Source of the DNA: Fidelibacterota bacterium | GTDB taxonomy: Bacteria; Fidelibacterota; Marinisomatia; SCGC-AAA003-L08; JACNLC01 | NCBI GenBank assembly: GCA_013204025.1 | Contig: JABMOW010000018.1 | Location: 1-64,000 of the forward strand | Length of the DNA stretch: 64,000 bases | Reading direction: 5' to 3' | Part shown: positions 1 through 64,000 of the stretch, one piece after another | Layout of the letters: each line of letters starts with the position of its first letter | Numbering within the stretch: the first letter of the stretch is position 1 | Translations under genes and position numbers: made by a program | Notes under the pieces: model-generated | The model's database searches: none | Seen by the model: the letters and a program-made list of their open reading frames with translations, nothing else | What the model was told of the DNA's origin: nothing

Positions 1-414
1 GATGTGGGCTGTGGATGTGATGAACCTCAAGCGGAGTATTATTACCCCGATGGCGATTTAGATAGTTTTGGATTTGAGTCTGGAGATTTGTTTTGTGCTG
101 ATTTAATTCCTAACGGGTGGGTAAATAATTCAGATGATTGTGACGATGGATCGGAATGGATCAATCCAGATTCACCTGAAGTGTGTGATTGGGTTGATAA
201 CAATTGTGATGATGTCATTGATGAAGGATGTACTCCTGGTGACGTTGTTATGGATGGGGTTGTAAATGTAACTGATTTAGTTCAGATGGTTCAATTTATT
301 CTGGGTAATTCTATTCCCGACGATTACCAAACTTGGGCTAGTGACATCAATCAGGATTCAGTTATTAATGTTGTTGACATCATCATATTAGTAGCCATCA
401 TATTAGAAAGCTAA
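1..414 (+). CDS. C-terminal fragment of a secreted protein: MopE-like Cys/Asp motif plus dockerin-like tail (5' partial)
   Basis: The reading frame is open through base 1, so the gene starts outside the window. The visible part is about 137 residues. Residues 45-76 are rich in Asp, Asn and Cys, with the pattern CDDG...INP...EVCD..DNNCDD.IDEGC. This matches the putative metal-binding repeat known from MopE-like and myxobacterial surface proteins. The last 55 residues are two dockerin-like half repeats (GD....G..NV.DLV..V.FIL and a second copy DINQDSVINVVDII), the same tail seen on five other exported proteins here. A cell-surface or extracellular protein is inferred; its activity would lie in the missing N-terminal part. 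It converges with the following minus-strand gene, one base apart. Confidence 0.75.
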   Translation, partial: DVGCGCDEPQAEYYYPDGDLDSFGFESGDLFCADLIPNGWVNNSDDCDDGSEWINPDSPEVCDWVDNNCDDVIDEGCTPGDVVMDGVVNVTDLVQMVQFILGNSIPDDYQTWASDINQDSVINVVDIIILVAIILES

Positions 415-415
415 T

Positions 416-1252
416 TTATTTTATTGCGCTGATCAATCCCCATTTATCAAAAACGTATTTGATTAATTCCCAGTGATCTGAAAGCCAGGTCTCATAATTT
501 CCAAAATACACTTGCTGTTTGTTCTTGGTAGTATCCTGTAAATAATTCTCAAAATGATAGATCAAATTACCATCACCGTCCCAACTTTTCTGGGCTCCTT
601 CGAATTTGAATTGTTCAAAATTAAAATCGAGTCTTTTATTACCAGTCATGTACCAAGCTGTTAAATGACCATTCACAGTATCATTTACACATGAAAACTC
701 GATTTCCTTTTGGCCATTTCGAAACCACAATGAAAACAACCCAACCTTACGTCCCTTAATGGCAGTGTACTCATATTTTTTCTCGCCGTTATCATGCCAA
801 CCGGATTGAGCCCCTTCTTCCTTTCCTTCAATAAATAACTTCTCTTCTTCCATATTCCCGTTATCATACCATGAAGTTTTTTGGCCCAAAATCAGTCCAT
901 AAACCGCATTATATTCGTATTTTAATTGGCCATTTTCGTGCCAGTATTTTTGTTGACCATTTTCACGATTAAGTTGGTACTTTTTTTCGGATTCTAAAGA
1001 TGAACTTTCATAATAGGAGAAATAATCACCATGTTTTTTATTTCCGTCGTAGGAAATATCCTTTTTCAGATTTCCATTATTCCAAAATATCTGTTCCTTA
1101 ATCTTCTTTTTGTCTTTCCCCCGACTGTCAAAATATCGAACCACTTTTGGCGTACCATCATCATATCTTTCAATGATTTCTTTTTTTTCGCTTGAACAGG
1201 AGGTAAGCAAAAAGATTATGAGTAATGGGATAATCGTATAATAGTTTTTCAT
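416..1252 (-). CDS. YwqK/MORN-type repeat lipoprotein
   Basis: 278 residues. The start is a hydrophobic signal peptide ending in a lipobox (LLTSCSS), so it should be a lipoprotein. Most of the mature protein consists of repeats of about 23 residues with the core YW.(D/N)NG(Q/N).K.E or similar, e.g. around residues 80-100, 105-120 and 150-165. This pattern belongs to the MORN-like family annotated as toxin-antitoxin YwqK family antitoxin. In Bacteroidota-like genomes such proteins are common lipoproteins with no shown antitoxin role, and no toxin gene lies next to this one. Function is therefore unknown. No clear ribosome binding site precedes the ATG. Confidence 0.75.
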   Translation of the reverse strand: MKNYYTIIPLLIIFLLTSCSSEKKEIIERYDDGTPKVVRYFDSRGKDKKKIKEQIFWNNGNLKKDISYDGNKKHGDYFSYYESSSLESEKKYQLNRENGQQKYWHENGQLKYEYNAVYGLILGQKTSWYDNGNMEEEKLFIEGKEEGAQSGWHDNGEKKYEYTAIKGRKVGLFSLWFRNGQKEIEFSCVNDTVNGHLTAWYMTGNKRLDFNFEQFKFEGAQKSWDGDGNLIYHFENYLQDTTKNKQQVYFGNYETWLSDHWELIKYVFDKWGLISAIK

Positions 1253-1303
1253 TATAATTTCATTTCTGTGAGGACGAAGTAAAAAATTGATGGATGGTGA
1301 TTG

Positions 1304-2209
1304 TTACTTTTTATGGAAAAAATTTCCCATCACATACCCCACGATATTTGGATTTTCCTTTAACCGACGTATGGAATAGTCATACCACTCGGGCCCGAAA
1401 GGAACGTACACTCTCACCTTGTATCCTTTTTCAAGATGCTTTTCCAGCCACCCCGACATGGGGACGCCATATAAAACCTGGAATTCAAACTTGCTCGAAT
1501 GGATCTGCATTTCGTCAATCAATTGGTAAATATTATCAAGCAATGCAAGGTCGTGGGTAGCGATTCCCACATAACATTCATTTTTGAATGCAATTCTGAT
1601 CAAATTTAAAAAATTATTACTAATCTCACGGCGTTCCTGAATGGCAATATTGGGATCTTCCCGGTATATTCCTTTACAAAGCCGAAAGTTAAAGTGCGGT
1701 GAAAATAACTGAAGTAAATCCTTTTCAGTCCTGTGAAGGTAAGCTTGAAAAACAGTACCCACTTTTTGATAGGTCGTCAAACAGGATTGATATGCAGCGA
1801 TCGTAAGGTCTGTATAAGGTGAATTTTCCATATCAATTCGCAGGAAGTTATCGTGTTCCTTTGCTTTTGCCAGTAATAGTGAGAGATTCTCTGCAAATAG
1901 GTGTTCACTCAGTTCCATTCCCACGTGGGTGGGTTTGATCGAAACGTTGCAATCTAAATTTCTTTTTTGGATTTCATTAAAAAGCTGAGCATAGGACTGA
2001 GTTACTTCAGTGGCCCTTTCAGCTGATTTTACATGTTCGCCTAATATATCGATAGTTGCAGAAAATCCCTGGTCGTTCAATGATTTTACTGTTGCCAGAG
2101 CTTCTTCTTTTGTTTCGCCTGCCACATATTTGCCCGCAATCCGTCTCACAAAGATTCTGGGAATAAGCGGAACAAAGGATAATACTAACCGATTGAAATA
2201 ATTCATCAT
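1304..2209 (-). CDS. Proline dehydrogenase (monofunctional)
   Basis: About 301 residues from the ATG at 2209; a longer reading from a TTG at 2248 is possible but adds residues without family character. The protein resembles the FAD-binding beta/alpha barrel of bacterial proline dehydrogenases, which oxidise L-proline to pyrroline-5-carboxylate and pass electrons to quinone. Visible family signatures are RLCKGIYRE near residue 190 and, near the C-terminus, a YGVPMSGW segment, VRVYVPFGPEWYDY and the YSIRRLKENP helix, whose paired arginines bind the substrate carboxylate. The length fits the short single-function enzymes rather than PutA. The P5C dehydrogenase partner is not in the window. Confidence 0.9.
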   Translation of the reverse strand: MMNYFNRLVLSFVPLIPRIFVRRIAGKYVAGETKEEALATVKSLNDQGFSATIDILGEHVKSAERATEVTQSYAQLFNEIQKRNLDCNVSIKPTHVGMELSEHLFAENLSLLLAKAKEHDNFLRIDMENSPYTDLTIAAYQSCLTTYQKVGTVFQAYLHRTEKDLLQLFSPHFNFRLCKGIYREDPNIAIQERREISNNFLNLIRIAFKNECYVGIATHDLALLDNIYQLIDEMQIHSSKFEFQVLYGVPMSGWLEKHLEKGYKVRVYVPFGPEWYDYSIRRLKENPNIVGYVMGNFFHKK

Positions 2210-2436
2210 AATAGGGCAAAATTTAGAAGGAATTGTGGATGTGTCCAATGTGAATTGTGCAGGTATTTACGATTAGAAAACTCTAGTCGTTTTCATGTCA
2301 TTTAACATTTTTCTGTAATTTAGATGAACAAAGCCAACATCAAAATCGATGGAGGTGAACTCATTAAAGGATATTCGCTAAAGAAAGCGCTCATAAGTCA
2401 TATGAGCTTTCTGGTAACTCTCTATAAATTTGCCCA

Positions 2437-3369
2437 ATGTTCACAGACCTGATACGCAATATTCGACTTCGGAACCGTATAGCTATTGCACGGGCAATTT
2501 CGTTGGTCGAAGATGAACGGGATTCCAACAATGAGATCCTGTCTAATCTATTTCCACACACGGGTAAAGCATACCGCATTGGAATTACCGGTCCACCTGG
2601 AGCAGGAAAAAGTTCAATTACAAACGAATTAATTCGCTTGTTTCGGGATTCGGGTAAATCTGTGGCTGTGATTAGTGTGGACCCTTCCAGCCCATTTACC
2701 GGTGGAGCTTTGCTTGGTGATCGCATACGGATGATCAACCATCATAATGATGAAAAGGTATTTATCCGAAGTATGGCAAGTCGGGGAGGCCAGGGTGGTT
2801 TGGCGAATAAAACGAAGGAAGTGGCTGATATTTTCGATGCTGCCGGATATGATATTATTTTATTTGAAACAGTTGGCGTTGGTCAGGTGGAACTTGATGT
2901 GATGCAAGCCACAGATACGGTACTGGTAATATTAGTCCCTGAATCAGGCGATGATATTCAAATGATGAAAGCCGGACTTATGGAAATTGCTCATATTTTT
3001 GTTATCAACAAATCTGATCGAGAGGGGTCGAATAAATTATTCACTACTCTGAATAGTGTACTGCACTCTATCCCTGTTCAAAAAAATAACTGGTATCCTG
3101 ATGTAATAAAGACGACAGCAACCAATGGTGATGGACTGCCGGATTTGTTTTCTGCTATAAACAAGCATCGCACCCATATTGTGGATACCGGTTTGTGGAA
3201 AAGTAATCTTGATATGCGATATCAAAGACAGGTCAAAGAGTCGGTTTCCCATATGCTGGAGTCAACGTTTTGGGGACACAATTATTCCGCAATGGAGGAA
3301 GAAATGAAAAAACCTCACGATAAAAGAAAACCACCGTATAAACTTGCGGAATCTCTGATATCCCAATGA
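2437..3369 (+). CDS. meaB: Methylmalonyl-CoA mutase-associated GTPase MeaB
   Basis: 310 residues, normal for the MeaB/ArgK family of G3E-type P-loop GTPases. The P-loop GPPGAGKS is at residues 52-59. It is followed by DPSSPFTGGALLGDR, the ETVGVGQ segment and the NKSD base-recognition motif, all in the expected order. MeaB gates cofactor loading and protects the adenosylcobalamin-dependent methylmalonyl-CoA mutase. Methylmalonyl-CoA epimerase is encoded at 7977-8408, at the far end of the same gene run, but the mutase itself is not in the window. The stop overlaps the next start by four bases (ATGA), which suggests translational coupling to tatC. Confidence 0.93.
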   Translation: MFTDLIRNIRLRNRIAIARAISLVEDERDSNNEILSNLFPHTGKAYRIGITGPPGAGKSSITNELIRLFRDSGKSVAVISVDPSSPFTGGALLGDRIRMINHHNDEKVFIRSMASRGGQGGLANKTKEVADIFDAAGYDIILFETVGVGQVELDVMQATDTVLVILVPESGDDIQMMKAGLMEIAHIFVINKSDREGSNKLFTTLNSVLHSIPVQKNNWYPDVIKTTATNGDGLPDLFSAINKHRTHIVDTGLWKSNLDMRYQRQVKESVSHMLESTFWGHNYSAMEEEMKKPHDKRKPPYKLAESLISQ

Positions 3370-4115
3370 ATAAAAATCAAAAAGAGATGCCTTTTTGGGA
3401 TCACCTTGAAGAACTTCGATGGAGAATAATAAAGGTATTTGCTGCTGTCATTGTAGGCGGTATCATCACATATTATTTTTCAGACTTCCTGCTGAAATTA
3501 CTTGTTGCCCCTACAAAAGATTTGGGTATTGACCTAAATCTACAGGTATTAAAAGTTACCAGTATGTTTATCGTGAAATTGAGCGTGTCCATTATGGGTG
3601 GAATTATTTTCGGACTCCCGATAATTATTTACCAATCCTGGCGATTTATTTCTCCGGCCTTTGAAGATACGTCTGAACTTTCAATTCTCTTTACCATTCT
3701 ATTCGCCACAATATTTTTCCTTATTGGTCTAATGTTCGGGTACTTCATTATTGTCCCGTTTAGCTTAAATTTCTTTACGTCCCTCACTAGTAGCACGGTG
3801 TCTGTAAACTATAACTTTACATTGGATGGGTATCTCACTTATGTGTTGTGGCTACTTTTCGCATGCGGGTTAGTATTTCAATTACCCGTGGTGGCATTGT
3901 TTTTTACCAGAATCGGATTATTGACGCCTCCATTTTTAAGACATTATCGTAAATTTGCTTTCATCAGTTTTTTGGTGCTGGGCGCGCTTCTGACTCCACC
4001 TGATCCGCTGAGTCAGGTATTAATTGTGGTTCCACTGTTGGTCCTTTATGAATTCAGTATTTTTATTTCGTGGGTATTCCGAAAAAAATATGATCAGGAA
4101 GTGAATAAGACGTGA
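3366..4115 (+). CDS. tatC: Twin-arginine translocase subunit TatC
   Basis: 249 residues with six hydrophobic segments, the standard TatC architecture. The N-terminal cytoplasmic motif HLEELRWR (residues 12-19) and the LTPPDPLSQ loop late in the protein are conserved family features. TatC binds twin-arginine signal peptides and is the core of the folded-protein export channel. No tatA/B gene lies alongside. It sits in a translationally coupled run, overlapping meaB upstream and the prenyl synthase downstream by four bases each. Confidence 0.93.
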   Translation: MNKNQKEMPFWDHLEELRWRIIKVFAAVIVGGIITYYFSDFLLKLLVAPTKDLGIDLNLQVLKVTSMFIVKLSVSIMGGIIFGLPIIIYQSWRFISPAFEDTSELSILFTILFATIFFLIGLMFGYFIIVPFSLNFFTSLTSSTVSVNYNFTLDGYLTYVLWLLFACGLVFQLPVVALFFTRIGLLTPPFLRHYRKFAFISFLVLGALLTPPDPLSQVLIVVPLLVLYEFSIFISWVFRKKYDQEVNKT

Positions 4116-5095
4116 ACCTGAACAAATTTCTCGATACAATCTCTAATCCAATTCAGGATGATATTCATCGTTTTAGAGCAGAATTAATCCAATCATTATC
4201 ATCTCCCTTTGGACTAATCAACAAAGTGATCAAGTATGTTACTTTTAAAAAGGGAAAACAACTTCGTCCCCGATTGACATTACTTTCCGCCAGGATTTGT
4301 GGTGAACCCACAGAAATGACATATAAAGCAGCGGCATTGGTGGAAATTCTTCATGTGGCCACCTTACTTCATGATGACGTCGTGGATGAATCAGATATCC
4401 GACGAGGATTACCAACTATTAAACGGATATGGAATAATAAAATTGCGGTACTTATCGGTGATTACATGTTTTCAAAAGCACTTTCCAATATCATTCATTT
4501 AAAGGACTTTGATGCTCTGCATGTTTTGTCATCCGCTGCCACACGATTAAGTGAAGGTGAGATTTTTCAAATTGAAAAAGCCATTAAGAAAGACATGACG
4601 GAAGAATCATACATGAAAATGGTTTCAGATAAAACGGCATCATTATTTAACGCATCGTGTAAATTAGGCGCCATCACCACAACAGATGTTCAAGAAAAAC
4701 GAGATGCTTTGGGCAGATTCGGAGAAAAATTAGGGATTGCCTTTCAAATAAGAGATGATATTTTTGATATCATGGGAGCTTCTGTTAAAGTTGGAAAACC
4801 TACGAAATTTGACCTGAAGAAAAACAAACTAACCCTTCCAATGATCCATATGTTTGAAGTGATGCAAAAGGGAGAAATACAAATGGTGAAACGCCAATTG
4901 AACCGACATTTTCGCAGGAAAGAAGTTGAAGGTATTCGGAAGATGATTCATCAATATGGTGGGTTAAGTTATGCTGAAGACCGTATGAGAACATTGTCCG
5001 ATGAGGCAATAACAGAGCTGGAAATATTTCCAGATTCTGAAGTAAAAAACAGTATGATAAAGATTTTGGAATTTAATTTATCCCGGACCTATTAA
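4112..5095 (+). CDS. Trans-polyprenyl diphosphate synthase (octaprenyl/heptaprenyl type)
   Basis: 327 residues, starting at a GTG that overlaps the tatC stop. The two aspartate-rich motifs of chain-elongating E-type prenyltransferases are present: DDVVDESD after LLH near residue 90 and DDIFDI near residue 215. LRPRL near residue 50 is the conserved substrate-binding arginine region. Small residues upstream of the first Asp-rich motif (HVATLLH) fit a long-chain product. The likely role is making the side chain of the respiratory quinone, which would serve the complex I operon in this window. Chain length cannot be read with certainty. Confidence 0.88.
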   Translation: MNLNKFLDTISNPIQDDIHRFRAELIQSLSSPFGLINKVIKYVTFKKGKQLRPRLTLLSARICGEPTEMTYKAAALVEILHVATLLHDDVVDESDIRRGLPTIKRIWNNKIAVLIGDYMFSKALSNIIHLKDFDALHVLSSAATRLSEGEIFQIEKAIKKDMTEESYMKMVSDKTASLFNASCKLGAITTTDVQEKRDALGRFGEKLGIAFQIRDDIFDIMGASVKVGKPTKFDLKKNKLTLPMIHMFEVMQKGEIQMVKRQLNRHFRRKEVEGIRKMIHQYGGLSYAEDRMRTLSDEAITELEIFPDSEVKNSMIKILEFNLSRTY

Positions 5096-5685
5096 TGAAG
5101 CTGATGCACCCTAGAAAACGAATCCGAAGAAGAAGATTAGCTATCCGTCAGGACAGAATCCTTACTTTAGCTAATGCAATCAGTATAAGCCGAATAATTA
5201 TGGCATTTCCATTAGTATGGTCTTTAGAAAATGGACATCTTTACACAACTCTGACTCTGATCGTCTTAATCGTATTATCAGATTTGGTTGATGGTTACGT
5301 CGCCAGAAAAGCGGATGAGATTACAAACTTTGGTAAATTGATAGATCCTATTGCGGACAAAGTTTGCTTAATGGTGGTAATCGTTTATTTGTTATTCAAT
5401 TATGGTACTCTATTTTTTATTTACTTAATCCTACTCACATTCAGGGATGTTTTATTAATCGTCATTGGCTCATATCTGATCAACCGGAAGGGCGATGTAT
5501 TCCAATCCATTCGCTCCGGGAAATGGTTTATTGGAATGTCTGCTCTGATGATGCTGTTATATGTGATGGACCTTCCTCAGTGGGGGATTTGGGTTTACGG
5601 AATAAGCATGGTCCTGTTTTTTGTGAGCACTGTACAATATTTTACCCGGTATTATGCCATCTTCAAAAGCCTTCCAGAATTATAA
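5095..5685 (+). CDS. pgsA: CDP-diacylglycerol--glycerol-3-phosphate 3-phosphatidyltransferase
   Basis: 196 residues; the start overlaps the preceding stop by one base (TAATG). The diagnostic CDP-alcohol phosphotransferase motif D-x2-DG-x2-AR-x8-G-x3-D-x3-D is intact, beginning DLVDGYVAR near residue 63 and ending GKLIDPIADK. Several membrane helices follow, and the N-terminus is strongly basic. The length fits PgsA, which makes phosphatidylglycerophosphate at the inner membrane. Another CDP-alcohol transferase is possible but less likely at this size. Confidence 0.83.
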   Translation: MKLMHPRKRIRRRRLAIRQDRILTLANAISISRIIMAFPLVWSLENGHLYTTLTLIVLIVLSDLVDGYVARKADEITNFGKLIDPIADKVCLMVVIVYLLFNYGTLFFIYLILLTFRDVLLIVIGSYLINRKGDVFQSIRSGKWFIGMSALMMLLYVMDLPQWGIWVYGISMVLFFVSTVQYFTRYYAIFKSLPEL

Positions 5686-5755
5686 ATAACCATTTCTACA
5701 AATTGAAATATTCGTATTTGAATTTGTACTTGAATAATTAAGAGACTTATAAATT

Positions 5756-6661
5756 GTGTTTAAATTTCTAAAGAAAACGGTAGCCGGACTAACAAAAACA
5801 CGGCAAAGAATTGCGAATACGTTTCTTGGATTCGCAGGAAAAAAATACTTATCACCAGAGGATTTAGATCGTTTGGAAGAAATCTTGTTGCAAGCAGACC
5901 TGGGTTGGGAAGTGGTCGATAAAGTGATTGAAGATTTGCGCGTTCCGGATGATAAAAATAAAGATTGGTCTCTGCGATTTTTTGAAAGCATGAAGAAAAT
6001 GTTGGATGGTAACATTTCGTCCATTCAGGAATATGAGGTCATTCTACTTGTGGGGATTAACGGCACCGGTAAAACCACTTCGGCTGCTAAACTTGCCGGG
6101 TACTTCGCGAAAAACGGTGAAAAAGTACTATTAGTTGCCGCTGATACATATCGTGCTGCTGCGGTGGCACAAATTCGGGAATGGTCCCGAAAATTGAATG
6201 TGGATCTGGTTGCAAACGAAGGAACGAGTGACCCCGCAGCAGTTGTTTTCGATGGCATTAAAGCCGGGATCAGCCGTAAAATGGACCGGATCATAGTTGA
6301 CACCGCAGGTAGACTACACACATCGAAAAATTTGATGCAGGAATTAGAGAAAATCTATCGTGTGGCACAAAAAATTACAGATAAAATCACTGTATTTATC
6401 ACCATTGATGCCAATACTGGCCAAAACGGTTTGACTCAAGCCCGTGAATTTCATAAATCCCTTCCATTGGATGCCGTTATTTTAACTAAAATGGATGGGA
6501 CAGCACGCGGAGGAATTGCCATACCTATTATGCTGGAGTTGAAATTGCCAGTAAGTTATCTGGGTGTAGGAGAGCAGGTTGATGACTTGATTCAGTTCGA
6601 TTTGGATAGCTACTTGAAGGGCTTATCTGGAATAGAAGGAGACGTTAATCTTGGAGAATAA
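5756..6661 (+). CDS. ftsY: Signal recognition particle receptor FtsY
   Basis: 301 residues from a GTG start. It is the NG domain of an SRP GTPase: P-loop GINGTGKT at residues 100-107, DTYRAAA near 130, DTAGR near 182 and TKMDG near 244. The long acidic A domain of the E. coli protein is absent, as in many other phyla. FtsY docks SRP-ribosome complexes to the Sec translocon. Its last codons overlap the TTG start of rimO by 11 bases. Confidence 0.95.
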   Translation: MFKFLKKTVAGLTKTRQRIANTFLGFAGKKYLSPEDLDRLEEILLQADLGWEVVDKVIEDLRVPDDKNKDWSLRFFESMKKMLDGNISSIQEYEVILLVGINGTGKTTSAAKLAGYFAKNGEKVLLVAADTYRAAAVAQIREWSRKLNVDLVANEGTSDPAAVVFDGIKAGISRKMDRIIVDTAGRLHTSKNLMQELEKIYRVAQKITDKITVFITIDANTGQNGLTQAREFHKSLPLDAVILTKMDGTARGGIAIPIMLELKLPVSYLGVGEQVDDLIQFDLDSYLKGLSGIEGDVNLGE

Positions 6662-7952
6662 AAATCCAAAAAAAGTATCGTTGATTAGTTTGGGATGTGC
6701 CAAAAATTTGGTGGATTCCGAGGTGCTACTTGGTGGATTGAAACACGAAAAATTTTCTATTATAAGCGAACCATCCGAATCAGATATCATCATTATTAAC
6801 ACTTGTGGATTCCTAGATTCAGCGCGGGAAGAATCCGTTGATACAATATTAGAAGCGGGGGAGCTTCGGAAATCCGGACAGGTGGAAAAACTCATCGTGA
6901 TGGGATGTTTTTCTGAGCGATATGGTACGGAACTGATATCAGAACTCCCCGAAGTAGATCAATTTTTTGGGACATCTGACCATGCAAAAATTTTATCTTA
7001 TCTGACAGGACGACCTCATTCGAAAGAGGATCCAGATTTTTACCGTTCGTTACTGACACCGAATCATTATGCTTATTTAAAAATCGCGGAGGGATGCGAT
7101 AATGGGTGTTCTTTTTGTTCCATTCCACTCATGCGTGGATTGCAGAAAAGCCAACCATTGGAGTGGAATATACGTCAGGCTGAATTACTGGCAGCACGCG
7201 GTGTTAAAGAAATATTGGTCATCGCTCAAGACACCACATCCTATGGATGGGATCTACAACCCAAATCAACACTTCACGAATTGATCTCTCATTTGAATAA
7301 TGTCCAGGGTTTGGATTGGATCCGACTGCATTATGCGCATCCGGCACACCTTCATAGAGACATGATATCTCAATTTGGCAGACTGGAAAGGTTAGTCCCG
7401 TATATCGATATGCCGGTTCAGCATGGGTCGGATGAGATTTTAAAATCCATGCGAAGAGGGTTGAATCGAGACGGAATAAAAAAACGAATAGATGCGCTAA
7501 GAAGATCTTGTCCAGAAATCGCCATCAGAACGTCCATCATTGTGGGATATCCAGGTGAAACGGATGCAGATTTTGAACAACTTTATAAATTAGTTGAGGA
7601 AATCGAATTTGATCGGTTGGGTGTGTTTACGTACTCAGAGGAAGATGGGACTCATGCCGCAGCTGCTTTGAAAGATGATATTCCAACACAGGTAAAATAT
7701 GACCGCATGGACGCCATCATGATGTTGCAGCAGGATATCAGTCTGATGAAAAATGAGAAACTCATCGGTACAATCGAAAAGGTCATCGTCGATCGGAATT
7801 CTGAAGACGGCGATTCCATTGGACGAACATTTCGTGATTCCCCTGAAATTGATAATTTGGTGGTTATCAAAGGAACTCATCCCATTGGAGAGTTCCTGAA
7901 TGTTCGGATCACCAACGTGTCAGAATATGAATTGATTGGTGTAAAAGAATAA
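6651..7952 (+). CDS. rimO: Ribosomal protein S12 methylthiotransferase RimO
   Basis: 433 residues, starting at a TTG inside the ftsY end with a GGAG eight bases upstream. The N-terminal methylthiotransferase domain keeps its three iron-sulfur cysteines (C16 in LGCAKNLVDSE, C52, C86). The radical-SAM cluster CDNGCSFC has cysteines 149, 153 and 156. A C-terminal TRAM-like domain follows. The SLGCAKNLVDSE opening is typical of RimO rather than MiaB. The enzyme methylthiolates Asp88 (E. coli numbering is usually D89) of ribosomal protein S12. Confidence 0.94.
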   Translation: MENKNPKKVSLISLGCAKNLVDSEVLLGGLKHEKFSIISEPSESDIIIINTCGFLDSAREESVDTILEAGELRKSGQVEKLIVMGCFSERYGTELISELPEVDQFFGTSDHAKILSYLTGRPHSKEDPDFYRSLLTPNHYAYLKIAEGCDNGCSFCSIPLMRGLQKSQPLEWNIRQAELLAARGVKEILVIAQDTTSYGWDLQPKSTLHELISHLNNVQGLDWIRLHYAHPAHLHRDMISQFGRLERLVPYIDMPVQHGSDEILKSMRRGLNRDGIKKRIDALRRSCPEIAIRTSIIVGYPGETDADFEQLYKLVEEIEFDRLGVFTYSEEDGTHAAAALKDDIPTQVKYDRMDAIMMLQQDISLMKNEKLIGTIEKVIVDRNSEDGDSIGRTFRDSPEIDNLVVIKGTHPIGEFLNVRITNVSEYELIGVKE

Positions 7953-7976
7953 CCGCTTTTAACGAAGGAATACCAG

Positions 7977-8408
7977 ATGTCAAATGAACAAATGAATCCC
8001 GGTTTTACCATTTTAGGCATCGAACATGTAGCTATCGCATTAAAAGATTCCAAACGGATATCTGACTTTTTAAAAATCCTTCCTGGATTGACCTATCATG
8101 GGGAGAAAACGATCCCCGATCAACAGGTGGACACTGTTATTTTTTCTACACCAAATGGGAAGATCGAATTACTTGCTCCATCATCAGAAGAATCTCCCAT
8201 CTCATCATTTCTAGAGAAACGTGGGGAAGGCATCCACCATATCGCAGTAGAAGTGAACCACATTGAGAATGCTATCCGTTATCTGATCTCGTCTGGGATT
8301 CAAATGATAGATGAAGCTCCCAGAACTGGCGCCGAAGGATATCAGATCGCTTTTGTACACCCCAAATCCACCCCCGGACTATTAATCGAGTTCTGCCAAA
8401 AACCCTGA
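7977..8408 (+). CDS. mce: Methylmalonyl-CoA epimerase
   Basis: 143 residues with an AAGGA ribosome binding site at good spacing. It is a two-module VOC-fold protein. IEHVAIAL (residues 14-21) carries the first metal histidine, GEGIHHIAVEV the second, and the C-terminal LLIEFCQK the metal glutamate. These are the expected ligands of methylmalonyl-CoA epimerase, which interconverts the 2R and 2S isomers in propionate and succinate metabolism. Its partner meaB begins the same gene run 5 kb upstream, supporting the call. Confidence 0.92.
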   Translation: MSNEQMNPGFTILGIEHVAIALKDSKRISDFLKILPGLTYHGEKTIPDQQVDTVIFSTPNGKIELLAPSSEESPISSFLEKRGEGIHHIAVEVNHIENAIRYLISSGIQMIDEAPRTGAEGYQIAFVHPKSTPGLLIEFCQKP

Positions 8409-8754
8409 CCCTTCTTTCCATAACAGATAATAAAATGAAATCCGCTGATCAATAATTTATCTGATTATTGAGATAAATTATAAAATATCCAAAATATTTG
8501 TGAACCCCTTGAATATTTTCCTTACCAAAATTATCATTTAGTCATCGGAAAATATCCATTATTAAACTATGTTCTCCTCGGTACTTGAATAATTGAAAAA
8601 ATATTGATCATAATAACTAAATAAATAATAGATGGATAATATGGATTTATAACAATAATTTGTGATAACTTCGAGCAGTTCATTGGGGACATATTCAATA
8701 TTCAGGATAATGGCTATTACCTTTTATATCATCGTTTTATAGCGAGCTATCTTT
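8409..8754. other. AT-rich intergenic stretch after mce, with an inverted repeat
   Basis: No coding region was found here. An inverted repeat with 11-base arms lies at 8452-8462 and 8471-8481 (loop of 8 bases), 44 bases after the mce stop. It could end or protect the mce transcript, but no T-run follows on the plus strand. The rest is AT-rich and leads into the terminator at 8755, leaving room for a promoter and a small transcript. Confidence 0.4.
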
Positions 8755-8785
8755 AACCCGCAGGGAATCCTGCGGGTTTTTTATT
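8755..8785 (+). terminator. Rho-independent terminator
   Basis: Perfect 10-base stem AACCCGCAGG / CCTGCGGGTT (8755-8764 and 8769-8778) with loop GAAT, followed by TTTTATT. It is GC-rich within an AT-rich stretch. It lies 347 bases after mce and 45 bases before the next gene, so it may end a separate small transcript rather than mce alone. Confidence 0.9.
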
Positions 8786-8829
8786 GTAGAATTTTTGAAA
8801 ATATAAAATGGGACTATTACAATAGACAT

Positions 8830-10884
8830 ATGAAATACATAAGAATACCAATTCTAATCTTATGCCTGTTTAAGTTTGCGCTTTGTCAGGTATCTATCGA
8901 ATCACTGAGTTATGCTCTGAACGGAATTCCTAAAAAGGTGTTTTGTACTGAAGAGAACATATTTGTCTCTGCGGGACATACGGTGATTATATTTGATTCA
9001 TTGCTAAACCCTATCACTGAAATCCGATTTACACATAGCACCAAAGGATTATTTGTGACAGATACATTGTTATTTGTGACATTGCCCATAGGTGGGGCGG
9101 TAGCTATTTATTCAATATCGGAAATTGAGAATCCAGTTGAGTTATCATATATTGAGGTTAACGGTGAACCTAAGGAAATTCTTATTGAGGGGAATACGGC
9201 TTATGTTGCTTGCGGATCAGCAGGAGTGTACATAATTGATGTGAATGATCCACCAGTGCCTCAGGTGACAGGCAATTTAATCGGATTTATCAATGCTGTT
9301 GATCTACAACGCACAGGGAATTTCCTTATAGTATCGGATAAATCATGGGGCATCCGTATTTTCGATTTGAGTCTTGAAGATATACCTGAGGTTGGAAACT
9401 ATGCACGGACATCCATTACGTCAATAAAAGTACAGGACACAACATTATTTGCTGCAGGTAGCGGTTTAAGTATCATCAATATCTCCGACTTAACCAATCC
9501 TCAACTTATTCATTATTATACTGATGAATTTTGGTTATATGCTTGTTTCGGTATTGAGGTTATCCAAAATGTCCTTTACGTCCTGCACATTTTTTCGTTT
9601 TGGAATGAATTTTCATGGTATGATATCTCTGATCCATATAATATTCATCAAATTGGTGCTACTATTCTTGATTATGCTGATGGTGCAGCTGATGTATTCA
9701 GTGCATCCAATACGAGTTTAGCGTATGTTAATTCAAATAATATCATTCTGAGGAATGCGAGTAATCCATCATCCCCGCTTCCTATGAGTAGATATAACTC
9801 CGGTGGAATTATTTATGATATGGAAGTTCCACAAAATACATTATTTTCTACTGCTATCGTTGCGTGTGGAGGTGGTGCACTTCGATTTGTCGATTTTTCT
9901 GAACCAACAAACCCCTCCAGTTACAATTATTATATTGGAAACTGGGAGACTGAAAATGATCATATTTATTCCATTGCCATCGATCCGGATATATTGGAAA
10001 TAGGAGGAAACTATGCAGAAAAGATATACACTGGATTTTATGGATTTGAACCTTATTATAGTGGTATCGGTCAGCTAATTCAAACCTCTGAAGGTGATTT
10101 AATTCAAGGATTAGCTGGACTACCAGAAGCAGCTATGCCGGAGGTTCTTTTAGTTGAAAATGATATTGGATTTATAACCAGTTATAATGGAATCAATATT
10201 GTTGAATTTGTCAATAATCAAATGAATTTAATCTCTGAAATAGATGTGGATTTTAATGACCTGATATTGGACAATCAATATTTGTTTGGGAATGATTATC
10301 ATGACTTCAGTGTCGTGAGTATCGAAAATATTTTCGACCCGGAAGTGGTGGGTCAGGTTCATTTCGATCAGGCTATACACTGTTTAACAAAGAAGGAAGA
10401 ATTTGTTATTATTGGTACATCGGATGCTCTGCATGTTGTTAATGTCTCGAATCCATCTCAACCAGAGGTTGTTTCCAATTACCCACTGACCTATTCAGCA
10501 TATGATATCGAAACATGGGGTGAGTATCTCATCGTCGCAAATGGATCCGATGGTAGTCTTGTAATGAGATTGAATCCTGACCAAACGTTATCACTTATAA
10601 CCGAGCATGAAACCGGTGGAGACGTAAGGAAGGTGGCAATCCAGGAAAACACCCTATTTGCAGGATATGCATCTCAGGAAATAGAGATTGTATCACTGAT
10701 TCTGGTTGAATGTATACCCGGAGATATCTCCGACGATAGTCAAATAAATATCATGGATATTACATTAACTGTAGATTGCATTTTAGAAAATTCTACTAAT
10801 TGCATTTGTGCAGATATTGATCTTAATGATCAGGTAGATGTTGTCGACATAGTATTCATGGTTGATATTATTTTAAACCAATGA
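8830..10884 (+). CDS. Secreted LVIVD-type beta-propeller protein with dockerin-like tail
   Basis: 684 residues. An N-terminal signal peptide (about residues 1-20, ending ALCQ) is followed by many repeats of roughly 40 residues of the form ..AYVA.G..GV.IIDV..P..P........ This is the LVIVD repeat found in bacterial surface beta-propellers. The last 57 residues are two dockerin-like units with Asp ligands (GDISDDSQINIMDI and ADIDLNDQVDVVDIV) joined by a short Cys-containing linker. Enzymatic function is not apparent; a binding or structural extracellular role is likely. It is the first of three consecutive genes with the same tail. No strong ribosome binding site is seen. Confidence 0.75.
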   Translation: MKYIRIPILILCLFKFALCQVSIESLSYALNGIPKKVFCTEENIFVSAGHTVIIFDSLLNPITEIRFTHSTKGLFVTDTLLFVTLPIGGAVAIYSISEIENPVELSYIEVNGEPKEILIEGNTAYVACGSAGVYIIDVNDPPVPQVTGNLIGFINAVDLQRTGNFLIVSDKSWGIRIFDLSLEDIPEVGNYARTSITSIKVQDTTLFAAGSGLSIINISDLTNPQLIHYYTDEFWLYACFGIEVIQNVLYVLHIFSFWNEFSWYDISDPYNIHQIGATILDYADGAADVFSASNTSLAYVNSNNIILRNASNPSSPLPMSRYNSGGIIYDMEVPQNTLFSTAIVACGGGALRFVDFSEPTNPSSYNYYIGNWETENDHIYSIAIDPDILEIGGNYAEKIYTGFYGFEPYYSGIGQLIQTSEGDLIQGLAGLPEAAMPEVLLVENDIGFITSYNGINIVEFVNNQMNLISEIDVDFNDLILDNQYLFGNDYHDFSVVSIENIFDPEVVGQVHFDQAIHCLTKKEEFVIIGTSDALHVVNVSNPSQPEVVSNYPLTYSAYDIETWGEYLIVANGSDGSLVMRLNPDQTLSLITEHETGGDVRKVAIQENTLFAGYASQEIEIVSLILVECIPGDISDDSQINIMDITLTVDCILENSTNCICADIDLNDQVDVVDIVFMVDIILNQ

Positions 10885-10984
10885 TCCGGAAAATCATCAA
10901 TTCTTTTAAAATTTTAGAAATATCATCAATTGATAAGTAAGTCACAAAAAGGACAAAATAAATACAAAGGTTAAAGAGTTTAGG

Positions 10985-11761
10985 ATGAGCAAATTATTTA
11001 TTACTATTATTGGTTTTATAAGTATAGCAGTGTCTTTTCTTATTGGAGAAACCCAAACAATAGAATTAGAATATGCAAATTGGAACATGATATCATTCTA
11101 TGTTCTCCCTGAAAACCTTGATATTCAGGATATATTTCAACCAGTGATTGATTCTGGAAATCTGATCAGCATTTACGAAGGTTCTCAACTGGATTCCCTA
11201 AAGCAGGTGGATGGAGAATGGGTAAATACGATCGGAGATATTGATCCGAAATGGGGGTATTCCGTGTATGTAAATCAATCGGTGACCCTGACTATTGAAG
11301 GTGATCCCGTGGAACTCCCATTGGCAATCATCCTTTCGGGTAGCGATCCCGCGGGAATGTCAACGATTGGATACCCTTTCAATGTTGCCCAGCCGGTAAC
11401 AGAAGTATTCGAGTACATCAATTCTTTGGGAGTGCTAATTCTTGTAGCTAATGGCAATGGCCAATATTATATGCCGAATTTCAATGTTAATACTGTCGTT
11501 GATTTAGAACCTGGTCAGGGTTATCGGGTGTCAGTCTTTGATTCAGTTCTTTTTCATTATTGTGAGCCCGGTACGGATTGTAATTGCACCCTTGGAGATG
11601 TGAATATTGACAATGAGATAAATGTGGTTGATATCATCTCCACTGTGAACTGTATCCTCAATGGGACAGGAGATTGCAGTTGTGCAGATATGAATTTGGA
11701 TGGTCGCATTGATATCATAGATATTGTTCTCATGGTCAATACCATTTTAGGAAATGAATAA
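10985..11761 (+). CDS. Secreted protein of unknown function with dockerin-like tail
   Basis: 258 residues with a signal peptide at about 1-22. The body has two similar halves, each with a hydrophobic (NWNMISFYV; MSTIGYPFNV) start and a Gly/Trp/Tyr end (KWGYSVYV; GQGYRVSV). This looks like a repeated beta-domain common on surface proteins of Bacteroidota and related phyla. The C-terminus has two dockerin-like units (GDVNIDNEINVVDII and ADMNLDGRIDIIDIV) with the Cys-x-Cys linker also found in both neighbours. No catalytic motif was seen. Confidence 0.65.
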   Translation: MSKLFITIIGFISIAVSFLIGETQTIELEYANWNMISFYVLPENLDIQDIFQPVIDSGNLISIYEGSQLDSLKQVDGEWVNTIGDIDPKWGYSVYVNQSVTLTIEGDPVELPLAIILSGSDPAGMSTIGYPFNVAQPVTEVFEYINSLGVLILVANGNGQYYMPNFNVNTVVDLEPGQGYRVSVFDSVLFHYCEPGTDCNCTLGDVNIDNEINVVDIISTVNCILNGTGDCSCADMNLDGRIDIIDIVLMVNTILGNE

Positions 11762-11784
11762 TACACAATTTTAAAGGAGTGTTA

Positions 11785-12624
11785 ATGATGAGGTCATTCT
11801 TGAAAATCTCTATCATTTTTTTATTTAGCATATCTTTCTTATTGAACGCGCAGGAGATTACCGTTATCGGAAAAGTTCATCTATTCAATGATATGACAAT
11901 TGTCGAATGTTCTTGCTATTACCCTGAATTAGATACGGTTATGAATGGACAGTATCCGGATTACGCTGAATTGGGACTTGGCATTGATGTTATAGATATT
12001 GTAAATGCAATTATGTTTCTAAATAAGTATGTAGAAGTTACAGGGGCAGAAGCTGTAGGGCATTGTTTTGATTCAATTAATATGTGGAATTGTCATGCAT
12101 ATGATGCACTCACACAAATGACCTTTACAACTTTGATGAATACCCCCGAAATCACTATTGTTCAGGAAATTCCAACAGATTGTGAATCCGTTCTGGTAAC
12201 AGTTCTGGTTGATATCGGGCAGGAAATTGTGAGTGCTACCTTATTACCAACCATCGATGGTCATGCGATTTATCTTGATCTGACCATCTCCACATATGAA
12301 GGACCAGCGGTAATTCAATCCATTTCATTGGATGCCGACCTGGGTATTTTTAATGCAGGAAATTATTCCATCATCCTCAATATGCACTACGTACGTGATG
12401 ATATATTATTATTTGAAGATATGAGTTATGCTGAATTCAATGTGTATTCGAATACACTTGGAGACCTGAATCATGACCAGATCATCGATGTCCTCGACTT
12501 GGTCACTGCTGTTGACTGCATCCTTCATTCAAACGGTGATTGTACGTGTGCAGACATGAATGCAGATAATACCGTTGATATCCTTGACGTCGTGCTAATG
12601 GTAGAAATAATTTTAGATGAGTAA
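11785..12624 (+). CDS. Secreted protein of unknown function with dockerin-like tail
   Basis: About 279 residues. The ribosome binding site AAAGGAG (11773-11779) favours the ATG at 11785 or 11788; a GTG at 11779 would overlap it. The signal peptide ends near LLNAQE. An internal segment near residue 60 (GIDVIDIVNAIMFLNKY) looks like an isolated dockerin half repeat. The last 55 residues are a full pair (GDLNHDQIIDVLDLV and ADMNADNTVDILDVV). The region between resembles a cohesin-like or other beta-sandwich only vaguely, so no function is assigned. It ends the 8.8-12.6 kb cluster. Confidence 0.65.
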   Translation: MMRSFLKISIIFLFSISFLLNAQEITVIGKVHLFNDMTIVECSCYYPELDTVMNGQYPDYAELGLGIDVIDIVNAIMFLNKYVEVTGAEAVGHCFDSINMWNCHAYDALTQMTFTTLMNTPEITIVQEIPTDCESVLVTVLVDIGQEIVSATLLPTIDGHAIYLDLTISTYEGPAVIQSISLDADLGIFNAGNYSIILNMHYVRDDILLFEDMSYAEFNVYSNTLGDLNHDQIIDVLDLVTAVDCILHSNGDCTCADMNADNTVDILDVVLMVEIILDE

Positions 12625-12862
12625 GCGTCTAAATCCGTTAAATCCGTGATTCTTACTTTATGTGAATAATATATCCGAATATTTCGGATTGTCAATCTTC
12701 TAATCCCACAGTCATAGCGTATTTATCTTATTAGCCTCTCAAATTGATGCGCAAGGAAACTCGGATATTTGTGTCCAAATTCTTTTCTAAATGAGAAGCG
12801 AAAATCCCTAATTTTGCCCTCCGAAAGTAAATCATTTTTATACATAATCTACAGGAAGTACA

Positions 12863-15178
12863 ATGAAACCATTATCTACATTGCAACACGAATTCAAACA
12901 CTGGGATATAATCAGAGATCAAATAGACCAATGCATTGACGTCATGCTGAATCTGAGCCAAAGCGGACATCCAGGAGGATCCAGGTCAAAAGTACAAATT
13001 ATGGTTACCACCCTTTTATCAGGAGTGATGAAATGGGATATCCGAAATCCGGGTAAACGGTTTGGTGATCGGTTTATTCTCAGCGCAGGACATGCTAATC
13101 CTGTAGTTTATGCCATGCTGGCTGTGTTTAACGAGGCATTGCGTCGAAAGTACAAACAGACTGGTGACACAAAATATCTGAACCCTATGGGAAACGAATA
13201 CACACTGCATTGGGAAGACCTTTTGACTTTGAGACGCCGAGGAGGGCTCTCCGGTCATGCAGAGATGGAAGGGAAAACCCTGTTTTTTAAAGCCAATACC
13301 GGTCCCAGTGGTCATGGATTTCCCATCGCTGCCGGTGAAGCGATGGCTCTCAAATATGCTGGTTTCGATGAAGTGAAGGTCTTTGCCGTTGAAGGCGAAG
13401 GCGGATTGACTCCGGGCGTGGTTCATGAAACTAAAAATTCTGCTTACGGTCTTGGGCTTGGAAATTTCATTACCCTTTTGGATTGGAATGATTTTGGAAT
13501 TGATAACCGCTCTTTCAGCTCGGTTATGCATGGCACACCAACAGACTGGTTTGAACCATATGGCTGGAATGTTGCCGGAACAGAGCATGGGGAAGACTGG
13601 GGTGAAATTATGAAAGCCTATCACCAGTTATTTACAAATCCAGATCCACAACAACCGAAACTCCTTTGGATGAAAACCCGTAAAGGGAGAGGATACGGCA
13701 AATTTGATGCGCCCAGTCATGGCGCTCCTCATCAACAAAATTCAAAAGAGTTCTGGGATACCAAAAGGCAATTTGCCGAAACCTATAATCTCCAGATCCC
13801 ACATCTGGATGAAGGTCCCACAACCTACGAACAAAATAAAGAACAGATGGCGGATGTTTTGGAATCCGTCATGTCCTTGTTCGATACTCATGAAGGTTAT
13901 TTAGACTACCTTGCAGACCGATTGATTGAATTGGGTGACAATGTCCCAGTGAAAATAGCGGGTGATAAAGTTTATGATAAGAACCCATTAGATGATCCCG
14001 ATTTGTTGGACTATAAAAAATATCCTAAAAATTTGTATAAAAAACCAGGCGAGGTAGCTCCCAATAGAGCAGGTTTTGGAAATTTTGGTTCATATATCAA
14101 CACTTATTGTCAGGAAAAATACGGCCGACCGTTATTTTTAGTGTGCTCTGCAGATTTAGCCGGATCCACAAACATTGCTGGTTTTGCAGCAGGGTGGGAT
14201 GGTCAACCCGGTCATGGAATGTACAACAGAGAAACAAACCCGGAAGGTTGTTTACTCCCTCAGGGAATCACTGAATTTGCAAATGCCGGAATATCAGTGG
14301 GAATATCCTCTGTTAATCTGAATAATGATGCCTATGAAAAGTATAACGGATTTTTTACCGCATCAAGCACATACGGTTCTTTCTCTTATCTCAAATATGG
14401 TCCAATGAGATTATTCAGCCAAATGGCACAGGATACACAATTCAAATTGGGGAAAACCATCTGGGTTGCTGGACATAGTGGTCCTGAAACTGCAGAAGAC
14501 AGTCGCACTCACTTTGGGATATTTTCACCCGGGGTCACTCAGCTATTCCCGAAAGGTCAGATCATCAATCTTCACCCTTTTGAGTACAATGAAGTTCCCG
14601 TAATGCTGGCAGCCTCACTCAGTACTGATGTCCCCATTATTGCATTGCACCTCACTCGCCCGGGTATCAAAACACCAGATCGTGAAGCGCTTGGAATGCC
14701 ACACTATTTTGAAGCCGCTAAGGGCGCTTATGTCCTGAAGGATTATAATCCTGACAAGCCGAAACAAGGAGTAGTTATCATCAGGGGAACAAAAGTCTTT
14801 GACGAGCTATTGACCATATTGCCACGATTAAAATCAGATGGCCCCAATGTAAAGATCGTTGCAGCTCTGTCACATTATTTATTTTCGAATCAGACCGCAA
14901 CTTATCAGCAACAGGTTATGTCTGATGGAGAATGGGCAGATGCAATGATTATTACAAATACTGCGATTGATCTCATGAATAATTGGATCAAACATCCTAT
15001 TGTAAAAACCTATTCGCTTTCTCCTGATTGGGATAATCGGTGGAGAAGTGGTGGTACTCTTGATGATGTAATCGATGAATCTCATTTGGCTGCAAACTGG
15101 CAGTGGGATGCAATTCAAAAATTTGCAAATGAACGGAATGTAAGACTGTCTCAAATTAATGCGACAATTCCCGTTTAA
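12863..15178 (+). CDS. Transketolase-like thiamine-diphosphate enzyme
   Basis: 771 residues, about 100 longer than ordinary transketolase, with an AGGAAG ribosome binding site. Transketolase landmarks are present: SGHPGGS near residue 36, DRFILSAGHANP near 68, SGHAEMEG, TGPSGHGFPIAAGEAMA near 150, a central pyrimidine-binding domain (ADLAGSTN) and GPETAEDSRTHFG in place of the usual GEDGPTHQP. The metal-binding GDG motif of ThDP enzymes reads GEGG here (residues 178-181), with NDFGID where the ligand Asn is expected. This suggests a divergent branch; a pentose-phosphate reaction is likely but not certain. The same-strand aminotransferase follows 39 bases downstream. Confidence 0.78.
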   Translation: MKPLSTLQHEFKHWDIIRDQIDQCIDVMLNLSQSGHPGGSRSKVQIMVTTLLSGVMKWDIRNPGKRFGDRFILSAGHANPVVYAMLAVFNEALRRKYKQTGDTKYLNPMGNEYTLHWEDLLTLRRRGGLSGHAEMEGKTLFFKANTGPSGHGFPIAAGEAMALKYAGFDEVKVFAVEGEGGLTPGVVHETKNSAYGLGLGNFITLLDWNDFGIDNRSFSSVMHGTPTDWFEPYGWNVAGTEHGEDWGEIMKAYHQLFTNPDPQQPKLLWMKTRKGRGYGKFDAPSHGAPHQQNSKEFWDTKRQFAETYNLQIPHLDEGPTTYEQNKEQMADVLESVMSLFDTHEGYLDYLADRLIELGDNVPVKIAGDKVYDKNPLDDPDLLDYKKYPKNLYKKPGEVAPNRAGFGNFGSYINTYCQEKYGRPLFLVCSADLAGSTNIAGFAAGWDGQPGHGMYNRETNPEGCLLPQGITEFANAGISVGISSVNLNNDAYEKYNGFFTASSTYGSFSYLKYGPMRLFSQMAQDTQFKLGKTIWVAGHSGPETAEDSRTHFGIFSPGVTQLFPKGQIINLHPFEYNEVPVMLAASLSTDVPIIALHLTRPGIKTPDREALGMPHYFEAAKGAYVLKDYNPDKPKQGVVIIRGTKVFDELLTILPRLKSDGPNVKIVAALSHYLFSNQTATYQQQVMSDGEWADAMIITNTAIDLMNNWIKHPIVKTYSLSPDWDNRWRSGGTLDDVIDESHLAANWQWDAIQKFANERNVRLSQINATIPV

Positions 15179-15217
15179 TTATTAAAGTCATTATAACATT
15201 TATTGGAAGGATTTGGC

Positions 15218-16414
15218 ATGGAATTAAGTGGAAGACTATCTAATTTAGGAACTGAAACCGCATTTGCTGTATCGGCTGATGCCGCTGTTTTTGGTGCAAA
15301 AGGAAATAAAATTTATCCGTTTCATTTGGGAGATATTGATATTCGAACTCCCATAAATATCATCGATGCGGCGTATAGGGCAATGCTTGATGGAAAGACC
15401 GGATATAACCCGGCAGCAGGAATCCCTCAACTTCGTGAAATCTTGGCAAATCATATTGGGAGCTCACGAGGGGTAACATATAAAATTGAAAATGTTGCCA
15501 TCCAACCTGGTGGAAAACCTGTGATTGGAAAATTCCTGAATGCAGTCATGAATGCGGGTGATGGTGTTTTGTACCCCAACCCCGGATATCCAATCTATGA
15601 GTCTCAAATCAATTATTTGGGAGGTGTTTCACTTCCATATGGCTATGTCACGACAAAAGTAGGATTCAGGATTGACCGTGATCAGGTTGAATCCCAGATC
15701 AATGAAAAAACACGGATTTTTATCTATAATAATTTCCAAAACCCGTTAGGTGCTGAATCCGATGAAGACGAAATGAAATGGGTGGCGGATTTAGCATTAA
15801 AGCATAATCTCTGGGTGTTGTCTGACGAGGCATATTTCAATATCCGTTATTCGGGGAAAAGTAAAAGTATTGTATCAATCCCAGGGATGATTGATCGAAC
15901 CGTTATCCTTCACACATTTTCAAAAACATATGCGATGACCGGTTGGCGATTAGGTGCAGCAATTGGTCCGAAATATGTGATTGATGCTATTTCAAAGCTA
16001 AACGTGAACGATGAGTCCTGTACGAACCATTTTATTCAATATGCAGGGATTGAAGCCATAGCCGGTGATCAGTCCGGCGCGAAGGAAATTCTTAATGCAT
16101 TACGTGCCCGAAGAGATGCGCTTGTTGAAGAACTAAGTACTGTTGATGGTGTCGTCGTCGTTAAACCGAATACCACTTTCTATCTTTTTCCTGATGTTAC
16201 CGAAATCTATAATCGAATGAATTCTAAATCGCTGGAAGAATTCAGATTAAGCACGCTTTATAAGACGGGCGTCTCCTTCTGTACGAGAGAACATTTTGGT
16301 AAAACACTTGCAGGGGAAGAGAAAAAGTTTATTCGATTTGCTTATTCCGGTATCTCTGTGGAAATGATTCGTGAAGGGGTTGCCAAACTAAAAGCATATT
16401 GGTATTCAAAATAA
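15218..16414 (+). CDS. PLP-dependent aminotransferase, class I/II
   Basis: 398 residues from the ATG at 15218, which has GGAAGG eight bases upstream; a TTG at 15203 overlaps that site and is less likely. Fold type I features are clear: NPGYPIYESQ, NNFQNPLGAES (cofactor Asn), SDEAYFNIRY and the PLP lysine in FSKTYAMTGWRLG. The C-terminal FIRFAYSG holds the carboxylate-binding Arg. It resembles aspartate and other alpha-amino-acid aminotransferases; the substrate cannot be set from sequence. It probably shares a transcript with the transketolase-like gene. Confidence 0.87.
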   Translation: MELSGRLSNLGTETAFAVSADAAVFGAKGNKIYPFHLGDIDIRTPINIIDAAYRAMLDGKTGYNPAAGIPQLREILANHIGSSRGVTYKIENVAIQPGGKPVIGKFLNAVMNAGDGVLYPNPGYPIYESQINYLGGVSLPYGYVTTKVGFRIDRDQVESQINEKTRIFIYNNFQNPLGAESDEDEMKWVADLALKHNLWVLSDEAYFNIRYSGKSKSIVSIPGMIDRTVILHTFSKTYAMTGWRLGAAIGPKYVIDAISKLNVNDESCTNHFIQYAGIEAIAGDQSGAKEILNALRARRDALVEELSTVDGVVVVKPNTTFYLFPDVTEIYNRMNSKSLEEFRLSTLYKTGVSFCTREHFGKTLAGEEKKFIRFAYSGISVEMIREGVAKLKAYWYSK

Positions 16415-16426
16415 CTAAACACTAAA

Positions 16427-17200
16427 ATGGCAATCCATATGAAAGCAAATATCGTAAAAAGTTTTGGTTTGATTGTACTGGCAATATCATTGATATCCGG
16501 TGCAGGATTTTCTGTCCAGCCTGATGCAGGGCTGTTCCATAAAGATCGATTTCTCATGGAGTTGGGGATCGGATTTCACCAACCGCAGGCTAATTATACT
16601 AAGTATGTAGACAATGGATTATCACTTCGTTGGGTAATCTCAAGCCAGGACTATGATTTTCCATATATCCGTTATGACGGAGAATTACATTATCTGGGAT
16701 TTAAAAATGATGTGCATTGGGAAAATCTCGATTATCAGGGTAATCCCGGACCGTCTATAAGGGTAAAGAATTCTGAACAGAGTTTAGGATTTCTAATCGG
16801 ACCAAGGTTGATGTCACCAACACGGAAAGGTGCTATCAGACCATATATCGGTATTAAGGGTGGTTTCTTTGTATTTTTTGAAACGATCACCTGGGAATGG
16901 GAAGACAATAACTGGCATTGGTTTGATGAAGAAGATGATGATGATAACAGTTACACTGATGTTATTGATTCCGAATTTCATCTAGGCTGGATGTTGGAAA
17001 TAGGGAGTAATGTGACGCTGAAATCCGGTTGTGGGCTAGATTTTGGGATACAGTACACCGTAATCCCCGGAATCACCAGACCGGAAGTGGAAGTACCAAT
17101 AGAAGATGAAATGACTTTTGATGACGTTAGCAAAACCATAGATGCAGATTATGTTTCATTTTACATTGGTATCAGCTTACGGAATCCTTTTGAAAATTGA
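16427..17200 (+). CDS. Exported, probable outer-membrane beta-barrel protein
   Basis: 257 residues with a signal peptide (about residues 5-30; the second ATG at 16439 is an equally good start). The mature part shows alternating hydrophobic strands with aromatic ends (GIGFHQPQANY, LGFLIGPRLM, PYIGIKGGFFVFF, SFYIGISLRNPF), as in small outer-membrane barrels. A very acidic loop (WFDEEDDDDN) sits near residue 165. The C-terminal Phe-Glu-Asn deviates from the usual terminal aromatic. Function unknown. Confidence 0.6.
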   Translation: MAIHMKANIVKSFGLIVLAISLISGAGFSVQPDAGLFHKDRFLMELGIGFHQPQANYTKYVDNGLSLRWVISSQDYDFPYIRYDGELHYLGFKNDVHWENLDYQGNPGPSIRVKNSEQSLGFLIGPRLMSPTRKGAIRPYIGIKGGFFVFFETITWEWEDNNWHWFDEEDDDDNSYTDVIDSEFHLGWMLEIGSNVTLKSGCGLDFGIQYTVIPGITRPEVEVPIEDEMTFDDVSKTIDADYVSFYIGISLRNPFEN

Positions 17201-17276
17201 ATTTTCCCATCGATCCTCAGCGACCATCAAAACATAACAAATAATAAATAGTAAACTGAACTGGAATAATCAATTC

Positions 17277-18659
17277 ATGAAAACCATCATTGAACCCTTT
17301 AAAATTAAATCTGTTGAACCCATTAAGATGAGTACGCGTAAGTCTCGTGAATTCTACCTAAAGGCAGCTCAATACAATCCTTTTCTAATCTATTCAAAAG
17401 ATGTAATCATTGATCTTCTGACTGATTCTGGAACCGGAGCAATGAGTAGTGAACAATGGGCTGGAATAATGCGGGGTGATGAATCGTATGCAGGAAGCAC
17501 TAGTTTTCTGCGATTCGAAAGAACGATAAAGAATTTGATGGGGTTTGAGCAGGTGATTCCCACCCACCAGGGGAGAGCTGCAGAACGGATACTTTTTTCA
17601 GTTATGGTTAAATCAGGAGATGTGGTTCCCAACAATACCCATTTCGATACCACCCGGGCAAATGTGGAATTCCAGAAAGCCGAAGCCCGAGATTTGGTGA
17701 TTGATGAAGGGAAACAACCCTCATTTGAACACCCTTTTAAAGGGAACATGGATATTAAAAAACTGGTCGATACCATTGAAACTGTGGGGGTTTCAAGAAT
17801 ACCCCTGATTATGGTAACCATCACCAATAACTCAGGCGGTGGACAACCGGTCTCCATGGAAAATCTTCGTCAGGTTTCTGAAGTGGCGAATTCATATAAT
17901 ATCCCTTTTTATCTCGATGCATGCAGATTCGCAGAAAACGCCTATTTTATCAAAATCCGTGAAGAAGGATATCGGAAAAAATCCATTATTTCCATTGTGA
18001 AAGAAATGTTTTCTTATGCTGACGGATGCACCATGTCTGCCAAAAAAGATGGAATCGCAAACATTGGCGGATTTTTATGTACGAACGATCCTGAATTGGC
18101 ACAAAAAGAAAAAGACCTACTGATCCTCACTGAAGGATTTCCCACGTACGGAGGTCTGGCTGGTCGGGATTTGGAAGCCATCGCCATCGGATTGACTGAA
18201 GCTATTGATGAAGATTACTTGAAATATCGGATTTCTTCAACTGCATATCTGGGTAAAAAATTAATAGAAATTGGATTTCCGATCGTTGTTCCCACTGGCG
18301 GTCACGCTATTTATATTGATGCAAAGAAATTGTTACCTCAAATTCCACCACATCAGTATCCGGGTTGGGCGCTTGCTTGTTCGTTCTATCTTGAGGGCGG
18401 TATCCGCACAGTGGAAATTGGGAGCGTTATGTTTGGCAAACATGATTTTGATACAGGCAAAGATGTGGAATTAGCCCAGATGGAACTGGTGAGAATGGCG
18501 ATTCCTCGGAGGACATATACTCAAAGCCAGATTGATTATGTTATCGAAGTTGCACAAACCATTTATAAGAATAAAAACAAAATCACCGGAATGAAGATCA
18601 CATATCAAGCACCATTCTTACGACATTTTTCAGCCAAGTTTGAACCTATAAGCTCATAA
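17277..18659 (+). CDS. tnaA: Tryptophanase (tryptophan indole-lyase)
   Basis: 460 residues, full length for the tryptophanase / tyrosine phenol-lyase family. The PLP lysine lies in SAKKDG (K257), and THQGRAAE and GFPTYGGLAGRDLE are family hallmarks. Two positions separate the activities in the known enzymes. Here there is Asp in FDTT (residue 124, Thr in tyrosine phenol-lyase) and Ile in VEIGS (residue 381, Arg in tyrosine phenol-lyase). Both match tryptophanase, which cleaves tryptophan to indole, pyruvate and ammonia. No leader peptide with a Trp codon or tnaB permease is adjacent, so regulation differs from E. coli. Confidence 0.87.
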   Translation: MKTIIEPFKIKSVEPIKMSTRKSREFYLKAAQYNPFLIYSKDVIIDLLTDSGTGAMSSEQWAGIMRGDESYAGSTSFLRFERTIKNLMGFEQVIPTHQGRAAERILFSVMVKSGDVVPNNTHFDTTRANVEFQKAEARDLVIDEGKQPSFEHPFKGNMDIKKLVDTIETVGVSRIPLIMVTITNNSGGGQPVSMENLRQVSEVANSYNIPFYLDACRFAENAYFIKIREEGYRKKSIISIVKEMFSYADGCTMSAKKDGIANIGGFLCTNDPELAQKEKDLLILTEGFPTYGGLAGRDLEAIAIGLTEAIDEDYLKYRISSTAYLGKKLIEIGFPIVVPTGGHAIYIDAKKLLPQIPPHQYPGWALACSFYLEGGIRTVEIGSVMFGKHDFDTGKDVELAQMELVRMAIPRRTYTQSQIDYVIEVAQTIYKNKNKITGMKITYQAPFLRHFSAKFEPISS

Positions 18660-18663
18660 CCTG

Positions 18664-19071
18664 ATGGAAGTACTGTTCATTAACACCAACACTCGCGTAG
18701 ATTTTGTTGAAATCACTCCTCTTCTAAATAGGATCATTGGCGAAAAAGAGTGGTCGGATGGTTTGATGACAGTGTTTGTTCCACATACTACAGCTGGAAT
18801 TACCATCAATGAAAATGCTGATCCTTCTGTCGTTTCAGACATGGAGAAAATGTTATCAGAGATTGTACCAGTCCATCATGGATTTACACACCTTGAAGGG
18901 AATTCAGACGCACATATTAAAACATCCATGCTTGGTACTTCCGAACAGCTTATACTCGAAAATGGAGAGATTCAGCTAGGTACATGGCAGGGTGTATTTT
19001 TAGCTGATTTTGACGGACCTCGTCGGAGAAAAGTATGGGTAAAATTTATTCCTGCTGAGGGTCCCCGATAA
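18664..19071 (+). CDS. YjbQ/UPF0047 family protein
   Basis: 135 residues, typical for the family. The conserved PHTTAGITINE.ADP segment (residues 40-53) and THLEGNSDAHI.TSMLG (about residues 78-94), with the metal-type histidines, are both present. Family members have weak thiamin-phosphate synthase activity in E. coli, but the physiological role is unsettled. It starts four bases after the tryptophanase stop, so the two are probably cotranscribed. Its 3' end overlaps the convergent aminopeptidase gene by 26 bases. Confidence 0.88.
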   Translation: MEVLFINTNTRVDFVEITPLLNRIIGEKEWSDGLMTVFVPHTTAGITINENADPSVVSDMEKMLSEIVPVHHGFTHLEGNSDAHIKTSMLGTSEQLILENGEIQLGTWQGVFLADFDGPRRRKVWVKFIPAEGPR

Positions 19072-20908
19072 TCACTGATACTATCTGAACGATATCCAGA
19101 ATATTTCCGCTTCCGTCTGAATTCATATCAAATATCCACACTTGGAAATATTCTTGATTACTGCCAAGAATAAGGTTCACTCCCTGAACCACATCCAGAA
19201 CATTCAAAGCACTGTCCTGATTCAGATCTCCGGTCAATACATTGCCTACATATGATGGATTATGGTGAGTAGCTTCTTTCAAAATCCATTCATCAGGATC
19301 AATGATCACAGATTGTGGGAGCTCATTTAAAATAAAAGCGTATTCTTGTGAGGACTGGCTGTTTTCCACTTGATGAACTACTGTTTCTGACGCCGTTTCA
19401 ATTTGAATATCTATAGGCATACTAAACAACGGGCTGGTTTGATTTTGAGAGACTGTGATTGCAAGATAATATGAACCATTCGTGGAAGAATAATATTGGG
19501 GTGTACTTTCGTAAATGGGGTAATAGTGACCGTAGATCCATCGTTCAAAAAAAGCATCAAGCTCAATACCACTAATATCTTCCATCACGTTTTTAAAATC
19601 ATCAGTGACAGTAGATTCGAATCGATATAAATCACCGTAAGCTTGCAGCCCTTCAAAAAACATGGGATCACCCACAATATGTCGGAGCATGTGCATGACC
19701 CAGGCACCCTTTTTATAGACCAGATTTGAGTTGAAAATGGATCCCACGCTGGTTGTATCGGTTACATAAATTGTGCCGCCTCCCAGATAACGCTTTGTTT
19801 GCATATCATTGTGCAAAGATTGAATACTGTTATCCCGCATTTCATACCACATGGCCTGACTGTAAGTTGCAAATCCTTCATTCAACCAGATATGATGGAA
19901 ATTCGCGCAGGTGATCATATCTCCCCACCATTGGTGAGCAAGCTCATGTGCAATCAGGTATTGGCTCCACCCACCCATACTGGTGAGTGTCTGATGCTCC
20001 ATACCGCCACCCCAGACGAACTCAGCGTGGCCATACTTTTCATCAATAAAGGGATACAGTCCAAACCGATCTGAAAATGCACCGATCATGTCGGGAGTCA
20101 TGGCATAGGTTTCCTGCACTGAATTATAATGATTGGGGAATACGTAATATTCCAGTGGCATGGTAATCCCTCCTTCATATGTGAATACTCCCGAAAAATG
20201 GGTATAGGGATAAATGGCCAGTGACACTAAGTATGTGACGATGGGATATCGTTCTTTCCAATGAAATGTGGTCCTACCATTGTCCGTGCTGACTTCATCA
20301 AGCAGGCCGTTAGACGCAACCGTCAGATAATCTGAAACAGTGATGGATATATCCACGGAATCTGCCTTATCGGTGGGAGTATCCTTGCATGGCCACCAGT
20401 CCCGTGCACCATAAGGTTCACTTAACGTCCAGATCATCGGCTGTCCTGAATAATAGTCAAATCCAAATGAACCGAAACCTGTTGCTTCTGGCGAGCCGTG
20501 GTACTGGATGATAATATGTGCTAAATCCCCGATGTTTAATCCAGAGGAAAGATTAATGGTCAACATGTTGTCATTCGTGTAAGAATGTGCTAAAGTATTT
20601 CCATCTACATCGGAAACTCCATCAATGGTCATACCATACGTGAAATTTAATTCGACATGATCAAGATTATCCACAAGTGAGGAAGCTAACACGCCCACCG
20701 ATCCTGAAATCGTTTCAGTATCCTCATAAATATCCAGATCGAGATCGTAGAATTTTACGTCAAAATCCTGTTGATTTCGAGTTGGTGCTTCATTCGAGAA
20801 ATATAAATTTCGATAAGACTTAAGCCTCGAGCATCCATCCAGTTCATCTTGTGAATACAGGAAGCTCACAGTTGCAACGATAAGTATAATTATATTCTTG
20901 TACATCAA
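19046..20908 (-). CDS. Secreted M1-family aminopeptidase with dockerin-like tail
   Basis: 620 residues with a signal peptide (about 1-20, ending LYSQ). The gluzincin core is intact: substrate-binding GGGMEH at 300-305, zinc motif HELAH at 321-325 and third ligand Glu344 in NEGF. The substrate-side Tyr of the family is plausibly present further on. The M1 domain runs to about residue 540 and lacks the long helical C-terminal domain of E. coli PepN. Residues 560-615 form two dockerin-like units (GDLNQDSALNVLDVV and DMNSDGSGNILDIV). An extracellular or surface-attached peptidase is inferred. Confidence 0.88.
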   Translation of the reverse strand: MMYKNIIILIVATVSFLYSQDELDGCSRLKSYRNLYFSNEAPTRNQQDFDVKFYDLDLDIYEDTETISGSVGVLASSLVDNLDHVELNFTYGMTIDGVSDVDGNTLAHSYTNDNMLTINLSSGLNIGDLAHIIIQYHGSPEATGFGSFGFDYYSGQPMIWTLSEPYGARDWWPCKDTPTDKADSVDISITVSDYLTVASNGLLDEVSTDNGRTTFHWKERYPIVTYLVSLAIYPYTHFSGVFTYEGGITMPLEYYVFPNHYNSVQETYAMTPDMIGAFSDRFGLYPFIDEKYGHAEFVWGGGMEHQTLTSMGGWSQYLIAHELAHQWWGDMITCANFHHIWLNEGFATYSQAMWYEMRDNSIQSLHNDMQTKRYLGGGTIYVTDTTSVGSIFNSNLVYKKGAWVMHMLRHIVGDPMFFEGLQAYGDLYRFESTVTDDFKNVMEDISGIELDAFFERWIYGHYYPIYESTPQYYSSTNGSYYLAITVSQNQTSPLFSMPIDIQIETASETVVHQVENSQSSQEYAFILNELPQSVIIDPDEWILKEATHHNPSYVGNVLTGDLNQDSALNVLDVVQGVNLILGSNQEYFQVWIFDMNSDGSGNILDIVQIVSVIIGDPQQE

Positions 20909-20969
20909 TGTACTCCTTATGGGATTAGAAAATTATTCGGAAAATTAAAAGCAGCGTGGTACGAATCGA

Positions 20970-21557
20970 TTAGAGTTTTTCGCCTCCCACCACTTTCTCA
21001 TTCCTCTGTAAATCAAGGAATTTACCTAAATTGAAATACAGATAGGGGATTTCGGAAAAGTACCTATCTGGATCCAGTTTACTCGAGATATGACGGTACA
21101 CGACGATGTATTCTTTATCATTGTAGGTAACGATCTCACCTTCCATAATCGGTTGTCCGTTGAAATATGCCAATCGGTACCAGTCCCCTGGATCGGAAGG
21201 AACGAATCGAAGTATGATTTCATCTCCGAAATTAATGTCCACCCAGTCCTCGCCAATATCTGATAATATGCCAGCAGTTTTTTCGTCGATCACAATAATA
21301 TTTTTCTTTTTCGCTTTAGATTTTCGGTTGGATATGGCTTTATTGGACTCAGGGAGACTTGCATATCTCAAAGTGATGGGTGCTTCCACAAAAAATTGCA
21401 TCTCTTCAATATCAATTTCGGTAAGATTGTATTCTATAAATTTATCTTTTGAAAATTTTTCAAAAGTGAGGGAGGGAGCGCAAGCATTAAAAGACAGAAT
21501 TAGTCCCAATAAAATAAAGGTAGCTGTTGGAATTTTTTTCAAATATCCAGTGATCAT
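20970..21557 (-). CDS. Putative lipoprotein, unknown function
   Basis: 195 residues. A hydrophobic N-terminus ends in a lipobox-like LSFNAC, with Cys26 as the probable lipidated residue. The mature part is mostly beta in character, with a Lys-rich patch (SNRKSKAKKKN) near residue 80. No family was recognised. It is followed on the same strand by the M1 aminopeptidase 61 bases away and diverges from ribD. Confidence 0.55.
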   Translation of the reverse strand: MITGYLKKIPTATFILLGLILSFNACAPSLTFEKFSKDKFIEYNLTEIDIEEMQFFVEAPITLRYASLPESNKAISNRKSKAKKKNIIVIDEKTAGILSDIGEDWVDINFGDEIILRFVPSDPGDWYRLAYFNGQPIMEGEIVTYNDKEYIVVYRHISSKLDPDRYFSEIPYLYFNLGKFLDLQRNEKVVGGEKL

Positions 21558-21811
21558 TGTGTTTCCTTAATAAATACTTTCAAAATATGACCGAAAAAAG
21601 ATAAATCATTCCGTATAATCTACTAAGGGAACTGAATGTCAAGAAATACTTTCATGGCAGATCTATGGATGATTAGTCAAGAAACGGTCAAAGTTTACAG
21701 AATATTTATGCAAATCTCGGTCGAAATAGATGTTCGTTTATCCTAATGTGAAAAGTGATCGGATGGATATGACGAGAAAATATAAATTTACCCCCACGTT
21801 TCGTTTAAAAT

Positions 21812-22876
21812 ATGCAAGATTTCGATCATCACCGCGATTACATGCTTCAGGCATTGACACTTTCAACTCAGGGTATCGGGAGGGTTTCCCCCAATCCGAT
21901 AGTGGGTTGCTTGGTAGTTCATCGTGGTAAGATAATCGCACAAGGGTATCATCATGGAGTCGGAGGTGTACATGCTGAGGTTGACGCCTTGGCTCAAATT
22001 GATAAAATCCCACAAGATTCAATTCTGTATGTAACTGTTGAGCCTTGCAGCGTACACAGTAAAACGCCCCCTTGTACAGCTCGAATTTTGAAATCCGGGA
22101 TTAAAAAAGTGGTAGTGGGGATGAGGGATCCGAACCCCGCAGTTAATGGGAATGGAATTTCCGAACTTGAACAAAAGGGTGTACACGTCATTTCAGGTAT
22201 TCTCGAAGACGAAATTCAATATCATAACCGTGGATTTACAAAGTGGATTCGGGAAGGTCTTCCATGGGTGATCGTGAAACTTGCTCAGTCTTCGGATGGT
22301 TACATGTCCGTTGATAGTCAAAAGCGCACTCATCTTACTGGCGAAGAAGCTCAAATGTTCACGCATCAGCTTCGGTCTTCGTGCGGTGGGCTACTTGTTG
22401 GACGAAAGACAGCTTTGCTAGACGATCCTGGACTGACTGTAAGAGTTATTGATGGTAGGAATCCCATCAGATTTATAGCTGATACTTTTGATACTCTTCC
22501 AAAGAGTCTAAAAATTTTCAGAGATCAGCAAGCAGAAACAATCATTTTAAGCTCTGACCGATATTCAGAGCCACATGTGACGTCATATTGCAGGTATTTG
22601 ACAGTAAAAGAAAAAAACGGACGATTGTCTCCGACTGATATGCTTAAAAAGATCGGTAAATCCGGGGTGACGACACTTTTGATTGAAGGTGGAGCTGAAT
22701 TAATATCCAGTTTTTTATCAGAAAATTTAGTGGACGAACTCTATTCGATCACCGCTCCAGATAAATTGATTAAAAACGGATTAGCAAGTCCATTTCGGAA
22801 AAACCATAAATGGGAACACATTCAGAAACAGAAAGTCGGAAAAGACATCATAAACCATTATGAAAAGAAAGTATAA
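21812..22876 (+). CDS. ribD: Bifunctional riboflavin deaminase/reductase RibD
   Basis: 354 residues. The N-terminal cytidine-deaminase-type domain has the zinc site HAEVDA and PCSVHSKTPPC (about residues 50-90), and NPIVGC ahead of it. The C-terminal reductase domain includes KLAQSSDGYMS and LLIEGGAELISSF. It carries out the deamination and reduction steps after GTP ring opening in riboflavin synthesis. It is the first gene of a four-gene rib operon. No FMN riboswitch was found in the 254 bases upstream. Confidence 0.95.
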   Translation: MQDFDHHRDYMLQALTLSTQGIGRVSPNPIVGCLVVHRGKIIAQGYHHGVGGVHAEVDALAQIDKIPQDSILYVTVEPCSVHSKTPPCTARILKSGIKKVVVGMRDPNPAVNGNGISELEQKGVHVISGILEDEIQYHNRGFTKWIREGLPWVIVKLAQSSDGYMSVDSQKRTHLTGEEAQMFTHQLRSSCGGLLVGRKTALLDDPGLTVRVIDGRNPIRFIADTFDTLPKSLKIFRDQQAETIILSSDRYSEPHVTSYCRYLTVKEKNGRLSPTDMLKKIGKSGVTTLLIEGGAELISSFLSENLVDELYSITAPDKLIKNGLASPFRKNHKWEHIQKQKVGKDIINHYEKKV

Positions 22877-22879
22877 CGT

Positions 22880-23533
22880 ATGTTCACAGGAATTGTAGAA
22901 GAACTTGGGAAAGTTAAAACAGTCATCGATACAGACGCAGGGAAACAATTTATCATCTCTGCACGGCTAGTTATGGATGACTTGAAAGTGGGGGACAGTA
23001 TTTCCGTCAACGGAGTCTGTTTAACCGTTATCGAAGCAAAGATTAAGCAGTTTAAGGTTGACTTGGTCAGCGAAACCCTAAAAAAATCTAATCTTGGTGA
23101 AATTCAGGTGGGCTCCAAGGTGAATTTGGAAAGAGCACTTACACTATCCACAAGATTGGGTGGGCATATTCTGCAAGGACATGTAGAATCGGTGGGAGTG
23201 ATCATTGAAAACATGCCTACAGGTGAAGGATTTACAATGGTCGTAGGGATCGATCCTGAATGGATGCGGTATTGTATTCCAAAAGGATCAATCGCTCTGG
23301 ATGGAATTTCGCTCACAATCGCCGAGATTGAAGATAATCTAATCACCATTGCACTGATCCCACACACATTAGAGCAAACGACTTTGGGGATTAAGCAACC
23401 GGGAGAAACTCTAAATGTAGAAACCGATATCGTGGGGAAATACATTGAACGGCTTCTTAGTTTTGAAGATGATGACAGAGATGAAGATTCATTGTCAAAC
23501 CGCTATAATGGCTTCAACTATGGCGAAAGTTAA
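22880..23533 (+). CDS. ribE: Riboflavin synthase alpha chain
   Basis: 217 residues beginning MFTGIVEELG, the invariant opening of riboflavin synthase. It contains the two tandem lumazine-binding domains (SVNGVCLTV near residue 45 and its counterpart ALDGISLTIAE near residue 140). It dismutates two 6,7-dimethyl-8-ribityllumazine molecules to riboflavin. It starts three bases after the ribD stop. The C-terminal 20 residues are acidic and probably disordered. Confidence 0.95.
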   Translation: MFTGIVEELGKVKTVIDTDAGKQFIISARLVMDDLKVGDSISVNGVCLTVIEAKIKQFKVDLVSETLKKSNLGEIQVGSKVNLERALTLSTRLGGHILQGHVESVGVIIENMPTGEGFTMVVGIDPEWMRYCIPKGSIALDGISLTIAEIEDNLITIALIPHTLEQTTLGIKQPGETLNVETDIVGKYIERLLSFEDDDRDEDSLSNRYNGFNYGES

Positions 23534-23575
23534 ATTTAATAGTTTCGAAATAATTAAACGAACTGTCAGGCTATA

Positions 23576-24802
23576 ATGAAAAATACATTCGATTCAATAA
23601 ACACAGCCATAGCCAGGATCAAAGCAGGTGGAATGGTGATCGCGGTCGATGATGAAGATCGCGAGAATGAAGGCGATTTTATCATTGCATCGGAGAAGGC
23701 TACACCGGACGATCTAAACTTTATGATGACAGAGGGAAAGGGATTGATTTGTATCTCAATTACCTCTCAATGTTCAAAAAAACTAAACTTGACTCCAATG
23801 ACCTCAAGCAATACATCATTGCACGAAACACATTTTACAATCAGTGTGGATGCCGTCAAAAACACTACTACCGGAATCTCTGCATTCGACCGTTGGCAAA
23901 CTGCACAGGTTCTCATTGATGATAATTCCAAATCCACAGATTTGGGACATCCCGGTCATATGTTTCCTTTGATTGGAAAAGAGGGCGGAGTTCTACAACG
24001 CGCCGGTCATACTGAAGCTAGTATGGACCTGGCTCGGTTAGCAGGATTAAAACCGTCTGCCTTGCTGGTAGAGATCATCGACAAAGATGGAACTATGGCA
24101 AAATTGGACAGACTGATGCAGATATCCGAGGAATTTGATCTACCCATCATCACGATTGAGGAATTGATAAAATTCCGAAACAAAAACGATAAACTAGTGG
24201 AAAAACTCACGACGATCCCATTTCCGACAAAATATGGAAACTTCCAGCTAACCTTATTTGAAGATAATATTCATGGTGACCATCACGTGGCGATTGTCAA
24301 AGGGAAAATATCCGCTGATGATGATGTATTAGTCAGGGTTCACTCTCAGTGCCTAACCGGAGATTTATTCGGATCGTTGCGGTGCGATTGTGGTGATCAG
24401 CTACACAAAGCAATGGAAAAGATTGAAAATGCCGGGAAAGGCGTACTCGTGTATCTCAGGCAAGAGGGCAGGGGAATTGGTCTGAAAAACAAGATCAATG
24501 CTTATCGCCTTCAAGATAGCGGATTGGATACGGTTGAAGCCAATCACCGGATGGGATTTGCTGATGATCTGCGAGAATATGGAATTGGTGCACAAATTCT
24601 ACTAGAATGCGGAGTCAGAAAAATGAAACTGCTGACAAATAATCCAAGAAAAATTATTGGCCTGGATGGATATGGGTTGGAAATAACTGATCGGGTTCCA
24701 CTTGAAATTCCTCCTAATGTCGTAAATAAAAAATATTTGGCGACGAAAAAAGAGAAGTTAGGGCATATGATTCTTGATGGAACGAAAGATTCAGATGATT
24801 AA
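23576..24802 (+). CDS. ribBA: Bifunctional 3,4-DHBP synthase / GTP cyclohydrolase II
   Basis: 408 residues. The N-terminal DHBP synthase half has [12 protein letters not shown] (residues 22-33) and the catalytic [13 protein letters not shown]. The C-terminal GTP cyclohydrolase II half has the zinc site [15 protein letters not shown] and RQEGRGIGL. Both halves look intact, so one protein supplies both branch precursors of riboflavin. Its end overlaps the ribH start by eight bases. Confidence 0.95.
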
Positions 24803-25271
24803 TCATGTCACGGGGAGCATATCTGCCGTTGATACTCATATAACGATTGTAACAGCAGAATTTAACTCTGTGATCTCTGAATCACTCACTCATGGCGCCA
24901 TCGATGCTTTTCTATTTCACGGGGGTATAGAAGAAAATCTATCTGTGATTCGCGTCCCCGGTGCTTTTGAAATCCCAGGTACGGTTCAGAGAGTATTGAA
25001 ATTTCAAAATCCTGATGCCGTCGTAACATTAGGTGCAGTGATCAGAGGCGGAACTCCTCACTTTGACTTCGTGGCAGGTGAATCTGCCCAAGGCATCGCT
25101 GAACTATCTCGACAATTCGACGTACCTGTTGTATTTGGAATATTGACAACCGATAATTTTGAACAAGCCCTTGAGCGAGCAGGAACCAAATCCTCCAACA
25201 AAGGATGGGAAGTCATGGAATCTGCTCTCAAAATGATCTCTGTGTATCGACAACTAACTCCCACCCACTAG
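24795..25271 (+). CDS. ribH: 6,7-dimethyl-8-ribityllumazine synthase
   Basis: About 158 residues from the ATG at 24795. A TTG at 24774 is also in frame, but the ATG gives the usual length. Family motifs: TAEFNSVISESL, RVPGAFEIP, GAVIRGGTPHFDFV with the catalytic His, and FGILTTDN. It condenses DHBP with the pyrimidine product and would form the usual icosahedral or pentameric shell. It is followed with no gap by a PorZ-like gene. Confidence 0.94.
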   Translation: MINHVTGSISAVDTHITIVTAEFNSVISESLTHGAIDAFLFHGGIEENLSVIRVPGAFEIPGTVQRVLKFQNPDAVVTLGAVIRGGTPHFDFVAGESAQGIAELSRQFDVPVVFGILTTDNFEQALERAGTKSSNKGWEVMESALKMISVYRQLTPTH

Positions 25272-27686
25272 TTGAAGTACTGTTTTCTAATCATTCCCAC
25301 TGTGCTCACCATCCTGACTGCCCAGCTTCAGGTAGGGGAATGGAAAAGCTATACGTCTCTGCTGACGCCCACAGCTATTGACTGGACATCCACTCACGAA
25401 ATCTATGCATCTACAGAAGGAGGTATTCTAAAGTACGATACCATTACGGATGAGTTCGAATTCACAAATAACGATGATGGTCTCGATTATTCAGATATCA
25501 ACAGCATGGCTGTAAATGAAGGAAATTTATTCTACCTGGGTGGTAATTCACCTACCGGGACCATTCAGGTGTATTCGACCCAATCCGGACTTCTCAAACA
25601 TATTGAGCATCTAAATTTGGACAAGATTGGGAAAATGGAAATCAGCGAAGATAAATTGTACGCTGTGTATTATTCGGGCATGTCCGCAGGATTACTGGAG
25701 ATTTCCATATCTGAATCTGATAATCCTCATTTCGAAGACATCTATCACGATTTTCCGGTATCGATCAACAATATCACTGATATTGATACTGATGAAGAAT
25801 TTATTTATCTCACCACAGATGGCGGTGTGTTTAGAGGGAGGAAATCTGATATTCTCAACTTTCAATCTTCGTGGGAAGTCCTCTATTCAGGTTCAGATGC
25901 CTATCAATTAGTACTGGACGGGGCGAACCTCTATTTATTTAATTCTCTGGGAGTTCATCGTCTGGAAAACGATGAATGGATTCTCAAAGTCTCCATGAAT
26001 ATCAGTAGAACATTGGATGCTCATCATGAATCGGATGAATCCAAAATTACTTTTATCACATCAACGCTTTATCGTGAATTCTCACTGAATAGTCAAACCG
26101 TTCAGTATTCATACCCGACACCTCCTACAACCCGGATTACCTGCTATGACAAATATGGTGACACTGTTGTGCTTGGGATGAAAAAACGGGGATTCCTGTT
26201 TCTGAATCCGGAAACAGGGGAGGAAACCAGTAAGGTTCCAAATACGATGGTGAGTAATCGTTTTCATTCAATTACCGTCGGACCAGACGGAGAAATCATA
26301 GCTCACGTGAATGATCCTGTGGGGGGTGAACCGACAGACCGAATATCCGGAATTATGATTGTGAAGGACGACGGATTTTCTCATGTACTTACCAATATGA
26401 ATTCGGATGGCATGTATCTGGATGATCCGGCTTCATCCACATTTACAGCGGTTCGCCGAGACTGGATGGCTGGAGGATTGGGTTCTGGCGGTGTTCGTTG
26501 GTCTGCTGATGGTAAAATTATGATTGGGATAATCGGTGTTTTCCCTTCAAATCCAGTTCGGAATGGAGGCGTAATCATACTTGACCCGTTAACGTTGGAA
26601 TACTCCATTATTGATACAGCTAATGGAATTTTGGACGGAATGCATGGTATCGTGGATGGAAATCCCGGCACGGGGTACATGTCTGTCCATCAGTTGAAAA
26701 ATGACGCTTCCGGGAATCTCTGGGTAGTGAATGCATACTCAGAGAACTTCAACCATCCTTTGGCGATCCGCACACCAGAAGGTAGTTGGTATCATGTAAC
26801 TACACCTGATACGGCCTCATATCTACCACAATCGGTTGCATTCGATTCCCGAAAAAGAGCGTGGATCGGATTTCGCGATTATTCCAACAACGGTATTACA
26901 TATTCTTCCGGTGGAATAAAAGTCGTGAACCCGCGAAATACGTTTGAAGATGAATCTGATGACATATGGTATCCCGTGAGCTTTACGGAGAACCCTCCCG
27001 GTACATCAGTCTGGGATCTGACTTTTGATGAAATGGGTCTGCTATGGATTCTTACCAGCGGTGGCGTGCAGGGTTATCAGACATCCAATCACTCATCCTA
27101 TATCCAGCTATCACCGGTGTATCCTGTGGATTATTTCAGCTATATCCCCTTTAGGATGGGAGATAGAATTATCAGTGATAAAATGGGTAATAAATGGATA
27201 ACTTCACAATCTGATGGAGTTAGGGTAATTACCGAAAGTACTGCAACATGGCCGGATGATGCCGGATTTACAGCTGAAAACAGTCCCTTGCTCTCCAATA
27301 TTGTTTATGATGTAGCCATCGACGATGATAATGGGATCATTTATTTTGCTACCGATAAGGGGATATCTTCCTTGCGCTTGTACTATGATGAATCCATTGA
27401 GACTTCCAGCTCACAGCTGAGTGTGACTCCCAATCCATTTTTACCCGGAGGTGAACAATTGATTATTGATGGATGTCCACCGGGATCAAAAGTATTGATT
27501 CTCACATTATCTGGTCGGGTGATAGCAGAACTTAAAGCTCAATATGGGGGATTGGCATCCACCCAGTCGGTTTGGGATGGCAAACAAAAAAACGGAGATC
27601 TGGTCGGATCAGGAATCTATCTGATCACCGCTCATCTAAAAGATGGTACAGCAGCCACAACCAAAGTGGCTGTTATTAGACAATAA
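25272..27686 (+). CDS. PorZ-like secreted propeller protein with C-terminal sorting-type domain
   Basis: 804 residues from a TTG that abuts the ribH stop; no ribosome binding site is visible, so translation may depend on coupling. The signal peptide is about residues 1-17. The mature N-terminus (VGEWKSYTS, EIYASTEGGILKYD, DDGLDYSDINSMAV) resembles PorZ of the type IX secretion system and two-component-regulator propellers. Propeller repeats run to about residue 700. The last 85 residues form an immunoglobulin-like domain of the FlgD/T9SS type A kind (FLPGGEQL..., GSGIYLITAHL). PorZ helps present anionic lipopolysaccharide to the T9SS sortase. No other por gene is in the window, so T9SS involvement is inferred. 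Confidence 0.72.
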   Translation: MKYCFLIIPTVLTILTAQLQVGEWKSYTSLLTPTAIDWTSTHEIYASTEGGILKYDTITDEFEFTNNDDGLDYSDINSMAVNEGNLFYLGGNSPTGTIQVYSTQSGLLKHIEHLNLDKIGKMEISEDKLYAVYYSGMSAGLLEISISESDNPHFEDIYHDFPVSINNITDIDTDEEFIYLTTDGGVFRGRKSDILNFQSSWEVLYSGSDAYQLVLDGANLYLFNSLGVHRLENDEWILKVSMNISRTLDAHHESDESKITFITSTLYREFSLNSQTVQYSYPTPPTTRITCYDKYGDTVVLGMKKRGFLFLNPETGEETSKVPNTMVSNRFHSITVGPDGEIIAHVNDPVGGEPTDRISGIMIVKDDGFSHVLTNMNSDGMYLDDPASSTFTAVRRDWMAGGLGSGGVRWSADGKIMIGIIGVFPSNPVRNGGVIILDPLTLEYSIIDTANGILDGMHGIVDGNPGTGYMSVHQLKNDASGNLWVVNAYSENFNHPLAIRTPEGSWYHVTTPDTASYLPQSVAFDSRKRAWIGFRDYSNNGITYSSGGIKVVNPRNTFEDESDDIWYPVSFTENPPGTSVWDLTFDEMGLLWILTSGGVQGYQTSNHSSYIQLSPVYPVDYFSYIPFRMGDRIISDKMGNKWITSQSDGVRVITESTATWPDDAGFTAENSPLLSNIVYDVAIDDDNGIIYFATDKGISSLRLYYDESIETSSSQLSVTPNPFLPGGEQLIIDGCPPGSKVLILTLSGRVIAELKAQYGGLASTQSVWDGKQKNGDLVGSGIYLITAHLKDGTAATTKVAVIRQ

Positions 27687-28731
27687 CTCTCTTTTCAAAT
27701 CCGAATTCCGATTCCAGTTCATCCAAAACACTATTAATCATCTTACGTCTATTAATATGATGCATGAATGTGCTTTTGAATCCGTTAATAATAATGCTTC
27801 TGAAGTTAGCCAAATTCAACCCATATTGTTCGTGAGCTAACCAGTATTCATCTGTAAGCGTAGTGTTGGAGATGAGTCGGTTATCCGTGTTTAGTGTGAC
27901 TCGAAGATGATTCTTGAAATAATATTTGAATGGATGCTCTTTAAATGATCGAATACTTCGGGTTTGGATATTGCTCGTTAGGCAAATCTCCAGAGCGATT
28001 CGGTGATCATTCACATAATCCATAAGTTCTTGATTTTCTTTTAGTCTTACCCCGTGACCAATTCGGTGAGCGCCACAATAGTGAATTGCTTGATGGATAC
28101 TCTCCGGTCCAAACGCTTCCCCTGCATGTAAAGTGGTATTGATGTTGTTCCGCAGGATGAGTGAGAAAGCTTCCTGATGATGTTTTGCAGGGAAATTTTC
28201 TTCAGCTCCTGCAAGATCAAATCCCACTACACCTTTATTTTTAAACTGAACCGTTAGGTCTGCAAGTTTCAGTGATACTTCCGGTGAGATGTGCCGAATC
28301 CCGCAGATGATGATGCCAGTTTTGATATTGAAATCATTTTCGGCCTGTGACAATCCCTGATATACTGCATCCACCGTTTCAACCAGTGTCATACCTGCTT
28401 GTGTATGGAGGATGGGGGAGTAACGTACTTCCAGATAACGAACGCCGTCTAAAGCACAATCTTCAGCTAATTCGTAGGCGGTCCTGATGAGAGATTCAGG
28501 GGTTTGCATTACAGCGAGAGTAATGTCAAACCGTTTAATGTAGTCTACAAGCGTTCCAATATTGTCACCCACATTGAGGATTTTCTTCAATTCGTCGAAA
28601 TTATAAGACGGGATTTCATTCTTTTGCTTTTTTGCAAGATCGATTACTGTTTCCACTCTCAGCGAACCATCCAGATGGCAGTGGAGCTCGGGTTTAGGAA
28701 GACGGCGAATTAGTTCTTTGGTCAGTTTCAT
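27676..28731 (-). CDS. add: Adenosine deaminase
   Basis: 351 residues. Zinc and catalytic residues of the ADA family are present: HCHLDGS (H17, H19), LHAGEAFGPESI, HRIGHGVRL and NTDN. Most ADAs read NTDD at the last site. The NTDNRLIS form is, from memory, typical of a bacterial subgroup and is not by itself a loss of function. The enzyme deaminates adenosine to inosine. The gene overlaps the upstream OPT transporter by four bases, suggesting joint uptake and salvage, and its 3' end overlaps the convergent PorZ-like gene by 11 bases. Confidence 0.88.
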   Translation of the reverse strand: MKLTKELIRRLPKPELHCHLDGSLRVETVIDLAKKQKNEIPSYNFDELKKILNVGDNIGTLVDYIKRFDITLAVMQTPESLIRTAYELAEDCALDGVRYLEVRYSPILHTQAGMTLVETVDAVYQGLSQAENDFNIKTGIIICGIRHISPEVSLKLADLTVQFKNKGVVGFDLAGAEENFPAKHHQEAFSLILRNNINTTLHAGEAFGPESIHQAIHYCGAHRIGHGVRLKENQELMDYVNDHRIALEICLTSNIQTRSIRSFKEHPFKYYFKNHLRVTLNTDNRLISNTTLTDEYWLAHEQYGLNLANFRSIIINGFKSTFMHHINRRKMINSVLDELESEFGFEKRVIV

Positions 28732-30602
28732 TGGTCTCTCGTCACTTTATAGGTTAGCCATGAAATGATACCGATGAATAAGAGTATCCCTGCAAAACTA
28801 AATCCTTCAACTGCTGGCCACCAGTCCTTATCGGATGTGATGAAGATGGGGACTGCTACCAGAATGCCCATAATCGCTTCACCGGTAATCAACCCGGAGG
28901 CAATGAGAATACCGGTCTTTTTGGCTTTTTCTGCCGCACCACTCATATCAGAAAAATGAGCGATCATCCCACCAATAAAAATGGGTATGGATAAACTAAA
29001 CGGAAGGTAAATCCCAACTGCCACTGCCAATACGGGGATGCGAAAATCTGAACCCTTTCGTTCCTGAATGACATCCATTATGATAATGATAATCCCGATA
29101 ATAGCACCGATGTACACCATATTCCATGGGAGTGTCCCGTGAAATACGCCCTCAGCTACAGACTTCATCAATGTTGCTTGGGGCGCGGATAAGACTGGTG
29201 ATCCGATGACATAGGCGGTATGGAGGACATCCAAAACAATTCCCAATACGAGGGCGGCGCTGATCACGCCTACCACTTGCATGATCTGCTGTTTCCAGGG
29301 TGTGGCGCCCACTATAACTCCCGTTTTCAGATCCTGCATATTGTCTCCACCGATGGCAGCGGCACAACAGACTACAGCGCCAATCAGAATGGCACCAGCA
29401 GAGCCTTCAATTGACCCCGTACCTAACAGCGCTAGTAACAATAATGATGAAAATAAAATGGTGGCAATAGTAACACCTGAAATAGGATTATTGGACGAGC
29501 CCACAACTCCGGCCATATAAGCAGCAACCGCGGAAAAGAAAAAACCGAAAACCATCATAACGAGGGAAAGCAGAATGGCTATTCCCACAGAATGGATCAC
29601 ATCCAGGTATAAAAAGAACACCGGGATCAGCATAAATAATAGTCCGAAACCGACGGTCCGGATTGAAATATCCTTGTCTTCACGTCTGACGGCTTTGTCT
29701 CCGTGCATATTTTCCATCGCCCGAACACTGGTTTGAATGCTGGTTAACAAAGGCTTGAATAATTTGATCAATGACCAGATGCCGCCCACCACCATGGCAC
29801 CAACGCCCAGATACCTGATCTTCGTATCCCAAATATCCCAAGCGGCATCCATTGGCTCACCTGTATAACCGTAAATGAGTGTATAAATTGGAATGGCGAC
29901 AATCCAAGAGATAAATCCACCGGCAAAAATAAGGATGGAAATGTTTCTGCCCACGATGTATCCAACGGATATCAATGCAGGAGAAAGATCACAACCAGCA
30001 CCGAAGATAGAACCTCCCACAGATCTGGCGCCTTCGATGGCGGAATTCCACATAGCGAATCCCTGTTGTGCAACTTTCATTAATCCGCCTGCGAGACCTG
30101 CTATCCCGATGAGGCGTAATCCTTTTCCAGCTTCACCTGTGTTATCCGATCTGGATGCTTCGCCTATCTTCAAGACTTCAGCCGTGGCGATACCTTCAGG
30201 ATATAGTAATTTGGCTTCAAGGATCAACGCACGTCGTAGAGGGATCGTAAATAATACGCCAATAATCCCACCGATACTGGCAATTTTTGTGATTTCCCAA
30301 TAGTTGAATTCTGTCCAGTATCCCATGAGGATCAGCGCAGGGATTGTGAAAATCACACCGGCGGCCAGTGACTCACCGGCGGATGCGGCAGTTTGTACAA
30401 TGTTGTTCTCTAAAATATTGGATCGTCTAAATAGGCTGAGTACGCCCATGGAAATGACCGCTGCAGGGATGGAAGCGGAGACGGTCATCCCGGCAAATAA
30501 TCCCAGATACGCATTTGCGCCTGCAAGTATCATGGACAATAAAACTCCAAGTATGACAGACTTGATGGTGATTTCAGGGATCGAAGGTGGCGTTGTGTTC
30601 AT
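28728..30602 (-). CDS. OPT-family transporter
   Basis: 624 residues with about 15-16 hydrophobic helices. The N-terminal ANAYLGLFAGMTVSASIPAAV and the mid-protein GGDNMQDLKTG segments are characteristic of bacterial OPT (oligopeptide transporter) proteins. Members take up peptides or metal chelates with protons; the substrate here is unknown. It is followed directly by adenosine deaminase with an ATGA overlap. Confidence 0.9.
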   Translation of the reverse strand: MNTTPPSIPEITIKSVILGVLLSMILAGANAYLGLFAGMTVSASIPAAVISMGVLSLFRRSNILENNIVQTAASAGESLAAGVIFTIPALILMGYWTEFNYWEITKIASIGGIIGVLFTIPLRRALILEAKLLYPEGIATAEVLKIGEASRSDNTGEAGKGLRLIGIAGLAGGLMKVAQQGFAMWNSAIEGARSVGGSIFGAGCDLSPALISVGYIVGRNISILIFAGGFISWIVAIPIYTLIYGYTGEPMDAAWDIWDTKIRYLGVGAMVVGGIWSLIKLFKPLLTSIQTSVRAMENMHGDKAVRREDKDISIRTVGFGLLFMLIPVFFLYLDVIHSVGIAILLSLVMMVFGFFFSAVAAYMAGVVGSSNNPISGVTIATILFSSLLLLALLGTGSIEGSAGAILIGAVVCCAAAIGGDNMQDLKTGVIVGATPWKQQIMQVVGVISAALVLGIVLDVLHTAYVIGSPVLSAPQATLMKSVAEGVFHGTLPWNMVYIGAIIGIIIIIMDVIQERKGSDFRIPVLAVAVGIYLPFSLSIPIFIGGMIAHFSDMSGAAEKAKKTGILIASGLITGEAIMGILVAVPIFITSDKDWWPAVEGFSFAGILLFIGIISWLTYKVTRDQ

Positions 30603-30791
30603 TTATATCCTCTAATTTCTCAAAATAATTGCCTGAAAAATAGACGTGAAATGCTCATTCGTCAAAGAAATATGTGGGAGGAGAAAGAGCTACCAGTCTG
30701 CCCAGCCTACCGACATGGCAAGTATCAGACTGAAAAGCGATTTGTTGTTGGTGGGAAATCAAAAATCAGCATTCGCATATGATATCATTTA

Positions 30792-31526
30792 TCAGGGCAC
30801 AAGAAAACTGTCTATTTCAGACGGTACGGGGTTAATTCCGACATAGGTGTGTTGACCGGTAAGTTTATTAATGTAGGGATGATTCCATGAATTTCTATTA
30901 ATAGGGAATAATATAATGTAACATTTAGTACCGCTATCAATGCCTGAATCAATAAAATCATTTTTTGAATATCTGAAGCTGAAATAACCAGGATTAACAT
31001 ATCTATATGGATGAAGATCGAGTGGATTCCCAGTATGTTGTGAGATATCATTAGTCAGACCAATAAATGGTTGAACATATCCCTCAATATTTTCAGAAAT
31101 ATTTCCGTTGATAAATACCTCCTCATCAACTACTTCTATTTCAAATTCCGTCACGGTGAATGATGGTAATTTTAGAATTGAATAATTCGGGATAAATGCT
31201 TCTCCTCCTCCAACAAATTGAAACCCGTACATTGGGTAAGCATCGTATCCAATTTTTTCAAATATAATATCGTAGGTTCCGGCAGCTAGATTATCAATTG
31301 TCCAGTAGCCTATTTCATTCGTGTAGGTATTTAAATCTGCCCCAATGATCGAAACAAGTACGCTGTCTGGATTAGGAATATTGTGCCCGATCTGGCCCCT
31401 CTGAACAACATATCCTGTTAATTTTCCATTAAGTAATGTACAGGTTGGGCAATCCCGTGTACATGAAATGAGGTATAAAGCACAAATGAAAATGTATGAT
31501 ATTTTAAATGTTTTAAGTTTCATCAT
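30792..31526 (-). CDS. Lipoprotein with carboxypeptidase-regulatory-like domain (tandem paralogue 2)
   Basis: 244 residues. The signal peptide ends in the lipobox LISC. Residues 32-115 form a carboxypeptidase-regulatory-like beta-sandwich (LTGYVVQRG ... GYWTIDNLAAGTYDIIFEKIGYD), followed by YGFQFVGGGEAFI. The C-terminus reads YVGINPVPSEIDSFLVP. The gene lies eight bases downstream of a paralogue with the same layout and matching C-terminus. The domain usually mediates substrate or surface binding; function here is unknown. Confidence 0.65.
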   Translation of the reverse strand: MMKLKTFKISYIFICALYLISCTRDCPTCTLLNGKLTGYVVQRGQIGHNIPNPDSVLVSIIGADLNTYTNEIGYWTIDNLAAGTYDIIFEKIGYDAYPMYGFQFVGGGEAFIPNYSILKLPSFTVTEFEIEVVDEEVFINGNISENIEGYVQPFIGLTNDISQHTGNPLDLHPYRYVNPGYFSFRYSKNDFIDSGIDSGTKCYIILFPINRNSWNHPYINKLTGQHTYVGINPVPSEIDSFLVP

Positions 31527-31534
31527 GAATCATC

Positions 31535-32260
31535 CTATGGAATTATAATCGAAACAATTTCTGATGGAGTTGGATTTAAGCCAACCCAAGTAAAATCGAG
31601 TGTTGTCGGGTCAATCCACCAAAAGGGAAAATGGCGTATATCTAATCGAGGAGCCGCATAGGCAATGATATAACATTCCTGCCCGGAGTGGAATCCATTT
31701 GAGAAAAACTTTGATAGTTCGATTTTAATATCATGTTGACCATTCTGAAATAAAAACACGAATTCCTCAAATACATGATTATCAGTGGCTCTTGAAACAT
31801 TGATTGTAGAGTCAATGAATATCACAGAATTCAGTGGAAAATTATTTTGAATCATCATATGAATTGCAACTATTTCATCCTGAATCTCGACGTTTAGGGA
31901 TTCTACCGAATGAGTGGGGATTTGAAAAACTTTTTTTTTGTCCATGACGATTTCACCACCTCCTAAAAATTGTACACCATACGTTGGTATTGCTTGAAAT
32001 CCTGACTTTATGAATTCGATATTATAGATCCCAGTGCCAAGATATGGGATAGTCCATTCACCGTTGATATCCGACAGCCCATAATTGCGGCCACTATTCA
32101 AGTTGATGAAGATGCCTCCAGAATGATCCATTTGGTTACCATACTGATTATAGACTATGACGGATCCAGAAAGCGTACCTTCTAAATAATTGCACTCAAC
32201 GGGGCTTTCACAGGACAGGATCAATAAGACAAACAAGAATAATATTAAATATTTAATCAT
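31535..32260 (-). CDS. Lipoprotein with carboxypeptidase-regulatory-like domain (tandem paralogue 1)
   Basis: 241 residues, lipobox LILSC near residue 17. It shares its whole layout with the following gene: LSGSVIVYN, GEWTIPYLGTGIYNIEF, YGVQFLGGGEIVM and the C-terminal WVGLNPTPSEIVSIIIP. The identical order of motifs indicates tandem duplication followed by strong divergence elsewhere. The shared YG.QF.GGGE segment is not a motif I know. Probably an exported, membrane-anchored binding protein. Confidence 0.65.
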   Translation of the reverse strand: MIKYLILFLFVLLILSCESPVECNYLEGTLSGSVIVYNQYGNQMDHSGGIFINLNSGRNYGLSDINGEWTIPYLGTGIYNIEFIKSGFQAIPTYGVQFLGGGEIVMDKKKVFQIPTHSVESLNVEIQDEIVAIHMMIQNNFPLNSVIFIDSTINVSRATDNHVFEEFVFLFQNGQHDIKIELSKFFSNGFHSGQECYIIAYAAPRLDIRHFPFWWIDPTTLDFTWVGLNPTPSEIVSIIIP

Positions 32261-32516
32261 CTGTTAGCTTTACATGTAAAAATAGTTTTCTGGTTGATGT
32301 TTTCATTGTTATTCTAGAATACATGAGTTTTATGAATAAAAATCTCTACCAAATTTAATCATGTTGCGAGAGGTATCGTGAATGTTTATCAAGTGATTTC
32401 AAGTTTTGTATATTGAAAAACCACATTAGCATAATAATGGCTATTGGCTTTTAACCGTTGGCTGTTGGCAGGAAACTAATCATACCTCACTAATCGGTGT
32501 TCAACTTTTTAAATAT
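32261..32516. other. Intergenic stretch with two copies of GGCTRTTGGC
   Basis: No gene was seen between the lipoprotein pair and the terminator at 32517. Two direct copies of a 10-base element, GGCTATTGGC at 32439-32448 and GGCTGTTGGC at 32460-32469, lie 11 bases apart. The lipoprotein promoter should lie near 32261-32350. Confidence 0.35.
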
Positions 32517-32554
32517 AAAAAAAACGATGGAGAGAAGATCCCTCCATCGTTTTT
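32517..32554 (-). terminator. Rho-independent terminator of the TonB-dependent receptor gene
   Basis: Stem AACGATGGAG / CTCCATCGTT around a nine-base loop (32533-32541). It is flanked by an A-run on the left and a T-run on the right, so on the minus strand the hairpin is followed by at least eight U. It starts 23 bases after the receptor stop codon. The symmetry would also let it work on the plus strand. Confidence 0.9.
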
Positions 32555-32576
32555 GGATATAAGAGATTAGTTTGTA

Positions 32577-35500
32577 CTAGAAGTTATATGACATCCTCAT
32601 GTAATCATATCGGCCGTTCATACCATATGGTGCAAAATTGGGATAAACAAATGCACCAGCATTATTTGCATCGCTCCATTTGTCAGGCATCTCATCGGTG
32701 AAATTCTTCGATCCCACTGCCATTGTGATGGATCCCAAATCATATGAGGCTTCCAGATCAATTATGGTTTTTGATGAAAACCATAATCCAGCGGATCTTC
32801 TACTTTCAAATTTACCTACCTTGTTGATCCGTATAGACGAACCAAGATTACCTTTAGCATATTTAGTTGTGAAGATGAGGTTGCTTTCAGGAGTCACAGT
32901 TGTCATGGTTCTTTCTTCCAGTTCATCAAAGATGGTAGCGCCATAATCAGCAAGTTCATCCGGAGTGTTTATATCACCGTCAATTTCAGTATTTGTACTG
33001 TTATATGCAAGATTTAGCGTCAAGTCCCCATTGGAACCCATATCAACCAGATATTCTACAGCAACATCAAAACCGGTGGTCTTTGTATTCACAGCATTCG
33101 TGAAATAGCGACCACCTCCGCCATATTCTGCACCTGGGATATTGTTATCAGCAAGCAGATCATATACATGTGCTCCAAGAGAGCCAGGGTCATCTGCATA
33201 ACCTGTTGGGTTACCAAATTCATCGTGATCTAATCCAGCTGTTGTAAAATTACCTGTTAATACAATTCTGTCTTCAATTTTGATATGATAGAAGTCAAAA
33301 TTGAGCTTAAACCCCGCATATGTGGTTGAGATTCCAGCACTGATATTCTTAGACAATTCAGGCTTAAGTGTAGTTGCACCTAATGCCTGAGCAACAGGAT
33401 GATCAACAGGAAACGTGCCAACTTCAAAAGCAACCTGACCGGCAGGTGTATTTAAGAAATTAGTTGCGACTTTTGATTGATATGCCTGGGCGAGTGCTGG
33501 TGCACGGAATCCAGTACTGAAAGCACCTCTTAAAATAATACCTTGTTGAACCTCATATCGCACAGAGGATTTAAAACTGAAATTATTGCCAAAATCGCTG
33601 TAGTCTTCAAAACGACCTGCGACTCCGATTCTCATCCCCGGAAATAAATCCTTCTCTGCATCACCATAAAGTGCAAAGCTGGACCGGTCTGCATCTCGTG
33701 TTGCGTCAGCATTAGATGGTTTAAATCCGGAAAAACATTGGCAGCCACCGGATCCATCTGCAGAGTTCAAACCAATGACAAATGTGTCCGCATATGCAAC
33801 ACCATTTGTATCTGCAGGAATTGTAAAACTGTCCCACCCCGCAACTGATGTTCCATATTGCCCATTGGCGTAAGATGCAACCTCACCAGCATAAATACGG
33901 TATGACTCGTTTCTAATTTCAGCACCAATAGCAAGATCCACGTCATTTACTTTAGTAGTCAAGTCAAGATTGTTGGTGACCTGTTCAACCCAGAATCCAC
34001 CGATATCATATTCTCTTAGTTGTTCAGGTCCAAAAGAAGCGTTAGTTGATAACATCTTATAGTGGAAATCATTTCTACCAAAAACAGTACTTATATCATA
34101 AGCCCAATTATTGTACGCCCCTTTTAACCCAATCACATTTGACATATCAACTATGGTTGGTGTAATATGGGGAACATATCCCGTGGGATTGGCGCTTAGC
34201 CAGGTTTTATTGGGTTGACTGGGCTTTCTGGTGTAACAGCCTGCATCACTGTTGCGATATGAATAGCCACCAAATGAATAAAAAGTTTTATCTCCAAAGG
34301 GCAATTCAGCGTTATAAAATGCGCCCAGATTATCCTGTTGTCCATCACCCCAAATCATCCGTTGTGGATCAATATAGAAGTCACTTCCGACGTTTAAGCG
34401 GTTTTGCTCTGCTTCATCATTTGCCCAATAGTCAGATTCCGGTTCATAATATGGATTACCTTCGAATCCAACACGGTTTGTTCTTCCGCGATGTCTGTAT
34501 TCAGCAGCCAGCATAAAGGTGCCGCCATCTTTTAACGCAAATCCTTTGCTATACTGAAGCTGAAATACTTCACCGTCATGCTTTTTATATTCCTTGCTTG
34601 ATGTAACTAGCTGAGATGGATGATGGTAGTAAGTTGTATCAAAATCTCCTGTTGGTACTCCAAGTGCATCTAGTTCTGGATCAGTATAGAATCCATCAAT
34701 ATAAGAAAAATCACCAGTTTCAGTAGTTGGATTCCACTCATAAGGTGTGTCTTCGGCAATTCCTGAATTATATCTTCTTCCATTTCCATAGATATCGTAT
34801 CCAGTGGGTGTGGCTTCAACCGTGTGGTTGGAGGCACCTGATGTAAACGTAAAAGTACCTGGAGTATCTCCATCTTTTAACACAATATTGATTACACCGG
34901 CAATGGCATCTGAACCATACTGGGCAGCTGCGCCGTCGCGAAGTACTTCAACTCGTGCAATCGCACTGGCAGGGATAGCATTCATGTCCACGCCTGTATC
35001 TCCCCGACTTGGACTATTATTTACATGTACCAATGCAGTTGTGTGACGTCTTTTTCCATTGACCAATACCAATACTTGCCCTGAACTGAGACCGCGAAGG
35101 GTCATTGGACGGACAGCATCAGAACCATCAGCGATGGTTGTTCTAGGCATGCTAAAGGAAGGTGCAAGGGCTTGAATAATCTGTGCGGTTTCAGAAAAAC
35201 CAGATCGACGGATATCTTCAGCGGTAAATACATCTACAGGCACAGACTGTTCTTCAGCAGTTCTGGCAAATCGTGAACCAATTACAGAAACCGACTTTCC
35301 GGATAATGCATCTACGTCCAGTGAAAAATCAACAACAAGTTTTCCAGCGCCCATCACGACATCTTTACTTTGTGATTGGTAGCCAATATATGTTGTTTTT
35401 AACGTGATGGCACCACGATCTACATTACGAATCGAATATGTACCATCTGCAGTAGTTGCAGTACCTAAACTGGTTCCTTCAACAGCTACATTCGCACCGG

Positions 35501-35603
35501 CCAATGGCTTACCGTTCGCATCGGATACCGTACCGATTACTGAACCTCCAATTAACATAGTCCCAATCAAAAAGATTGGAATCATTCTGATAACAGTTCT
35601 CAT
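32577..35603 (-). CDS. TonB-dependent outer-membrane receptor
   Basis: 1008 residues with a signal peptide (1-21) and a strong ribosome binding site (GAGGAGATAATCT before the ATG). Domains in order: carboxypeptidase-regulatory-like sandwich (GTVSDANGKPLAGANV, residues 23-95); plug domain from about 115 (SVPVDVFTAEDIRRSG, LVLVNGKRRHTT, VEVLRDGAAAQYGSDAIAGVINI); beta-barrel to the end (YMRMSYNF). The plug and domain order fit the SusC-adjacent/CarboxypepD_reg TonB receptors. The plug reads LRGLSSGQVLVLVNGKRRH, typical of a large uncharacterised receptor group. No SusD partner is adjacent and no riboswitch precedes it, so the substrate is unknown. Confidence 0.92.
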   Translation of the reverse strand: MRTVIRMIPIFLIGTMLIGGSVIGTVSDANGKPLAGANVAVEGTSLGTATTADGTYSIRNVDRGAITLKTTYIGYQSQSKDVVMGAGKLVVDFSLDVDALSGKSVSVIGSRFARTAEEQSVPVDVFTAEDIRRSGFSETAQIIQALAPSFSMPRTTIADGSDAVRPMTLRGLSSGQVLVLVNGKRRHTTALVHVNNSPSRGDTGVDMNAIPASAIARVEVLRDGAAAQYGSDAIAGVINIVLKDGDTPGTFTFTSGASNHTVEATPTGYDIYGNGRRYNSGIAEDTPYEWNPTTETGDFSYIDGFYTDPELDALGVPTGDFDTTYYHHPSQLVTSSKEYKKHDGEVFQLQYSKGFALKDGGTFMLAAEYRHRGRTNRVGFEGNPYYEPESDYWANDEAEQNRLNVGSDFYIDPQRMIWGDGQQDNLGAFYNAELPFGDKTFYSFGGYSYRNSDAGCYTRKPSQPNKTWLSANPTGYVPHITPTIVDMSNVIGLKGAYNNWAYDISTVFGRNDFHYKMLSTNASFGPEQLREYDIGGFWVEQVTNNLDLTTKVNDVDLAIGAEIRNESYRIYAGEVASYANGQYGTSVAGWDSFTIPADTNGVAYADTFVIGLNSADGSGGCQCFSGFKPSNADATRDADRSSFALYGDAEKDLFPGMRIGVAGRFEDYSDFGNNFSFKSSVRYEVQQGIILRGAFSTGFRAPALAQAYQSKVATNFLNTPAGQVAFEVGTFPVDHPVAQALGATTLKPELSKNISAGISTTYAGFKLNFDFYHIKIEDRIVLTGNFTTAGLDHDEFGNPTGYADDPGSLGAHVYDLLADNNIPGAEYGGGGRYFTNAVNTKTTGFDVAVEYLVDMGSNGDLTLNLAYNSTNTEIDGDINTPDELADYGATIFDELEERTMTTVTPESNLIFTTKYAKGNLGSSIRINKVGKFESRRSAGLWFSSKTIIDLEASYDLGSITMAVGSKNFTDEMPDKWSDANNAGAFVYPNFAPYGMNGRYDYMRMSYNF

Positions 35604-35847
35604 AGATTATCTCCTCATTTGTTGTGAATGTTATTATGAAATGGTTAATTAACAGAAAAAATATACAAATGTTTAAGGGTAGAATAAAAAGAGTTATATT
35701 TTTCGAAATTCATGTATTGAATTGCTTGCGGAAAAATAGATTCATGAGTTTCGATTTTCGGAAAAAACAAGGCAAGCTGTTGACTCAAAAAAGGAACAAT
35801 TGTTATTAAATTATTCTCTCGAATCATAATCAGAAAGGAGCATTAAT

Positions 35848-36246
35848 ATGATCACAGGCGGTTGTCTTTGCGGAGAAATCCGATATGAAGCGGATGAACT
35901 TCCATCACGGGTAACCCATTGCCACTGCAAACATTGCAGGGGTAGTGCAGGAGCTGCATTCATCACGTGGGCGGAATTTGATTCGGTGACATTCAGATAT
36001 ACTCAGGGTAAACCAGAAGCATATGAATCCAGACCGAAAGTCACGCGGGAGTTCTGCTCACAATGCGGAACGCAACTCACTTATAATCATGCAGATGAAC
36101 CCGGTGTGGTGAATGTGACAGTCTGCAGTTTTGACGATCCGGCTATCGCGAAACCTGAAGATCACATTTGGTGCGATCGGAAGATCCCATGGATAAAGCT
36201 AGACGATGGACTCCCAACCTATAAATTAGGAAAGTGGGATGAATGA
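35848..36246 (+). CDS. GFA-family (CENP-V-like) zinc protein
   Basis: 132 residues with an AAGGAG ribosome binding site. Zinc cysteines of the glutathione-dependent formaldehyde-activating (GFA) fold are present: GGCLCGEIRY at the start, HCHCKHCRG at about residues 31-39, and FCSQCGTQL near 70. Many members have no shown link to formaldehyde, so function is unassigned. It overlaps the next gene by four bases. Confidence 0.88.
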   Translation: MITGGCLCGEIRYEADELPSRVTHCHCKHCRGSAGAAFITWAEFDSVTFRYTQGKPEAYESRPKVTREFCSQCGTQLTYNHADEPGVVNVTVCSFDDPAIAKPEDHIWCDRKIPWIKLDDGLPTYKLGKWDE

Positions 36247-37928
36247 TGAACACTTCCACAAAACATAAGGATTCGCCTTGTGGAAGGTCACGAAGATGGT
36301 ACCTGATAATAATCTTATTTCTATCTTCCATCAGCACCGGAATCAGTCAATATCATCATCCATTGGAAAATATCACTGCTGAAACGCCCGCCTACCGGAT
36401 ATTCAATCATTTATTACAAACCTCCGGAGCATTACCATTGGCTGAACCGGGATATCTCACCTATACGGATTTAGAAGAAGCATTCTTACAGTGGAAGTTG
36501 GACCATCCAAAACCGGAAGCTGAAGAAGAAAAATTGTGTACCCGTTTGGAGGAAATATTTTCTGATGTTCTGGAGTTGGATATGAACCCTGGTCGTTCAT
36601 TTACACCTACACTAGAAGTGGGAATTGGCATTGATTATCTGCACCGACAGCCCATCCATCATACAGGGCAGGATTCCGTCTTTTATACATTGTTCAAAGA
36701 CAGAGATTTTGTTCGCCACTACGATGATCGAGGGAATCTGATTGATGTCCGGATTAAATCAAGTTATTGGCACTATCTGTATTTTGATTCTCAATTTGCC
36801 TTGAGAGAGTCATGGCAGGACATCAATTCTGTGTCTCATCATTTCCCTCGGGATTTCCATGATATTGAAAATAATTTCAACCGCGAAACCATTTTTCTGT
36901 TCAGAATACCGCCCATCCTGATTGTGTCCGGTCGAGATCGATTGTCAATGGGACCGGGCCGACATGGAAATCTTTTGGTATCCAATTCACTGCCCCCGCT
37001 GGACATCTTTAGATTTTCGGTAAACTTTGGCGATTATTTCAAGTTTTATGATTTCATTGCACCTATGAACAACATATTTACTGACCTTTTGGATGAAACA
37101 GTTCCTCCAAAATACTTACTGGGGCATCGCCTGGCTTTTCAACCCAAACCGAATTTGCGAATATCTGTTTCTGAACTTATGGTTATCAATAGTCAGCTCC
37201 AGTGGAGTTATTTAAATCCACTCAATATCTTTCATAATATGTCAAATTCAGTAAGTAAAAACATCTTGTCAGGTCTGGATATTGAATATCAAATCAAATC
37301 GGATTTATACTCTTATCTGTCACTTGTTATCGATGAAATTGATTTTTATCTGATTGAACCCGAGGGAGAGGCTCCACTGACAGATTCTGAAAGCCGATTT
37401 GTGTATGGAGTTCAACTTGGGCTGGATGGTTATAGCTCTCGTGTTGAAGATCAACCTCTGTGGTCAATTGAATGGGTGAAACTAAACAAATGGTTATACA
37501 ATTACGCCTACCAAACACAGGGCAAAGATTTAACCTATACCTATATCGACAGGCAGGATTTTCCAGAGCAAGATGCCTTTTATCGTTTTATTGGTCATTA
37601 TTTAGGATCAAACGCAGAGGCATTATATTTGGATTTTAATCAAAATAATTGGGGATTATTCTATCAATACATTGATCAGGGGGAGGTGCTGATCCTTCAA
37701 CCTTCATTCTCGGAAGATTACCCGCTGCCTCATGAATATAAGCAAATTTTGGGCGCAAAATATCATTTGAATGGATTGCATCGAAACTGGTCAATGGATT
37801 TCGGATTAAATCATACCTGGAACATTCATTCTGGTTATGATCCCTTGACAACCGTGAATCGATTCGAATTCTGGATCGAAGGAAGGTTTACCATACTAAC
37901 ATTGAAGGATATTTTCTTCTCGTCATAA
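36243..37928 (+). CDS. Probable Wzi-like outer-membrane beta-barrel protein
   Basis: 561 residues. A basic N-terminus and hydrophobic stretch (about residues 17-36, ending GISQ) form a signal peptide. A short helical region follows (YRIFNHLLQTSGALPL, LTYTDLEEAF), then strand-rich sequence. Segments such as LLGHRLAFQPKPNLRISVSE, LNPLNIFHNMS, LSGLDIEYQI and LVIDEIDFYL resemble Wzi, the outer-membrane lectin for capsule assembly. The match is by pattern only. No capsule genes are nearby, so another barrel protein is possible. Confidence 0.6.
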   Translation: MMNTSTKHKDSPCGRSRRWYLIIILFLSSISTGISQYHHPLENITAETPAYRIFNHLLQTSGALPLAEPGYLTYTDLEEAFLQWKLDHPKPEAEEEKLCTRLEEIFSDVLELDMNPGRSFTPTLEVGIGIDYLHRQPIHHTGQDSVFYTLFKDRDFVRHYDDRGNLIDVRIKSSYWHYLYFDSQFALRESWQDINSVSHHFPRDFHDIENNFNRETIFLFRIPPILIVSGRDRLSMGPGRHGNLLVSNSLPPLDIFRFSVNFGDYFKFYDFIAPMNNIFTDLLDETVPPKYLLGHRLAFQPKPNLRISVSELMVINSQLQWSYLNPLNIFHNMSNSVSKNILSGLDIEYQIKSDLYSYLSLVIDEIDFYLIEPEGEAPLTDSESRFVYGVQLGLDGYSSRVEDQPLWSIEWVKLNKWLYNYAYQTQGKDLTYTYIDRQDFPEQDAFYRFIGHYLGSNAEALYLDFNQNNWGLFYQYIDQGEVLILQPSFSEDYPLPHEYKQILGAKYHLNGLHRNWSMDFGLNHTWNIHSGYDPLTTVNRFEFWIEGRFTILTLKDIFFSS

Positions 37929-37950
37929 ATTAAAAACAATTGGATATGCC

Positions 37951-38349
37951 ATGGAAAATACTGAAATAAATTCATCGGAAATTCTGCTACCGAAAATCCA
38001 CTCAACCATGATCATTTTCTACGTTACGGATCAAAAATGGTCTGCGGAATTTTATGAGAATGTGTTTGAGATGAAACCAGTGCTAGATGTCCCGGGAATG
38101 ACAGAATTTCGAATTAGTGACAGTTTATCTTTAGGTCTCATGCCGGGTGATGGAATCAAACAGTTATTGGGCGATGCCATTGAACATCCGTTTCTGCATG
38201 GAAATTCCATTCCGAGGGCAGAATTATATCTGATGGTAGATTTTCCGGAGATATGGATGGAACGAGCCATTCAGGCGGGAGCAGAGGTGGTGAGTCCGTT
38301 GAGTGAACGGGATTGGGGGGACTTGGCAGGATACGTGAAAGGATCCTAG
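37951..38349 (+). CDS. VOC-family protein, C-terminus replaced by junction sequence
   Basis: 132 residues. It has one complete VOC module (TMIIFYVTDQKWSAEFYENVF at residues 19-39, then FRISDSLSLGLMP) and the second-module start (RAELYLMVDFPEIWMERAIQAGAEVV). Family members normally continue after DWGD..GY with a metal-binding DPDGH...A stretch of 10-15 residues. Here the frame ends VKGS just after that point. The DNA at the junction continues as the tail of a serine recombinase in another frame. The last metal ligand is therefore probably missing, and activity is doubtful. Confidence 0.72.
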   Translation: MENTEINSSEILLPKIHSTMIIFYVTDQKWSAEFYENVFEMKPVLDVPGMTEFRISDSLSLGLMPGDGIKQLLGDAIEHPFLHGNSIPRAELYLMVDFPEIWMERAIQAGAEVVSPLSERDWGDLAGYVKGS

Positions 38350-38525
38350 TTGGTTTGGCAGCAGCTAGAGCAAGGGGAAATGTAGGGGGTAGGTCTAAAA
38401 AGTTGGATGATAGGAAAATTGCTCTGGCTAAATCAATGATGGCCGATACTTCAAATTCAGTAGTAGATGTATGTAAGATGCTGGGTATATCGAGAGCTAC
38501 GTTGTATCGGTATTTGAAGGAATAG
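38331..38525 (+). pseudogene. 3' remnant of a serine recombinase (resolvase/invertase) gene
   Basis: About 64 codons encode the end of a resolvase-family serine recombinase. IRERILVGLAAARARGNVGG matches the basic linker after the long helix. KIALAKSMM, VVDVCKMLGISRATLYRYL is the C-terminal helix-turn-helix that binds the crossover site. The catalytic N-terminal domain (about two thirds of the gene) is gone and replaced by the VOC gene, whose frame overlaps it to 38349. The gene keeps its natural stop and a terminator. It is a scar of a lost or rearranged mobile element. Confidence 0.82.
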
Positions 38526-38548
38526 GCTTCGGTCTATTTCTTTCTGTT
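38521..38548 (+). terminator. Terminator of the recombinase remnant
   Basis: Stem AATAGGC / GTCTATT (38521-38527 and 38532-38538; one G-U pair) closed by a UUCG tetraloop and followed by a T-rich tail. It includes the recombinase stop codon. The T-run is interrupted, so efficiency is uncertain. Confidence 0.6.
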
Positions 38549-38582
38549 AATAATTATGATAAAAGTATTGTCATTCGTGTAT

Positions 38583-39386
38583 TCAGAGTTTAATTATCTT
38601 TGACCAATCTGCGAATTTCTCATCGAAAGAATATGATGCATTCGCAGGACTAGTAGATAGTAAAGTGAAGTAAGCTATTCCATCTAATCGACTATAATAT
38701 TTATTATAAAGTTTTTCAGCTTTTTGACCGTTAAATGCAATAATTTTGATTGTAGAATTTGTTTTGAGAAAACTTTCTAAGTCATTTGAAATTTCGTCTT
38801 TTATATCTGAGTCTAAACTAGTTTCTCTTATTCCTTTATGACAAACATCCCATACCGAAATGTTCTTATTAATCAGAAAACTAACCCTATCAGAATATGA
38901 ATCTTCATGGTGGGCATCGTGTAGGTTGTAAATTAATCTCCAGAATAAATTCCTAGGATTAGCATAGTACTGTTGACGTTTAAGCGATTCTTTTCCTGGC
39001 ATGGTCCCAAGAATTAGTACTCTAGGTTTCGGGCCGAGAATAGGAGGAAATGATTTTGAATAAACTAAATTACTAGATGATCTACTCTTGGGTTCAGTAT
39101 TTGTAGCTATAATAGTGATATTGTCAGTTCTCATATGAGGTGATTCAAGTCCAGACCAAGTAATATGAAGTTTATTATTTCTGATGTGAGATGAAAAATA
39201 TATCGAATCTTTATTTGGAAGTTCATTAGACTGAAAGGTAAAAACTTGAATCTCATTTGTTTTGTTTCGACAAACATTCACAACTAGTCTATCAAATAAA
39301 AATTTGTTTTTATACCGAACACGAAAACGATCACCTGAGTTCTCTCGGTATTCGGGAATATTTCTGTTTATTGTTTTTATTGACAT
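38583..39386 (-). CDS. Hypoxanthine/uracil-DNA glycosylase superfamily protein with N-terminal extension
   Basis: 267 residues with a strong ribosome binding site (AAAAAGGAGCCTAATATG). Residues 118-267 belong to the uracil-DNA-glycosylase superfamily and best match the hypoxanthine-DNA glycosylase group. Signatures are LILGTMPGKES (125-135), YYANPRNLFWR (140-150), VWDVC, NGQKAE and STSPANA (245-251). The first 115 residues are beta-rich and unlike the short stand-alone enzymes; I recognise no domain there. It would remove deaminated adenine from DNA. The gene is in an AT-rich island downstream of several small ORFs on the same strand. Confidence 0.78.
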   Translation of the reverse strand: MSIKTINRNIPEYRENSGDRFRVRYKNKFLFDRLVVNVCRNKTNEIQVFTFQSNELPNKDSIYFSSHIRNNKLHITWSGLESPHMRTDNITIIATNTEPKSRSSSNLVYSKSFPPILGPKPRVLILGTMPGKESLKRQQYYANPRNLFWRLIYNLHDAHHEDSYSDRVSFLINKNISVWDVCHKGIRETSLDSDIKDEISNDLESFLKTNSTIKIIAFNGQKAEKLYNKYYSRLDGIAYFTLLSTSPANASYSFDEKFADWSKIIKL

Positions 39387-39491
39387 ATTAGGCTCCTTTT
39401 TCTCGAGAATAATTTATTTCATACTACTTAACTATTTTTACAAAACGTAAGTTAAAATTTTCTGATAATTGATTTACTTTCATGGGTATAA

Positions 39492-40067
39492 TCAAATTTC
39501 CCCTAATTTTGATATCCATAAAGTGAAATTTTTATCCATTCGAAATTTATAAAACCCAGTTCTTAAAATAGACATAGTGGAACTTGAATTTATTAATATT
39601 GCTGCTAAATCACGGGCCACTGCAGAGCCACTTATGTTATTAGTTACAGATCCCTCCAAAATTTCAAGATTGAAAGAATAATTTTTTCTATTTCCAACCT
39701 TAGAAAATTCAAAGGAGTTTAATTCAATCGACCCATCGGTTTCACCCTCTTCTAATATTTCAAGTATTGCTGGTGTGGTGCTTTGCCAAATATTTGTGTA
39801 TTTACCTTGTGATCCTGCTGATGGATAATAGTTTGCCATATTAAGGCTCCTTTCTGTTTTTGTTTTTGGGGAATTTCTTCTGGATTTTTTCAATTCTGCA
39901 TTTCTTTCTCTTATTGCTCTGTTTAGACATTTCTTGGAATTGAATACTTCACCCGGAAAAGATTGTTCAAGTCGCCACTCTTGTTTGCCGTGTTGTTTAC
40001 CACAATAACCACAATAATGGCCAGTCCAAGATTGAGGGAAAATTCTAAAATATGGAAAGTTTGCCAT
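39492..40067 (-). CDS. Unknown protein, possibly two in-frame products
   Basis: 191 residues with a GAGGAG ribosome binding site. Residues 19-50 hold a Cys pattern (CGYCGKQHG ... SKKC) like a small zinc finger, followed by a very basic stretch (AELKKSRRNSPKTKTERS). At residue 77 an internal ATG (39839) has its own strong ribosome binding site. The product from there (about 115 residues, MANYYPSAG...) also opens with MAN like the full protein. The downstream part is beta-rich with no known family. Either one fused protein or two nested products are made. The gap to the next gene (39387-39491) holds only a weak 19-codon ORF at 39424-39483. Confidence 0.5.
   Translation of the reverse strand: MANFPYFRIFPQSWTGHYCGYCGKQHGKQEWRLEQSFPGEVFNSKKCLNRAIRERNAELKKSRRNSPKTKTERSLNMANYYPSAGSQGKYTNIWQSTTPAILEILEEGETDGSIELNSFEFSKVGNRKNYSFNLEILEGSVTNNISGSAVARDLAAILINSSSTMSILRTGFYKFRMDKNFTLWISKLGEI
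39847..39853 (-). promoter_or_regulatory. Internal ribosome binding site
   Basis: AAAGGAG on the minus strand, seven bases before an in-frame ATG at 39839. The surrounding AAAGGAGCCTTAATATG closely matches the leader of the glycosylase gene (AAAAAGGAGCCTAATATG), which suggests the internal start is used. Confidence 0.55.
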
Positions 40068-40099
40068 TTCAGTTGACTCCTCTTATTTTTTTGAATTCA

Positions 40100-40162
40100 T
40101 TAAAATGTGTTCAATTTGCCTGATAGTTTGAATAAAAGGTTGTGTAATTTGTTTTGATACAT
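40100..40162 (-). CDS. Mini-ORF, 20 codons
   Basis: ATG preceded by AAAAGGAGAATAAA, an excellent ribosome binding site. It encodes a 20-residue basic peptide beginning MYQNKLHNLLF. It is the third of three short ORFs on this strand before the 191-residue gene. Its stop overlaps the ATG of a five-codon ORF, after which GAGGAG leads into the next gene. It could be a leader peptide or a translational coupler. No homologue is recognised. Confidence 0.35.
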   Translation of the reverse strand: MYQNKLHNLLFKLSGKLNTF

Positions 40163-40179
40163 TTTATTCTCCTTTTGTT

Positions 40180-40305
40180 TTATGCAATATCCATGTGATG
40201 TAATTGCAGTTCGGAAGCCAGTGTTGGATTTTTGATAAACCAAGTTATATTTTGATACATTATCAACAACATAAGACTTTTTATTTTATCCTTATTTTTG
40301 ATCAA
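40180..40305 (-). CDS. Mini-ORF, 41 codons (TTG start)
   Basis: The TTG at 40305 follows the preceding mini-ORF stop with no gap, and AAGGAG lies six bases upstream. The 41-residue product (MIKNKDKIKSL..., one Trp, hydrophobic middle LMLLIM) has no known family. The tight arrangement and ribosome binding site argue for translation; the length and AT-rich sequence argue for caution. Confidence 0.35.
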   Translation of the reverse strand: MIKNKDKIKSLMLLIMYQNITWFIKNPTLASELQLHHMDIA

Positions 40306-40374
40306 TTATTTCTCCTTATCAATTTTTCGATGTTGGAATATACAACAGGCACCAATGAATCGTTTAACATTCAT
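40306..40374 (-). CDS. Mini-ORF, 22 codons
   Basis: ATG at 40374 with AAAAAGGAGTTTTAAC just upstream. It encodes MNVKRFIGACCIFQHR followed by six further residues, with a Cys-Cys pair. It is the first visible member of the minus-strand chain of short ORFs. The 150 bases before it (40375-40526) hold no gene that I can support and may contain the promoter. Confidence 0.35.
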   Translation of the reverse strand: MNVKRFIGACCIFQHRKIDKEK

Positions 40375-40526
40375 GTTAAAACTCCTTTTTTGTTGATGAT
40401 TATGTCCATTCCATTGAATCCTGGACATTCTTTTTTCAAGATGTGCAGATAATGAGGATAGACACATTAATTTACGCAGTTTTCTTCTTTACTGGTATCT
40501 GGAAAATATACATTTTACATCTCAAA

Positions 40527-40805
40527 TCAAGAGTCTTTCCAGTTCCACCATTTCAGTTTTTCAGCGTCTCGTTCAAGTTCATCTGTTTCTGCAAAATAGA
40601 CGGCACACCTGAAAACGTATAGAAGACATCTATCCTGTACCTGGCCTGCGAAATCATTGGATGATCGGTATAATTCTTCAGGGTTTCGTCCTTTCAATTC
40701 ATGGACAGTGGTAATCCCAATATTGATCAAATCCTGGGCGATGGATTTCCCAACGCCTGGGATGGTCATCAGTTCGGACTTTACAGAATTAGTTTCACGC
40801 TTCAT
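40527..40805 (-). CDS. Helix-hairpin-helix (Cdd1 / pathogenicity locus family) protein
   Basis: 92 residues from the ATG at 40805, 16 bases after the cupin stop. IPGVGKSIAQDLINIGI (residues about 14-30) is a helix-hairpin-helix, followed by VHELKGRNPEELY, DRCLLYVFRCAVYFAE and KWWNWKD. These are the hallmarks of the small Cdd1 family (pathogenicity locus). The role is unknown; helix-hairpin-helix domains commonly bind nucleic acid non-specifically. It is the last gene of the riboswitch-headed operon. Confidence 0.8.
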   Translation of the reverse strand: MKRETNSVKSELMTIPGVGKSIAQDLINIGITTVHELKGRNPEELYRSSNDFAGQVQDRCLLYVFRCAVYFAETDELERDAEKLKWWNWKDS

Positions 40806-40821
40806 AGACTTATCTCTATCC

Positions 40822-41337
40822 CTACTTATCCATTGAATCCTGTGACAGGTATTTTTTGTCCCAGTATTTTTCAGGTTCTTCTTCATCGGTGAGATAATGA
40901 ACTTCATTTTTATGTTGAAACATATTTTTCTGTTTCCTGATGTAAATTTTATCTGAATCGGGATATTCCACAATATCATTTTCATCATTTACAGATAGGG
41001 CGAAGAATTTGAAATCCTTGTGAGTATGATTATAAAACTGGTGAGCATTTTCTTCCGATAATCCGAAATGAATGATGTCACCGGAAGTCACCTCACGGTA
41101 CTGATTATTTTGTCGTAACATGGCTTTACCATCCAGCACAATGAAGAGTTCTTCCTCATGTCGATGGAAATGATAAGGGCAGGAAAACATACCCGGAGAC
41201 AGAATTTCAACATGAAATCCTAACTTTTTGGCTCCCATCTCGGCTGAAAATTCTGCTGATTCTCCCTGATATTTATCTCCTGCTGACCAGCGCTCAAACT
41301 GTAGACCAGATAAATTTTTAATGTTATTCCAATTCAT
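40822..41337 (-). CDS. Cupin-domain protein
   Basis: 171 residues from the ATG at 41337, which has GGGAG five bases upstream. Longer readings upstream run into the symporter gene and look non-coding. The cupin metal site is HFHRHEEELFIVLDG (about residues 76-90), with a later histidine in ENAHQFYNH. The C-terminal 45 residues are charged and extend beyond the barrel. It is a small-molecule-binding or dioxygenase-type cupin; the substrate is unknown. It starts 25 bases after the symporter. Confidence 0.78.
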   Translation of the reverse strand: MNWNNIKNLSGLQFERWSAGDKYQGESAEFSAEMGAKKLGFHVEILSPGMFSCPYHFHRHEEELFIVLDGKAMLRQNNQYREVTSGDIIHFGLSEENAHQFYNHTHKDFKFFALSVNDENDIVEYPDSDKIYIRKQKNMFQHKNEVHYLTDEEEPEKYWDKKYLSQDSMDK

Positions 41338-41362
41338 AATACTCCCTGTCAATGTTAGAAAA

Positions 41363-42715
41363 TTATCTGTTTTTTCGTAAAATATAAAACAACGCTCCAC
41401 TCGCCAGCAATCCCGGATACATGGGTTCAATACTGAGTGGATATTGAGGCCAACCATCTAGCGAATTGGCCATCCCCATCGCATACCATACGCCCGATAC
41501 GAAAAGAGGAAAGACCATAACCAAAAGAGGATATTTTATTTTCTGATTGTACATCGCGCCAATAATTGGGATGAGCAACACCGGTACGGCAAATGTGCCC
41601 ATTGTGTACCAGATATCCAGAACATGGGTAAACCGACTGGCGATGATGATTGCAATGATCCCGGTGATCACTAATCCAGATCGTACAAGATTCACTCTTG
41701 ATCTTTCACTATTTGTGGGATTAAACAACTGTGGAATATCTTTACCGATGGTGAAGGCGGATATGAACGTGTAACTGTCAATAGTGGACATAATAATCGA
41801 CAGCAGCGCCACAAAAAATATTCCCCGAAAAACAGGGGAGAGAACCGTTTCTGCCAATGCTAAATACGCATTATCTGATCCCGCAGGCAGAATCGCCAGT
41901 GCGTAAATACCGGTCATCACGCTCATCATGTCAAAGATAATCCAAAATCCAATGGAAATAAGTATTCCACGACGAACGGTACGATCGGAATTCCCCGCAT
42001 AGCATCGCTGGTAAAATCCTGGATCTATAAACGTCATCATAGCAATGAATCCCCAAATGAGGATATACGACCAGGAAAAATTACCAGGGATATCGAATGC
42101 GTAATCAGGCGTGTGGGTAAGTAGAAAGTCTGTTCCTCCATATTGTCTGACAAGCATGATAAGGATCATACCGAACCCACCAAACATGAGGATGAACTGT
42201 AGCTTATCTGTACGAACAACGGACTGGAATCCACCAGAAAACGCATAGACGATTGAGAACCCGGCAGCCATCACAATAGCCCAGAATTCGGGGAGATGAA
42301 AAATGAACGTGAACATACCGCCAGCCATTTTGATGTAGGGAGCAGGGGATGCCAGTAGAAGTACAAACAACGCAGCCAGAACGCCGGGCCACTTTCCATA
42401 TTTGAGATGGATGAACTCAGGAATTGTGCGGATATTTAGCGCAGAGATGCGAGGGGCGATCCATTTTAGAAAAATGAATCCTGCCAAATAATAAAATACA
42501 CCAAAGATCACCCACGTGGAAATACCGTGCTCAAAGGATACTCGTCCCACTTCCAGAATCCCGCCATACCAGGTCGTCACCAGGGTTGCCACGAATGCAG
42601 GGAGAGTGAGCTTCCGTCCTGCAAACAGAAAAGATTCTGTATCTGTTTCGGATCGTTTCCAGAATCCTGCAATAAGAATTACCAGCAGGTAGATAATGAT
42701 GATGGATTGAATCAT
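41363..42715 (-). CDS. Sodium:solute symporter family transporter, candidate thiamin-related permease
   Basis: 450 residues with about 13 membrane helices. SSS family signs include the start (IIIYLLVILIAGFWKR), FVATLVTTWYGGILEVGR and STIDSYTFISAFTIGKDI (the Na2-site region). It lies 39 bases downstream of a TonB receptor that is preceded by a TPP riboswitch, so both are probably on one thiamin-regulated transcript. The inferred substrate is thiamin or one of its pyrimidine or thiazole precursors, moved across the inner membrane with sodium. The family alone does not indicate this. Confidence 0.85.
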   Translation of the reverse strand: MIQSIIIIYLLVILIAGFWKRSETDTESFLFAGRKLTLPAFVATLVTTWYGGILEVGRVSFEHGISTWVIFGVFYYLAGFIFLKWIAPRISALNIRTIPEFIHLKYGKWPGVLAALFVLLLASPAPYIKMAGGMFTFIFHLPEFWAIVMAAGFSIVYAFSGGFQSVVRTDKLQFILMFGGFGMILIMLVRQYGGTDFLLTHTPDYAFDIPGNFSWSYILIWGFIAMMTFIDPGFYQRCYAGNSDRTVRRGILISIGFWIIFDMMSVMTGIYALAILPAGSDNAYLALAETVLSPVFRGIFFVALLSIIMSTIDSYTFISAFTIGKDIPQLFNPTNSERSRVNLVRSGLVITGIIAIIIASRFTHVLDIWYTMGTFAVPVLLIPIIGAMYNQKIKYPLLVMVFPLFVSGVWYAMGMANSLDGWPQYPLSIEPMYPGLLASGALFYILRKNR

Positions 42716-42754
42716 GATCTAATTGATAATATCGGAGAAATCATTGGACAAAAA

Positions 42755-45070
42755 TTAAAATAAATACTCAAGTTCAACGGTGGCGTTTCGAGTGGCACCG
42801 GGCCAGTAATATCCATCCCAATATTCGTATCCGTATGTCTCATAGAGGGTATCGAAAACGTTGTTGACTTTGATTCGCACTGTCCACATATCTGATGTCA
42901 ACCACCAGCCCAGATTCGTGGTCCAACGCGGATCGATAGACAAAGATCTTGTGTTTGCGCTGTCGATAAACTGGCGACCCACATATTTACTGATGACAGA
43001 AATACCCGTAAACGGTTCAGGGGAGTATTGCACCGTCAGGTTCACCAATTCTTGTGGGACATTTGGGAGCTGGTTTTGCTTATGAGTTCCAGTGTGATAG
43101 GTTGCAGAGGTGATGGATCCGTTCATTTCTAAAACCAAGGTTTCTACTGGTTTAAAGACGAGTTCGAATTCAATACCTTTATGGATAGTCTCATCAGCAG
43201 TAACAATATTAAACTCTGTTTCTTCAAAATCGTAAATATCAGAAATGATCTCATTTTGGTACGTCATATGATAGTAATTCAACTTAATTGAGTGGAAGGT
43301 CTTCTTATGAGAAAACCCCAATTCGGTATCGAACACTTTTTCTGGTTGAGCGGCTTTTACGGTAGCACCAACACTATCAGCTTTAAAAATTTGTACGTCG
43401 GAAGGTTCCTTTTGTGCGGTGCCATATGATCCGAATACGGTAGTCAGGTTATCTACTTTATAGGTGAAACCCAAGCGTGGATTGAAAAAATCCCATTTTG
43501 CCGCGATATCTACACCGTTGAAATGGCCTATAGATTTTTGGATCAACGTCCAGTCATGATGCTGATATTGGAGGTCACCCGTCACAATCGTTCTTTCATT
43601 TGCATTCCAGACAGTTTGTGCGAAAAGGGTCGCAGAGGATTTTTCTCCATCAAAATCATAGTATCGAAACCAGTCAGGCATGATCGAAGTCAATGTAACA
43701 TCAGAAAAATTTGATACTTCACCGTAGTGATGCCCGGTATATTTTCGAAGTTCTGCGCCTACATCAAAGCGGAAATCTGACATCTCCATTGTTATCATTG
43801 GGGTCGTGCCGAAATATTGGTTAGTGATCCATTTTCGGCGAAGAAGATCGGTGGTCATCGCCGACTCGTCCTCATCAGTCCATGTATCGTTAATATCCAA
43901 ATTATACGAGTAAAAATCAACGCTGGATTTAGCCACTTCGTAAAATCCACTACCGGTAACCAGATAGGCTGTGTTTCGGAATACCAAGTTTTTTCTGATG
44001 GGATAAAACGAGTTCAGAGAATAGATCTGTTGTAAAAAATCATCAGTGAATGGGGTGGTCCATTCCATTTTTCCAGTGCGTTTGAGACGATCATCAACCA
44101 TATCGCGAGAGATACCATCCCACTGTAAACGACTGACTTCTTTACCGATAAGTGCGCGGAACTGGTGAGTGATTTTATCAGATTGATATTCTATCCCTCC
44201 AAAGAAAGACTGTTGATCAGATTGGGAATCATCTCGGTAGCCGTCTGATTGAAGCAGAGTAAAGCGACTCGTAAAATGGACTTTACCATCCAGCATCTCA
44301 TTTGAGAAATATTGTGTCCGGTACTTGCGTGTATTATAAGCACCGATGCTTGAAGAAACGGAAAGCTGCTCTCGGGGATGTGTAATTTGAGTCACCACGT
44401 TCACTGATCCTCCGAACGCTGCCGTACCATACAGGCTGTTCCCGATACCACGTTGGATTTCCACAACCGACGCATCGCTTAAAATATCTCCATGATCCAC
44501 CCAATACACTTGATGGCTCTCATTATCGTTCAGAGAAACACCATCCAGCATGACGGCTATCCGGCTCTGATCAAAACCGCGGATGGAAAGATAAGAGTAT
44601 CCCGTGCCATTTCCTGATTCGCTATACGCATAAATGCCAGGCTCGGATGACAGGACCATTGGGGCGTCCTCTGTTGAGTAGCGAAGTGATATTTCATCCG
44701 GTGTAACGATCGAAAAAGAAACTGGAGTAACGCCTTCTATTGTTCTGGTGGCGGAGATGGTTATATCAGGCAGATTAATTCGTCGGGGGTTCATTTCGAT
44801 GATAATGTTCACTCCAGGACCGATATACTTTACAGGTTCGTAACCGATGTGAGTAAAAGTTATCATGACTTCGTCCTCGGATGTTACAAGACTAAACTGA
44901 CCATTTGTGTTGGTCATCGAGCCTGTATTGTCATCAAGGACAACATTTACATGACTGATGGGAAGTCCGGTGGTTTTATCGAGGACTCTACCATTAGGTG
45001 AAGGCCCACCCCATAAAAAAGGAACAATAATAAAAAGAATGAATATCCGGAAAGATAGATTTTGAAGCAT
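42755..45070 (-). CDS. TonB-dependent receptor, probable thiamin (precursor) uptake
   Basis: 771 residues from the ATG at 45070. A longer frame from 45094 lies inside the riboswitch and is rejected. Order: signal peptide; carboxypeptidase-regulatory-like domain (GRVLDKTTGLPISHVNVVLDD, residues about 26-95); plug with VMLDGVSLNDNESHQVYW and VEIQRGIGNSLYGTAAFGGSVNV; barrel ending ATVELEYLF. A GGAGG site eight bases upstream is part of the riboswitch. Thiamin-regulated TonB receptors (OMR1 type) are known in Bacteroidota, and the riboswitch is the main evidence for substrate here. Confidence 0.9.
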   Translation of the reverse strand: MLQNLSFRIFILFIIVPFLWGGPSPNGRVLDKTTGLPISHVNVVLDDNTGSMTNTNGQFSLVTSEDEVMITFTHIGYEPVKYIGPGVNIIIEMNPRRINLPDITISATRTIEGVTPVSFSIVTPDEISLRYSTEDAPMVLSSEPGIYAYSESGNGTGYSYLSIRGFDQSRIAVMLDGVSLNDNESHQVYWVDHGDILSDASVVEIQRGIGNSLYGTAAFGGSVNVVTQITHPREQLSVSSSIGAYNTRKYRTQYFSNEMLDGKVHFTSRFTLLQSDGYRDDSQSDQQSFFGGIEYQSDKITHQFRALIGKEVSRLQWDGISRDMVDDRLKRTGKMEWTTPFTDDFLQQIYSLNSFYPIRKNLVFRNTAYLVTGSGFYEVAKSSVDFYSYNLDINDTWTDEDESAMTTDLLRRKWITNQYFGTTPMITMEMSDFRFDVGAELRKYTGHHYGEVSNFSDVTLTSIMPDWFRYYDFDGEKSSATLFAQTVWNANERTIVTGDLQYQHHDWTLIQKSIGHFNGVDIAAKWDFFNPRLGFTYKVDNLTTVFGSYGTAQKEPSDVQIFKADSVGATVKAAQPEKVFDTELGFSHKKTFHSIKLNYYHMTYQNEIISDIYDFEETEFNIVTADETIHKGIEFELVFKPVETLVLEMNGSITSATYHTGTHKQNQLPNVPQELVNLTVQYSPEPFTGISVISKYVGRQFIDSANTRSLSIDPRWTTNLGWWLTSDMWTVRIKVNNVFDTLYETYGYEYWDGYYWPGATRNATVELEYLF

Positions 45071-45076
45071 TTTGTT

Positions 45077-45177
45077 TTCCTCCGCTAGCATCATCTAGAT
45101 CAGGTTCAAGGGTATGTTCTCAGACATTCATCATGTGGCAGTTTCTGTTTTTACTGCATGAATGACACCCCTAACAG
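45077..45177 (-). promoter_or_regulatory. TPP (thi-box) riboswitch
   Basis: On the minus strand the conserved elements appear in order: GGGGTGTC, an extended P3 arm (CATTCATGCAGT pairing with ACTGC...ATGAATG), CTGAGA, ATACCC, GAACCTGATCTAGATGATGC and TAGCGGAGG. This is the TPP aptamer with minor changes (CTAGATGATGCTAGCG for CTGGATAATGCCAGCG, which keeps the pairing). The GGAGG at 45079-45083 is both the aptamer's last segment and the ribosome binding site of the receptor gene. Ligand binding would therefore block translation. Confidence 0.95.
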
Positions 45178-45383
45178 ACCTGAAAAATTACGGATACTGA
45201 ATATGAATACGCAAAAGGCTATCCAACTCTCCAATATTCGGATTTATGTCACCTGAACATCAATGCATATCTCCTGAAAATCATTGCCTGATATTCATAA
45301 GATTCAGTGTAATTTTAACTGCAACAAAGAAAATCAATTTGGTGCCTTCAATACAAGATATAAACTCATATAAAAATTTAAAA

Positions 45384-47246
45384 ATGAACATTCGAACAAT
45401 CACAATTTTGTGCTATTTATTCCTCTTCTTGCCAGTGCTGGCATTGGGGCAACCCAATTCAGATACAACATCAAAAGCGGGGCTGAAGCGTGAGATCAAA
45501 AGATCTGCACCTTCTGAAGATGCTTTTATGGCAGTTCAGAAGCTAGCGAAACCTTACCTCCTGGAAGGTGACTGGTATGCCGCCATTGCCATTTTTGATG
45601 AGTATAAACATCTGTTCCCAAAGATGTCTCATCGGTTTGAGAAAATCAATAACTTATTGAGTATGGAAGACGAGGGCTGGATCGTAGAAGTGATGAATGA
45701 TCGTGTTAATAGCATGCAGTTTAACGAATTTAGTCCGGTTCCATCTTTTGACGGGCAATTTCTCTACTTTGCCAGTGATCGAACTCAGACCGGTTATGGT
45801 AAAGAAGATGTTTTTGTCTCCCAGTTGATCAATGGTTCATGGGCGCCTGCGAAAAATATTAATGGTTACATCAATACCGCATCATCCGAAGCGCCATCGT
45901 CGGTGAGTATCGACGGGACACAATTGATCCTGTTTGGAAATTATGAGGGATCAAAAGGGAGAGGCGATCTGTTTATCTCGGAATTTATTGATACCACATG
46001 GACGCCCGTTATCTCATTTCCCACCGGCGTAAATACACGATATTTTGAAGGTGATGGTTTTTATTCTCCTGATGGGAAAGCATTTTTCTTTACATCCGAC
46101 AGACCTGAAGGTGTGGGGAAATACCACAAACGAGATGAATATTTTCATGGTAGTTATGCAGGAAATTTAGATATTTACGTAATGGTCAGAACTGAATTTG
46201 GGACATGGAGCGAGCCTGAAAATCTCGGTTTTCTGGTGAATACACCTTTTTGTGATCAGGATCCTTATATCACACCTGACGGAAATACGCTTTATTTTTC
46301 CTCTGAAGGTCACTATGGATTGGGCGGTCTTGATATATTTAAAAGTCAGCGGATATCTAAAGACAGTTGGACACGATGGAGCGATCCTGTCAATTTGGGA
46401 AAAGATATCAATACAGTTTGGGATGACTCCGGTTATAAATGGGATGCATCCGGTGATTCAGCATTTTTTACAATTGCTATGAACGACAAAATGAACATCT
46501 ACACGATTAAAGATTACAGCTTTTTACTTCCTTTTATTGATCCGGTTCAGGTTTATGGAATGATCACGGGAAAGGATAGCTCTCGAGTCCATGCTGAAAT
46601 CAATGTTACTTATGCAGACTCTGATTCAGTTATTAGCAGCACTTTCACAGATTCACTTTTTGGTGTATTCCACGTGCGTTTGGATGACAATAATACGTAT
46701 AGAATATCCGCAAAGAAAGAGGGGTATTCCACAATGATAAAAACACTGATTTTGGGAGATTATGATGTAGGTGAATCAACCGCGCTCGATTTCTCCTTGA
46801 CACACATTCCAGTGGTCATCCCGGAGGACACGGTTCTTACCATTTTAGAAGAAGAACCAGCCGCACTTGATACTGCGTTGATCGAAGTTCCGGTTGTGAT
46901 TCCAGAGTATGAGGTTCCAAATATTTTATTTGAGTTTAGAAAACAAGATATCCAACCTCAACAATTTTTCATATTGAAGAATCTCGCAGAGTTCATGACG
47001 AACAATCCTCAAATCAATTTTGAAATTTCTGGATTTACAGATGACGTAGGCACCGACGGTATAAATTCGAAATTATCCCATGACCGGGTTGCTTCTGTTG
47101 TGGGGTACATGGTTAATTTAGGTATTTCAGAAGACCGGTTTAACACTCACTACCATGGCAGCCAGAACCCGGTACAACCAAACGACTCCGAGGAAGGACG
47201 TCAGCAGAACCGAAGAGTAGAAATCCGGCAGATCAAAACTCCCTAA
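45384..47246 (+). CDS. OmpA-family protein with PD40 propeller repeats
   Basis: 620 residues from the ATG at 45384, where a signal peptide begins; the frame upstream lacks coding character. PD40/TolB-like repeats (FDGQFLYFASDR, DGTQLILFG, DGKAFFFTSDRPEG, DGNTLYFSSEG) cover about residues 110-370. A carboxypeptidase-regulatory-like domain follows, and a C-terminal OmpA domain (about 510-620) carries ISGFTDDVG and LSHDRVASVVGYM with the peptidoglycan-binding Asp and Arg. This layout is common in Bacteroidota-like phyla, where related proteins link the outer membrane to peptidoglycan. Confidence 0.87.
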   Translation: MNIRTITILCYLFLFLPVLALGQPNSDTTSKAGLKREIKRSAPSEDAFMAVQKLAKPYLLEGDWYAAIAIFDEYKHLFPKMSHRFEKINNLLSMEDEGWIVEVMNDRVNSMQFNEFSPVPSFDGQFLYFASDRTQTGYGKEDVFVSQLINGSWAPAKNINGYINTASSEAPSSVSIDGTQLILFGNYEGSKGRGDLFISEFIDTTWTPVISFPTGVNTRYFEGDGFYSPDGKAFFFTSDRPEGVGKYHKRDEYFHGSYAGNLDIYVMVRTEFGTWSEPENLGFLVNTPFCDQDPYITPDGNTLYFSSEGHYGLGGLDIFKSQRISKDSWTRWSDPVNLGKDINTVWDDSGYKWDASGDSAFFTIAMNDKMNIYTIKDYSFLLPFIDPVQVYGMITGKDSSRVHAEINVTYADSDSVISSTFTDSLFGVFHVRLDDNNTYRISAKKEGYSTMIKTLILGDYDVGESTALDFSLTHIPVVIPEDTVLTILEEEPAALDTALIEVPVVIPEYEVPNILFEFRKQDIQPQQFFILKNLAEFMTNNPQINFEISGFTDDVGTDGINSKLSHDRVASVVGYMVNLGISEDRFNTHYHGSQNPVQPNDSEEGRQQNRRVEIRQIKTP

Positions 47247-47343
47247 AGATTAAAACACCAATCAACAATTCCGAATTAGGAATTAGTAGTTTGTTAAAAT
47301 CTTAAATCCTCTTTCGTTATTCGATTTTTAAATCGGAAAACAA

Positions 47344-48159
47344 TTAACCGATGCTATTCCTAAAGATATCAAATTCAGGCTGATCGATCACTTTAATCAT
47401 TTGTTGGTGAATTTTTCCATTCGTTGCCAATACTCTGAATCCTTTTGGGGATAATTTCCCACCACCCCAATCTGATGTTTTTCCACCCGCTTCCCGAAGT
47501 ATGAATTCACCTGCACAAATATCCCAGGATTGTAGATTGAACTCCCAGAATCCTTCAAACCTGCCTGCAGCCACATAGCATAGGTCAAGTGATGCAGCTC
47601 CCAATCGACGAACCCCATGTGAGTTTCGATAAAACAATTTGAATAATTCGTAATTCGTTTCCCAAAGTTCATCTTGCTTGTACGGGAATCCAGTGAGAAG
47701 TAGACTTGTTGCTAATTCAGAAGTGTCTGACACTTTTACTCTACTGCCATTTAAATAAGCGCCACCATCCAATGATGCAGAAAAACATTGGTTGAAAACC
47801 GGATTAAATACAACACCTGCAACGGTCTGATTTTGGTATTGTACTCCGATAGATACTGCAAATTCTGGAAACTGATGGACGAAATTGGTGGTTCCGTCAA
47901 GAGGATCTACCACCCAGTTGATGTGAGAATCAGGGAGAATAACAGAGTTTTCTTCACTGATGATGGAATGATCGGGGAAGCGATTTTGTATCCTCTGGGT
48001 TATCAGATCTTCGGACGCCAGATCGGCTTCCGTCACTAAATCGTTAATCCCGGATTTTCCCCGAATATCTTTGAGCTTCCCCAAATGATCAAGCAAGACT
48101 TGACCTGCGGCACGGGCTGTCTCCTCGGCAAACTCAGCAATACTTCTCCAGTCCATCAT
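47344..48159 (-). CDS. Inositol monophosphatase family protein
   Basis: 271 residues. Metal-site motifs are intact: SEEN near residue 70, WVVDPLDGTTNFVH near 82-95 and SWDICAGEFILREAGG near 210. The length fits bacterial SuhB-type enzymes. They hydrolyse inositol-1-phosphate and related sugar phosphates using Mg2+; the exact substrate is open. It is followed upstream by the AGCS symporter on the same strand (18 bases apart). Confidence 0.9.
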   Translation of the reverse strand: MMDWRSIAEFAEETARAAGQVLLDHLGKLKDIRGKSGINDLVTEADLASEDLITQRIQNRFPDHSIISEENSVILPDSHINWVVDPLDGTTNFVHQFPEFAVSIGVQYQNQTVAGVVFNPVFNQCFSASLDGGAYLNGSRVKVSDTSELATSLLLTGFPYKQDELWETNYELFKLFYRNSHGVRRLGAASLDLCYVAAGRFEGFWEFNLQSWDICAGEFILREAGGKTSDWGGGKLSPKGFRVLATNGKIHQQMIKVIDQPEFDIFRNSIG

Positions 48160-48177
48160 TTATCTAATGACATGATG

Positions 48178-49794
48178 TTATCGGTATGTTTCTGTTTTCT
48201 TCTTTCCTTTATTGACGGGATGATCAATTGAAAAGTAGTTCTTTTGCATTTTTAACAACGACGCCGATAACATGATAATAGCGAACAGGTTCGGGAATGT
48301 CATAAATCCTAGCGCCGCATCACCAAACGCCCATACGGATTCTAACTCAGCAATAGCGCCTCCGAAAACGAATAATACAAAAATCCAGCGGTAAACCGGA
48401 ATAGCTTTTGGACCAAAAAGGTAGTCTGCTGACCGGTCACCATAGAATGACCAACTGATGGCGGTTGAAACGGCAAATAGTAGAACAGAGACCGTTACAA
48501 TCTTATCTCCATAATTGAAGAGCCAACTGAGCCCTTCTTTGAATGCGAAGGATGTGAGGAGGCTGCTGTTTAATAATTCTCCTGTGAATAATGGGTCTAT
48601 CCTGTTTACATAAAATTCTGTATGCATCCATGCGCCAGTACTAATGATGACTAGTCCTGTAAGTGTACAGATCACGATGGTGTCGATAAACGGTCCAAGC
48701 ATCGCAACAGCGCCTTCTCGCACTGCATATTTCGTCTTGGCCGTGGAGTGGGCAATTGCTGCACTACCCTGACCGGCTTCGTTAGAGTACAATCCCCGTT
48801 TGATTCCCCATAACATGGTATTCATAAACACCAGGAATGCACCTCCGCCAACACCTGCGATTTCAGCAGGCGGGTTGAATGCCATTTGAAAAATGAGAGA
48901 AAAACTTTTGCCGATCTCAGGCAAATTGGCAATTAATATCAATCCTGCTGCAGAGACATAAATCAGCGCCATAAAGGGAGCCAGGAATCCTGTCACACGA
49001 CCAATCCGACGAATACCACCAATGATCACCATTCCTACTATTGTGGCCAGAACAACGCCATTGATCACCTGTTGTACGGATAATTCAAATCCCTGCCATA
49101 GCATGTGTTTAATAGTGAGGAGGTGTAAGGGGCCCACAATTTGTACGACTTCAGAATAAACCTGGTCTGAAACTGTGAACGCTTGAATGGCATTACCAGT
49201 AGCAAAAGAACAAATAATTGCAAATGCAGCAAATGCAACTGCCAACCATCGCCATTTCACGCCCATCCCATGTTCTATGGTATACATTGGCCCTCCGGCA
49301 GTGGTTCCATCAGGGCGTATTTCACGATATTTCAAAGCAAGCGTCGATTCGGCGAATTTTAAAGTAGTTCCAAAGAAAGCCGTGATCCACATCCAGAATA
49401 TGGCGCCGGGACCTCCGTAATAAATGGCGGTTGCTACACCGGCAATGTTCCCGATACCGACCGTAGCTGACAGAGCAGTGGCCAGAGCGCGAAAATGGTT
49501 CAGATCACCTTCATCAGCTGGATCATCATAAATGCCGCGCGTTACTTTTACCCCGTGCCAAAAATATCTTATTTGAGGAAACCCTAATTTGATAGTGGCG
49601 AAAATCCCGGTACCCACCAACACAATGATCATAATAGGGATCGCACTAAGTGGTAAGGATTCTGATGGGAAATTCTTAAAGATTTCAAAATTTCCAGGGA
49701 AAGACCACACCGCATCATAAAACGGCATACCCCAGAAGATTAGTATCAGAAAAATAATTGAGAATGCGATAATACCGGCAGTTGATCTTTTCAT
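48178..49794 (-). CDS. Alanine/glycine:cation symporter (AGCS family)
   Basis: 538 residues with about 11 helices. GIGNIAGVATAIYYGGPGAIFWMW and the SNEAGQGSAAIAHSTAKT stretch are AGCS family hallmarks that line the sodium and substrate sites. It takes up L- or D-alanine or glycine with Na+. It is somewhat longer than average because of an extended N-terminal region before the first conserved helices. Confidence 0.92.
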   Translation of the reverse strand: MKRSTAGIIAFSIIFLILIFWGMPFYDAVWSFPGNFEIFKNFPSESLPLSAIPIMIIVLVGTGIFATIKLGFPQIRYFWHGVKVTRGIYDDPADEGDLNHFRALATALSATVGIGNIAGVATAIYYGGPGAIFWMWITAFFGTTLKFAESTLALKYREIRPDGTTAGGPMYTIEHGMGVKWRWLAVAFAAFAIICSFATGNAIQAFTVSDQVYSEVVQIVGPLHLLTIKHMLWQGFELSVQQVINGVVLATIVGMVIIGGIRRIGRVTGFLAPFMALIYVSAAGLILIANLPEIGKSFSLIFQMAFNPPAEIAGVGGGAFLVFMNTMLWGIKRGLYSNEAGQGSAAIAHSTAKTKYAVREGAVAMLGPFIDTIVICTLTGLVIISTGAWMHTEFYVNRIDPLFTGELLNSSLLTSFAFKEGLSWLFNYGDKIVTVSVLLFAVSTAISWSFYGDRSADYLFGPKAIPVYRWIFVLFVFGGAIAELESVWAFGDAALGFMTFPNLFAIIMLSASLLKMQKNYFSIDHPVNKGKKKTETYR

Positions 49795-50030
49795 GGTAAT
49801 CCTACATTTGTTGTGAAATAATGGGGCAATTCTAAGCGTTTTGCAGAAGTTTTACCAACTATGAATTCAATTCCCCACGACTCAAAGTATTATGAACTGA
49901 ATTGATCTTTTCCTGCACAAACGTTTCAATATTTTCTAATGGAAATCATCTGGACTGAGTGCAAAATAGTTATAAATTTCAGCTGGATTTTACTTCAGAA
50001 TTCACTCAATTTATCATTTTCAGGAACCAC

Positions 50031-50621
50031 ATGTCAATTCTTTCTGCTGCCATACTTTTATTTCTGGTGATGGACCCCATGGGGAACATTCCAATATTTG
50101 TTTCTACATTGAAAAATACGCCCACAGCCAGGCATCGGCGAATCATCCGCAGGGAATTACTCATTGCATTGTTTGTATTGGTGCTTTTCATGTTCGCAGG
50201 GCAATACATTATGCAATTGCTTCAAATTTCGGAAATTCCATTATCAATATCCGGTGGAATTATCCTCTTTATCATCGCTATCCGGATGATCTTCCCAAAT
50301 CGAATGGGGGATAAACAATATCCCGAGTCTGAAGCTGAACCACTTATTGTTCCATTGGCTATCCCGCTGATCGCTGGACCCTCCGCCATGGCGTCAGTGA
50401 TGCTGCTCATGAGTCAGGATGCGTCCCGATGGATGGATTGGCTCATCGCTCTGATCCTTGCGTGGACGCTTTCAGGGATCATCCTGTTAATTTCCGCACC
50501 GTTAAGCAAACTTCTGGGTGCTCGTGGACTCATCGCTTTGGAACGACTCATGGGGATGATCCTTACGACAGTTGCAGTTCAAATGATCCTCACCGGTATT
50601 CACAAGTTCTTGCAGGGATGA
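50031..50621 (+). CDS. MarC-family inner-membrane protein
   Basis: 196 residues from the ATG at 50031 (AGGA upstream); an in-frame ATG at 49959 adds residues with no membrane character. Six hydrophobic helices, DPMGNIPIF near residue 13 and the repeat counterpart PLAIPLIAGPSAMASVML near residue 108 are MarC signatures. Despite the name, the family has no proven role in antibiotic resistance; function unknown. Confidence 0.88.
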   Translation: MSILSAAILLFLVMDPMGNIPIFVSTLKNTPTARHRRIIRRELLIALFVLVLFMFAGQYIMQLLQISEIPLSISGGIILFIIAIRMIFPNRMGDKQYPESEAEPLIVPLAIPLIAGPSAMASVMLLMSQDASRWMDWLIALILAWTLSGIILLISAPLSKLLGARGLIALERLMGMILTTVAVQMILTGIHKFLQG

Positions 50622-50625
50622 GAAG

Positions 50626-50650
50626 TTCCCTGCCTGCGGCAGGCAGGGAA
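50626..50650. repeat. 25-base perfect palindrome
   Basis: TTCCCTGCCTGC (50626-50637) and its exact reverse complement (50639-50650) around a single central G. It lies five bases after the MarC stop codon. A GC-rich hairpin with no T-run follows the gene. It may be an RNA-stabilising hairpin or a member of a dispersed palindromic repeat family. No second copy was noticed in the window. Confidence 0.7.
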
Positions 50651-50874
50651 GTAAGAACTGATAAGAAGTGGGAAAGAGAGAAGCGATGCGGTTCGTTTCC
50701 AGAATATATTTGTACTCTGCTTAAATTCGAGTTTAATCAGTAAAATTTATCATTCTATACCACTCACTTTTCTAAATTATTCACCCGCAATTTAAATTTG
50801 GATTTTCAGGTCTTTATTCTTGTATGGTGAAAACTGAACAGGATAAATTTGGCGTCTTGAAAATATATAATTAA

Positions 50875-51300
50875 GTGTATCAAAACTTCGCACCCATAAT
50901 CATTTTCGTAACAATAGGGCTTCTTCTTGCAGGTGCTCTATTTATAGTTCAATCCCTAATTTCCCCGAAGTTTAATAAGGGAGGTGAGAAACTCGCCACC
51001 TATGAATGCGGGGAAGTTCCTGAGGGTTCCGCGTGGATCAAATTCAATATCCGATTTTACGTAATCGCGCTGGTATTTATCATTTTTGATGTGGAAGTGA
51101 TCTTCCTATATCCATGGGCGGTTGTGTATAAAAGCCTGGGTCTGGTCGCATTTGTAGAAATGATGATCTTCCTATTGATCCTCGTTGCAGGATTCGCATA
51201 CGTTTGGGTGAAAGATGACCTAAACTGGGTGAAGTTGAGTGTGAAATACGGAAAAGGACGGTACTCCGAACTGGCTGCGAAAGAAGAATCCTCACCATGA
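50875..51300 (+). CDS. nuoA: NADH-quinone oxidoreductase subunit A
   Basis: 141 residues from a GTG. Three membrane helices and the loop [20 protein letters not shown] (about residues 43-62) with its functional Cys are typical of NuoA, as is [15 protein letters not shown] in helix 2. It begins the complex I operon and overlaps nuoB by four bases. Confidence 0.95.
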
Positions 51301-51800
51301 AACTGACACTTCTAGAAAAATTCGATCAGGACAATATCATCATGGGCAAACTGGACGAGTTAATTAACTGGTCCCGGGCAAACTCACAATGGTATTTTCA
51401 ATTTGGACTAGCCTGTTGTGCGATTGAAATGATGGCAGCGGCTGCACCTCGCTATGACCTGGAACGGTTTGGTGCCATGCCCAGAGCTACTCCCCGACAA
51501 TCAGATGTAATGATTGTTGCGGGTACGGTCTCGTTGAAGATGGCGGAACGGGTAAAACGGCTCTATGAACAGATGGCGGACCCTAAATACGTGATCTCTA
51601 TGGGGAGCTGCTCAAATAGCGGTGGCCCATACTGGCAGTATGGCTATCATGTATTGAAAGGTGTCGATCAAATTATTCCCGTTGATATTTATATACCCGG
51701 CTGTCCTCCCAGACCGGAAGCGCTCGTTCAGGGGCTGCTTGAACTACGAGTAAAGATCCGAGAAGAAACACCGTTCCGGAAAACCACGGCAGCGGAATGA
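51297..51800 (+). CDS. nuoB: NADH-quinone oxidoreductase subunit B
   Basis: 167 residues. Four cysteines for cluster N2 are in place: [12 protein letters not shown] (two adjacent), GSCSNSGG and [10 protein letters not shown]. NuoB hands electrons from the last iron-sulfur cluster to quinone at the interface with NuoD. The four-base overlap with nuoA suggests coupling; a 54-base gap precedes nuoC. Confidence 0.96.
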
Positions 51801-51854
51801 TTATTTTTCTACTCCATCAATCAAAATTATTAATTTCAACCCATTATTAAGTCT

Positions 51855-52343
51855 ATGGATTTTGCAAATATTAAAAAAGTGCTTGACGTCAGATGTCCCG
51901 ATTTAATCGATACGGATGGGGATCGTCCTTCCATTATGGTAAAACCGGAGAGTTGGGGAATCGTTTCCAACCTCCTGAAGACCGATCCCGACCTCACTTT
52001 TGACAGTCTCATGTGCCTCAGTGGATTTGATCTGGTAGAGGATGATCATCTGGGCGTCGCCTATCATTTCTATTCCATGGACAAACGCCATGATTTAGAA
52101 GTCATCATTCGAACCCCGAAGGAGAATCCCAGTATACCGTCCATTGCCAATATCTGGCGTGCAGCAGACTGGCATGAGCGGGAAGCGTATGATATGTATG
52201 GAATCATCTTCGAGGGACATCCGGATTTAAAACGAATACTTCTACCTGACGACTGGGAGGGATTCCCACTTCGAAAGGACTATGTCCAGGCAGACACCTA
52301 CCAGGGCATCATCATTAAAAAAGATAAGACGTATTGGAAATGA
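51855..52343 (+). CDS. nuoC: NADH-quinone oxidoreductase subunit C
   Basis: 162 residues. The 30-kDa subunit signature is present around [31 protein letters not shown] (about residues 107-137), cited here only as location. It is a separate protein, not fused to NuoD. It overlaps nuoD by an ATGA. Confidence 0.94.
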
Positions 52344-53482
52344 GTACGAAACCGCATATTGATCAAAGTCTGGTAAAAACCGAAGAGATGGTGTTGAACA
52401 TGGGTCCACAGCATCCCAGCACTCATGGTGTCTTGCGGTTGAAAATTCATACCGATGGTGAGGTCGTCAGTAAAATAGAACCTATTATCGGATATCTCCA
52501 TCGGTGTTTCGAGAAACATTGCGAGCATCTTGGATATGAGCAGATCGTCCCGTTTACAGATCGATGTGATTACATTGCTTCTATGCACATGAATCACGGG
52601 TACGCCTTGGCGATGGAACGACTCATGGGTATTGAGGTGCCACCCCGCGTGGAATACATTCGGGTGATCGTTGGTGAACTACAGAGAATCGCCAGCCATT
52701 TGGTTGCACTGGGAACGTTCGGGCTGGATATCGGTGCGATAACACCGTTTACATGGATGATCCGTGACAGAGAGAGAATACTGGATTTATTCGAAAATCT
52801 GTGTGGCGCTCGATTACTTTACAATTATATCTGGGTGGGTGGTGTTTCTCATGACCTGCCTGAAAAATTCATCCGACGAACCAAAGAATTTATCGACTAT
52901 TTCACGCCACAGATGGATGAATTTGACCAACTTCTCACTTTTAATAAAATATTTATCGAACGAACTGCAGATGTGGGGATTTTACCTCCCGATGTTGCTA
53001 TTAACTATGGTGTGACAGGTCCCAGCCTTCGAGGGTCTGGTGTGAAATGGGATTTACGAAAAGACGAAGCATACTCTGCGTATCCTGAACTGGAATTTGA
53101 CGTCCCTGTAGGTACCGGAAAAATGGGTAGTGTTGGGGATTGTTGGGATCGATACTGGGTACGAATGTTAGAAATGCGCGAAAGTGTCCGGATTATCGAC
53201 CAGGCATTAAAATCCATTCCCGATGGTGATGTACGTGCCGCTGTTCCTAAGAAAGTTCGCCCACCGAAAGGCTCTGTTTATAGCCGATTTGAGACGGCTA
53301 GAGGCGAAATCGGGTATTACATTATCAGCGATGGTAAGAATATTCCTGTCCGTTTGAAGATGCGGTCTCCGGCGTTTTGTAATTTATCCGTCATCAGTGA
53401 GATTGCTGAAGGCTGGATGATCTCCGATCTTATTGCAATTCTGGGCAGTCTGGATATTGTATTGGGAGAAATTGACCGATGA
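52340..53482 (+). CDS. nuoD: NADH-quinone oxidoreductase subunit D
   Basis: 380 residues from the ATG at 52340, overlapping the nuoC stop; a TTG six bases earlier is less likely. [12 protein letters not shown] near residue 23 holds the quinone-site His. [13 protein letters not shown] and the C-terminal DIVLGEIDR end are standard for the 49-kDa subunit. Quinone reduction takes place at its interface with NuoB. It overlaps nuoH by four bases. Confidence 0.96.
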
Positions 53483-54552
53483 ACGGAATTTGGGCATCTA
53501 CTCTTGATATACTCACCTCGTATGGCTCGATGATCTCACTTGCCGGTGTAGGCATATTTCTAATAATGGCAGTGAACGCATTAGTCGCTGTGTATTTTGA
53601 ACGCAAAGTTTCGGCATTCATGCAAGACCGACTCGGTCCCATGGAAGTGGGGATTTTCGGATTCAAAGGCGGAAAGAAATTCTGGGGTGGTATTGGACAA
53701 ACTATTGCTGATACGGTAAAATTACTCACCAAAGAAGATATCCTCCCTGACAGCGCAGATAAAAAACTCATGATCCTGGCGCCATTTATTATTTTCATCG
53801 GTGCATTTGTCACATTTATCGGCGTTCCTTTCTCGTCTGTCCTGTTAGTATCAAATTTTAACATCGGGATATTCTACATCATCGCCATGAGTTCGGTGGG
53901 GGTGGTTGGGATCATTTTAGCGGGATGGGCTTCCAATAATAAATGGTCGCTGTACGGTTCTCTACGGTCTGCGGCACAGATCATTAGCTATGAAATTCCG
54001 GCGGGTTTGTCTCTGATTTTAGTGGTTTTGGTTGCAGGTAGTCTGAACATCCACGACATCGTGGGGTGGCAAGCAGATCATCGTTGGTTTATATTCCACT
54101 CACCTATGGCATTTTTGGCATTTTTCGTCTATTTTATATCTGGTGTTGCCGAAACCAATCGAACCCCTTTCGATATCCCTGAAGCGGAGTCCGAATTGGT
54201 TGCGGGATGGATGACTGAATATTCCGGATTTCGATGGGCGCTGTTTTTTCTGAGTGAATACGCCAACATGCTCATCGTTTGTATTTTGACGGCTGTTGTG
54301 TTTTTAGGCGGATGGCTCTCTCCAATGGCGATGTTTAATATTTTCCCTGAATCCTGGCTTATCTTTGATGGGATATGGTGGGGCGCATTCTGGATCATGT
54401 TTAAGGCCATCTTTCTCATTTTTGTGATGATGTGGTTCCGCTGGACATTCCCAAGGCTTCGTGTCGATCAGCTTATGTATCTATGTTGGAAAGTTCTCAT
54501 TCCGTTTGCATTAGTGAATCTGGTACTTGTGAGTATTTGGGAGCTGCTATGA
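53479..54552 (+). CDS. nuoH: NADH-quinone oxidoreductase subunit H
   Basis: 357 residues with eight membrane helices. [15 protein letters not shown] (about residues 35-49), [20 protein letters not shown] and the acidic loop that forms the quinone-chamber entrance are all present. It connects the hydrophilic and membrane arms. In many bacteria nuoE, nuoF and nuoG lie between nuoD and nuoH; here nuoH directly overlaps nuoD. Confidence 0.96.
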
Positions 54553-55871
54553 GCGAATATTTTGCAAATATCTTTTACGGCTTGAAATCATTCGCTGAAG
54601 GACTACAACTGACTATGCGCCACTTCCGTAATCGGAAGGATCTGGTAGCAACGCTGCAATATCCACACGAAAAGTGGCCCATTGAAGATCGCCATATCGG
54701 ATTCCCATTAGAAGAATACAATATCATCCGTTCACGCCTGAACGTAGACATCGATGACTGCATCGGTTGCCTTCAGTGCGAACGAGCCTGTCCGGTAGAC
54801 TGTATCAAGATTGAAACCATCAAACCGCCAAAAGGGAGTGATTTCGATTGCGGCATCACATCCAATGGAACGAAGATGAAAATGCTGGTAGCAAGATTTT
54901 CTATCGATATGACAGAGTGCATGTTCTGCAATCTGTGCACCTTCCCGTGTCCGGAAGATTGTATTTATATGGTAGGTGGACCCAATTCTTCAAAACATGA
55001 AATTGAATACGAATACGCCAGCCGTGATCGTGAATCTCTAATCTTTCAATTTGCGAATCCATCTGAAAGTGATGTTCTTGCTGTCGGTGGAGAGAATTAC
55101 CTCCGCGCAAAAGCAGGGTTGCCACCACTCGCACCGGAAGTCCCAGTAAAACCCGTTGAGACTGTTTCCACGGCTACTGAAAAACCGACACCAACCGCAG
55201 GTGAACCAGATGTAAAAGTCCTGAACGGTATTACCGATCGGATGGTTCGTGCTACGGCAAAAAAAGCCTTTATGGCTGCTGCTCGTGGAGGCAGTGATCT
55301 GGCAGCGATCGCCAAATCTATCCAAGCTGCGCTGGAAGAAGCCGGTAAGTTTACAGATGAAGCCAAAGCGGTTCTGGATTCTCTGGCAGTGACGCAGACA
55401 CCAACACCTGTCACTGTGAATGAGGTTTCTTCTGAAGCTAAACCAGACATTAAAACATTGAATGTGCTTGAAGATAAAATGGTGCGTGGAATGGCGAAGA
55501 AAATTTTCATGGCTGAAAGCCGTGGTGGGAAGTCTGCATCAGAGATGGTTGATGCTATCCTGGCCGGATTAAAGGAGGCAGATAAACTGACCCCTGAAAC
55601 GGAAGCCGTCGTTCGTCAACTGGCCCCAGAAGTACCTGTATCCACGCCGAAACCATCTGCACCGGTTACTGATTTTAATGTGAAGGTACTAAACGGGATC
55701 GAAGACCGTATGACTCGCGGATTGGCGAAAAAAGCATTCATGGCTGCACAGCGTGAAGGTAAATCTGCAAGTGAGATCATTCAAACTGTTCAGACAGCAT
55801 TATCCGAAGCGGATAAACTAACTGACGATGTGAAAACACTATTATTATCCATTGGAGGAGATAAGGCATGA
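54549..55871 (+). CDS. nuoI: NuoI with a long C-terminal triple-repeat extension
   Basis: 440 residues from the ATG that overlaps the nuoH stop; ordinary NuoI is about 160-180 residues. The first 190 are a normal NuoI. Cysteines 71, 74, 77 and 81 (CIGCLQCERAC) and 124, 127, 130 and 134 (CMFCNLCTFPC) bind the two [4Fe-4S] clusters N6a/N6b. A Pro/Val/Thr/Glu-rich linker follows. Then come three copies of a 59-residue module at about 221-279, 300-358 and 377-435, separated by similar linkers. The modules look helical and have no Cys. The extension is in frame without a break and overlaps nuoJ by four bases, so it is part of the protein and not an assembly artefact. I know no such extension in described NuoI proteins. 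Confidence 0.9.
   Translation: MSEYFANIFYGLKSFAEGLQLTMRHFRNRKDLVATLQYPHEKWPIEDRHIGFPLEEYNIIRSRLNVDIDDCIGCLQCERACPVDCIKIETIKPPKGSDFDCGITSNGTKMKMLVARFSIDMTECMFCNLCTFPCPEDCIYMVGGPNSSKHEIEYEYASRDRESLIFQFANPSESDVLAVGGENYLRAKAGLPPLAPEVPVKPVETVSTATEKPTPTAGEPDVKVLNGITDRMVRATAKKAFMAAARGGSDLAAIAKSIQAALEEAGKFTDEAKAVLDSLAVTQTPTPVTVNEVSSEAKPDIKTLNVLEDKMVRGMAKKIFMAESRGGKSASEMVDAILAGLKEADKLTPETEAVVRQLAPEVPVSTPKPSAPVTDFNVKVLNGIEDRMTRGLAKKAFMAAQREGKSASEIIQTVQTALSEADKLTDDVKTLLLSIGGDKA
55209..55853 (+). repeat. Three tandem coding repeats in the nuoI 3' half
   Basis: Copies of about 177 bases start near 55209, 55446 and 55677, 231-237 bases apart. They encode a shared core: (V/I)K.LN...D.M.R..AKK.FMA..R.G followed by an amphipathic helix and (A/K)L.EA.K.T. 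The last two are the closest to each other (RGGKSASE / REGKSASE), suggesting stepwise duplication. Confidence 0.9.
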
Positions 55872-56359
55872 GTGAAGTATTTTTCATCCTGATTGCCGCA
55901 ATCACCATCGCTTCCGCCATTTGGGTGGTTTTTTCGAGTAACCTGATTTATTCAGCGGTGGCACTGCTCTTCACACTTTTTGGTGTGGCTGGTCTCTACG
56001 TCTTTTTATATGCCGACTTTATTGCAGCCACGCAGGTAGTCGTCTATGTGGGCGGTATTCTTGTGCTGATCATATTTGGAGTGATGCTCACAAACAAAAT
56101 TGCTGATAACCGGATTTCTCATTCCAGTCGGCCCAGATTCATGGCTGGTGTTATTAGTTTCTTTATCTTCGTGTTGGTCATGACCGTGATTTTTACAACC
56201 ACATGGCATACAGGCGAGGAGCAGATAGCCACAGCCACTGTAAATACCATTGGGGAAATGATTCTTACCACCTATCTGTTACCCTTTGAAGTCGCCTCTC
56301 TGGTTTTACTGGCAGCGCTCATGGGATCTGCGTTATTGTCGAGGAAAAAACATGGATAA
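55868..56359 (+). CDS. nuoJ: NADH-quinone oxidoreductase subunit J
   Basis: 163 residues with five membrane helices. The helix 3 segment YADFIAATQVVVYVGGILVLIIF is the typical NuoJ pi-bulge region (residues about 40-62, stated as location). It starts inside the nuoI stop and overlaps nuoK by eight bases. Confidence 0.94.
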   Translation: MSEVFFILIAAITIASAIWVVFSSNLIYSAVALLFTLFGVAGLYVFLYADFIAATQVVVYVGGILVLIIFGVMLTNKIADNRISHSSRPRFMAGVISFFIFVLVMTVIFTTTWHTGEEQIATATVNTIGEMILTTYLLPFEVASLVLLAALMGSALLSRKKHG

Positions 56360-56660
56360 TCTCACTTCATACCTGGTCATCAGCGGAATTTTATTTTCGT
56401 TGGGAATTTTCGGTGTGATGACCCGCAGGAACGGTGTTGCGATCCTCATGGGTATCGAACTGATCCTGAATTCTGCAAGTCTAAATTTCGTGGCGTTTAA
56501 TCGTTTCGGAGGCATGCATCGTCTGGATGGCCATGTCTTCAGTATTTTTATCATTGTCCTGGCAGCCGCCGAAGCAGCTGTCGCGCTGGCTATCATTATC
56601 AACTTATTCAAAAACCTGGAGACCGTAAATGTTGACCAGGCAGACAGCATGAAAGGATAA
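56352..56660 (+). CDS. nuoK: NADH-quinone oxidoreductase subunit K
   Basis: 102 residues, the usual size, from the ATG at 56352. Three helices include the conserved glutamates (MGIELILNSASLNFV and AAAEAAVALAI) of the proton path. It overlaps nuoJ by eight bases. Confidence 0.94.
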   Translation: MDNLTSYLVISGILFSLGIFGVMTRRNGVAILMGIELILNSASLNFVAFNRFGGMHRLDGHVFSIFIIVLAAAEAAVALAIIINLFKNLETVNVDQADSMKG

Positions 56661-56662
56661 AT

Positions 56663-58717
56663 GTGAATCCGCCTATCATTTTTGCATTATCCATATTATT
56701 CTTACCTCTGGTATCGTTTATTTTCCAGATTTTCATCGGATGGCGTATCGGCCGTTCTGCCCATTGGGTATCGCTTATTTGTTTAGGCGGTGTACTCGCA
56801 TTATCGTTGAGCTTTTTCGCTAATGCCTTCCTTATTGAAGGATATCCTATCTTGGAGGAATCCGTTACGTGGTTTTCTACAGGTGAGTTTACCATTGCTA
56901 TGGGATTCAACATTGACCGGGTAGCTGCTATCATGCTGGTGGTGGTATCGCTGATTTCTTTTCTGGTCCATGTGTACTCGACTGAATATTTAAAAGGGGA
57001 TCCGCGGTACAACCGATATTTTGGTTATCTGGGTCTTTTCACATTTTCCATGAACGGAATCGTTCTGGCAGACAATCTGGTAATGATGTACGTTTTCTGG
57101 GAGTTGGTGGGCTTGAGCTCTTACCTCCTCATCGGGTTTTGGTTCGAAAAGCCGTCTGCCGCAGATGCGGGAAAAAAGGCATTCCTTACCAATCGGGTAG
57201 GAGACATCGGTATGTTTATCGGTATCATGATCTTGTTCTTCCTGTTTGGTACCGTTAATATTGAAGATATCGCTTACGAAGTGAGCCTGGGGATGGCTGA
57301 TGGTTACATGTCATTGTTAACCGCAGCCGGTATTCTGGTTTTCATGGGCGCAGTGGGGAAATCTGCACAGTTTCCGCTTCACATCTGGCTACCCGATGCG
57401 ATGGAAGGTCCCACTCCGGTGAGTGCGCTTATCCATGCGGCGACGATGGTTGCAGCCGGTGTTTACATGGTAGTCCGAATATTTGCATTCCTTACGCCAA
57501 CGGCATTGCAGTTCATTGCGGTGGTGGGGGCTGTAACCGCACTGATGGCAGCGATTATTGCCATCACACAAAATGATATCAAACGGGTATTGGCATACTC
57601 AACGGTGAGTCAATTGGGGTACATGATCATGGCTCTGGGGGTGGGTGCATATCAGGCGGGGTTCTTTCACTTAACGACTCACGCCATGTTCAAAGCATGT
57701 TTGTTTTTGGCAAGCGGATCTGTCATCCATGCCATGCACCATGCGCTGCATCACAAAGGCGATCATGACACTGATCCGCAGGATATGCGAAATATGGGGG
57801 GGTTGAAGTCCAAATTACCTGTCACCTACTGGACTATGCTCATCGCCACACTGGCGCTATCCGGTGTGCCGTTATTTTCAGGATTTCTATCTAAAGATGC
57901 AATTCTCGCAGGGACATTAGCCTATTATCACGCCCATCATGGATGGACAATCTTTCTACCCATCGCTGGTTTTGGAGCTGCTGTCATCACTGCATTTTAC
58001 ATGTTCAGACTAATCTTTATGACATTTCATGGTGAACCTGCCAAACCGGATGTTCATGCCCATGTTCATGAGAATCCACTGCCAATGACCGCACCATTAG
58101 TGGTCCTGGCTTTTCTGAGTATCGCCATTGTATTCACGCTACCGGGATTAAATCCGATCGTCAATCATGGATGGTTTACCCATCTGGTGACCACAGGTGA
58201 AAATTATGCCGGATTAGTGATGGAAGAAACGGTAGAGGGTATCCATCATGCCCATAACGCTGCCATGACCATTTCTCTGATTGTGGCGACGCTGGGTATT
58301 CTTTTTGCCACCTTCGTTTACTACTTGAAAAAAGTGGATGCAGGCAAGTTGGCAAAAATGATGAACCGGGTGGGATTGTACAATCTGTCTTTCAATAAAT
58401 TTTATATCGATGAAATTTACGAAGCGGTTCTCTATAAACCCTTTTTCTGGTGGTGCAATGTGTTCTCCAAAATCGACTGGGATTACTACGACCAGAAGTT
58501 TATCGATGGTTGGGGCTGGGTCACGATGAAAATATCCGAAGCATCTGGATATTCAGATTACAACTGGCTGGATCAGAAAGTCGTGGACGGATTTGGAAAA
58601 CTGACACAGTATTTCAGCAAAGAATTAAAACAAACACAGTCGGGTGTCATCCAGAATTATGTTATGGGTGGCGTCTTTGGGCTATTAATTATTCTGATCA
58701 TTTTTCAATCGATATGA
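56663..58717 (+). CDS. nuoL: NADH-quinone oxidoreductase subunit L
   Basis: 684 residues from a GTG with AAAGGA upstream. It is an antiporter-type subunit: FWELVGLSSYLLIGFWF (catalytic Glu in helix 5), GAVGKSAQFPLHIWLPDAM (Lys of helix 7) and SALIHAATMVAAGVYM. The long C-terminal part, with the lateral helix and final anchor, is present. It forms the distal proton channel. Confidence 0.96.
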   Translation: MNPPIIFALSILFLPLVSFIFQIFIGWRIGRSAHWVSLICLGGVLALSLSFFANAFLIEGYPILEESVTWFSTGEFTIAMGFNIDRVAAIMLVVVSLISFLVHVYSTEYLKGDPRYNRYFGYLGLFTFSMNGIVLADNLVMMYVFWELVGLSSYLLIGFWFEKPSAADAGKKAFLTNRVGDIGMFIGIMILFFLFGTVNIEDIAYEVSLGMADGYMSLLTAAGILVFMGAVGKSAQFPLHIWLPDAMEGPTPVSALIHAATMVAAGVYMVVRIFAFLTPTALQFIAVVGAVTALMAAIIAITQNDIKRVLAYSTVSQLGYMIMALGVGAYQAGFFHLTTHAMFKACLFLASGSVIHAMHHALHHKGDHDTDPQDMRNMGGLKSKLPVTYWTMLIATLALSGVPLFSGFLSKDAILAGTLAYYHAHHGWTIFLPIAGFGAAVITAFYMFRLIFMTFHGEPAKPDVHAHVHENPLPMTAPLVVLAFLSIAIVFTLPGLNPIVNHGWFTHLVTTGENYAGLVMEETVEGIHHAHNAAMTISLIVATLGILFATFVYYLKKVDAGKLAKMMNRVGLYNLSFNKFYIDEIYEAVLYKPFFWWCNVFSKIDWDYYDQKFIDGWGWVTMKISEASGYSDYNWLDQKVVDGFGKLTQYFSKELKQTQSGVIQNYVMGGVFGLLIILIIFQSI

Positions 58718-58749
58718 TTGACAAATAAGGAAATAGAAGTAGGATACTT

Positions 58750-60348
58750 ATGAGTTCACATATACTTTCATGGTTAGTGTTTATTCCCATCATTGGAGCG
58801 TTGGTATCAATCGTTTATCAGCAAGCTGCCAAGGTGAAGGGACTGGATGCCGAGGTTGTTGCAGGCACCCATAAATGGATTGCTGCCGTTGCTACCGGTA
58901 TTCAATTGCTGTTCGCCGTGTGGTTGTACACGATGTACGATCCCGCTGGTGGTATTCAGTTTCAGGAAAAATTTTCGTGGATCCCTCAATTCAACATTGA
59001 TTATTTCCTGGGTGCAGACGGTTTGAGTATGCCCATGATCCTGTTGACAGCGTTATTATCATTTATCGGCGTGGTATCAAGTTGGAAGATTAAAAAATCG
59101 CCTTTCGGATATTTTGCCATGTTCCTGCTATTGGACACTGGAATGATGGGCGTTTTTGTTTCATTGGACTTCTTCCTGTTTTATATTTTCTGGGAAGTGA
59201 TGCTCCTGCCCATGTATTTCCTCATCGGGATATGGGGAGGACCGCAACGTCAGTATGCCGCTATTAAATTCTTTTTATACACATTGTTCGGTTCCGTTTT
59301 CATGCTACTAGCGATGTTGGGACTTTATTTCTACGCCGACCCGCATACGTTTAATCTGATCGCCCTGATCCAATCTGCTTCATCGATTGATGCAACGATC
59401 TGGGGGATAAATGTTCAAGTACTCATCTGGGTAGCGTTGTTTATCGGATTTGCCATCAAAGTACCGATTGTCCCGTTCCACACTTGGTTACCACTGGCAC
59501 ACGTTGAAGCACCCACGGCCATATCGGTCATACTTGCTGGTGTACTTTTGAAGATGGGGACGTATGGACTCCTCCGAATCAATTATCCATTATTCCCGGA
59601 ACTGGTGTACTGGTTTGCCACCTTCCTTGCGGTATTGGGTGTGATCAATATTATCTGGGGCGCATTGAATGCCATTGCCCAGGTGGATTTGAAAAAGATG
59701 GTGGCGTACTCCTCTGTGAGTCACATGGGATATGTACTTTTAGGGATGGCGGCACTGATCTCTGAAAGTCCTGCCGGTGCACAAGCGGGGATCAACGGTG
59801 CGTTGATGCAGATGTTCAATCACGGTACCATTACGGCAATGCTCTTTTTACTGGTGGGTGTCCTCTACGATCAAGCCCATCATCGTTATATTTTTTACCC
59901 GAAGGATTATCATGATCCTAAACTTGCGGGTCAACCGGGATTTGGCGGACTCGGTGCAAAATTGCCCATCTATTCTGCTTTTGTTGCCTTCGCATTCTTT
60001 GCAGGGTTGGGACTTCCAGCTCTATCCGGGTTTATCAGTGAAGTGATGTGTTTTATCGGTGGATTCAGTGTTTTCAGAACGCTGACAATCATCGGTACGC
60101 TGGGTATTCTGCTGAACGCCATTTATTTCCTCCGTGCGTATCGTTATGTTTTCATGGGGCCACTCAATGAAAAGTATGCCGGGTTGAAGGACATGACAGG
60201 AAGAGAAATGTTTACGCTTATCCCATTGGGTATTTTGGTGTTGCTATTTGGTGTATATCCGGCACCATTGCTGGACATGATCGCACCCACCATGAATGCA
60301 CTTGTGGATCTGATCCATTCAGCCGGTTCAATAATGGGGATCCAGTAA
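58750..60348 (+). CDS. nuoM: NADH-quinone oxidoreductase subunit M
   Basis: 532 residues with about 14 helices. Antiporter-like features: FYIFWEVMLLPMYFLIGIWGG with the key Glu, FAIKVPIVPFHTWLPLAHVEAPTA with the key Lys, and KMVAYSSVSHMGYVLLG. It forms the middle proton channel. It starts 32 bases after nuoL. Confidence 0.96.
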   Translation: MSSHILSWLVFIPIIGALVSIVYQQAAKVKGLDAEVVAGTHKWIAAVATGIQLLFAVWLYTMYDPAGGIQFQEKFSWIPQFNIDYFLGADGLSMPMILLTALLSFIGVVSSWKIKKSPFGYFAMFLLLDTGMMGVFVSLDFFLFYIFWEVMLLPMYFLIGIWGGPQRQYAAIKFFLYTLFGSVFMLLAMLGLYFYADPHTFNLIALIQSASSIDATIWGINVQVLIWVALFIGFAIKVPIVPFHTWLPLAHVEAPTAISVILAGVLLKMGTYGLLRINYPLFPELVYWFATFLAVLGVINIIWGALNAIAQVDLKKMVAYSSVSHMGYVLLGMAALISESPAGAQAGINGALMQMFNHGTITAMLFLLVGVLYDQAHHRYIFYPKDYHDPKLAGQPGFGGLGAKLPIYSAFVAFAFFAGLGLPALSGFISEVMCFIGGFSVFRTLTIIGTLGILLNAIYFLRAYRYVFMGPLNEKYAGLKDMTGREMFTLIPLGILVLLFGVYPAPLLDMIAPTMNALVDLIHSAGSIMGIQ

Positions 60349-60349
60349 C

Positions 60350-61798
60350 GTGTCCAACCTGTTGAGCTTGTCTGATTATTTGCCTGAAATGATCCTGTTG
60401 GGAGTGATCCTCATCGCAATTGTGATGGATTTAGTCCCTGCAACAAAGCGATTCACCAAAGGATTTATCCTCGTGGGATTGATTCTCGTGGCAGCCTTCC
60501 TGTATCAAGGCGATACCTCTGCGTCATCCTTATTCATGGGGATGTCTGCACATGATCCGTTTGGTACTTTCTTCAAATGGTTGTTCATCATTGCTACGTT
60601 TTTCGTCGTCCTCATCGCAAAATATGATGACGGTATGGATCAATCCATCGCGGCTGAATTTAATATCCTTCTGCTGATTGTCATGTTTGGACTATTTCTC
60701 ATGGCGACAGCCACCAATCTGGTGATGGTTTATCTAGCCATTGAGACGGTGAGTATTTCATCGTACATCCTTGCAGGCATGTTGCGGAACGATATCAAAT
60801 CCAATGAGGCGTCTCTCAAATATGTGATATTCGGTGCGTTTGCGTCGGGACTCATGCTCTACGGATTTAGCTGGCTGTACGGATTATCAGGCTCTACTGA
60901 TTTGACGATTATTCGGGATGTACTGATGACACAAGAAGGTCCCGTGTTTGTGGTGTACATATCCATTCTCATGGTATTGGTGGGGATCGGATACAAACTA
61001 TCCATGGTGCCATTCCATTACTGGACGCCCGATGTATACGAAGGCGCGCCAACTCCGTTGACGGCATATCTGTCTGTGGCACCCAAAGCAGCAGGACTAG
61101 CGTTGATGATCCGCTTTTTCACCATGACATTCACCGATGGCGCAGGTGAGACCGTTGCCAATGTTGACTGGACCGTTCTTATCGCAGTGTTATCTGCCAT
61201 CACCATGACGGTGGGGAATCTGTTAGCGCTTCGTCAGGAAAACGTGAAACGACTGTTTGCCTTTTCATCTATCGCTCACGCCGGATATATGTTGATGGTC
61301 ATCCCGGTGATCAGCACGGATTCCAGCGCGGCTATCATGTTTTACCTGGTGCCGTATCTGTTCATGAATCTGGGTGCTTTTTTCGTCGCCATTGCGGTGT
61401 CAAACCATACGGGTTCTTATGATCTGGCTGGCTGGAAAGGTCTGGGCAAACGAACACCGTTGCTCGCGGCACTGATGGTCATTTTTCTGGTGTCTCTCAC
61501 GGGATTACCGCCTACTGCCGGGTTCATCGGCAAAGTCTATTTATTTTCGGTTCTCATCAAACATCAGCAGTTTTATTGGCTGGCAGTTGTGGCGGTCATT
61601 AACAGTGTTATCGCGCTGTTTTACTATTTCCGTATTGTGAGGGAAATGTATTTCACCGATTCAGATGATACCGAACCCTTACGTCCTCATCCCATACTCA
61701 CATGGAGTATCATCTCCTGCGTCATCCCGGTGCTTGTACTGGGCCTGTACTGGAGCCCCGTCATCGACTGGGTCACCGCTTCTCTAAAAATGTTCTAA
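60350..61798 (+). CDS. nuoN: NADH-quinone oxidoreductase subunit N
   Basis: 482 residues from a GTG one base after the nuoM stop. Antiporter-like features: YLAIETVSISSYILAGM (Glu), GIGYKLSMVPFHYWTPDVYEGAPT (Lys) and KRLFAFSSIAHAGYMLM. It is the last gene of the operon; no clear terminator hairpin follows. The next 220 bases (61799-62018) hold no gene. Confidence 0.96.
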   Translation: MSNLLSLSDYLPEMILLGVILIAIVMDLVPATKRFTKGFILVGLILVAAFLYQGDTSASSLFMGMSAHDPFGTFFKWLFIIATFFVVLIAKYDDGMDQSIAAEFNILLLIVMFGLFLMATATNLVMVYLAIETVSISSYILAGMLRNDIKSNEASLKYVIFGAFASGLMLYGFSWLYGLSGSTDLTIIRDVLMTQEGPVFVVYISILMVLVGIGYKLSMVPFHYWTPDVYEGAPTPLTAYLSVAPKAAGLALMIRFFTMTFTDGAGETVANVDWTVLIAVLSAITMTVGNLLALRQENVKRLFAFSSIAHAGYMLMVIPVISTDSSAAIMFYLVPYLFMNLGAFFVAIAVSNHTGSYDLAGWKGLGKRTPLLAALMVIFLVSLTGLPPTAGFIGKVYLFSVLIKHQQFYWLAVVAVINSVIALFYYFRIVREMYFTDSDDTEPLRPHPILTWSIISCVIPVLVLGLYWSPVIDWVTASLKMF

Positions 61799-62018
61799 AT
61801 ATTTCAGCTGTAGATTTCTTATTGTTTTTCTATCATATCATATCCCTTCGTCCTCGTAATTTATAACATATTGACGTGTGCTATAAATTTGAACGACATC
61901 AGGTAGCAAATGGTGGTACGAGACATAGAACAACAAAACGGGCTTGGTCATCTCGAACTTGTAAATCGACCACCAGAATTAAACAATTAAACCCCTTCAT
62001 ATGGAAGTAGGAGCAGTT

Positions 62019-63905
62019 ATGAAAACCTATATTTCAATCATATTAATCACTGGATTGGCGCTAGGTCAGAAAGTGGCCGTCTGGGAGCAAAACCCTGCTG
62101 AAGTGCTAACCCATGTGCAACTTCAACGGTCCGAATTACCAAGGGACCTTCTGCTTCAGAATGCAGATGGCTCATTGCAGGAATATGGGCGCTGTGGAAC
62201 CATCCATCCGGCCCCGGAAAATGCCATCCCATCTCCAGATCCCAGTGTCTGGTTACCCCATCAAAATCGGGATCTATTGCGTAATCTGCAGATTCCTGTG
62301 GCATTTCATGTCATCTATGCCAGTGATGGGACCGGGCTGCTCTCTGAAAGTGCCATATATGATCAGATCACCGTCCTTAACGATGCGTACGCATTTATGG
62401 GATTGAGCTTCACTGTTTCCAGTATCGACTTTACCGAAAATACATCCTGGTTCTATAATGATCCGGAATACACTTATAAGCCAATTCTGGCCATCGATCC
62501 AGCCACAACGCTGAATATTTATACCACTACAGCGCAGGGATATCTGGGCTATGCATATTTCCCCAATAGTTTTGCCGAGGATAGTGCGATGCATGGGGTG
62601 GTGCTCCACTGGCAGAGTCTGCCTGGTGTGCATACCTGGAACTATGATGAGGGTGATACTGGAACTCACGAGGTGGGGCACTATCTGGGACTCTATCACA
62701 CATTTCAGGATGGATGTACCGCTCCTGGTGATCATGTTGATGATACACCGGCCCAGAATGATGGAGATAATATTTATTACTGTACACCAGCAGATACATG
62801 TCCCAGTGATGCCGGCAATGATCCTATTCACAACTATATGAATTATACGGATGATGCTTGTATCTACGAAATTACAAACGGGCAATGGGATCGGATCAAT
62901 TTTATGGTCTCCACGTATCGACCCAATCTGGGGACGGAGGACCTGACTATTGACGGTTGCACCGATCCAACCGCAATTAATTATAACCCCGATGCCACCT
63001 TTGATGACGGTAGTTGTGAATACGAATCTACTCCATCTTTTGGTGATATTAATCTCGATGGTCAAACTAACGTTATCGATGTCGTTTATTTGGTTGACAT
63101 CATATTAAATGACTTTGATTACAATTCTTCAGGTGATTTCAACAATGATGGTGTAAACAATGTGGTAGATATTGTAGCTCTTGTTGATATAATTCTCAAC
63201 CCTTTATCAGTTGGATGTACCGATCCAGGTGCTATTAATTATAACCCTGAATCTTATTACGACGATGGAAGTTGTGAATATGGTGATGGCACCTGCACCG
63301 ACTATGACGGCAACGTCTACGAAACGGTCGAAATCGGTGATCAAACCTGGATGGTGGAAAACCTGAAGGTGACCCACTACAACAACGGAGATGATATACT
63401 AACCGGGTTGAACGATTCAGAATGGTCTAATCTGTATGATACCGAAACAGGTGCTTTTGCAGTTTACAATGATGATCCATCCAACACCGAAACCTACGGT
63501 AATCTGTACAATTGGTACGCTGTTGACGATAACCGTGGTGTCTGTCCAGATGGCTGGCATGTACCTACAGATGCCGAGTGGACGGTGTTAGCGGACTATC
63601 TGAGTTGGACTTCATTTGCCGGTGGTGCTCTTAAATCCACGGGTACTATTGAAAATGAAGATGGTTTGTGGCATAGCCCTAACCTCGGAGCCACCAACGC
63701 AAGTGGCTTCACTGCCCTTCCCGGTGGGTACCGCAGCTACAGTGGTGGCTACTACGGTATGGGCTACGACGGTACCTTCTGGTCTTCTACGACAAGCGGT
63801 AGTATCGATGCCTGGAGCCGGTACTTGTATTACACTGATTCGGATGTGTACCGGTACTACGACTATAAGCCTAGCGGATACTCGATTCGTTGCGCAGGGG
63901 ATTAG
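62019..63905 (+). CDS. Secreted M43-type metalloprotease with dockerin-like and FISUMP modules
   Basis: 628 residues from the ATG at 62019, which has AGGAG at 62009-62013. Signal peptide about 1-16 (ending ALGQ). The M43-like catalytic domain has HEVGHYLGLYH (217-227) and Met-turn NYMNY (272-276). Then a GCTDP.AINYNP...DDGSCEY unit (about 313-335), a dockerin-like pair (341-394), a second such unit (399-421), and a FISUMP domain (425-628; GDQTWMVENLKV, CPDGWHVPTDAEW, GTFWSSTTS, YSIRC). The FISUMP part is richer in G+C and C-ending codons than the middle modules, suggesting a separate origin. Probably an extracellular protease attached to the surface or a matrix. Confidence 0.85.
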   Translation: MKTYISIILITGLALGQKVAVWEQNPAEVLTHVQLQRSELPRDLLLQNADGSLQEYGRCGTIHPAPENAIPSPDPSVWLPHQNRDLLRNLQIPVAFHVIYASDGTGLLSESAIYDQITVLNDAYAFMGLSFTVSSIDFTENTSWFYNDPEYTYKPILAIDPATTLNIYTTTAQGYLGYAYFPNSFAEDSAMHGVVLHWQSLPGVHTWNYDEGDTGTHEVGHYLGLYHTFQDGCTAPGDHVDDTPAQNDGDNIYYCTPADTCPSDAGNDPIHNYMNYTDDACIYEITNGQWDRINFMVSTYRPNLGTEDLTIDGCTDPTAINYNPDATFDDGSCEYESTPSFGDINLDGQTNVIDVVYLVDIILNDFDYNSSGDFNNDGVNNVVDIVALVDIILNPLSVGCTDPGAINYNPESYYDDGSCEYGDGTCTDYDGNVYETVEIGDQTWMVENLKVTHYNNGDDILTGLNDSEWSNLYDTETGAFAVYNDDPSNTETYGNLYNWYAVDDNRGVCPDGWHVPTDAEWTVLADYLSWTSFAGGALKSTGTIENEDGLWHSPNLGATNASGFTALPGGYRSYSGGYYGMGYDGTFWSSTTSGSIDAWSRYLYYTDSDVYRYYDYKPSGYSIRCAGD

Positions 63906-63908
63906 GCT

Positions 63909-63994
63909 ATCCCGACGTTTCAGTCGGGATGAGACGGCCTGCTGACTATCACCAAGGAGTCTCATTTGACTATTTATCCCGTCGAAGACGGGAT
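63909..63994. repeat. Two related hairpins after the FISUMP gene
   Basis: Hairpin 1: ATCCCGAC (63909-63916) with GTCGGGAT (63923-63930), starting four bases after the stop codon. Hairpin 2: ATCCCGTC (63976-63983) with GACGGGAT (63987-63994). The stems differ at one base pair, and neither is followed by a clear T-run. They may be dispersed hairpin repeats or part of the gene's 3' region. Confidence 0.65.
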
Positions 63995-64000
63995 CGAAAA

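Follow-up and report, generated by a model that had tools for sequence, protein, structure and literature searches.

Short reading frames with strong ribosome binding sites in a Fidelibacterota genome: probably the 5' end of an eroded, acquired operon

Does a run of very short reading frames, each with a strong ribosome binding site (RBS), represent a set of small genes, a regulatory leader, or something else? Such a run is present in the window, the stretch of 64,000 nucleotides of Fidelibacterota DNA (contig JABMOW010000018.1, positions 1 to 64,000) analysed here, where a sequence-only reading had described minus-strand ORFs of 22, 41, 20 and 5 codons in series, leading into a 191-codon gene and a DNA glycosylase gene. 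We find all four ORFs on the minus strand between 40374 and 40068, with the 191-codon gene (40067-39492) and then the glycosylase gene (39386-38583) downstream, the order from 40374 down being ORF1, ORF2, ORF3, a mini-ORF, the 191-codon gene and the glycosylase gene. The chain and the gene that it leads into are as follows:

40306 to 40374, minus strand: ORF1, 22 codons, ATG start, MNVKRFIGACCIFQHRKIDKEK
40180 to 40305, minus strand: ORF2, 41 codons, TTG start immediately after the ORF1 TAA
40100 to 40162, minus strand: ORF3, 20 codons, ATG start, MYQNKLHNLLFKLSGKLNTF
40083 to 40100, minus strand: mini-ORF, 5 codons, ATG start, overlapping the ORF3 stop (TAATG)
39492 to 40067, minus strand: 191-codon gene, with an N-terminal CxxC...C zinc-finger-like module and a C-terminal domain
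39837 to 39853, minus strand: internal start, AAAGGAGCCTTAATATG, within the 191-codon gene and in frame at the domain linker

An AAGGAG-type site had been claimed before each of the longer ORFs, and AGGAG is indeed positioned 7 nt before the ATG of ORF1 (within the Shine-Dalgarno [SD] sequence AAAAAAGGAG), 6 nt before the TTG of ORF2, and 6 nt before the ATG of ORF3 (within AAAAGGAG). The 5-codon mini-ORF, read directly, is without an SD of its own, and the 191-codon gene has AGGAG 9 nt before its ATG at 40067. Stops and starts had been said to abut or overlap, and this holds at two of the four junctions (TAA directly followed by TTG, and TAATG); the remaining junctions leave 17 and 15 nt between stop and start, and each of these gaps contains the next SD. 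ORF1 and ORF2 share one frame, divided by a single TAA, and the ORF1 frame stays open upstream as far as an ATG at 40467. The ORF2 SD could therefore be incidental, as it corresponds to Lys-Glu codons (AAG GAG) lying within ORF1, the first part of this split frame.

One explanation for the chain is chance, in that AT-rich DNA yields many short frames, commonly abutting, and AAGGAG is easily made in A-rich sequence; one of the four SDs is, after all, the Lys-Glu codon pair of ORF1. However, four AGGAG sites and five SD-plus-start pairs are present within 422 nt, two of the ATGs sharing an SD, and the maxima over 5000 dinucleotide-preserving shuffles were two AGGAG sites and three pairs; none of the shuffles reaches the observed count, although these figures are somewhat flattered by the region having been picked for its striking look. 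The chain is also the densest SD-plus-start stretch of the window when both strands are compared. In the 3.15-Mb genome as a whole the AAGGAG-N4-8-ATG pattern has 175 sites and its reversed form 125, so that strong sites are sparse; four of them fall inside 1 kb at the chain. Among 177 other long host genes, taken from 243 kb of host sequence, a strong SD precedes 29 (16%), whereas ORF1-ORF3 and both long genes of the AT-rich islet described below are all preceded by one. Strong SDs are no commoner in AT-rich host genes (two of 19), so AT-richness does not explain the excess. The density is thus, as had been proposed, unlikely to have arisen by chance, an account that the shuffles and the host-gene background speak against and that we hold to be very improbable.

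The RBS style of the chain is a local one, alien to what is usual in the host. The sequence AAAGGAGNNTTAAYATG was composed from the chain sites themselves, such that the informative part is its rarity elsewhere, and it has exactly three copies in the 3.15-Mb genome: two inside the islet, at ORF1 and at the start codon within the 191-codon gene, and one at 35834-35850, before a GFA-family gene beginning at 35848. This GFA-family gene (35848-36246, plus strand) lies on the opposite strand to the islet genes and ~2.5 kb outside the islet, and the shared rare motif may reflect a related acquisition. The assembly of the window genome yielded no 16S 3' end; the anti-SD (CCTCC) is kept in seven relatives. 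Bacteroidetes and certain other phyla are established as low users of SD sites (PMC5397173), and our literature search found no paper combining Neomarinimicrobiota with Shine-Dalgarno.

The setting of the chain is an islet delimited by composition and synteny, which contains or is bordered by several further features:

38330 to 40525, no strand: AT-rich islet, ~2.2 kb
39424 to 39495, minus strand: stub, 23 codons, TTG start overlapping the stop of the 191-codon gene
38583 to 39386, minus strand: DNA-deoxyinosine glycosylase gene (TIGR04274), SD AAAAAGGAG
38313 to 38525, plus strand: serine recombinase fragment, C-terminal (HTH_7) with the 5' part missing, marking the left edge of the islet
37951 to 38349, plus strand: VOC/glyoxalase gene, cut short at about 38335, the point at which the recombinase fragment starts

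The G+C content of the islet is mostly 30-34%, compared with about 37-46% in the flanks. No synteny for the islet was found in relatives and, with regard to an empty site, the neighbourhood is kept in no relative. Repeats in the region are short and uninformative, and no attC sites of the kind that flank integron cassette genes were convincing by eye. The glycosylase scores 186.9 bits against TIGR04274, for which the curated cut-off is 80; it has an extra N-terminus of ~110 residues with no family match, and most relatives in the class match just the C-terminal part. A second serine-recombinase C-terminus, with an in-frame stop and 72% DNA identity to the fragment at 38313-38525, is located in another genome (G049, L003 1501-1703), and such remnants thus recur in the class. 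Elsewhere in the window, a TPP riboswitch (Rfam RF00059; 45060-45182, minus strand) is positioned at the beginning of a gene for a TonB-dependent receptor (42755-45094), which is followed by a sodium/solute symporter-like gene, likely constituting a thiamine uptake operon.

The islet is unlike the host in both composition and RBS style, and holds parts of genes that occur whole elsewhere, namely the stub, the recombinase C-terminus and the truncated glyoxalase. The explanation that we favor, with a probability of about 0.6, is that the chain forms the 5' end of an eroded AT-rich mosaic operon (about 38.33-40.52 kb), gained by horizontal transfer into the genome of a marine bacterium of the Neomarinimicrobiota in which strong SD sites are otherwise seldom used. 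It is supported by the SD excess over both shuffles and host genes, by the low G+C and absence of synteny, and by decay inside the islet, as seen in the stub and in the recombinase fragment lying against the truncated glyoxalase. The genes would have arrived with strong AAGGAG sites, together or in turn, presumably from a donor whose habit of translation initiation was different and perhaps aided by the recombinase that is now a fragment. Later deletions, stops and replacements would then have clipped several genes to leave their start regions and tails, with ORF1/ORF2 (one frame split by a stop) and ORF3 as putative remnants that keep their RBS, and the 23-codon stub before the glycosylase gene as a frame that lost the rest of its gene; the survivors would be the 191-codon zinc-finger gene and the deoxyinosine glycosylase. 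Ribosomes may still initiate at the chain sites, given that relatives keep the CCTCC anti-SD, and could pass to the 191-codon gene.

The chain had also been likened to phage or regulatory leader regions, and neither likeness was borne out. Islet sequences have no matches among phages and viral contigs, and the islet proteins give only weak PHROG scores; we therefore rejected an origin as a phage early region. The leader RNA is predicted to be no more structured than its shuffles (z = 0.03) and has no Rfam match, and there are no terminator-like sites on the minus strand between 38200 and 40900, leading us to discard a structured leader, attenuator or riboswitch.

A homologous operon is present in Candidatus Neomarinimicrobiota D37C17 (SCKP01000042; referred to here as G008), a member of the same taxonomic order as the window genome. 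The ORF2 tail, the zinc-finger/DUF7664-like gene and the start of the next gene are kept in the same order in G008, but ORF1, ORF3 and the 5-codon frame are missing, the zinc-finger gene has no strong SD before it, the downstream 208-codon gene is intact, and no glycosylase gene adjoins. The shared part of ORF2 is a 58-nt block matching its last 19 codons and stop (40236-40180), which in G008 abuts the zinc-finger gene directly, and ORF3 and the mini-ORF are therefore not fixed operon parts. Nothing aligns upstream of this block, and in DNA alignments none of ORF1, ORF3 and the 5-codon frame is matched in the G008 locus. Comparison of the two loci thus indicates that the ORF1-ORF3 chain is not a fixed feature of the zinc-finger operon.

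The same comparison bears on the origin of the stub. In G008 the zinc-finger gene is followed by the 208-codon gene, whose TTG start overlaps the zinc-finger stop. The stub is 78% identical in DNA to the start of this gene and ends where a Trp codon of the G008 gene is TAG in the window, with homology stopping soon after. We take this as direct evidence that a whole gene in the islet has shrunk to a short frame. The 208-aa G008 protein (L002 1281-1907) has motifs that, as read by eye, recall GIY-YIG nucleases (GVYIV...ILYIGKA), and has no Pfam match; its relatives on plasmids of actinobacteria are distant, sharing 29-34% identity across roughly half of the protein, and do not reveal the origin of the chain. 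For the chain itself, a DNA search of 245 phylum genomes gave short AT-rich matches whose low scores do not exceed chance, and revealed no relative of ORF1, ORF2 or ORF3 that is both longer and intact. As no intact ancestor was found, the status of ORF1-ORF3 rests on the stub analogy, from which we infer that they are remnants of clipped genes.

A different interpretation treats ORF2, or just its final 23-26 codons, as a conserved small protein, such as a partner or regulator of the zinc-finger protein. Its relative occupies the same operon position in G008, and alignment scores above those of all shuffles (protein score 47, maximum 43 in 2000 shuffles; nucleotide score 36, maximum 33 in 1000) indicate that the similarity is real. 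The 17 changes are distributed as 5, 3, and 9 at codon positions 1, 2, and 3, and in a simple simulation the frame and residues are kept this well with P of about 0.01. The stop is common to both but the start is not conserved, and the G008 relative is likewise a short frame, of 23-37 codons. However, the 70% DNA identity of the ORF2 tail is lower than the 78% that these two loci share over the dead stub, and shared descent could thus suffice for the likeness, and the family has two members only. The ORF2 peptide pattern does not occur again in 245 phylum genomes, although it was derived from the same two matches, and ORF2 has no match in viral contigs or plasmids. A host-trained codon-usage model favors ORF2, but the two training sets disagree on it; with the islet-trained model ORF3 and the stub resemble non-coding controls and ORF1 is ambiguous, the test having little power at 20-41 codons. 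The suggestion that these frames encode small proteins thus survives, faintly, for the ORF2 tail, whose changes lean towards the coding type against a single comparison locus; ORF1 and ORF3 have no counterpart there. We consider a conserved ORF2 protein distinctly doubtful; if real, it would be a small protein linked to an undescribed zinc-finger family. A bolder combination, in which the ORF2 tail is a 23-26-residue protein travelling with a new modular zinc-finger family and the stacked RBSs are also a portable translation-forcing device of foreign operons in a low-SD host, appears improbable.

An eroded, acquired islet is further supported by the ORF1/ORF2 split frame, the absence of ORF3 and the mini-ORF from G008, and the non-coding character of ORF3 and the stub. 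Two observations count against erosion: the G008 relative of the ORF2 tail is itself a short frame with changes that lean towards coding constraint, and well-spaced SDs before dead frames would be surprising if the decay were not recent and nothing else preserved the sites.

A further explanation is a translation-coupled leader, in which the mini-ORFs with their strong SDs capture ribosomes and pass them to the 191-codon gene, with the peptides themselves being irrelevant. From the spacing, coupling into the 191-codon gene is possible, with stop and start abutting or overlapping at two junctions, short gaps elsewhere, and well-spaced SDs, and there are precedents. Delivery of ribosomes by short upstream ORFs through translational coupling has been discussed and reviewed for bacteria (PMC12548453), and these share short SD-bearing frames near a downstream start, but here several frames are chained, they are not conserved, and no occluding RNA structure is predicted. 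In the axe-txe toxin-antitoxin operon, a minigene of just two codons acts in cis to increase Txe translation (PMC8708949), and is likewise a very short frame ahead of a gene, although no toxin-antitoxin pair is recognised here and the frames are longer and several. However, the 191-codon gene has its own SD, the arrangement is replaced in G008 by a single short frame abutting the zinc-finger gene, and a leader RNA no more structured than shuffles leaves little for coupling to relieve. A dedicated leader should show conservation or occluding structure, and the finding of neither counts against it; we regard this explanation as unlikely.

A full homologue of the 191-codon gene is found in one other genome (G008) among 245 of the phylum, where the 176-aa protein is 56% identical, and a second genome (G224) shares only the N-terminal zinc-finger module, attached to another C-terminal domain. 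The C-terminal domain of the 191-codon protein is weakly like DUF7664, below the curated cut-off, and a predicted structure of poor quality (mean pLDDT 59.5, two sequences) gave no significant PDB match. No plasmid relatives were found of the gene, the zinc-finger module or ORF2. The zinc-finger-like module (CxxCG...W R...VF.xKKC; window 40067-39850, minus strand; L024 1498-2001 in G224) spans ~70 residues, is joined to differing C-terminal domains in different Neomarinimicrobiota, and has no convincing Pfam, PHROG or NCBIfam match. Initiation at the internal start of the 191-codon gene would give a 115-aa form. A strong SD and in-frame ATG are also positioned at the domain linker in G224 (AAGGAGGAGCAATG, L024 about 1710-1725), where they precede the unrelated C-terminal domain. 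These internal starts may allow separate production of the C-terminal domain, or may reflect fusions of joined genes, each with its own RBS.

A string of convincing RBSs can therefore mark acquired, eroding DNA instead of a set of mini-genes, which is a caution for small-ORF prediction and offers a marker of foreign DNA in low-SD hosts. The chain differs from acquired-gene remnants in other bacterial islets in that no parents of ORF1 and ORF3 have turned up and in the unusually good preservation of its start signals. It shares with them the low G+C, the lack of synteny, the recombinase fragment, the truncated genes both at the edge and inside, and the foreign-style RBSs, and as such looks like another case of an eroding acquired islet, mostly ordinary, and not a purpose-built set of mini-proteins.

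Follow-up and report, generated by a model that had tools for sequence, protein, structure and literature searches.

Helical bead domains on NuoI of an 11-subunit complex I in Candidatus Neomarinimicrobiota: a possible flexible tether for a soluble electron donor

Getz et al. 2018 distinguished two forms of complex I in Marinimicrobia, nNDH and cNDH, and predicted a donor such as flavodoxin for nNDH (PMC6143742). An 11-subunit complex I without NuoE, NuoF and NuoG (NuoEFG) is also found in Desulfitobacterium (PMC11238625). Passages of these two papers give the same gene set, nuoABCDHIJKLMN, and propose ferredoxin or flavodoxin for a donor that is not known; no tail on NuoI or NuoC, no bead domain and no NuoI-flavodoxin fusion is mentioned in these passages. 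In the cyanobacterial NDH-1, which likewise lacks NuoEFG, ferredoxin binds to NdhI, and extra polypeptides close to NdhI (NdhS, NdhV and NdhO) help it to reach cluster N6a (PMC7021789). Complex I of Campylobacter jejuni uses flavodoxin (Weerakoon and Olson 2008, cited in PMC6143742). The donor of the widespread 11-subunit complex is a long-standing question.

The window, which is the whole 64,000-nucleotide stretch of DNA analyzed here, belongs to a metagenome-assembled genome (MAG) of Candidatus Neomarinimicrobiota (3.1 Mb, 163 contigs, 88% complete). It carries nuoABCDHIJKLMN at 50875-61798, and nuoE, nuoF and nuoG are absent from the operon, in agreement with the preliminary description of this DNA; the encoded complex I thus has 11 subunits (nNDH). 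The genes are located as follows:

50875..51300, plus strand, nuoA
51297..51800, plus strand, nuoB
51855..52343, plus strand, nuoC, without a bead
52334..53482, plus strand, nuoD
53479..54552, plus strand, nuoH
54549..55871, plus strand, nuoI coding sequence, 440 aa, NuoI core and three-bead tail, ATGA overlaps with nuoH and nuoJ
55868..56359, plus strand, nuoJ
56352..56660, plus strand, nuoK, its ATG lying inside the ORF 56286-56660
56663..58717, plus strand, nuoL
58750..60348, plus strand, nuoM
60350..61798, plus strand, nuoN

The nuoI gene is a single open frame of 440 codons, with the four-base overlaps on both sides, and its position between nuoH and nuoJ fits its identity as NuoI. The extension had been judged genuine from its place between these overlaps, and the frame is indeed open throughout. 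A frameshift or an assembly join, which had been named as a possible refutation, is ruled out because about 30 related genomes have homologous tails of one to five beads. Outside the operon no bona fide NuoF was found in the window genome at its 88% completeness, and a 784-aa NuoE-NuoF-like fusion scored below the TIGR01959 cut-off. This fusion adjoins a 536-aa NuoG/GltD-like protein (L164:4719-8638, G000:C145), and the pair resembles an NADH:ferredoxin-type oxidoreductase.

The predicted NuoI protein consists of a core and a tail, with the following parts:

54549..55121, plus strand, NuoI core, residues 1-191, with two 4Fe-4S motifs (Pfam Fer4; TIGR01971; Foldseek)
55122..55208, plus strand, linker 1, Pro/Thr-rich, residues 192-220 (AlphaFold2 pLDDT mostly below 50)
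55209..55391, plus strand, bead 1, residues 221-281 (AlphaFold2 helices 222-227, 231-246, 251-264 and 270-281, pLDDT 93-97; profile match)
55392..55445, plus strand, linker 2, residues 282-299 (AlphaFold2)
55446..55622, plus strand, bead 2, residues 300-358 (AlphaFold2 helices 301-306, 310-325, 330-343 and 349-356)
55623..55676, plus strand, linker 3, residues 359-376 (AlphaFold2)
55677..55856, plus strand, bead 3, residues 377-436 (AlphaFold2 helices 378-383, 387-402, 407-420 and 426-435; A3 profile, E 3.8e-5)

The earlier placement of the end of the NuoI domain near residue 190 agrees with these boundaries, the core being followed in frame by Pro-, Thr- and Ala-rich linkers and by the three repeats. 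The core has two CxxCxxCxxxCP motifs, at C71-C81 and C124-C134, and the cysteines at 71, 74, 77 and 81 and at 124, 127, 130 and 134 are invariant among 37 relatives. TIGR01971 was the top NCBIfam match (E 4e-18), although its 65 bits lie below the curated cut-off of 113 bits; the low score probably reflects a greater distance between the two cluster motifs. Foldseek searches with the whole model were dominated by the core and returned NuoI/NdhI chains, the best of which was the cyanobacterial NdhI 6l7o_I. It should be mentioned that both cluster motifs are closed by CPxDC (54759-54965, residues 71-139). This adds two further cysteines, C85 and C138, which are invariant in the 37 relatives and absent from the 14-subunit NuoI of genome G002 (L183).

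The three repeats are clearly related to each other, with pairwise local alignment scores of 133-156 against a shuffle mean of about 25 and a maximum of 51 (1000 shuffles; z 23-28). With 37 sequences of the phylum as alignment input, AlphaFold2 predicted each repeat as a compact bead of one short and three longer helices with pLDDT of 91-97, separated by linkers that fell below 50 and appear disordered. In the same model the NuoI core was poorly predicted (no clusters, shallow alignment), and the bead helices were confident. The repeats had been expected to be helical and to lack cysteines; they are predicted as separate helical domains, and the extension contains no cysteine. The module had been given as 59 residues long, which fits the bead itself (59-61 residues) but not the repeat period of 77-79 residues. 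A conserved core including KSASE had also been proposed, and it stands in part, since copy 1 is without the KSASE stretch. Among close relatives in family f2, dN/dS was 0.06-0.18 for the beads, 0.27-0.62 for the linkers and 0.03 for the NuoI core, the last from one computable pair. The beads are under purifying selection and the linkers much less so. From the confident fold and the low dN/dS of the beads we therefore regard the tail as a string of folded, selected beads. The net charge of each bead is about 0 to +1, and the core helix within it, DRxxRxKAKxxxxKAKR, is basic, with a mean of +3.6 to +4.6 over 27 residues. Electrostatic fishing of ferredoxin by basic beads was considered and rejected, as whole beads are near neutral.

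In the E2 component of 2-oxoacid dehydrogenases, small lipoyl and subunit-binding domains in variable copy number are borne on flexible Ala/Pro-rich linkers. The NuoI tail likewise places small folded beads, in variable copy number, on flexible linkers, but the bead has no lipoyl or binding-domain motif and no Pfam match.

No Pfam or NCBIfam entry matched the bead over its curated cut-off, searches of the PDB gave no credible relative, and there was no match to RNA-, DNA- or lipid-binding families. An apparent similarity to TALE repeats (E 4e-24) proved to be a sum over 17 repeats whose best single i-Evalue was 79, and matches to designed helical-repeat proteins were similarly sums of many sub-significant repeat matches. 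The bead was absent from the plasmid and viral collections searched. A search of genome contigs with P0001 returned records of Neomarinimicrobiota, plus other bacteria in which only the NuoI core matched. The earlier view that the module was not a known one thus holds for these databases and for the literature, in which no description of it was found; with partial literature coverage, no paper on NuoI tails or NuoI-flavodoxin fusions was found either. The bead may represent a new domain family, which in these limited searches was seen in a single marine phylum.

To treat the bead as an extension of NuoI, as was done at first, is correct for the window's order but too narrow, as it is also found on NuoC and on an SRPBCC protein. 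In the latter, the C-terminus carries two to four repeats of the same core motif, N.I.DR..R.KAK....KAKR. The A4 and A3 profiles aligned in hhalign with a probability of 98.3 (E 2e-14, 46% identity over 28 columns), and a profile of the NuoC/SRPBCC type recovered the window NuoI beads (E 3.8e-5). Judged by these profiles, the beads of NuoC and SRPBCC proteins belong to the same family as the NuoI bead. In the NuoI bead, a short helix is followed by the core helix and two more helices, whereas in the NuoC/SRPBCC bead a helix precedes the core instead; the two types look as if they had been circularly permuted within the array.

The SRPBCC host matches Polyketide_cyc2 (PF10604, E 4e-10), has a START/PYR-receptor-like fold and in most families carries an N-terminal transmembrane helix. 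In family f11 (L158, L159, L171-L177) it has an extra N-terminal domain and no transmembrane helix. The f11 gene adjoins Rieske/cytochrome b genes and/or the heme-A and oxidase-assembly genes CtaA-SCO-CtaB in all nine loci (with Pfam support for L158), and in f5, f6, f7 and f12 it is not found beside respiratory genes. Two bead host types coexist in f11 and in part of f6. The SRPBCC protein was rejected as an obligate partner, since the window's order has no SRPBCC-bead protein. A further host was seen in genome G121 (L181:3037-3735), a Cys-rich protein of 233 aa with no family match and one NuoI-type bead at its end; no counterpart of it turned up elsewhere in the window's order. No bead was found on any ferredoxin, flavodoxin or oxidoreductase.

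NuoI was recovered from 34 of the 41 genomes of the window's order. Contig-edge cases aside, it bears one to five beads in all but two of them, G044, which has no tail, and G160, which has flavodoxin domains. Across the phylum, beads occur at 35 of 80 nuo loci, on NuoI or on NuoC and never on both. C-terminal beads on NuoI are found in the window's order and once in a distant family, f19; families f6 and f11 have N-terminal beads on NuoC, in one or two copies. A tree was built from concatenated NuoD, NuoH and NuoI core, in which f19 forms a long branch; the presence of beads requires four changes on it for NuoI and two for NuoC. Isolated flagged ORFs aside, the other Nuo subunits at the nuo loci of the phylum have no comparable extension. 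NuoI of family f20 (L131-L147) has an unrelated tail of 100-170 disordered residues rich in Ala, Glu, Pro and Thr, with no beads. Long N-terminal extensions of NuoC are represented in another lineage by NCBIfam NF005832 (PRK07735, 430 positions), with about 300 positions before the NuoC domain. This architecture resembles that of bead-bearing NuoC, but the NuoC at L103:10092-11051 aligned only weakly through the extension.

A second, adjacent operon with nuoE, nuoF and nuoG is present in several bead-bearing f3 genomes, in f5, f7, f12 and f15 and in one f6 genome. The 14-subunit complex was free of beads on both NuoC (14 loci) and NuoI (4 loci: L149, L150, L152, L183). Because genomes with two complexes never bear beads on the 14-subunit NuoC or NuoI, the bead follows the EFG-less complex and not the loss of EFG from the genome. 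The relation is one-way: the bead is dispensable, since many EFG-less operons have none (f5, f7-f10, f12-f16, part of f6, and G044). The expectation that the module tracks nuoEFG loss accordingly fails for genomes, given that f3 has both complexes and G044 neither EFG nor beads, and holds for operons, beads being confined to the EFG-less one.

The NuoI ORF of G160 (L193 / L228, G160:C33; L228:8989-11037, 683 aa) has no bead. At the bead position, after the core and joined by low-complexity linkers, it has two intact long-chain flavodoxin domains that are 77% identical. The tail matched TIGR01752 with 374 bits for the two domains and 195 for one (cut-off 147) and PF00258 with E 1e-43, and the FMN loops, GSSTGNSE and GSTTGNSE, have (S/T)TGNSE in both. 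The surrounding operon is intact, A-B-C-D-H-I-J-K-L-M-N, and G160 is nested inside the bead-bearing f2 clade (SH-aLRT 85 and 94). The fusion is known from this one MAG; the divergence between the two flavodoxin copies and the completeness of the operon speak against a join made in assembly. The flavodoxin is of the donor type long suspected for such complexes and stands where relatives bear beads; presumably it feeds N6a. Both here and in Campylobacter jejuni the complex would be fed by flavodoxin and not by NADH. The Campylobacter flavodoxin is diffusible, whereas the two of G160 are covalently fused to NuoI.

Taken with the distribution of the beads, the fusion suggests that the NuoI tail may be a flexible beads-on-a-string tether at the electron-entry side of the 11-subunit complex. 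Each bead would be a small four-helix protein-binding domain that raises the local concentration of ferredoxin, or of an enzyme carrying reduced ferredoxin, near the distal N6a in NuoI, so that tethering would take the place of the permanent attachment of NuoEFG. We give nearly even chances to this reading as a whole, in which the string concentrates a soluble donor near N6a. The suggestion that the tail docks an electron donor gains from the fusion at the same position; that the beads themselves bind the donor, or whatever carries it, is here inferred. More tentatively, a mobile docking cassette for donor capture may have been set independently on NuoI and NuoC, one lineage having exchanged it for a covalent NuoI-flavodoxin-flavodoxin arm, a tethered swinging carrier. 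The helpers of cyanobacterial NDH-1 would work alike, but they are small subunits in their own right (one is SH3-like), whereas the beads are helical and fused to NuoI or NuoC, and no sequence relation was found between the two. In the window genome ferredoxin would be the likelier donor, because no FldA-type flavodoxin match was found there, three genes for 2-oxoacid:ferredoxin oxidoreductases are present (such enzymes occur in 38 of the 41 genomes of the order), and the NuoEF-like and NuoG/GltD-like pair is encoded. Docking specific for flavodoxin was rejected, as free FldA does not follow the beads (genomes of f1, f3 and genus g5 lack it).

As the main rival, the bead could be a general scaffold of the respiratory chain. 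By binding a common partner, or one another, beads would link the SRPBCC protein to the EFG-less complex I, and perhaps both to complex III or an oxidase, in a supercomplex or for quinone handling. We think this rather unlikely. In its favor, NuoI, NuoC and an SRPBCC protein of the lipid-binding type share the core motif, every f11 SRPBCC-bead gene has respiratory neighbors, and two host types occur together in f11 and part of f6. The SRPBCC protein, the other major bead host, is also not an obvious electron donor, which counts against a donor tether, as do the lack of beads on ferredoxins, flavodoxins and oxidoreductases, the many EFG-less operons without beads and the single MAG behind the flavodoxin fusion. 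A scaffold, for its part, is difficult to reconcile with the absence of SRPBCC-bead proteins from the window's order, with the many genomes that have one bead host only, and with the f5, f6, f7 and f12 SRPBCC genes that lie away from respiratory genes, and it leaves both the restriction to the EFG-less complex and the flavodoxin replacement unexplained. Scaffold and donor tether could both hold, provided that what the bead binds is a redox partner common to the two.

The basic core helix and the mostly membrane-anchored SRPBCC host might instead point to a target not concerned with electron input, such as membrane lipid, nucleic acid or an assembly or localization factor; near-neutral whole beads and the lack of matches to RNA-, DNA- or lipid-binding families make this improbable. 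It is still less probable that the beads take over from NuoG or NuoE/F by stabilizing or capping the hydrophilic arm at its exposed tip. Their confinement to the EFG-less complex, on two hydrophilic-arm subunits, would suit such a cap, but a bead number of 0 to 5, long disordered linkers, the closely related beadless complex of G044 and the flavodoxin replacement would not; the earlier idea that the tail replaces contacts of NuoG is likewise unsupported in view of the linkers and the copy number. A near-neutral addition peculiar to the lineage, with no function of its own, could account for the variable copy number, the loss in G044 and the unrelated f20 tail at the same place, yet it seems least probable of all, given that every intact NuoI of the order apart from G044 and the flavodoxin fusion has kept the tail, that bead dN/dS is low and the fold confident, and that the same bead was fused independently to NuoC.

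If the donor-tether reading is right, the natural NuoI-flavodoxin fusion would name both a donor and its entry point, and the beads would offer a purifiable bait for the donor in other lineages. It would also suggest a route by which the NADH module joined complex I, with a flexible tether for a soluble donor first and a fixed module later.

In f5, f7, f12 and f16 (L104, L111, L113, L115, L119, L121, L122, L127), the 11-subunit operon lacks nuoB between nuoA and nuoC. A displaced nuoB (70-73% identical) is found elsewhere; in G012, G068, G101 and G110 it shares a contig with the SRPBCC-bead gene, at a distance of about 30-46 kb.
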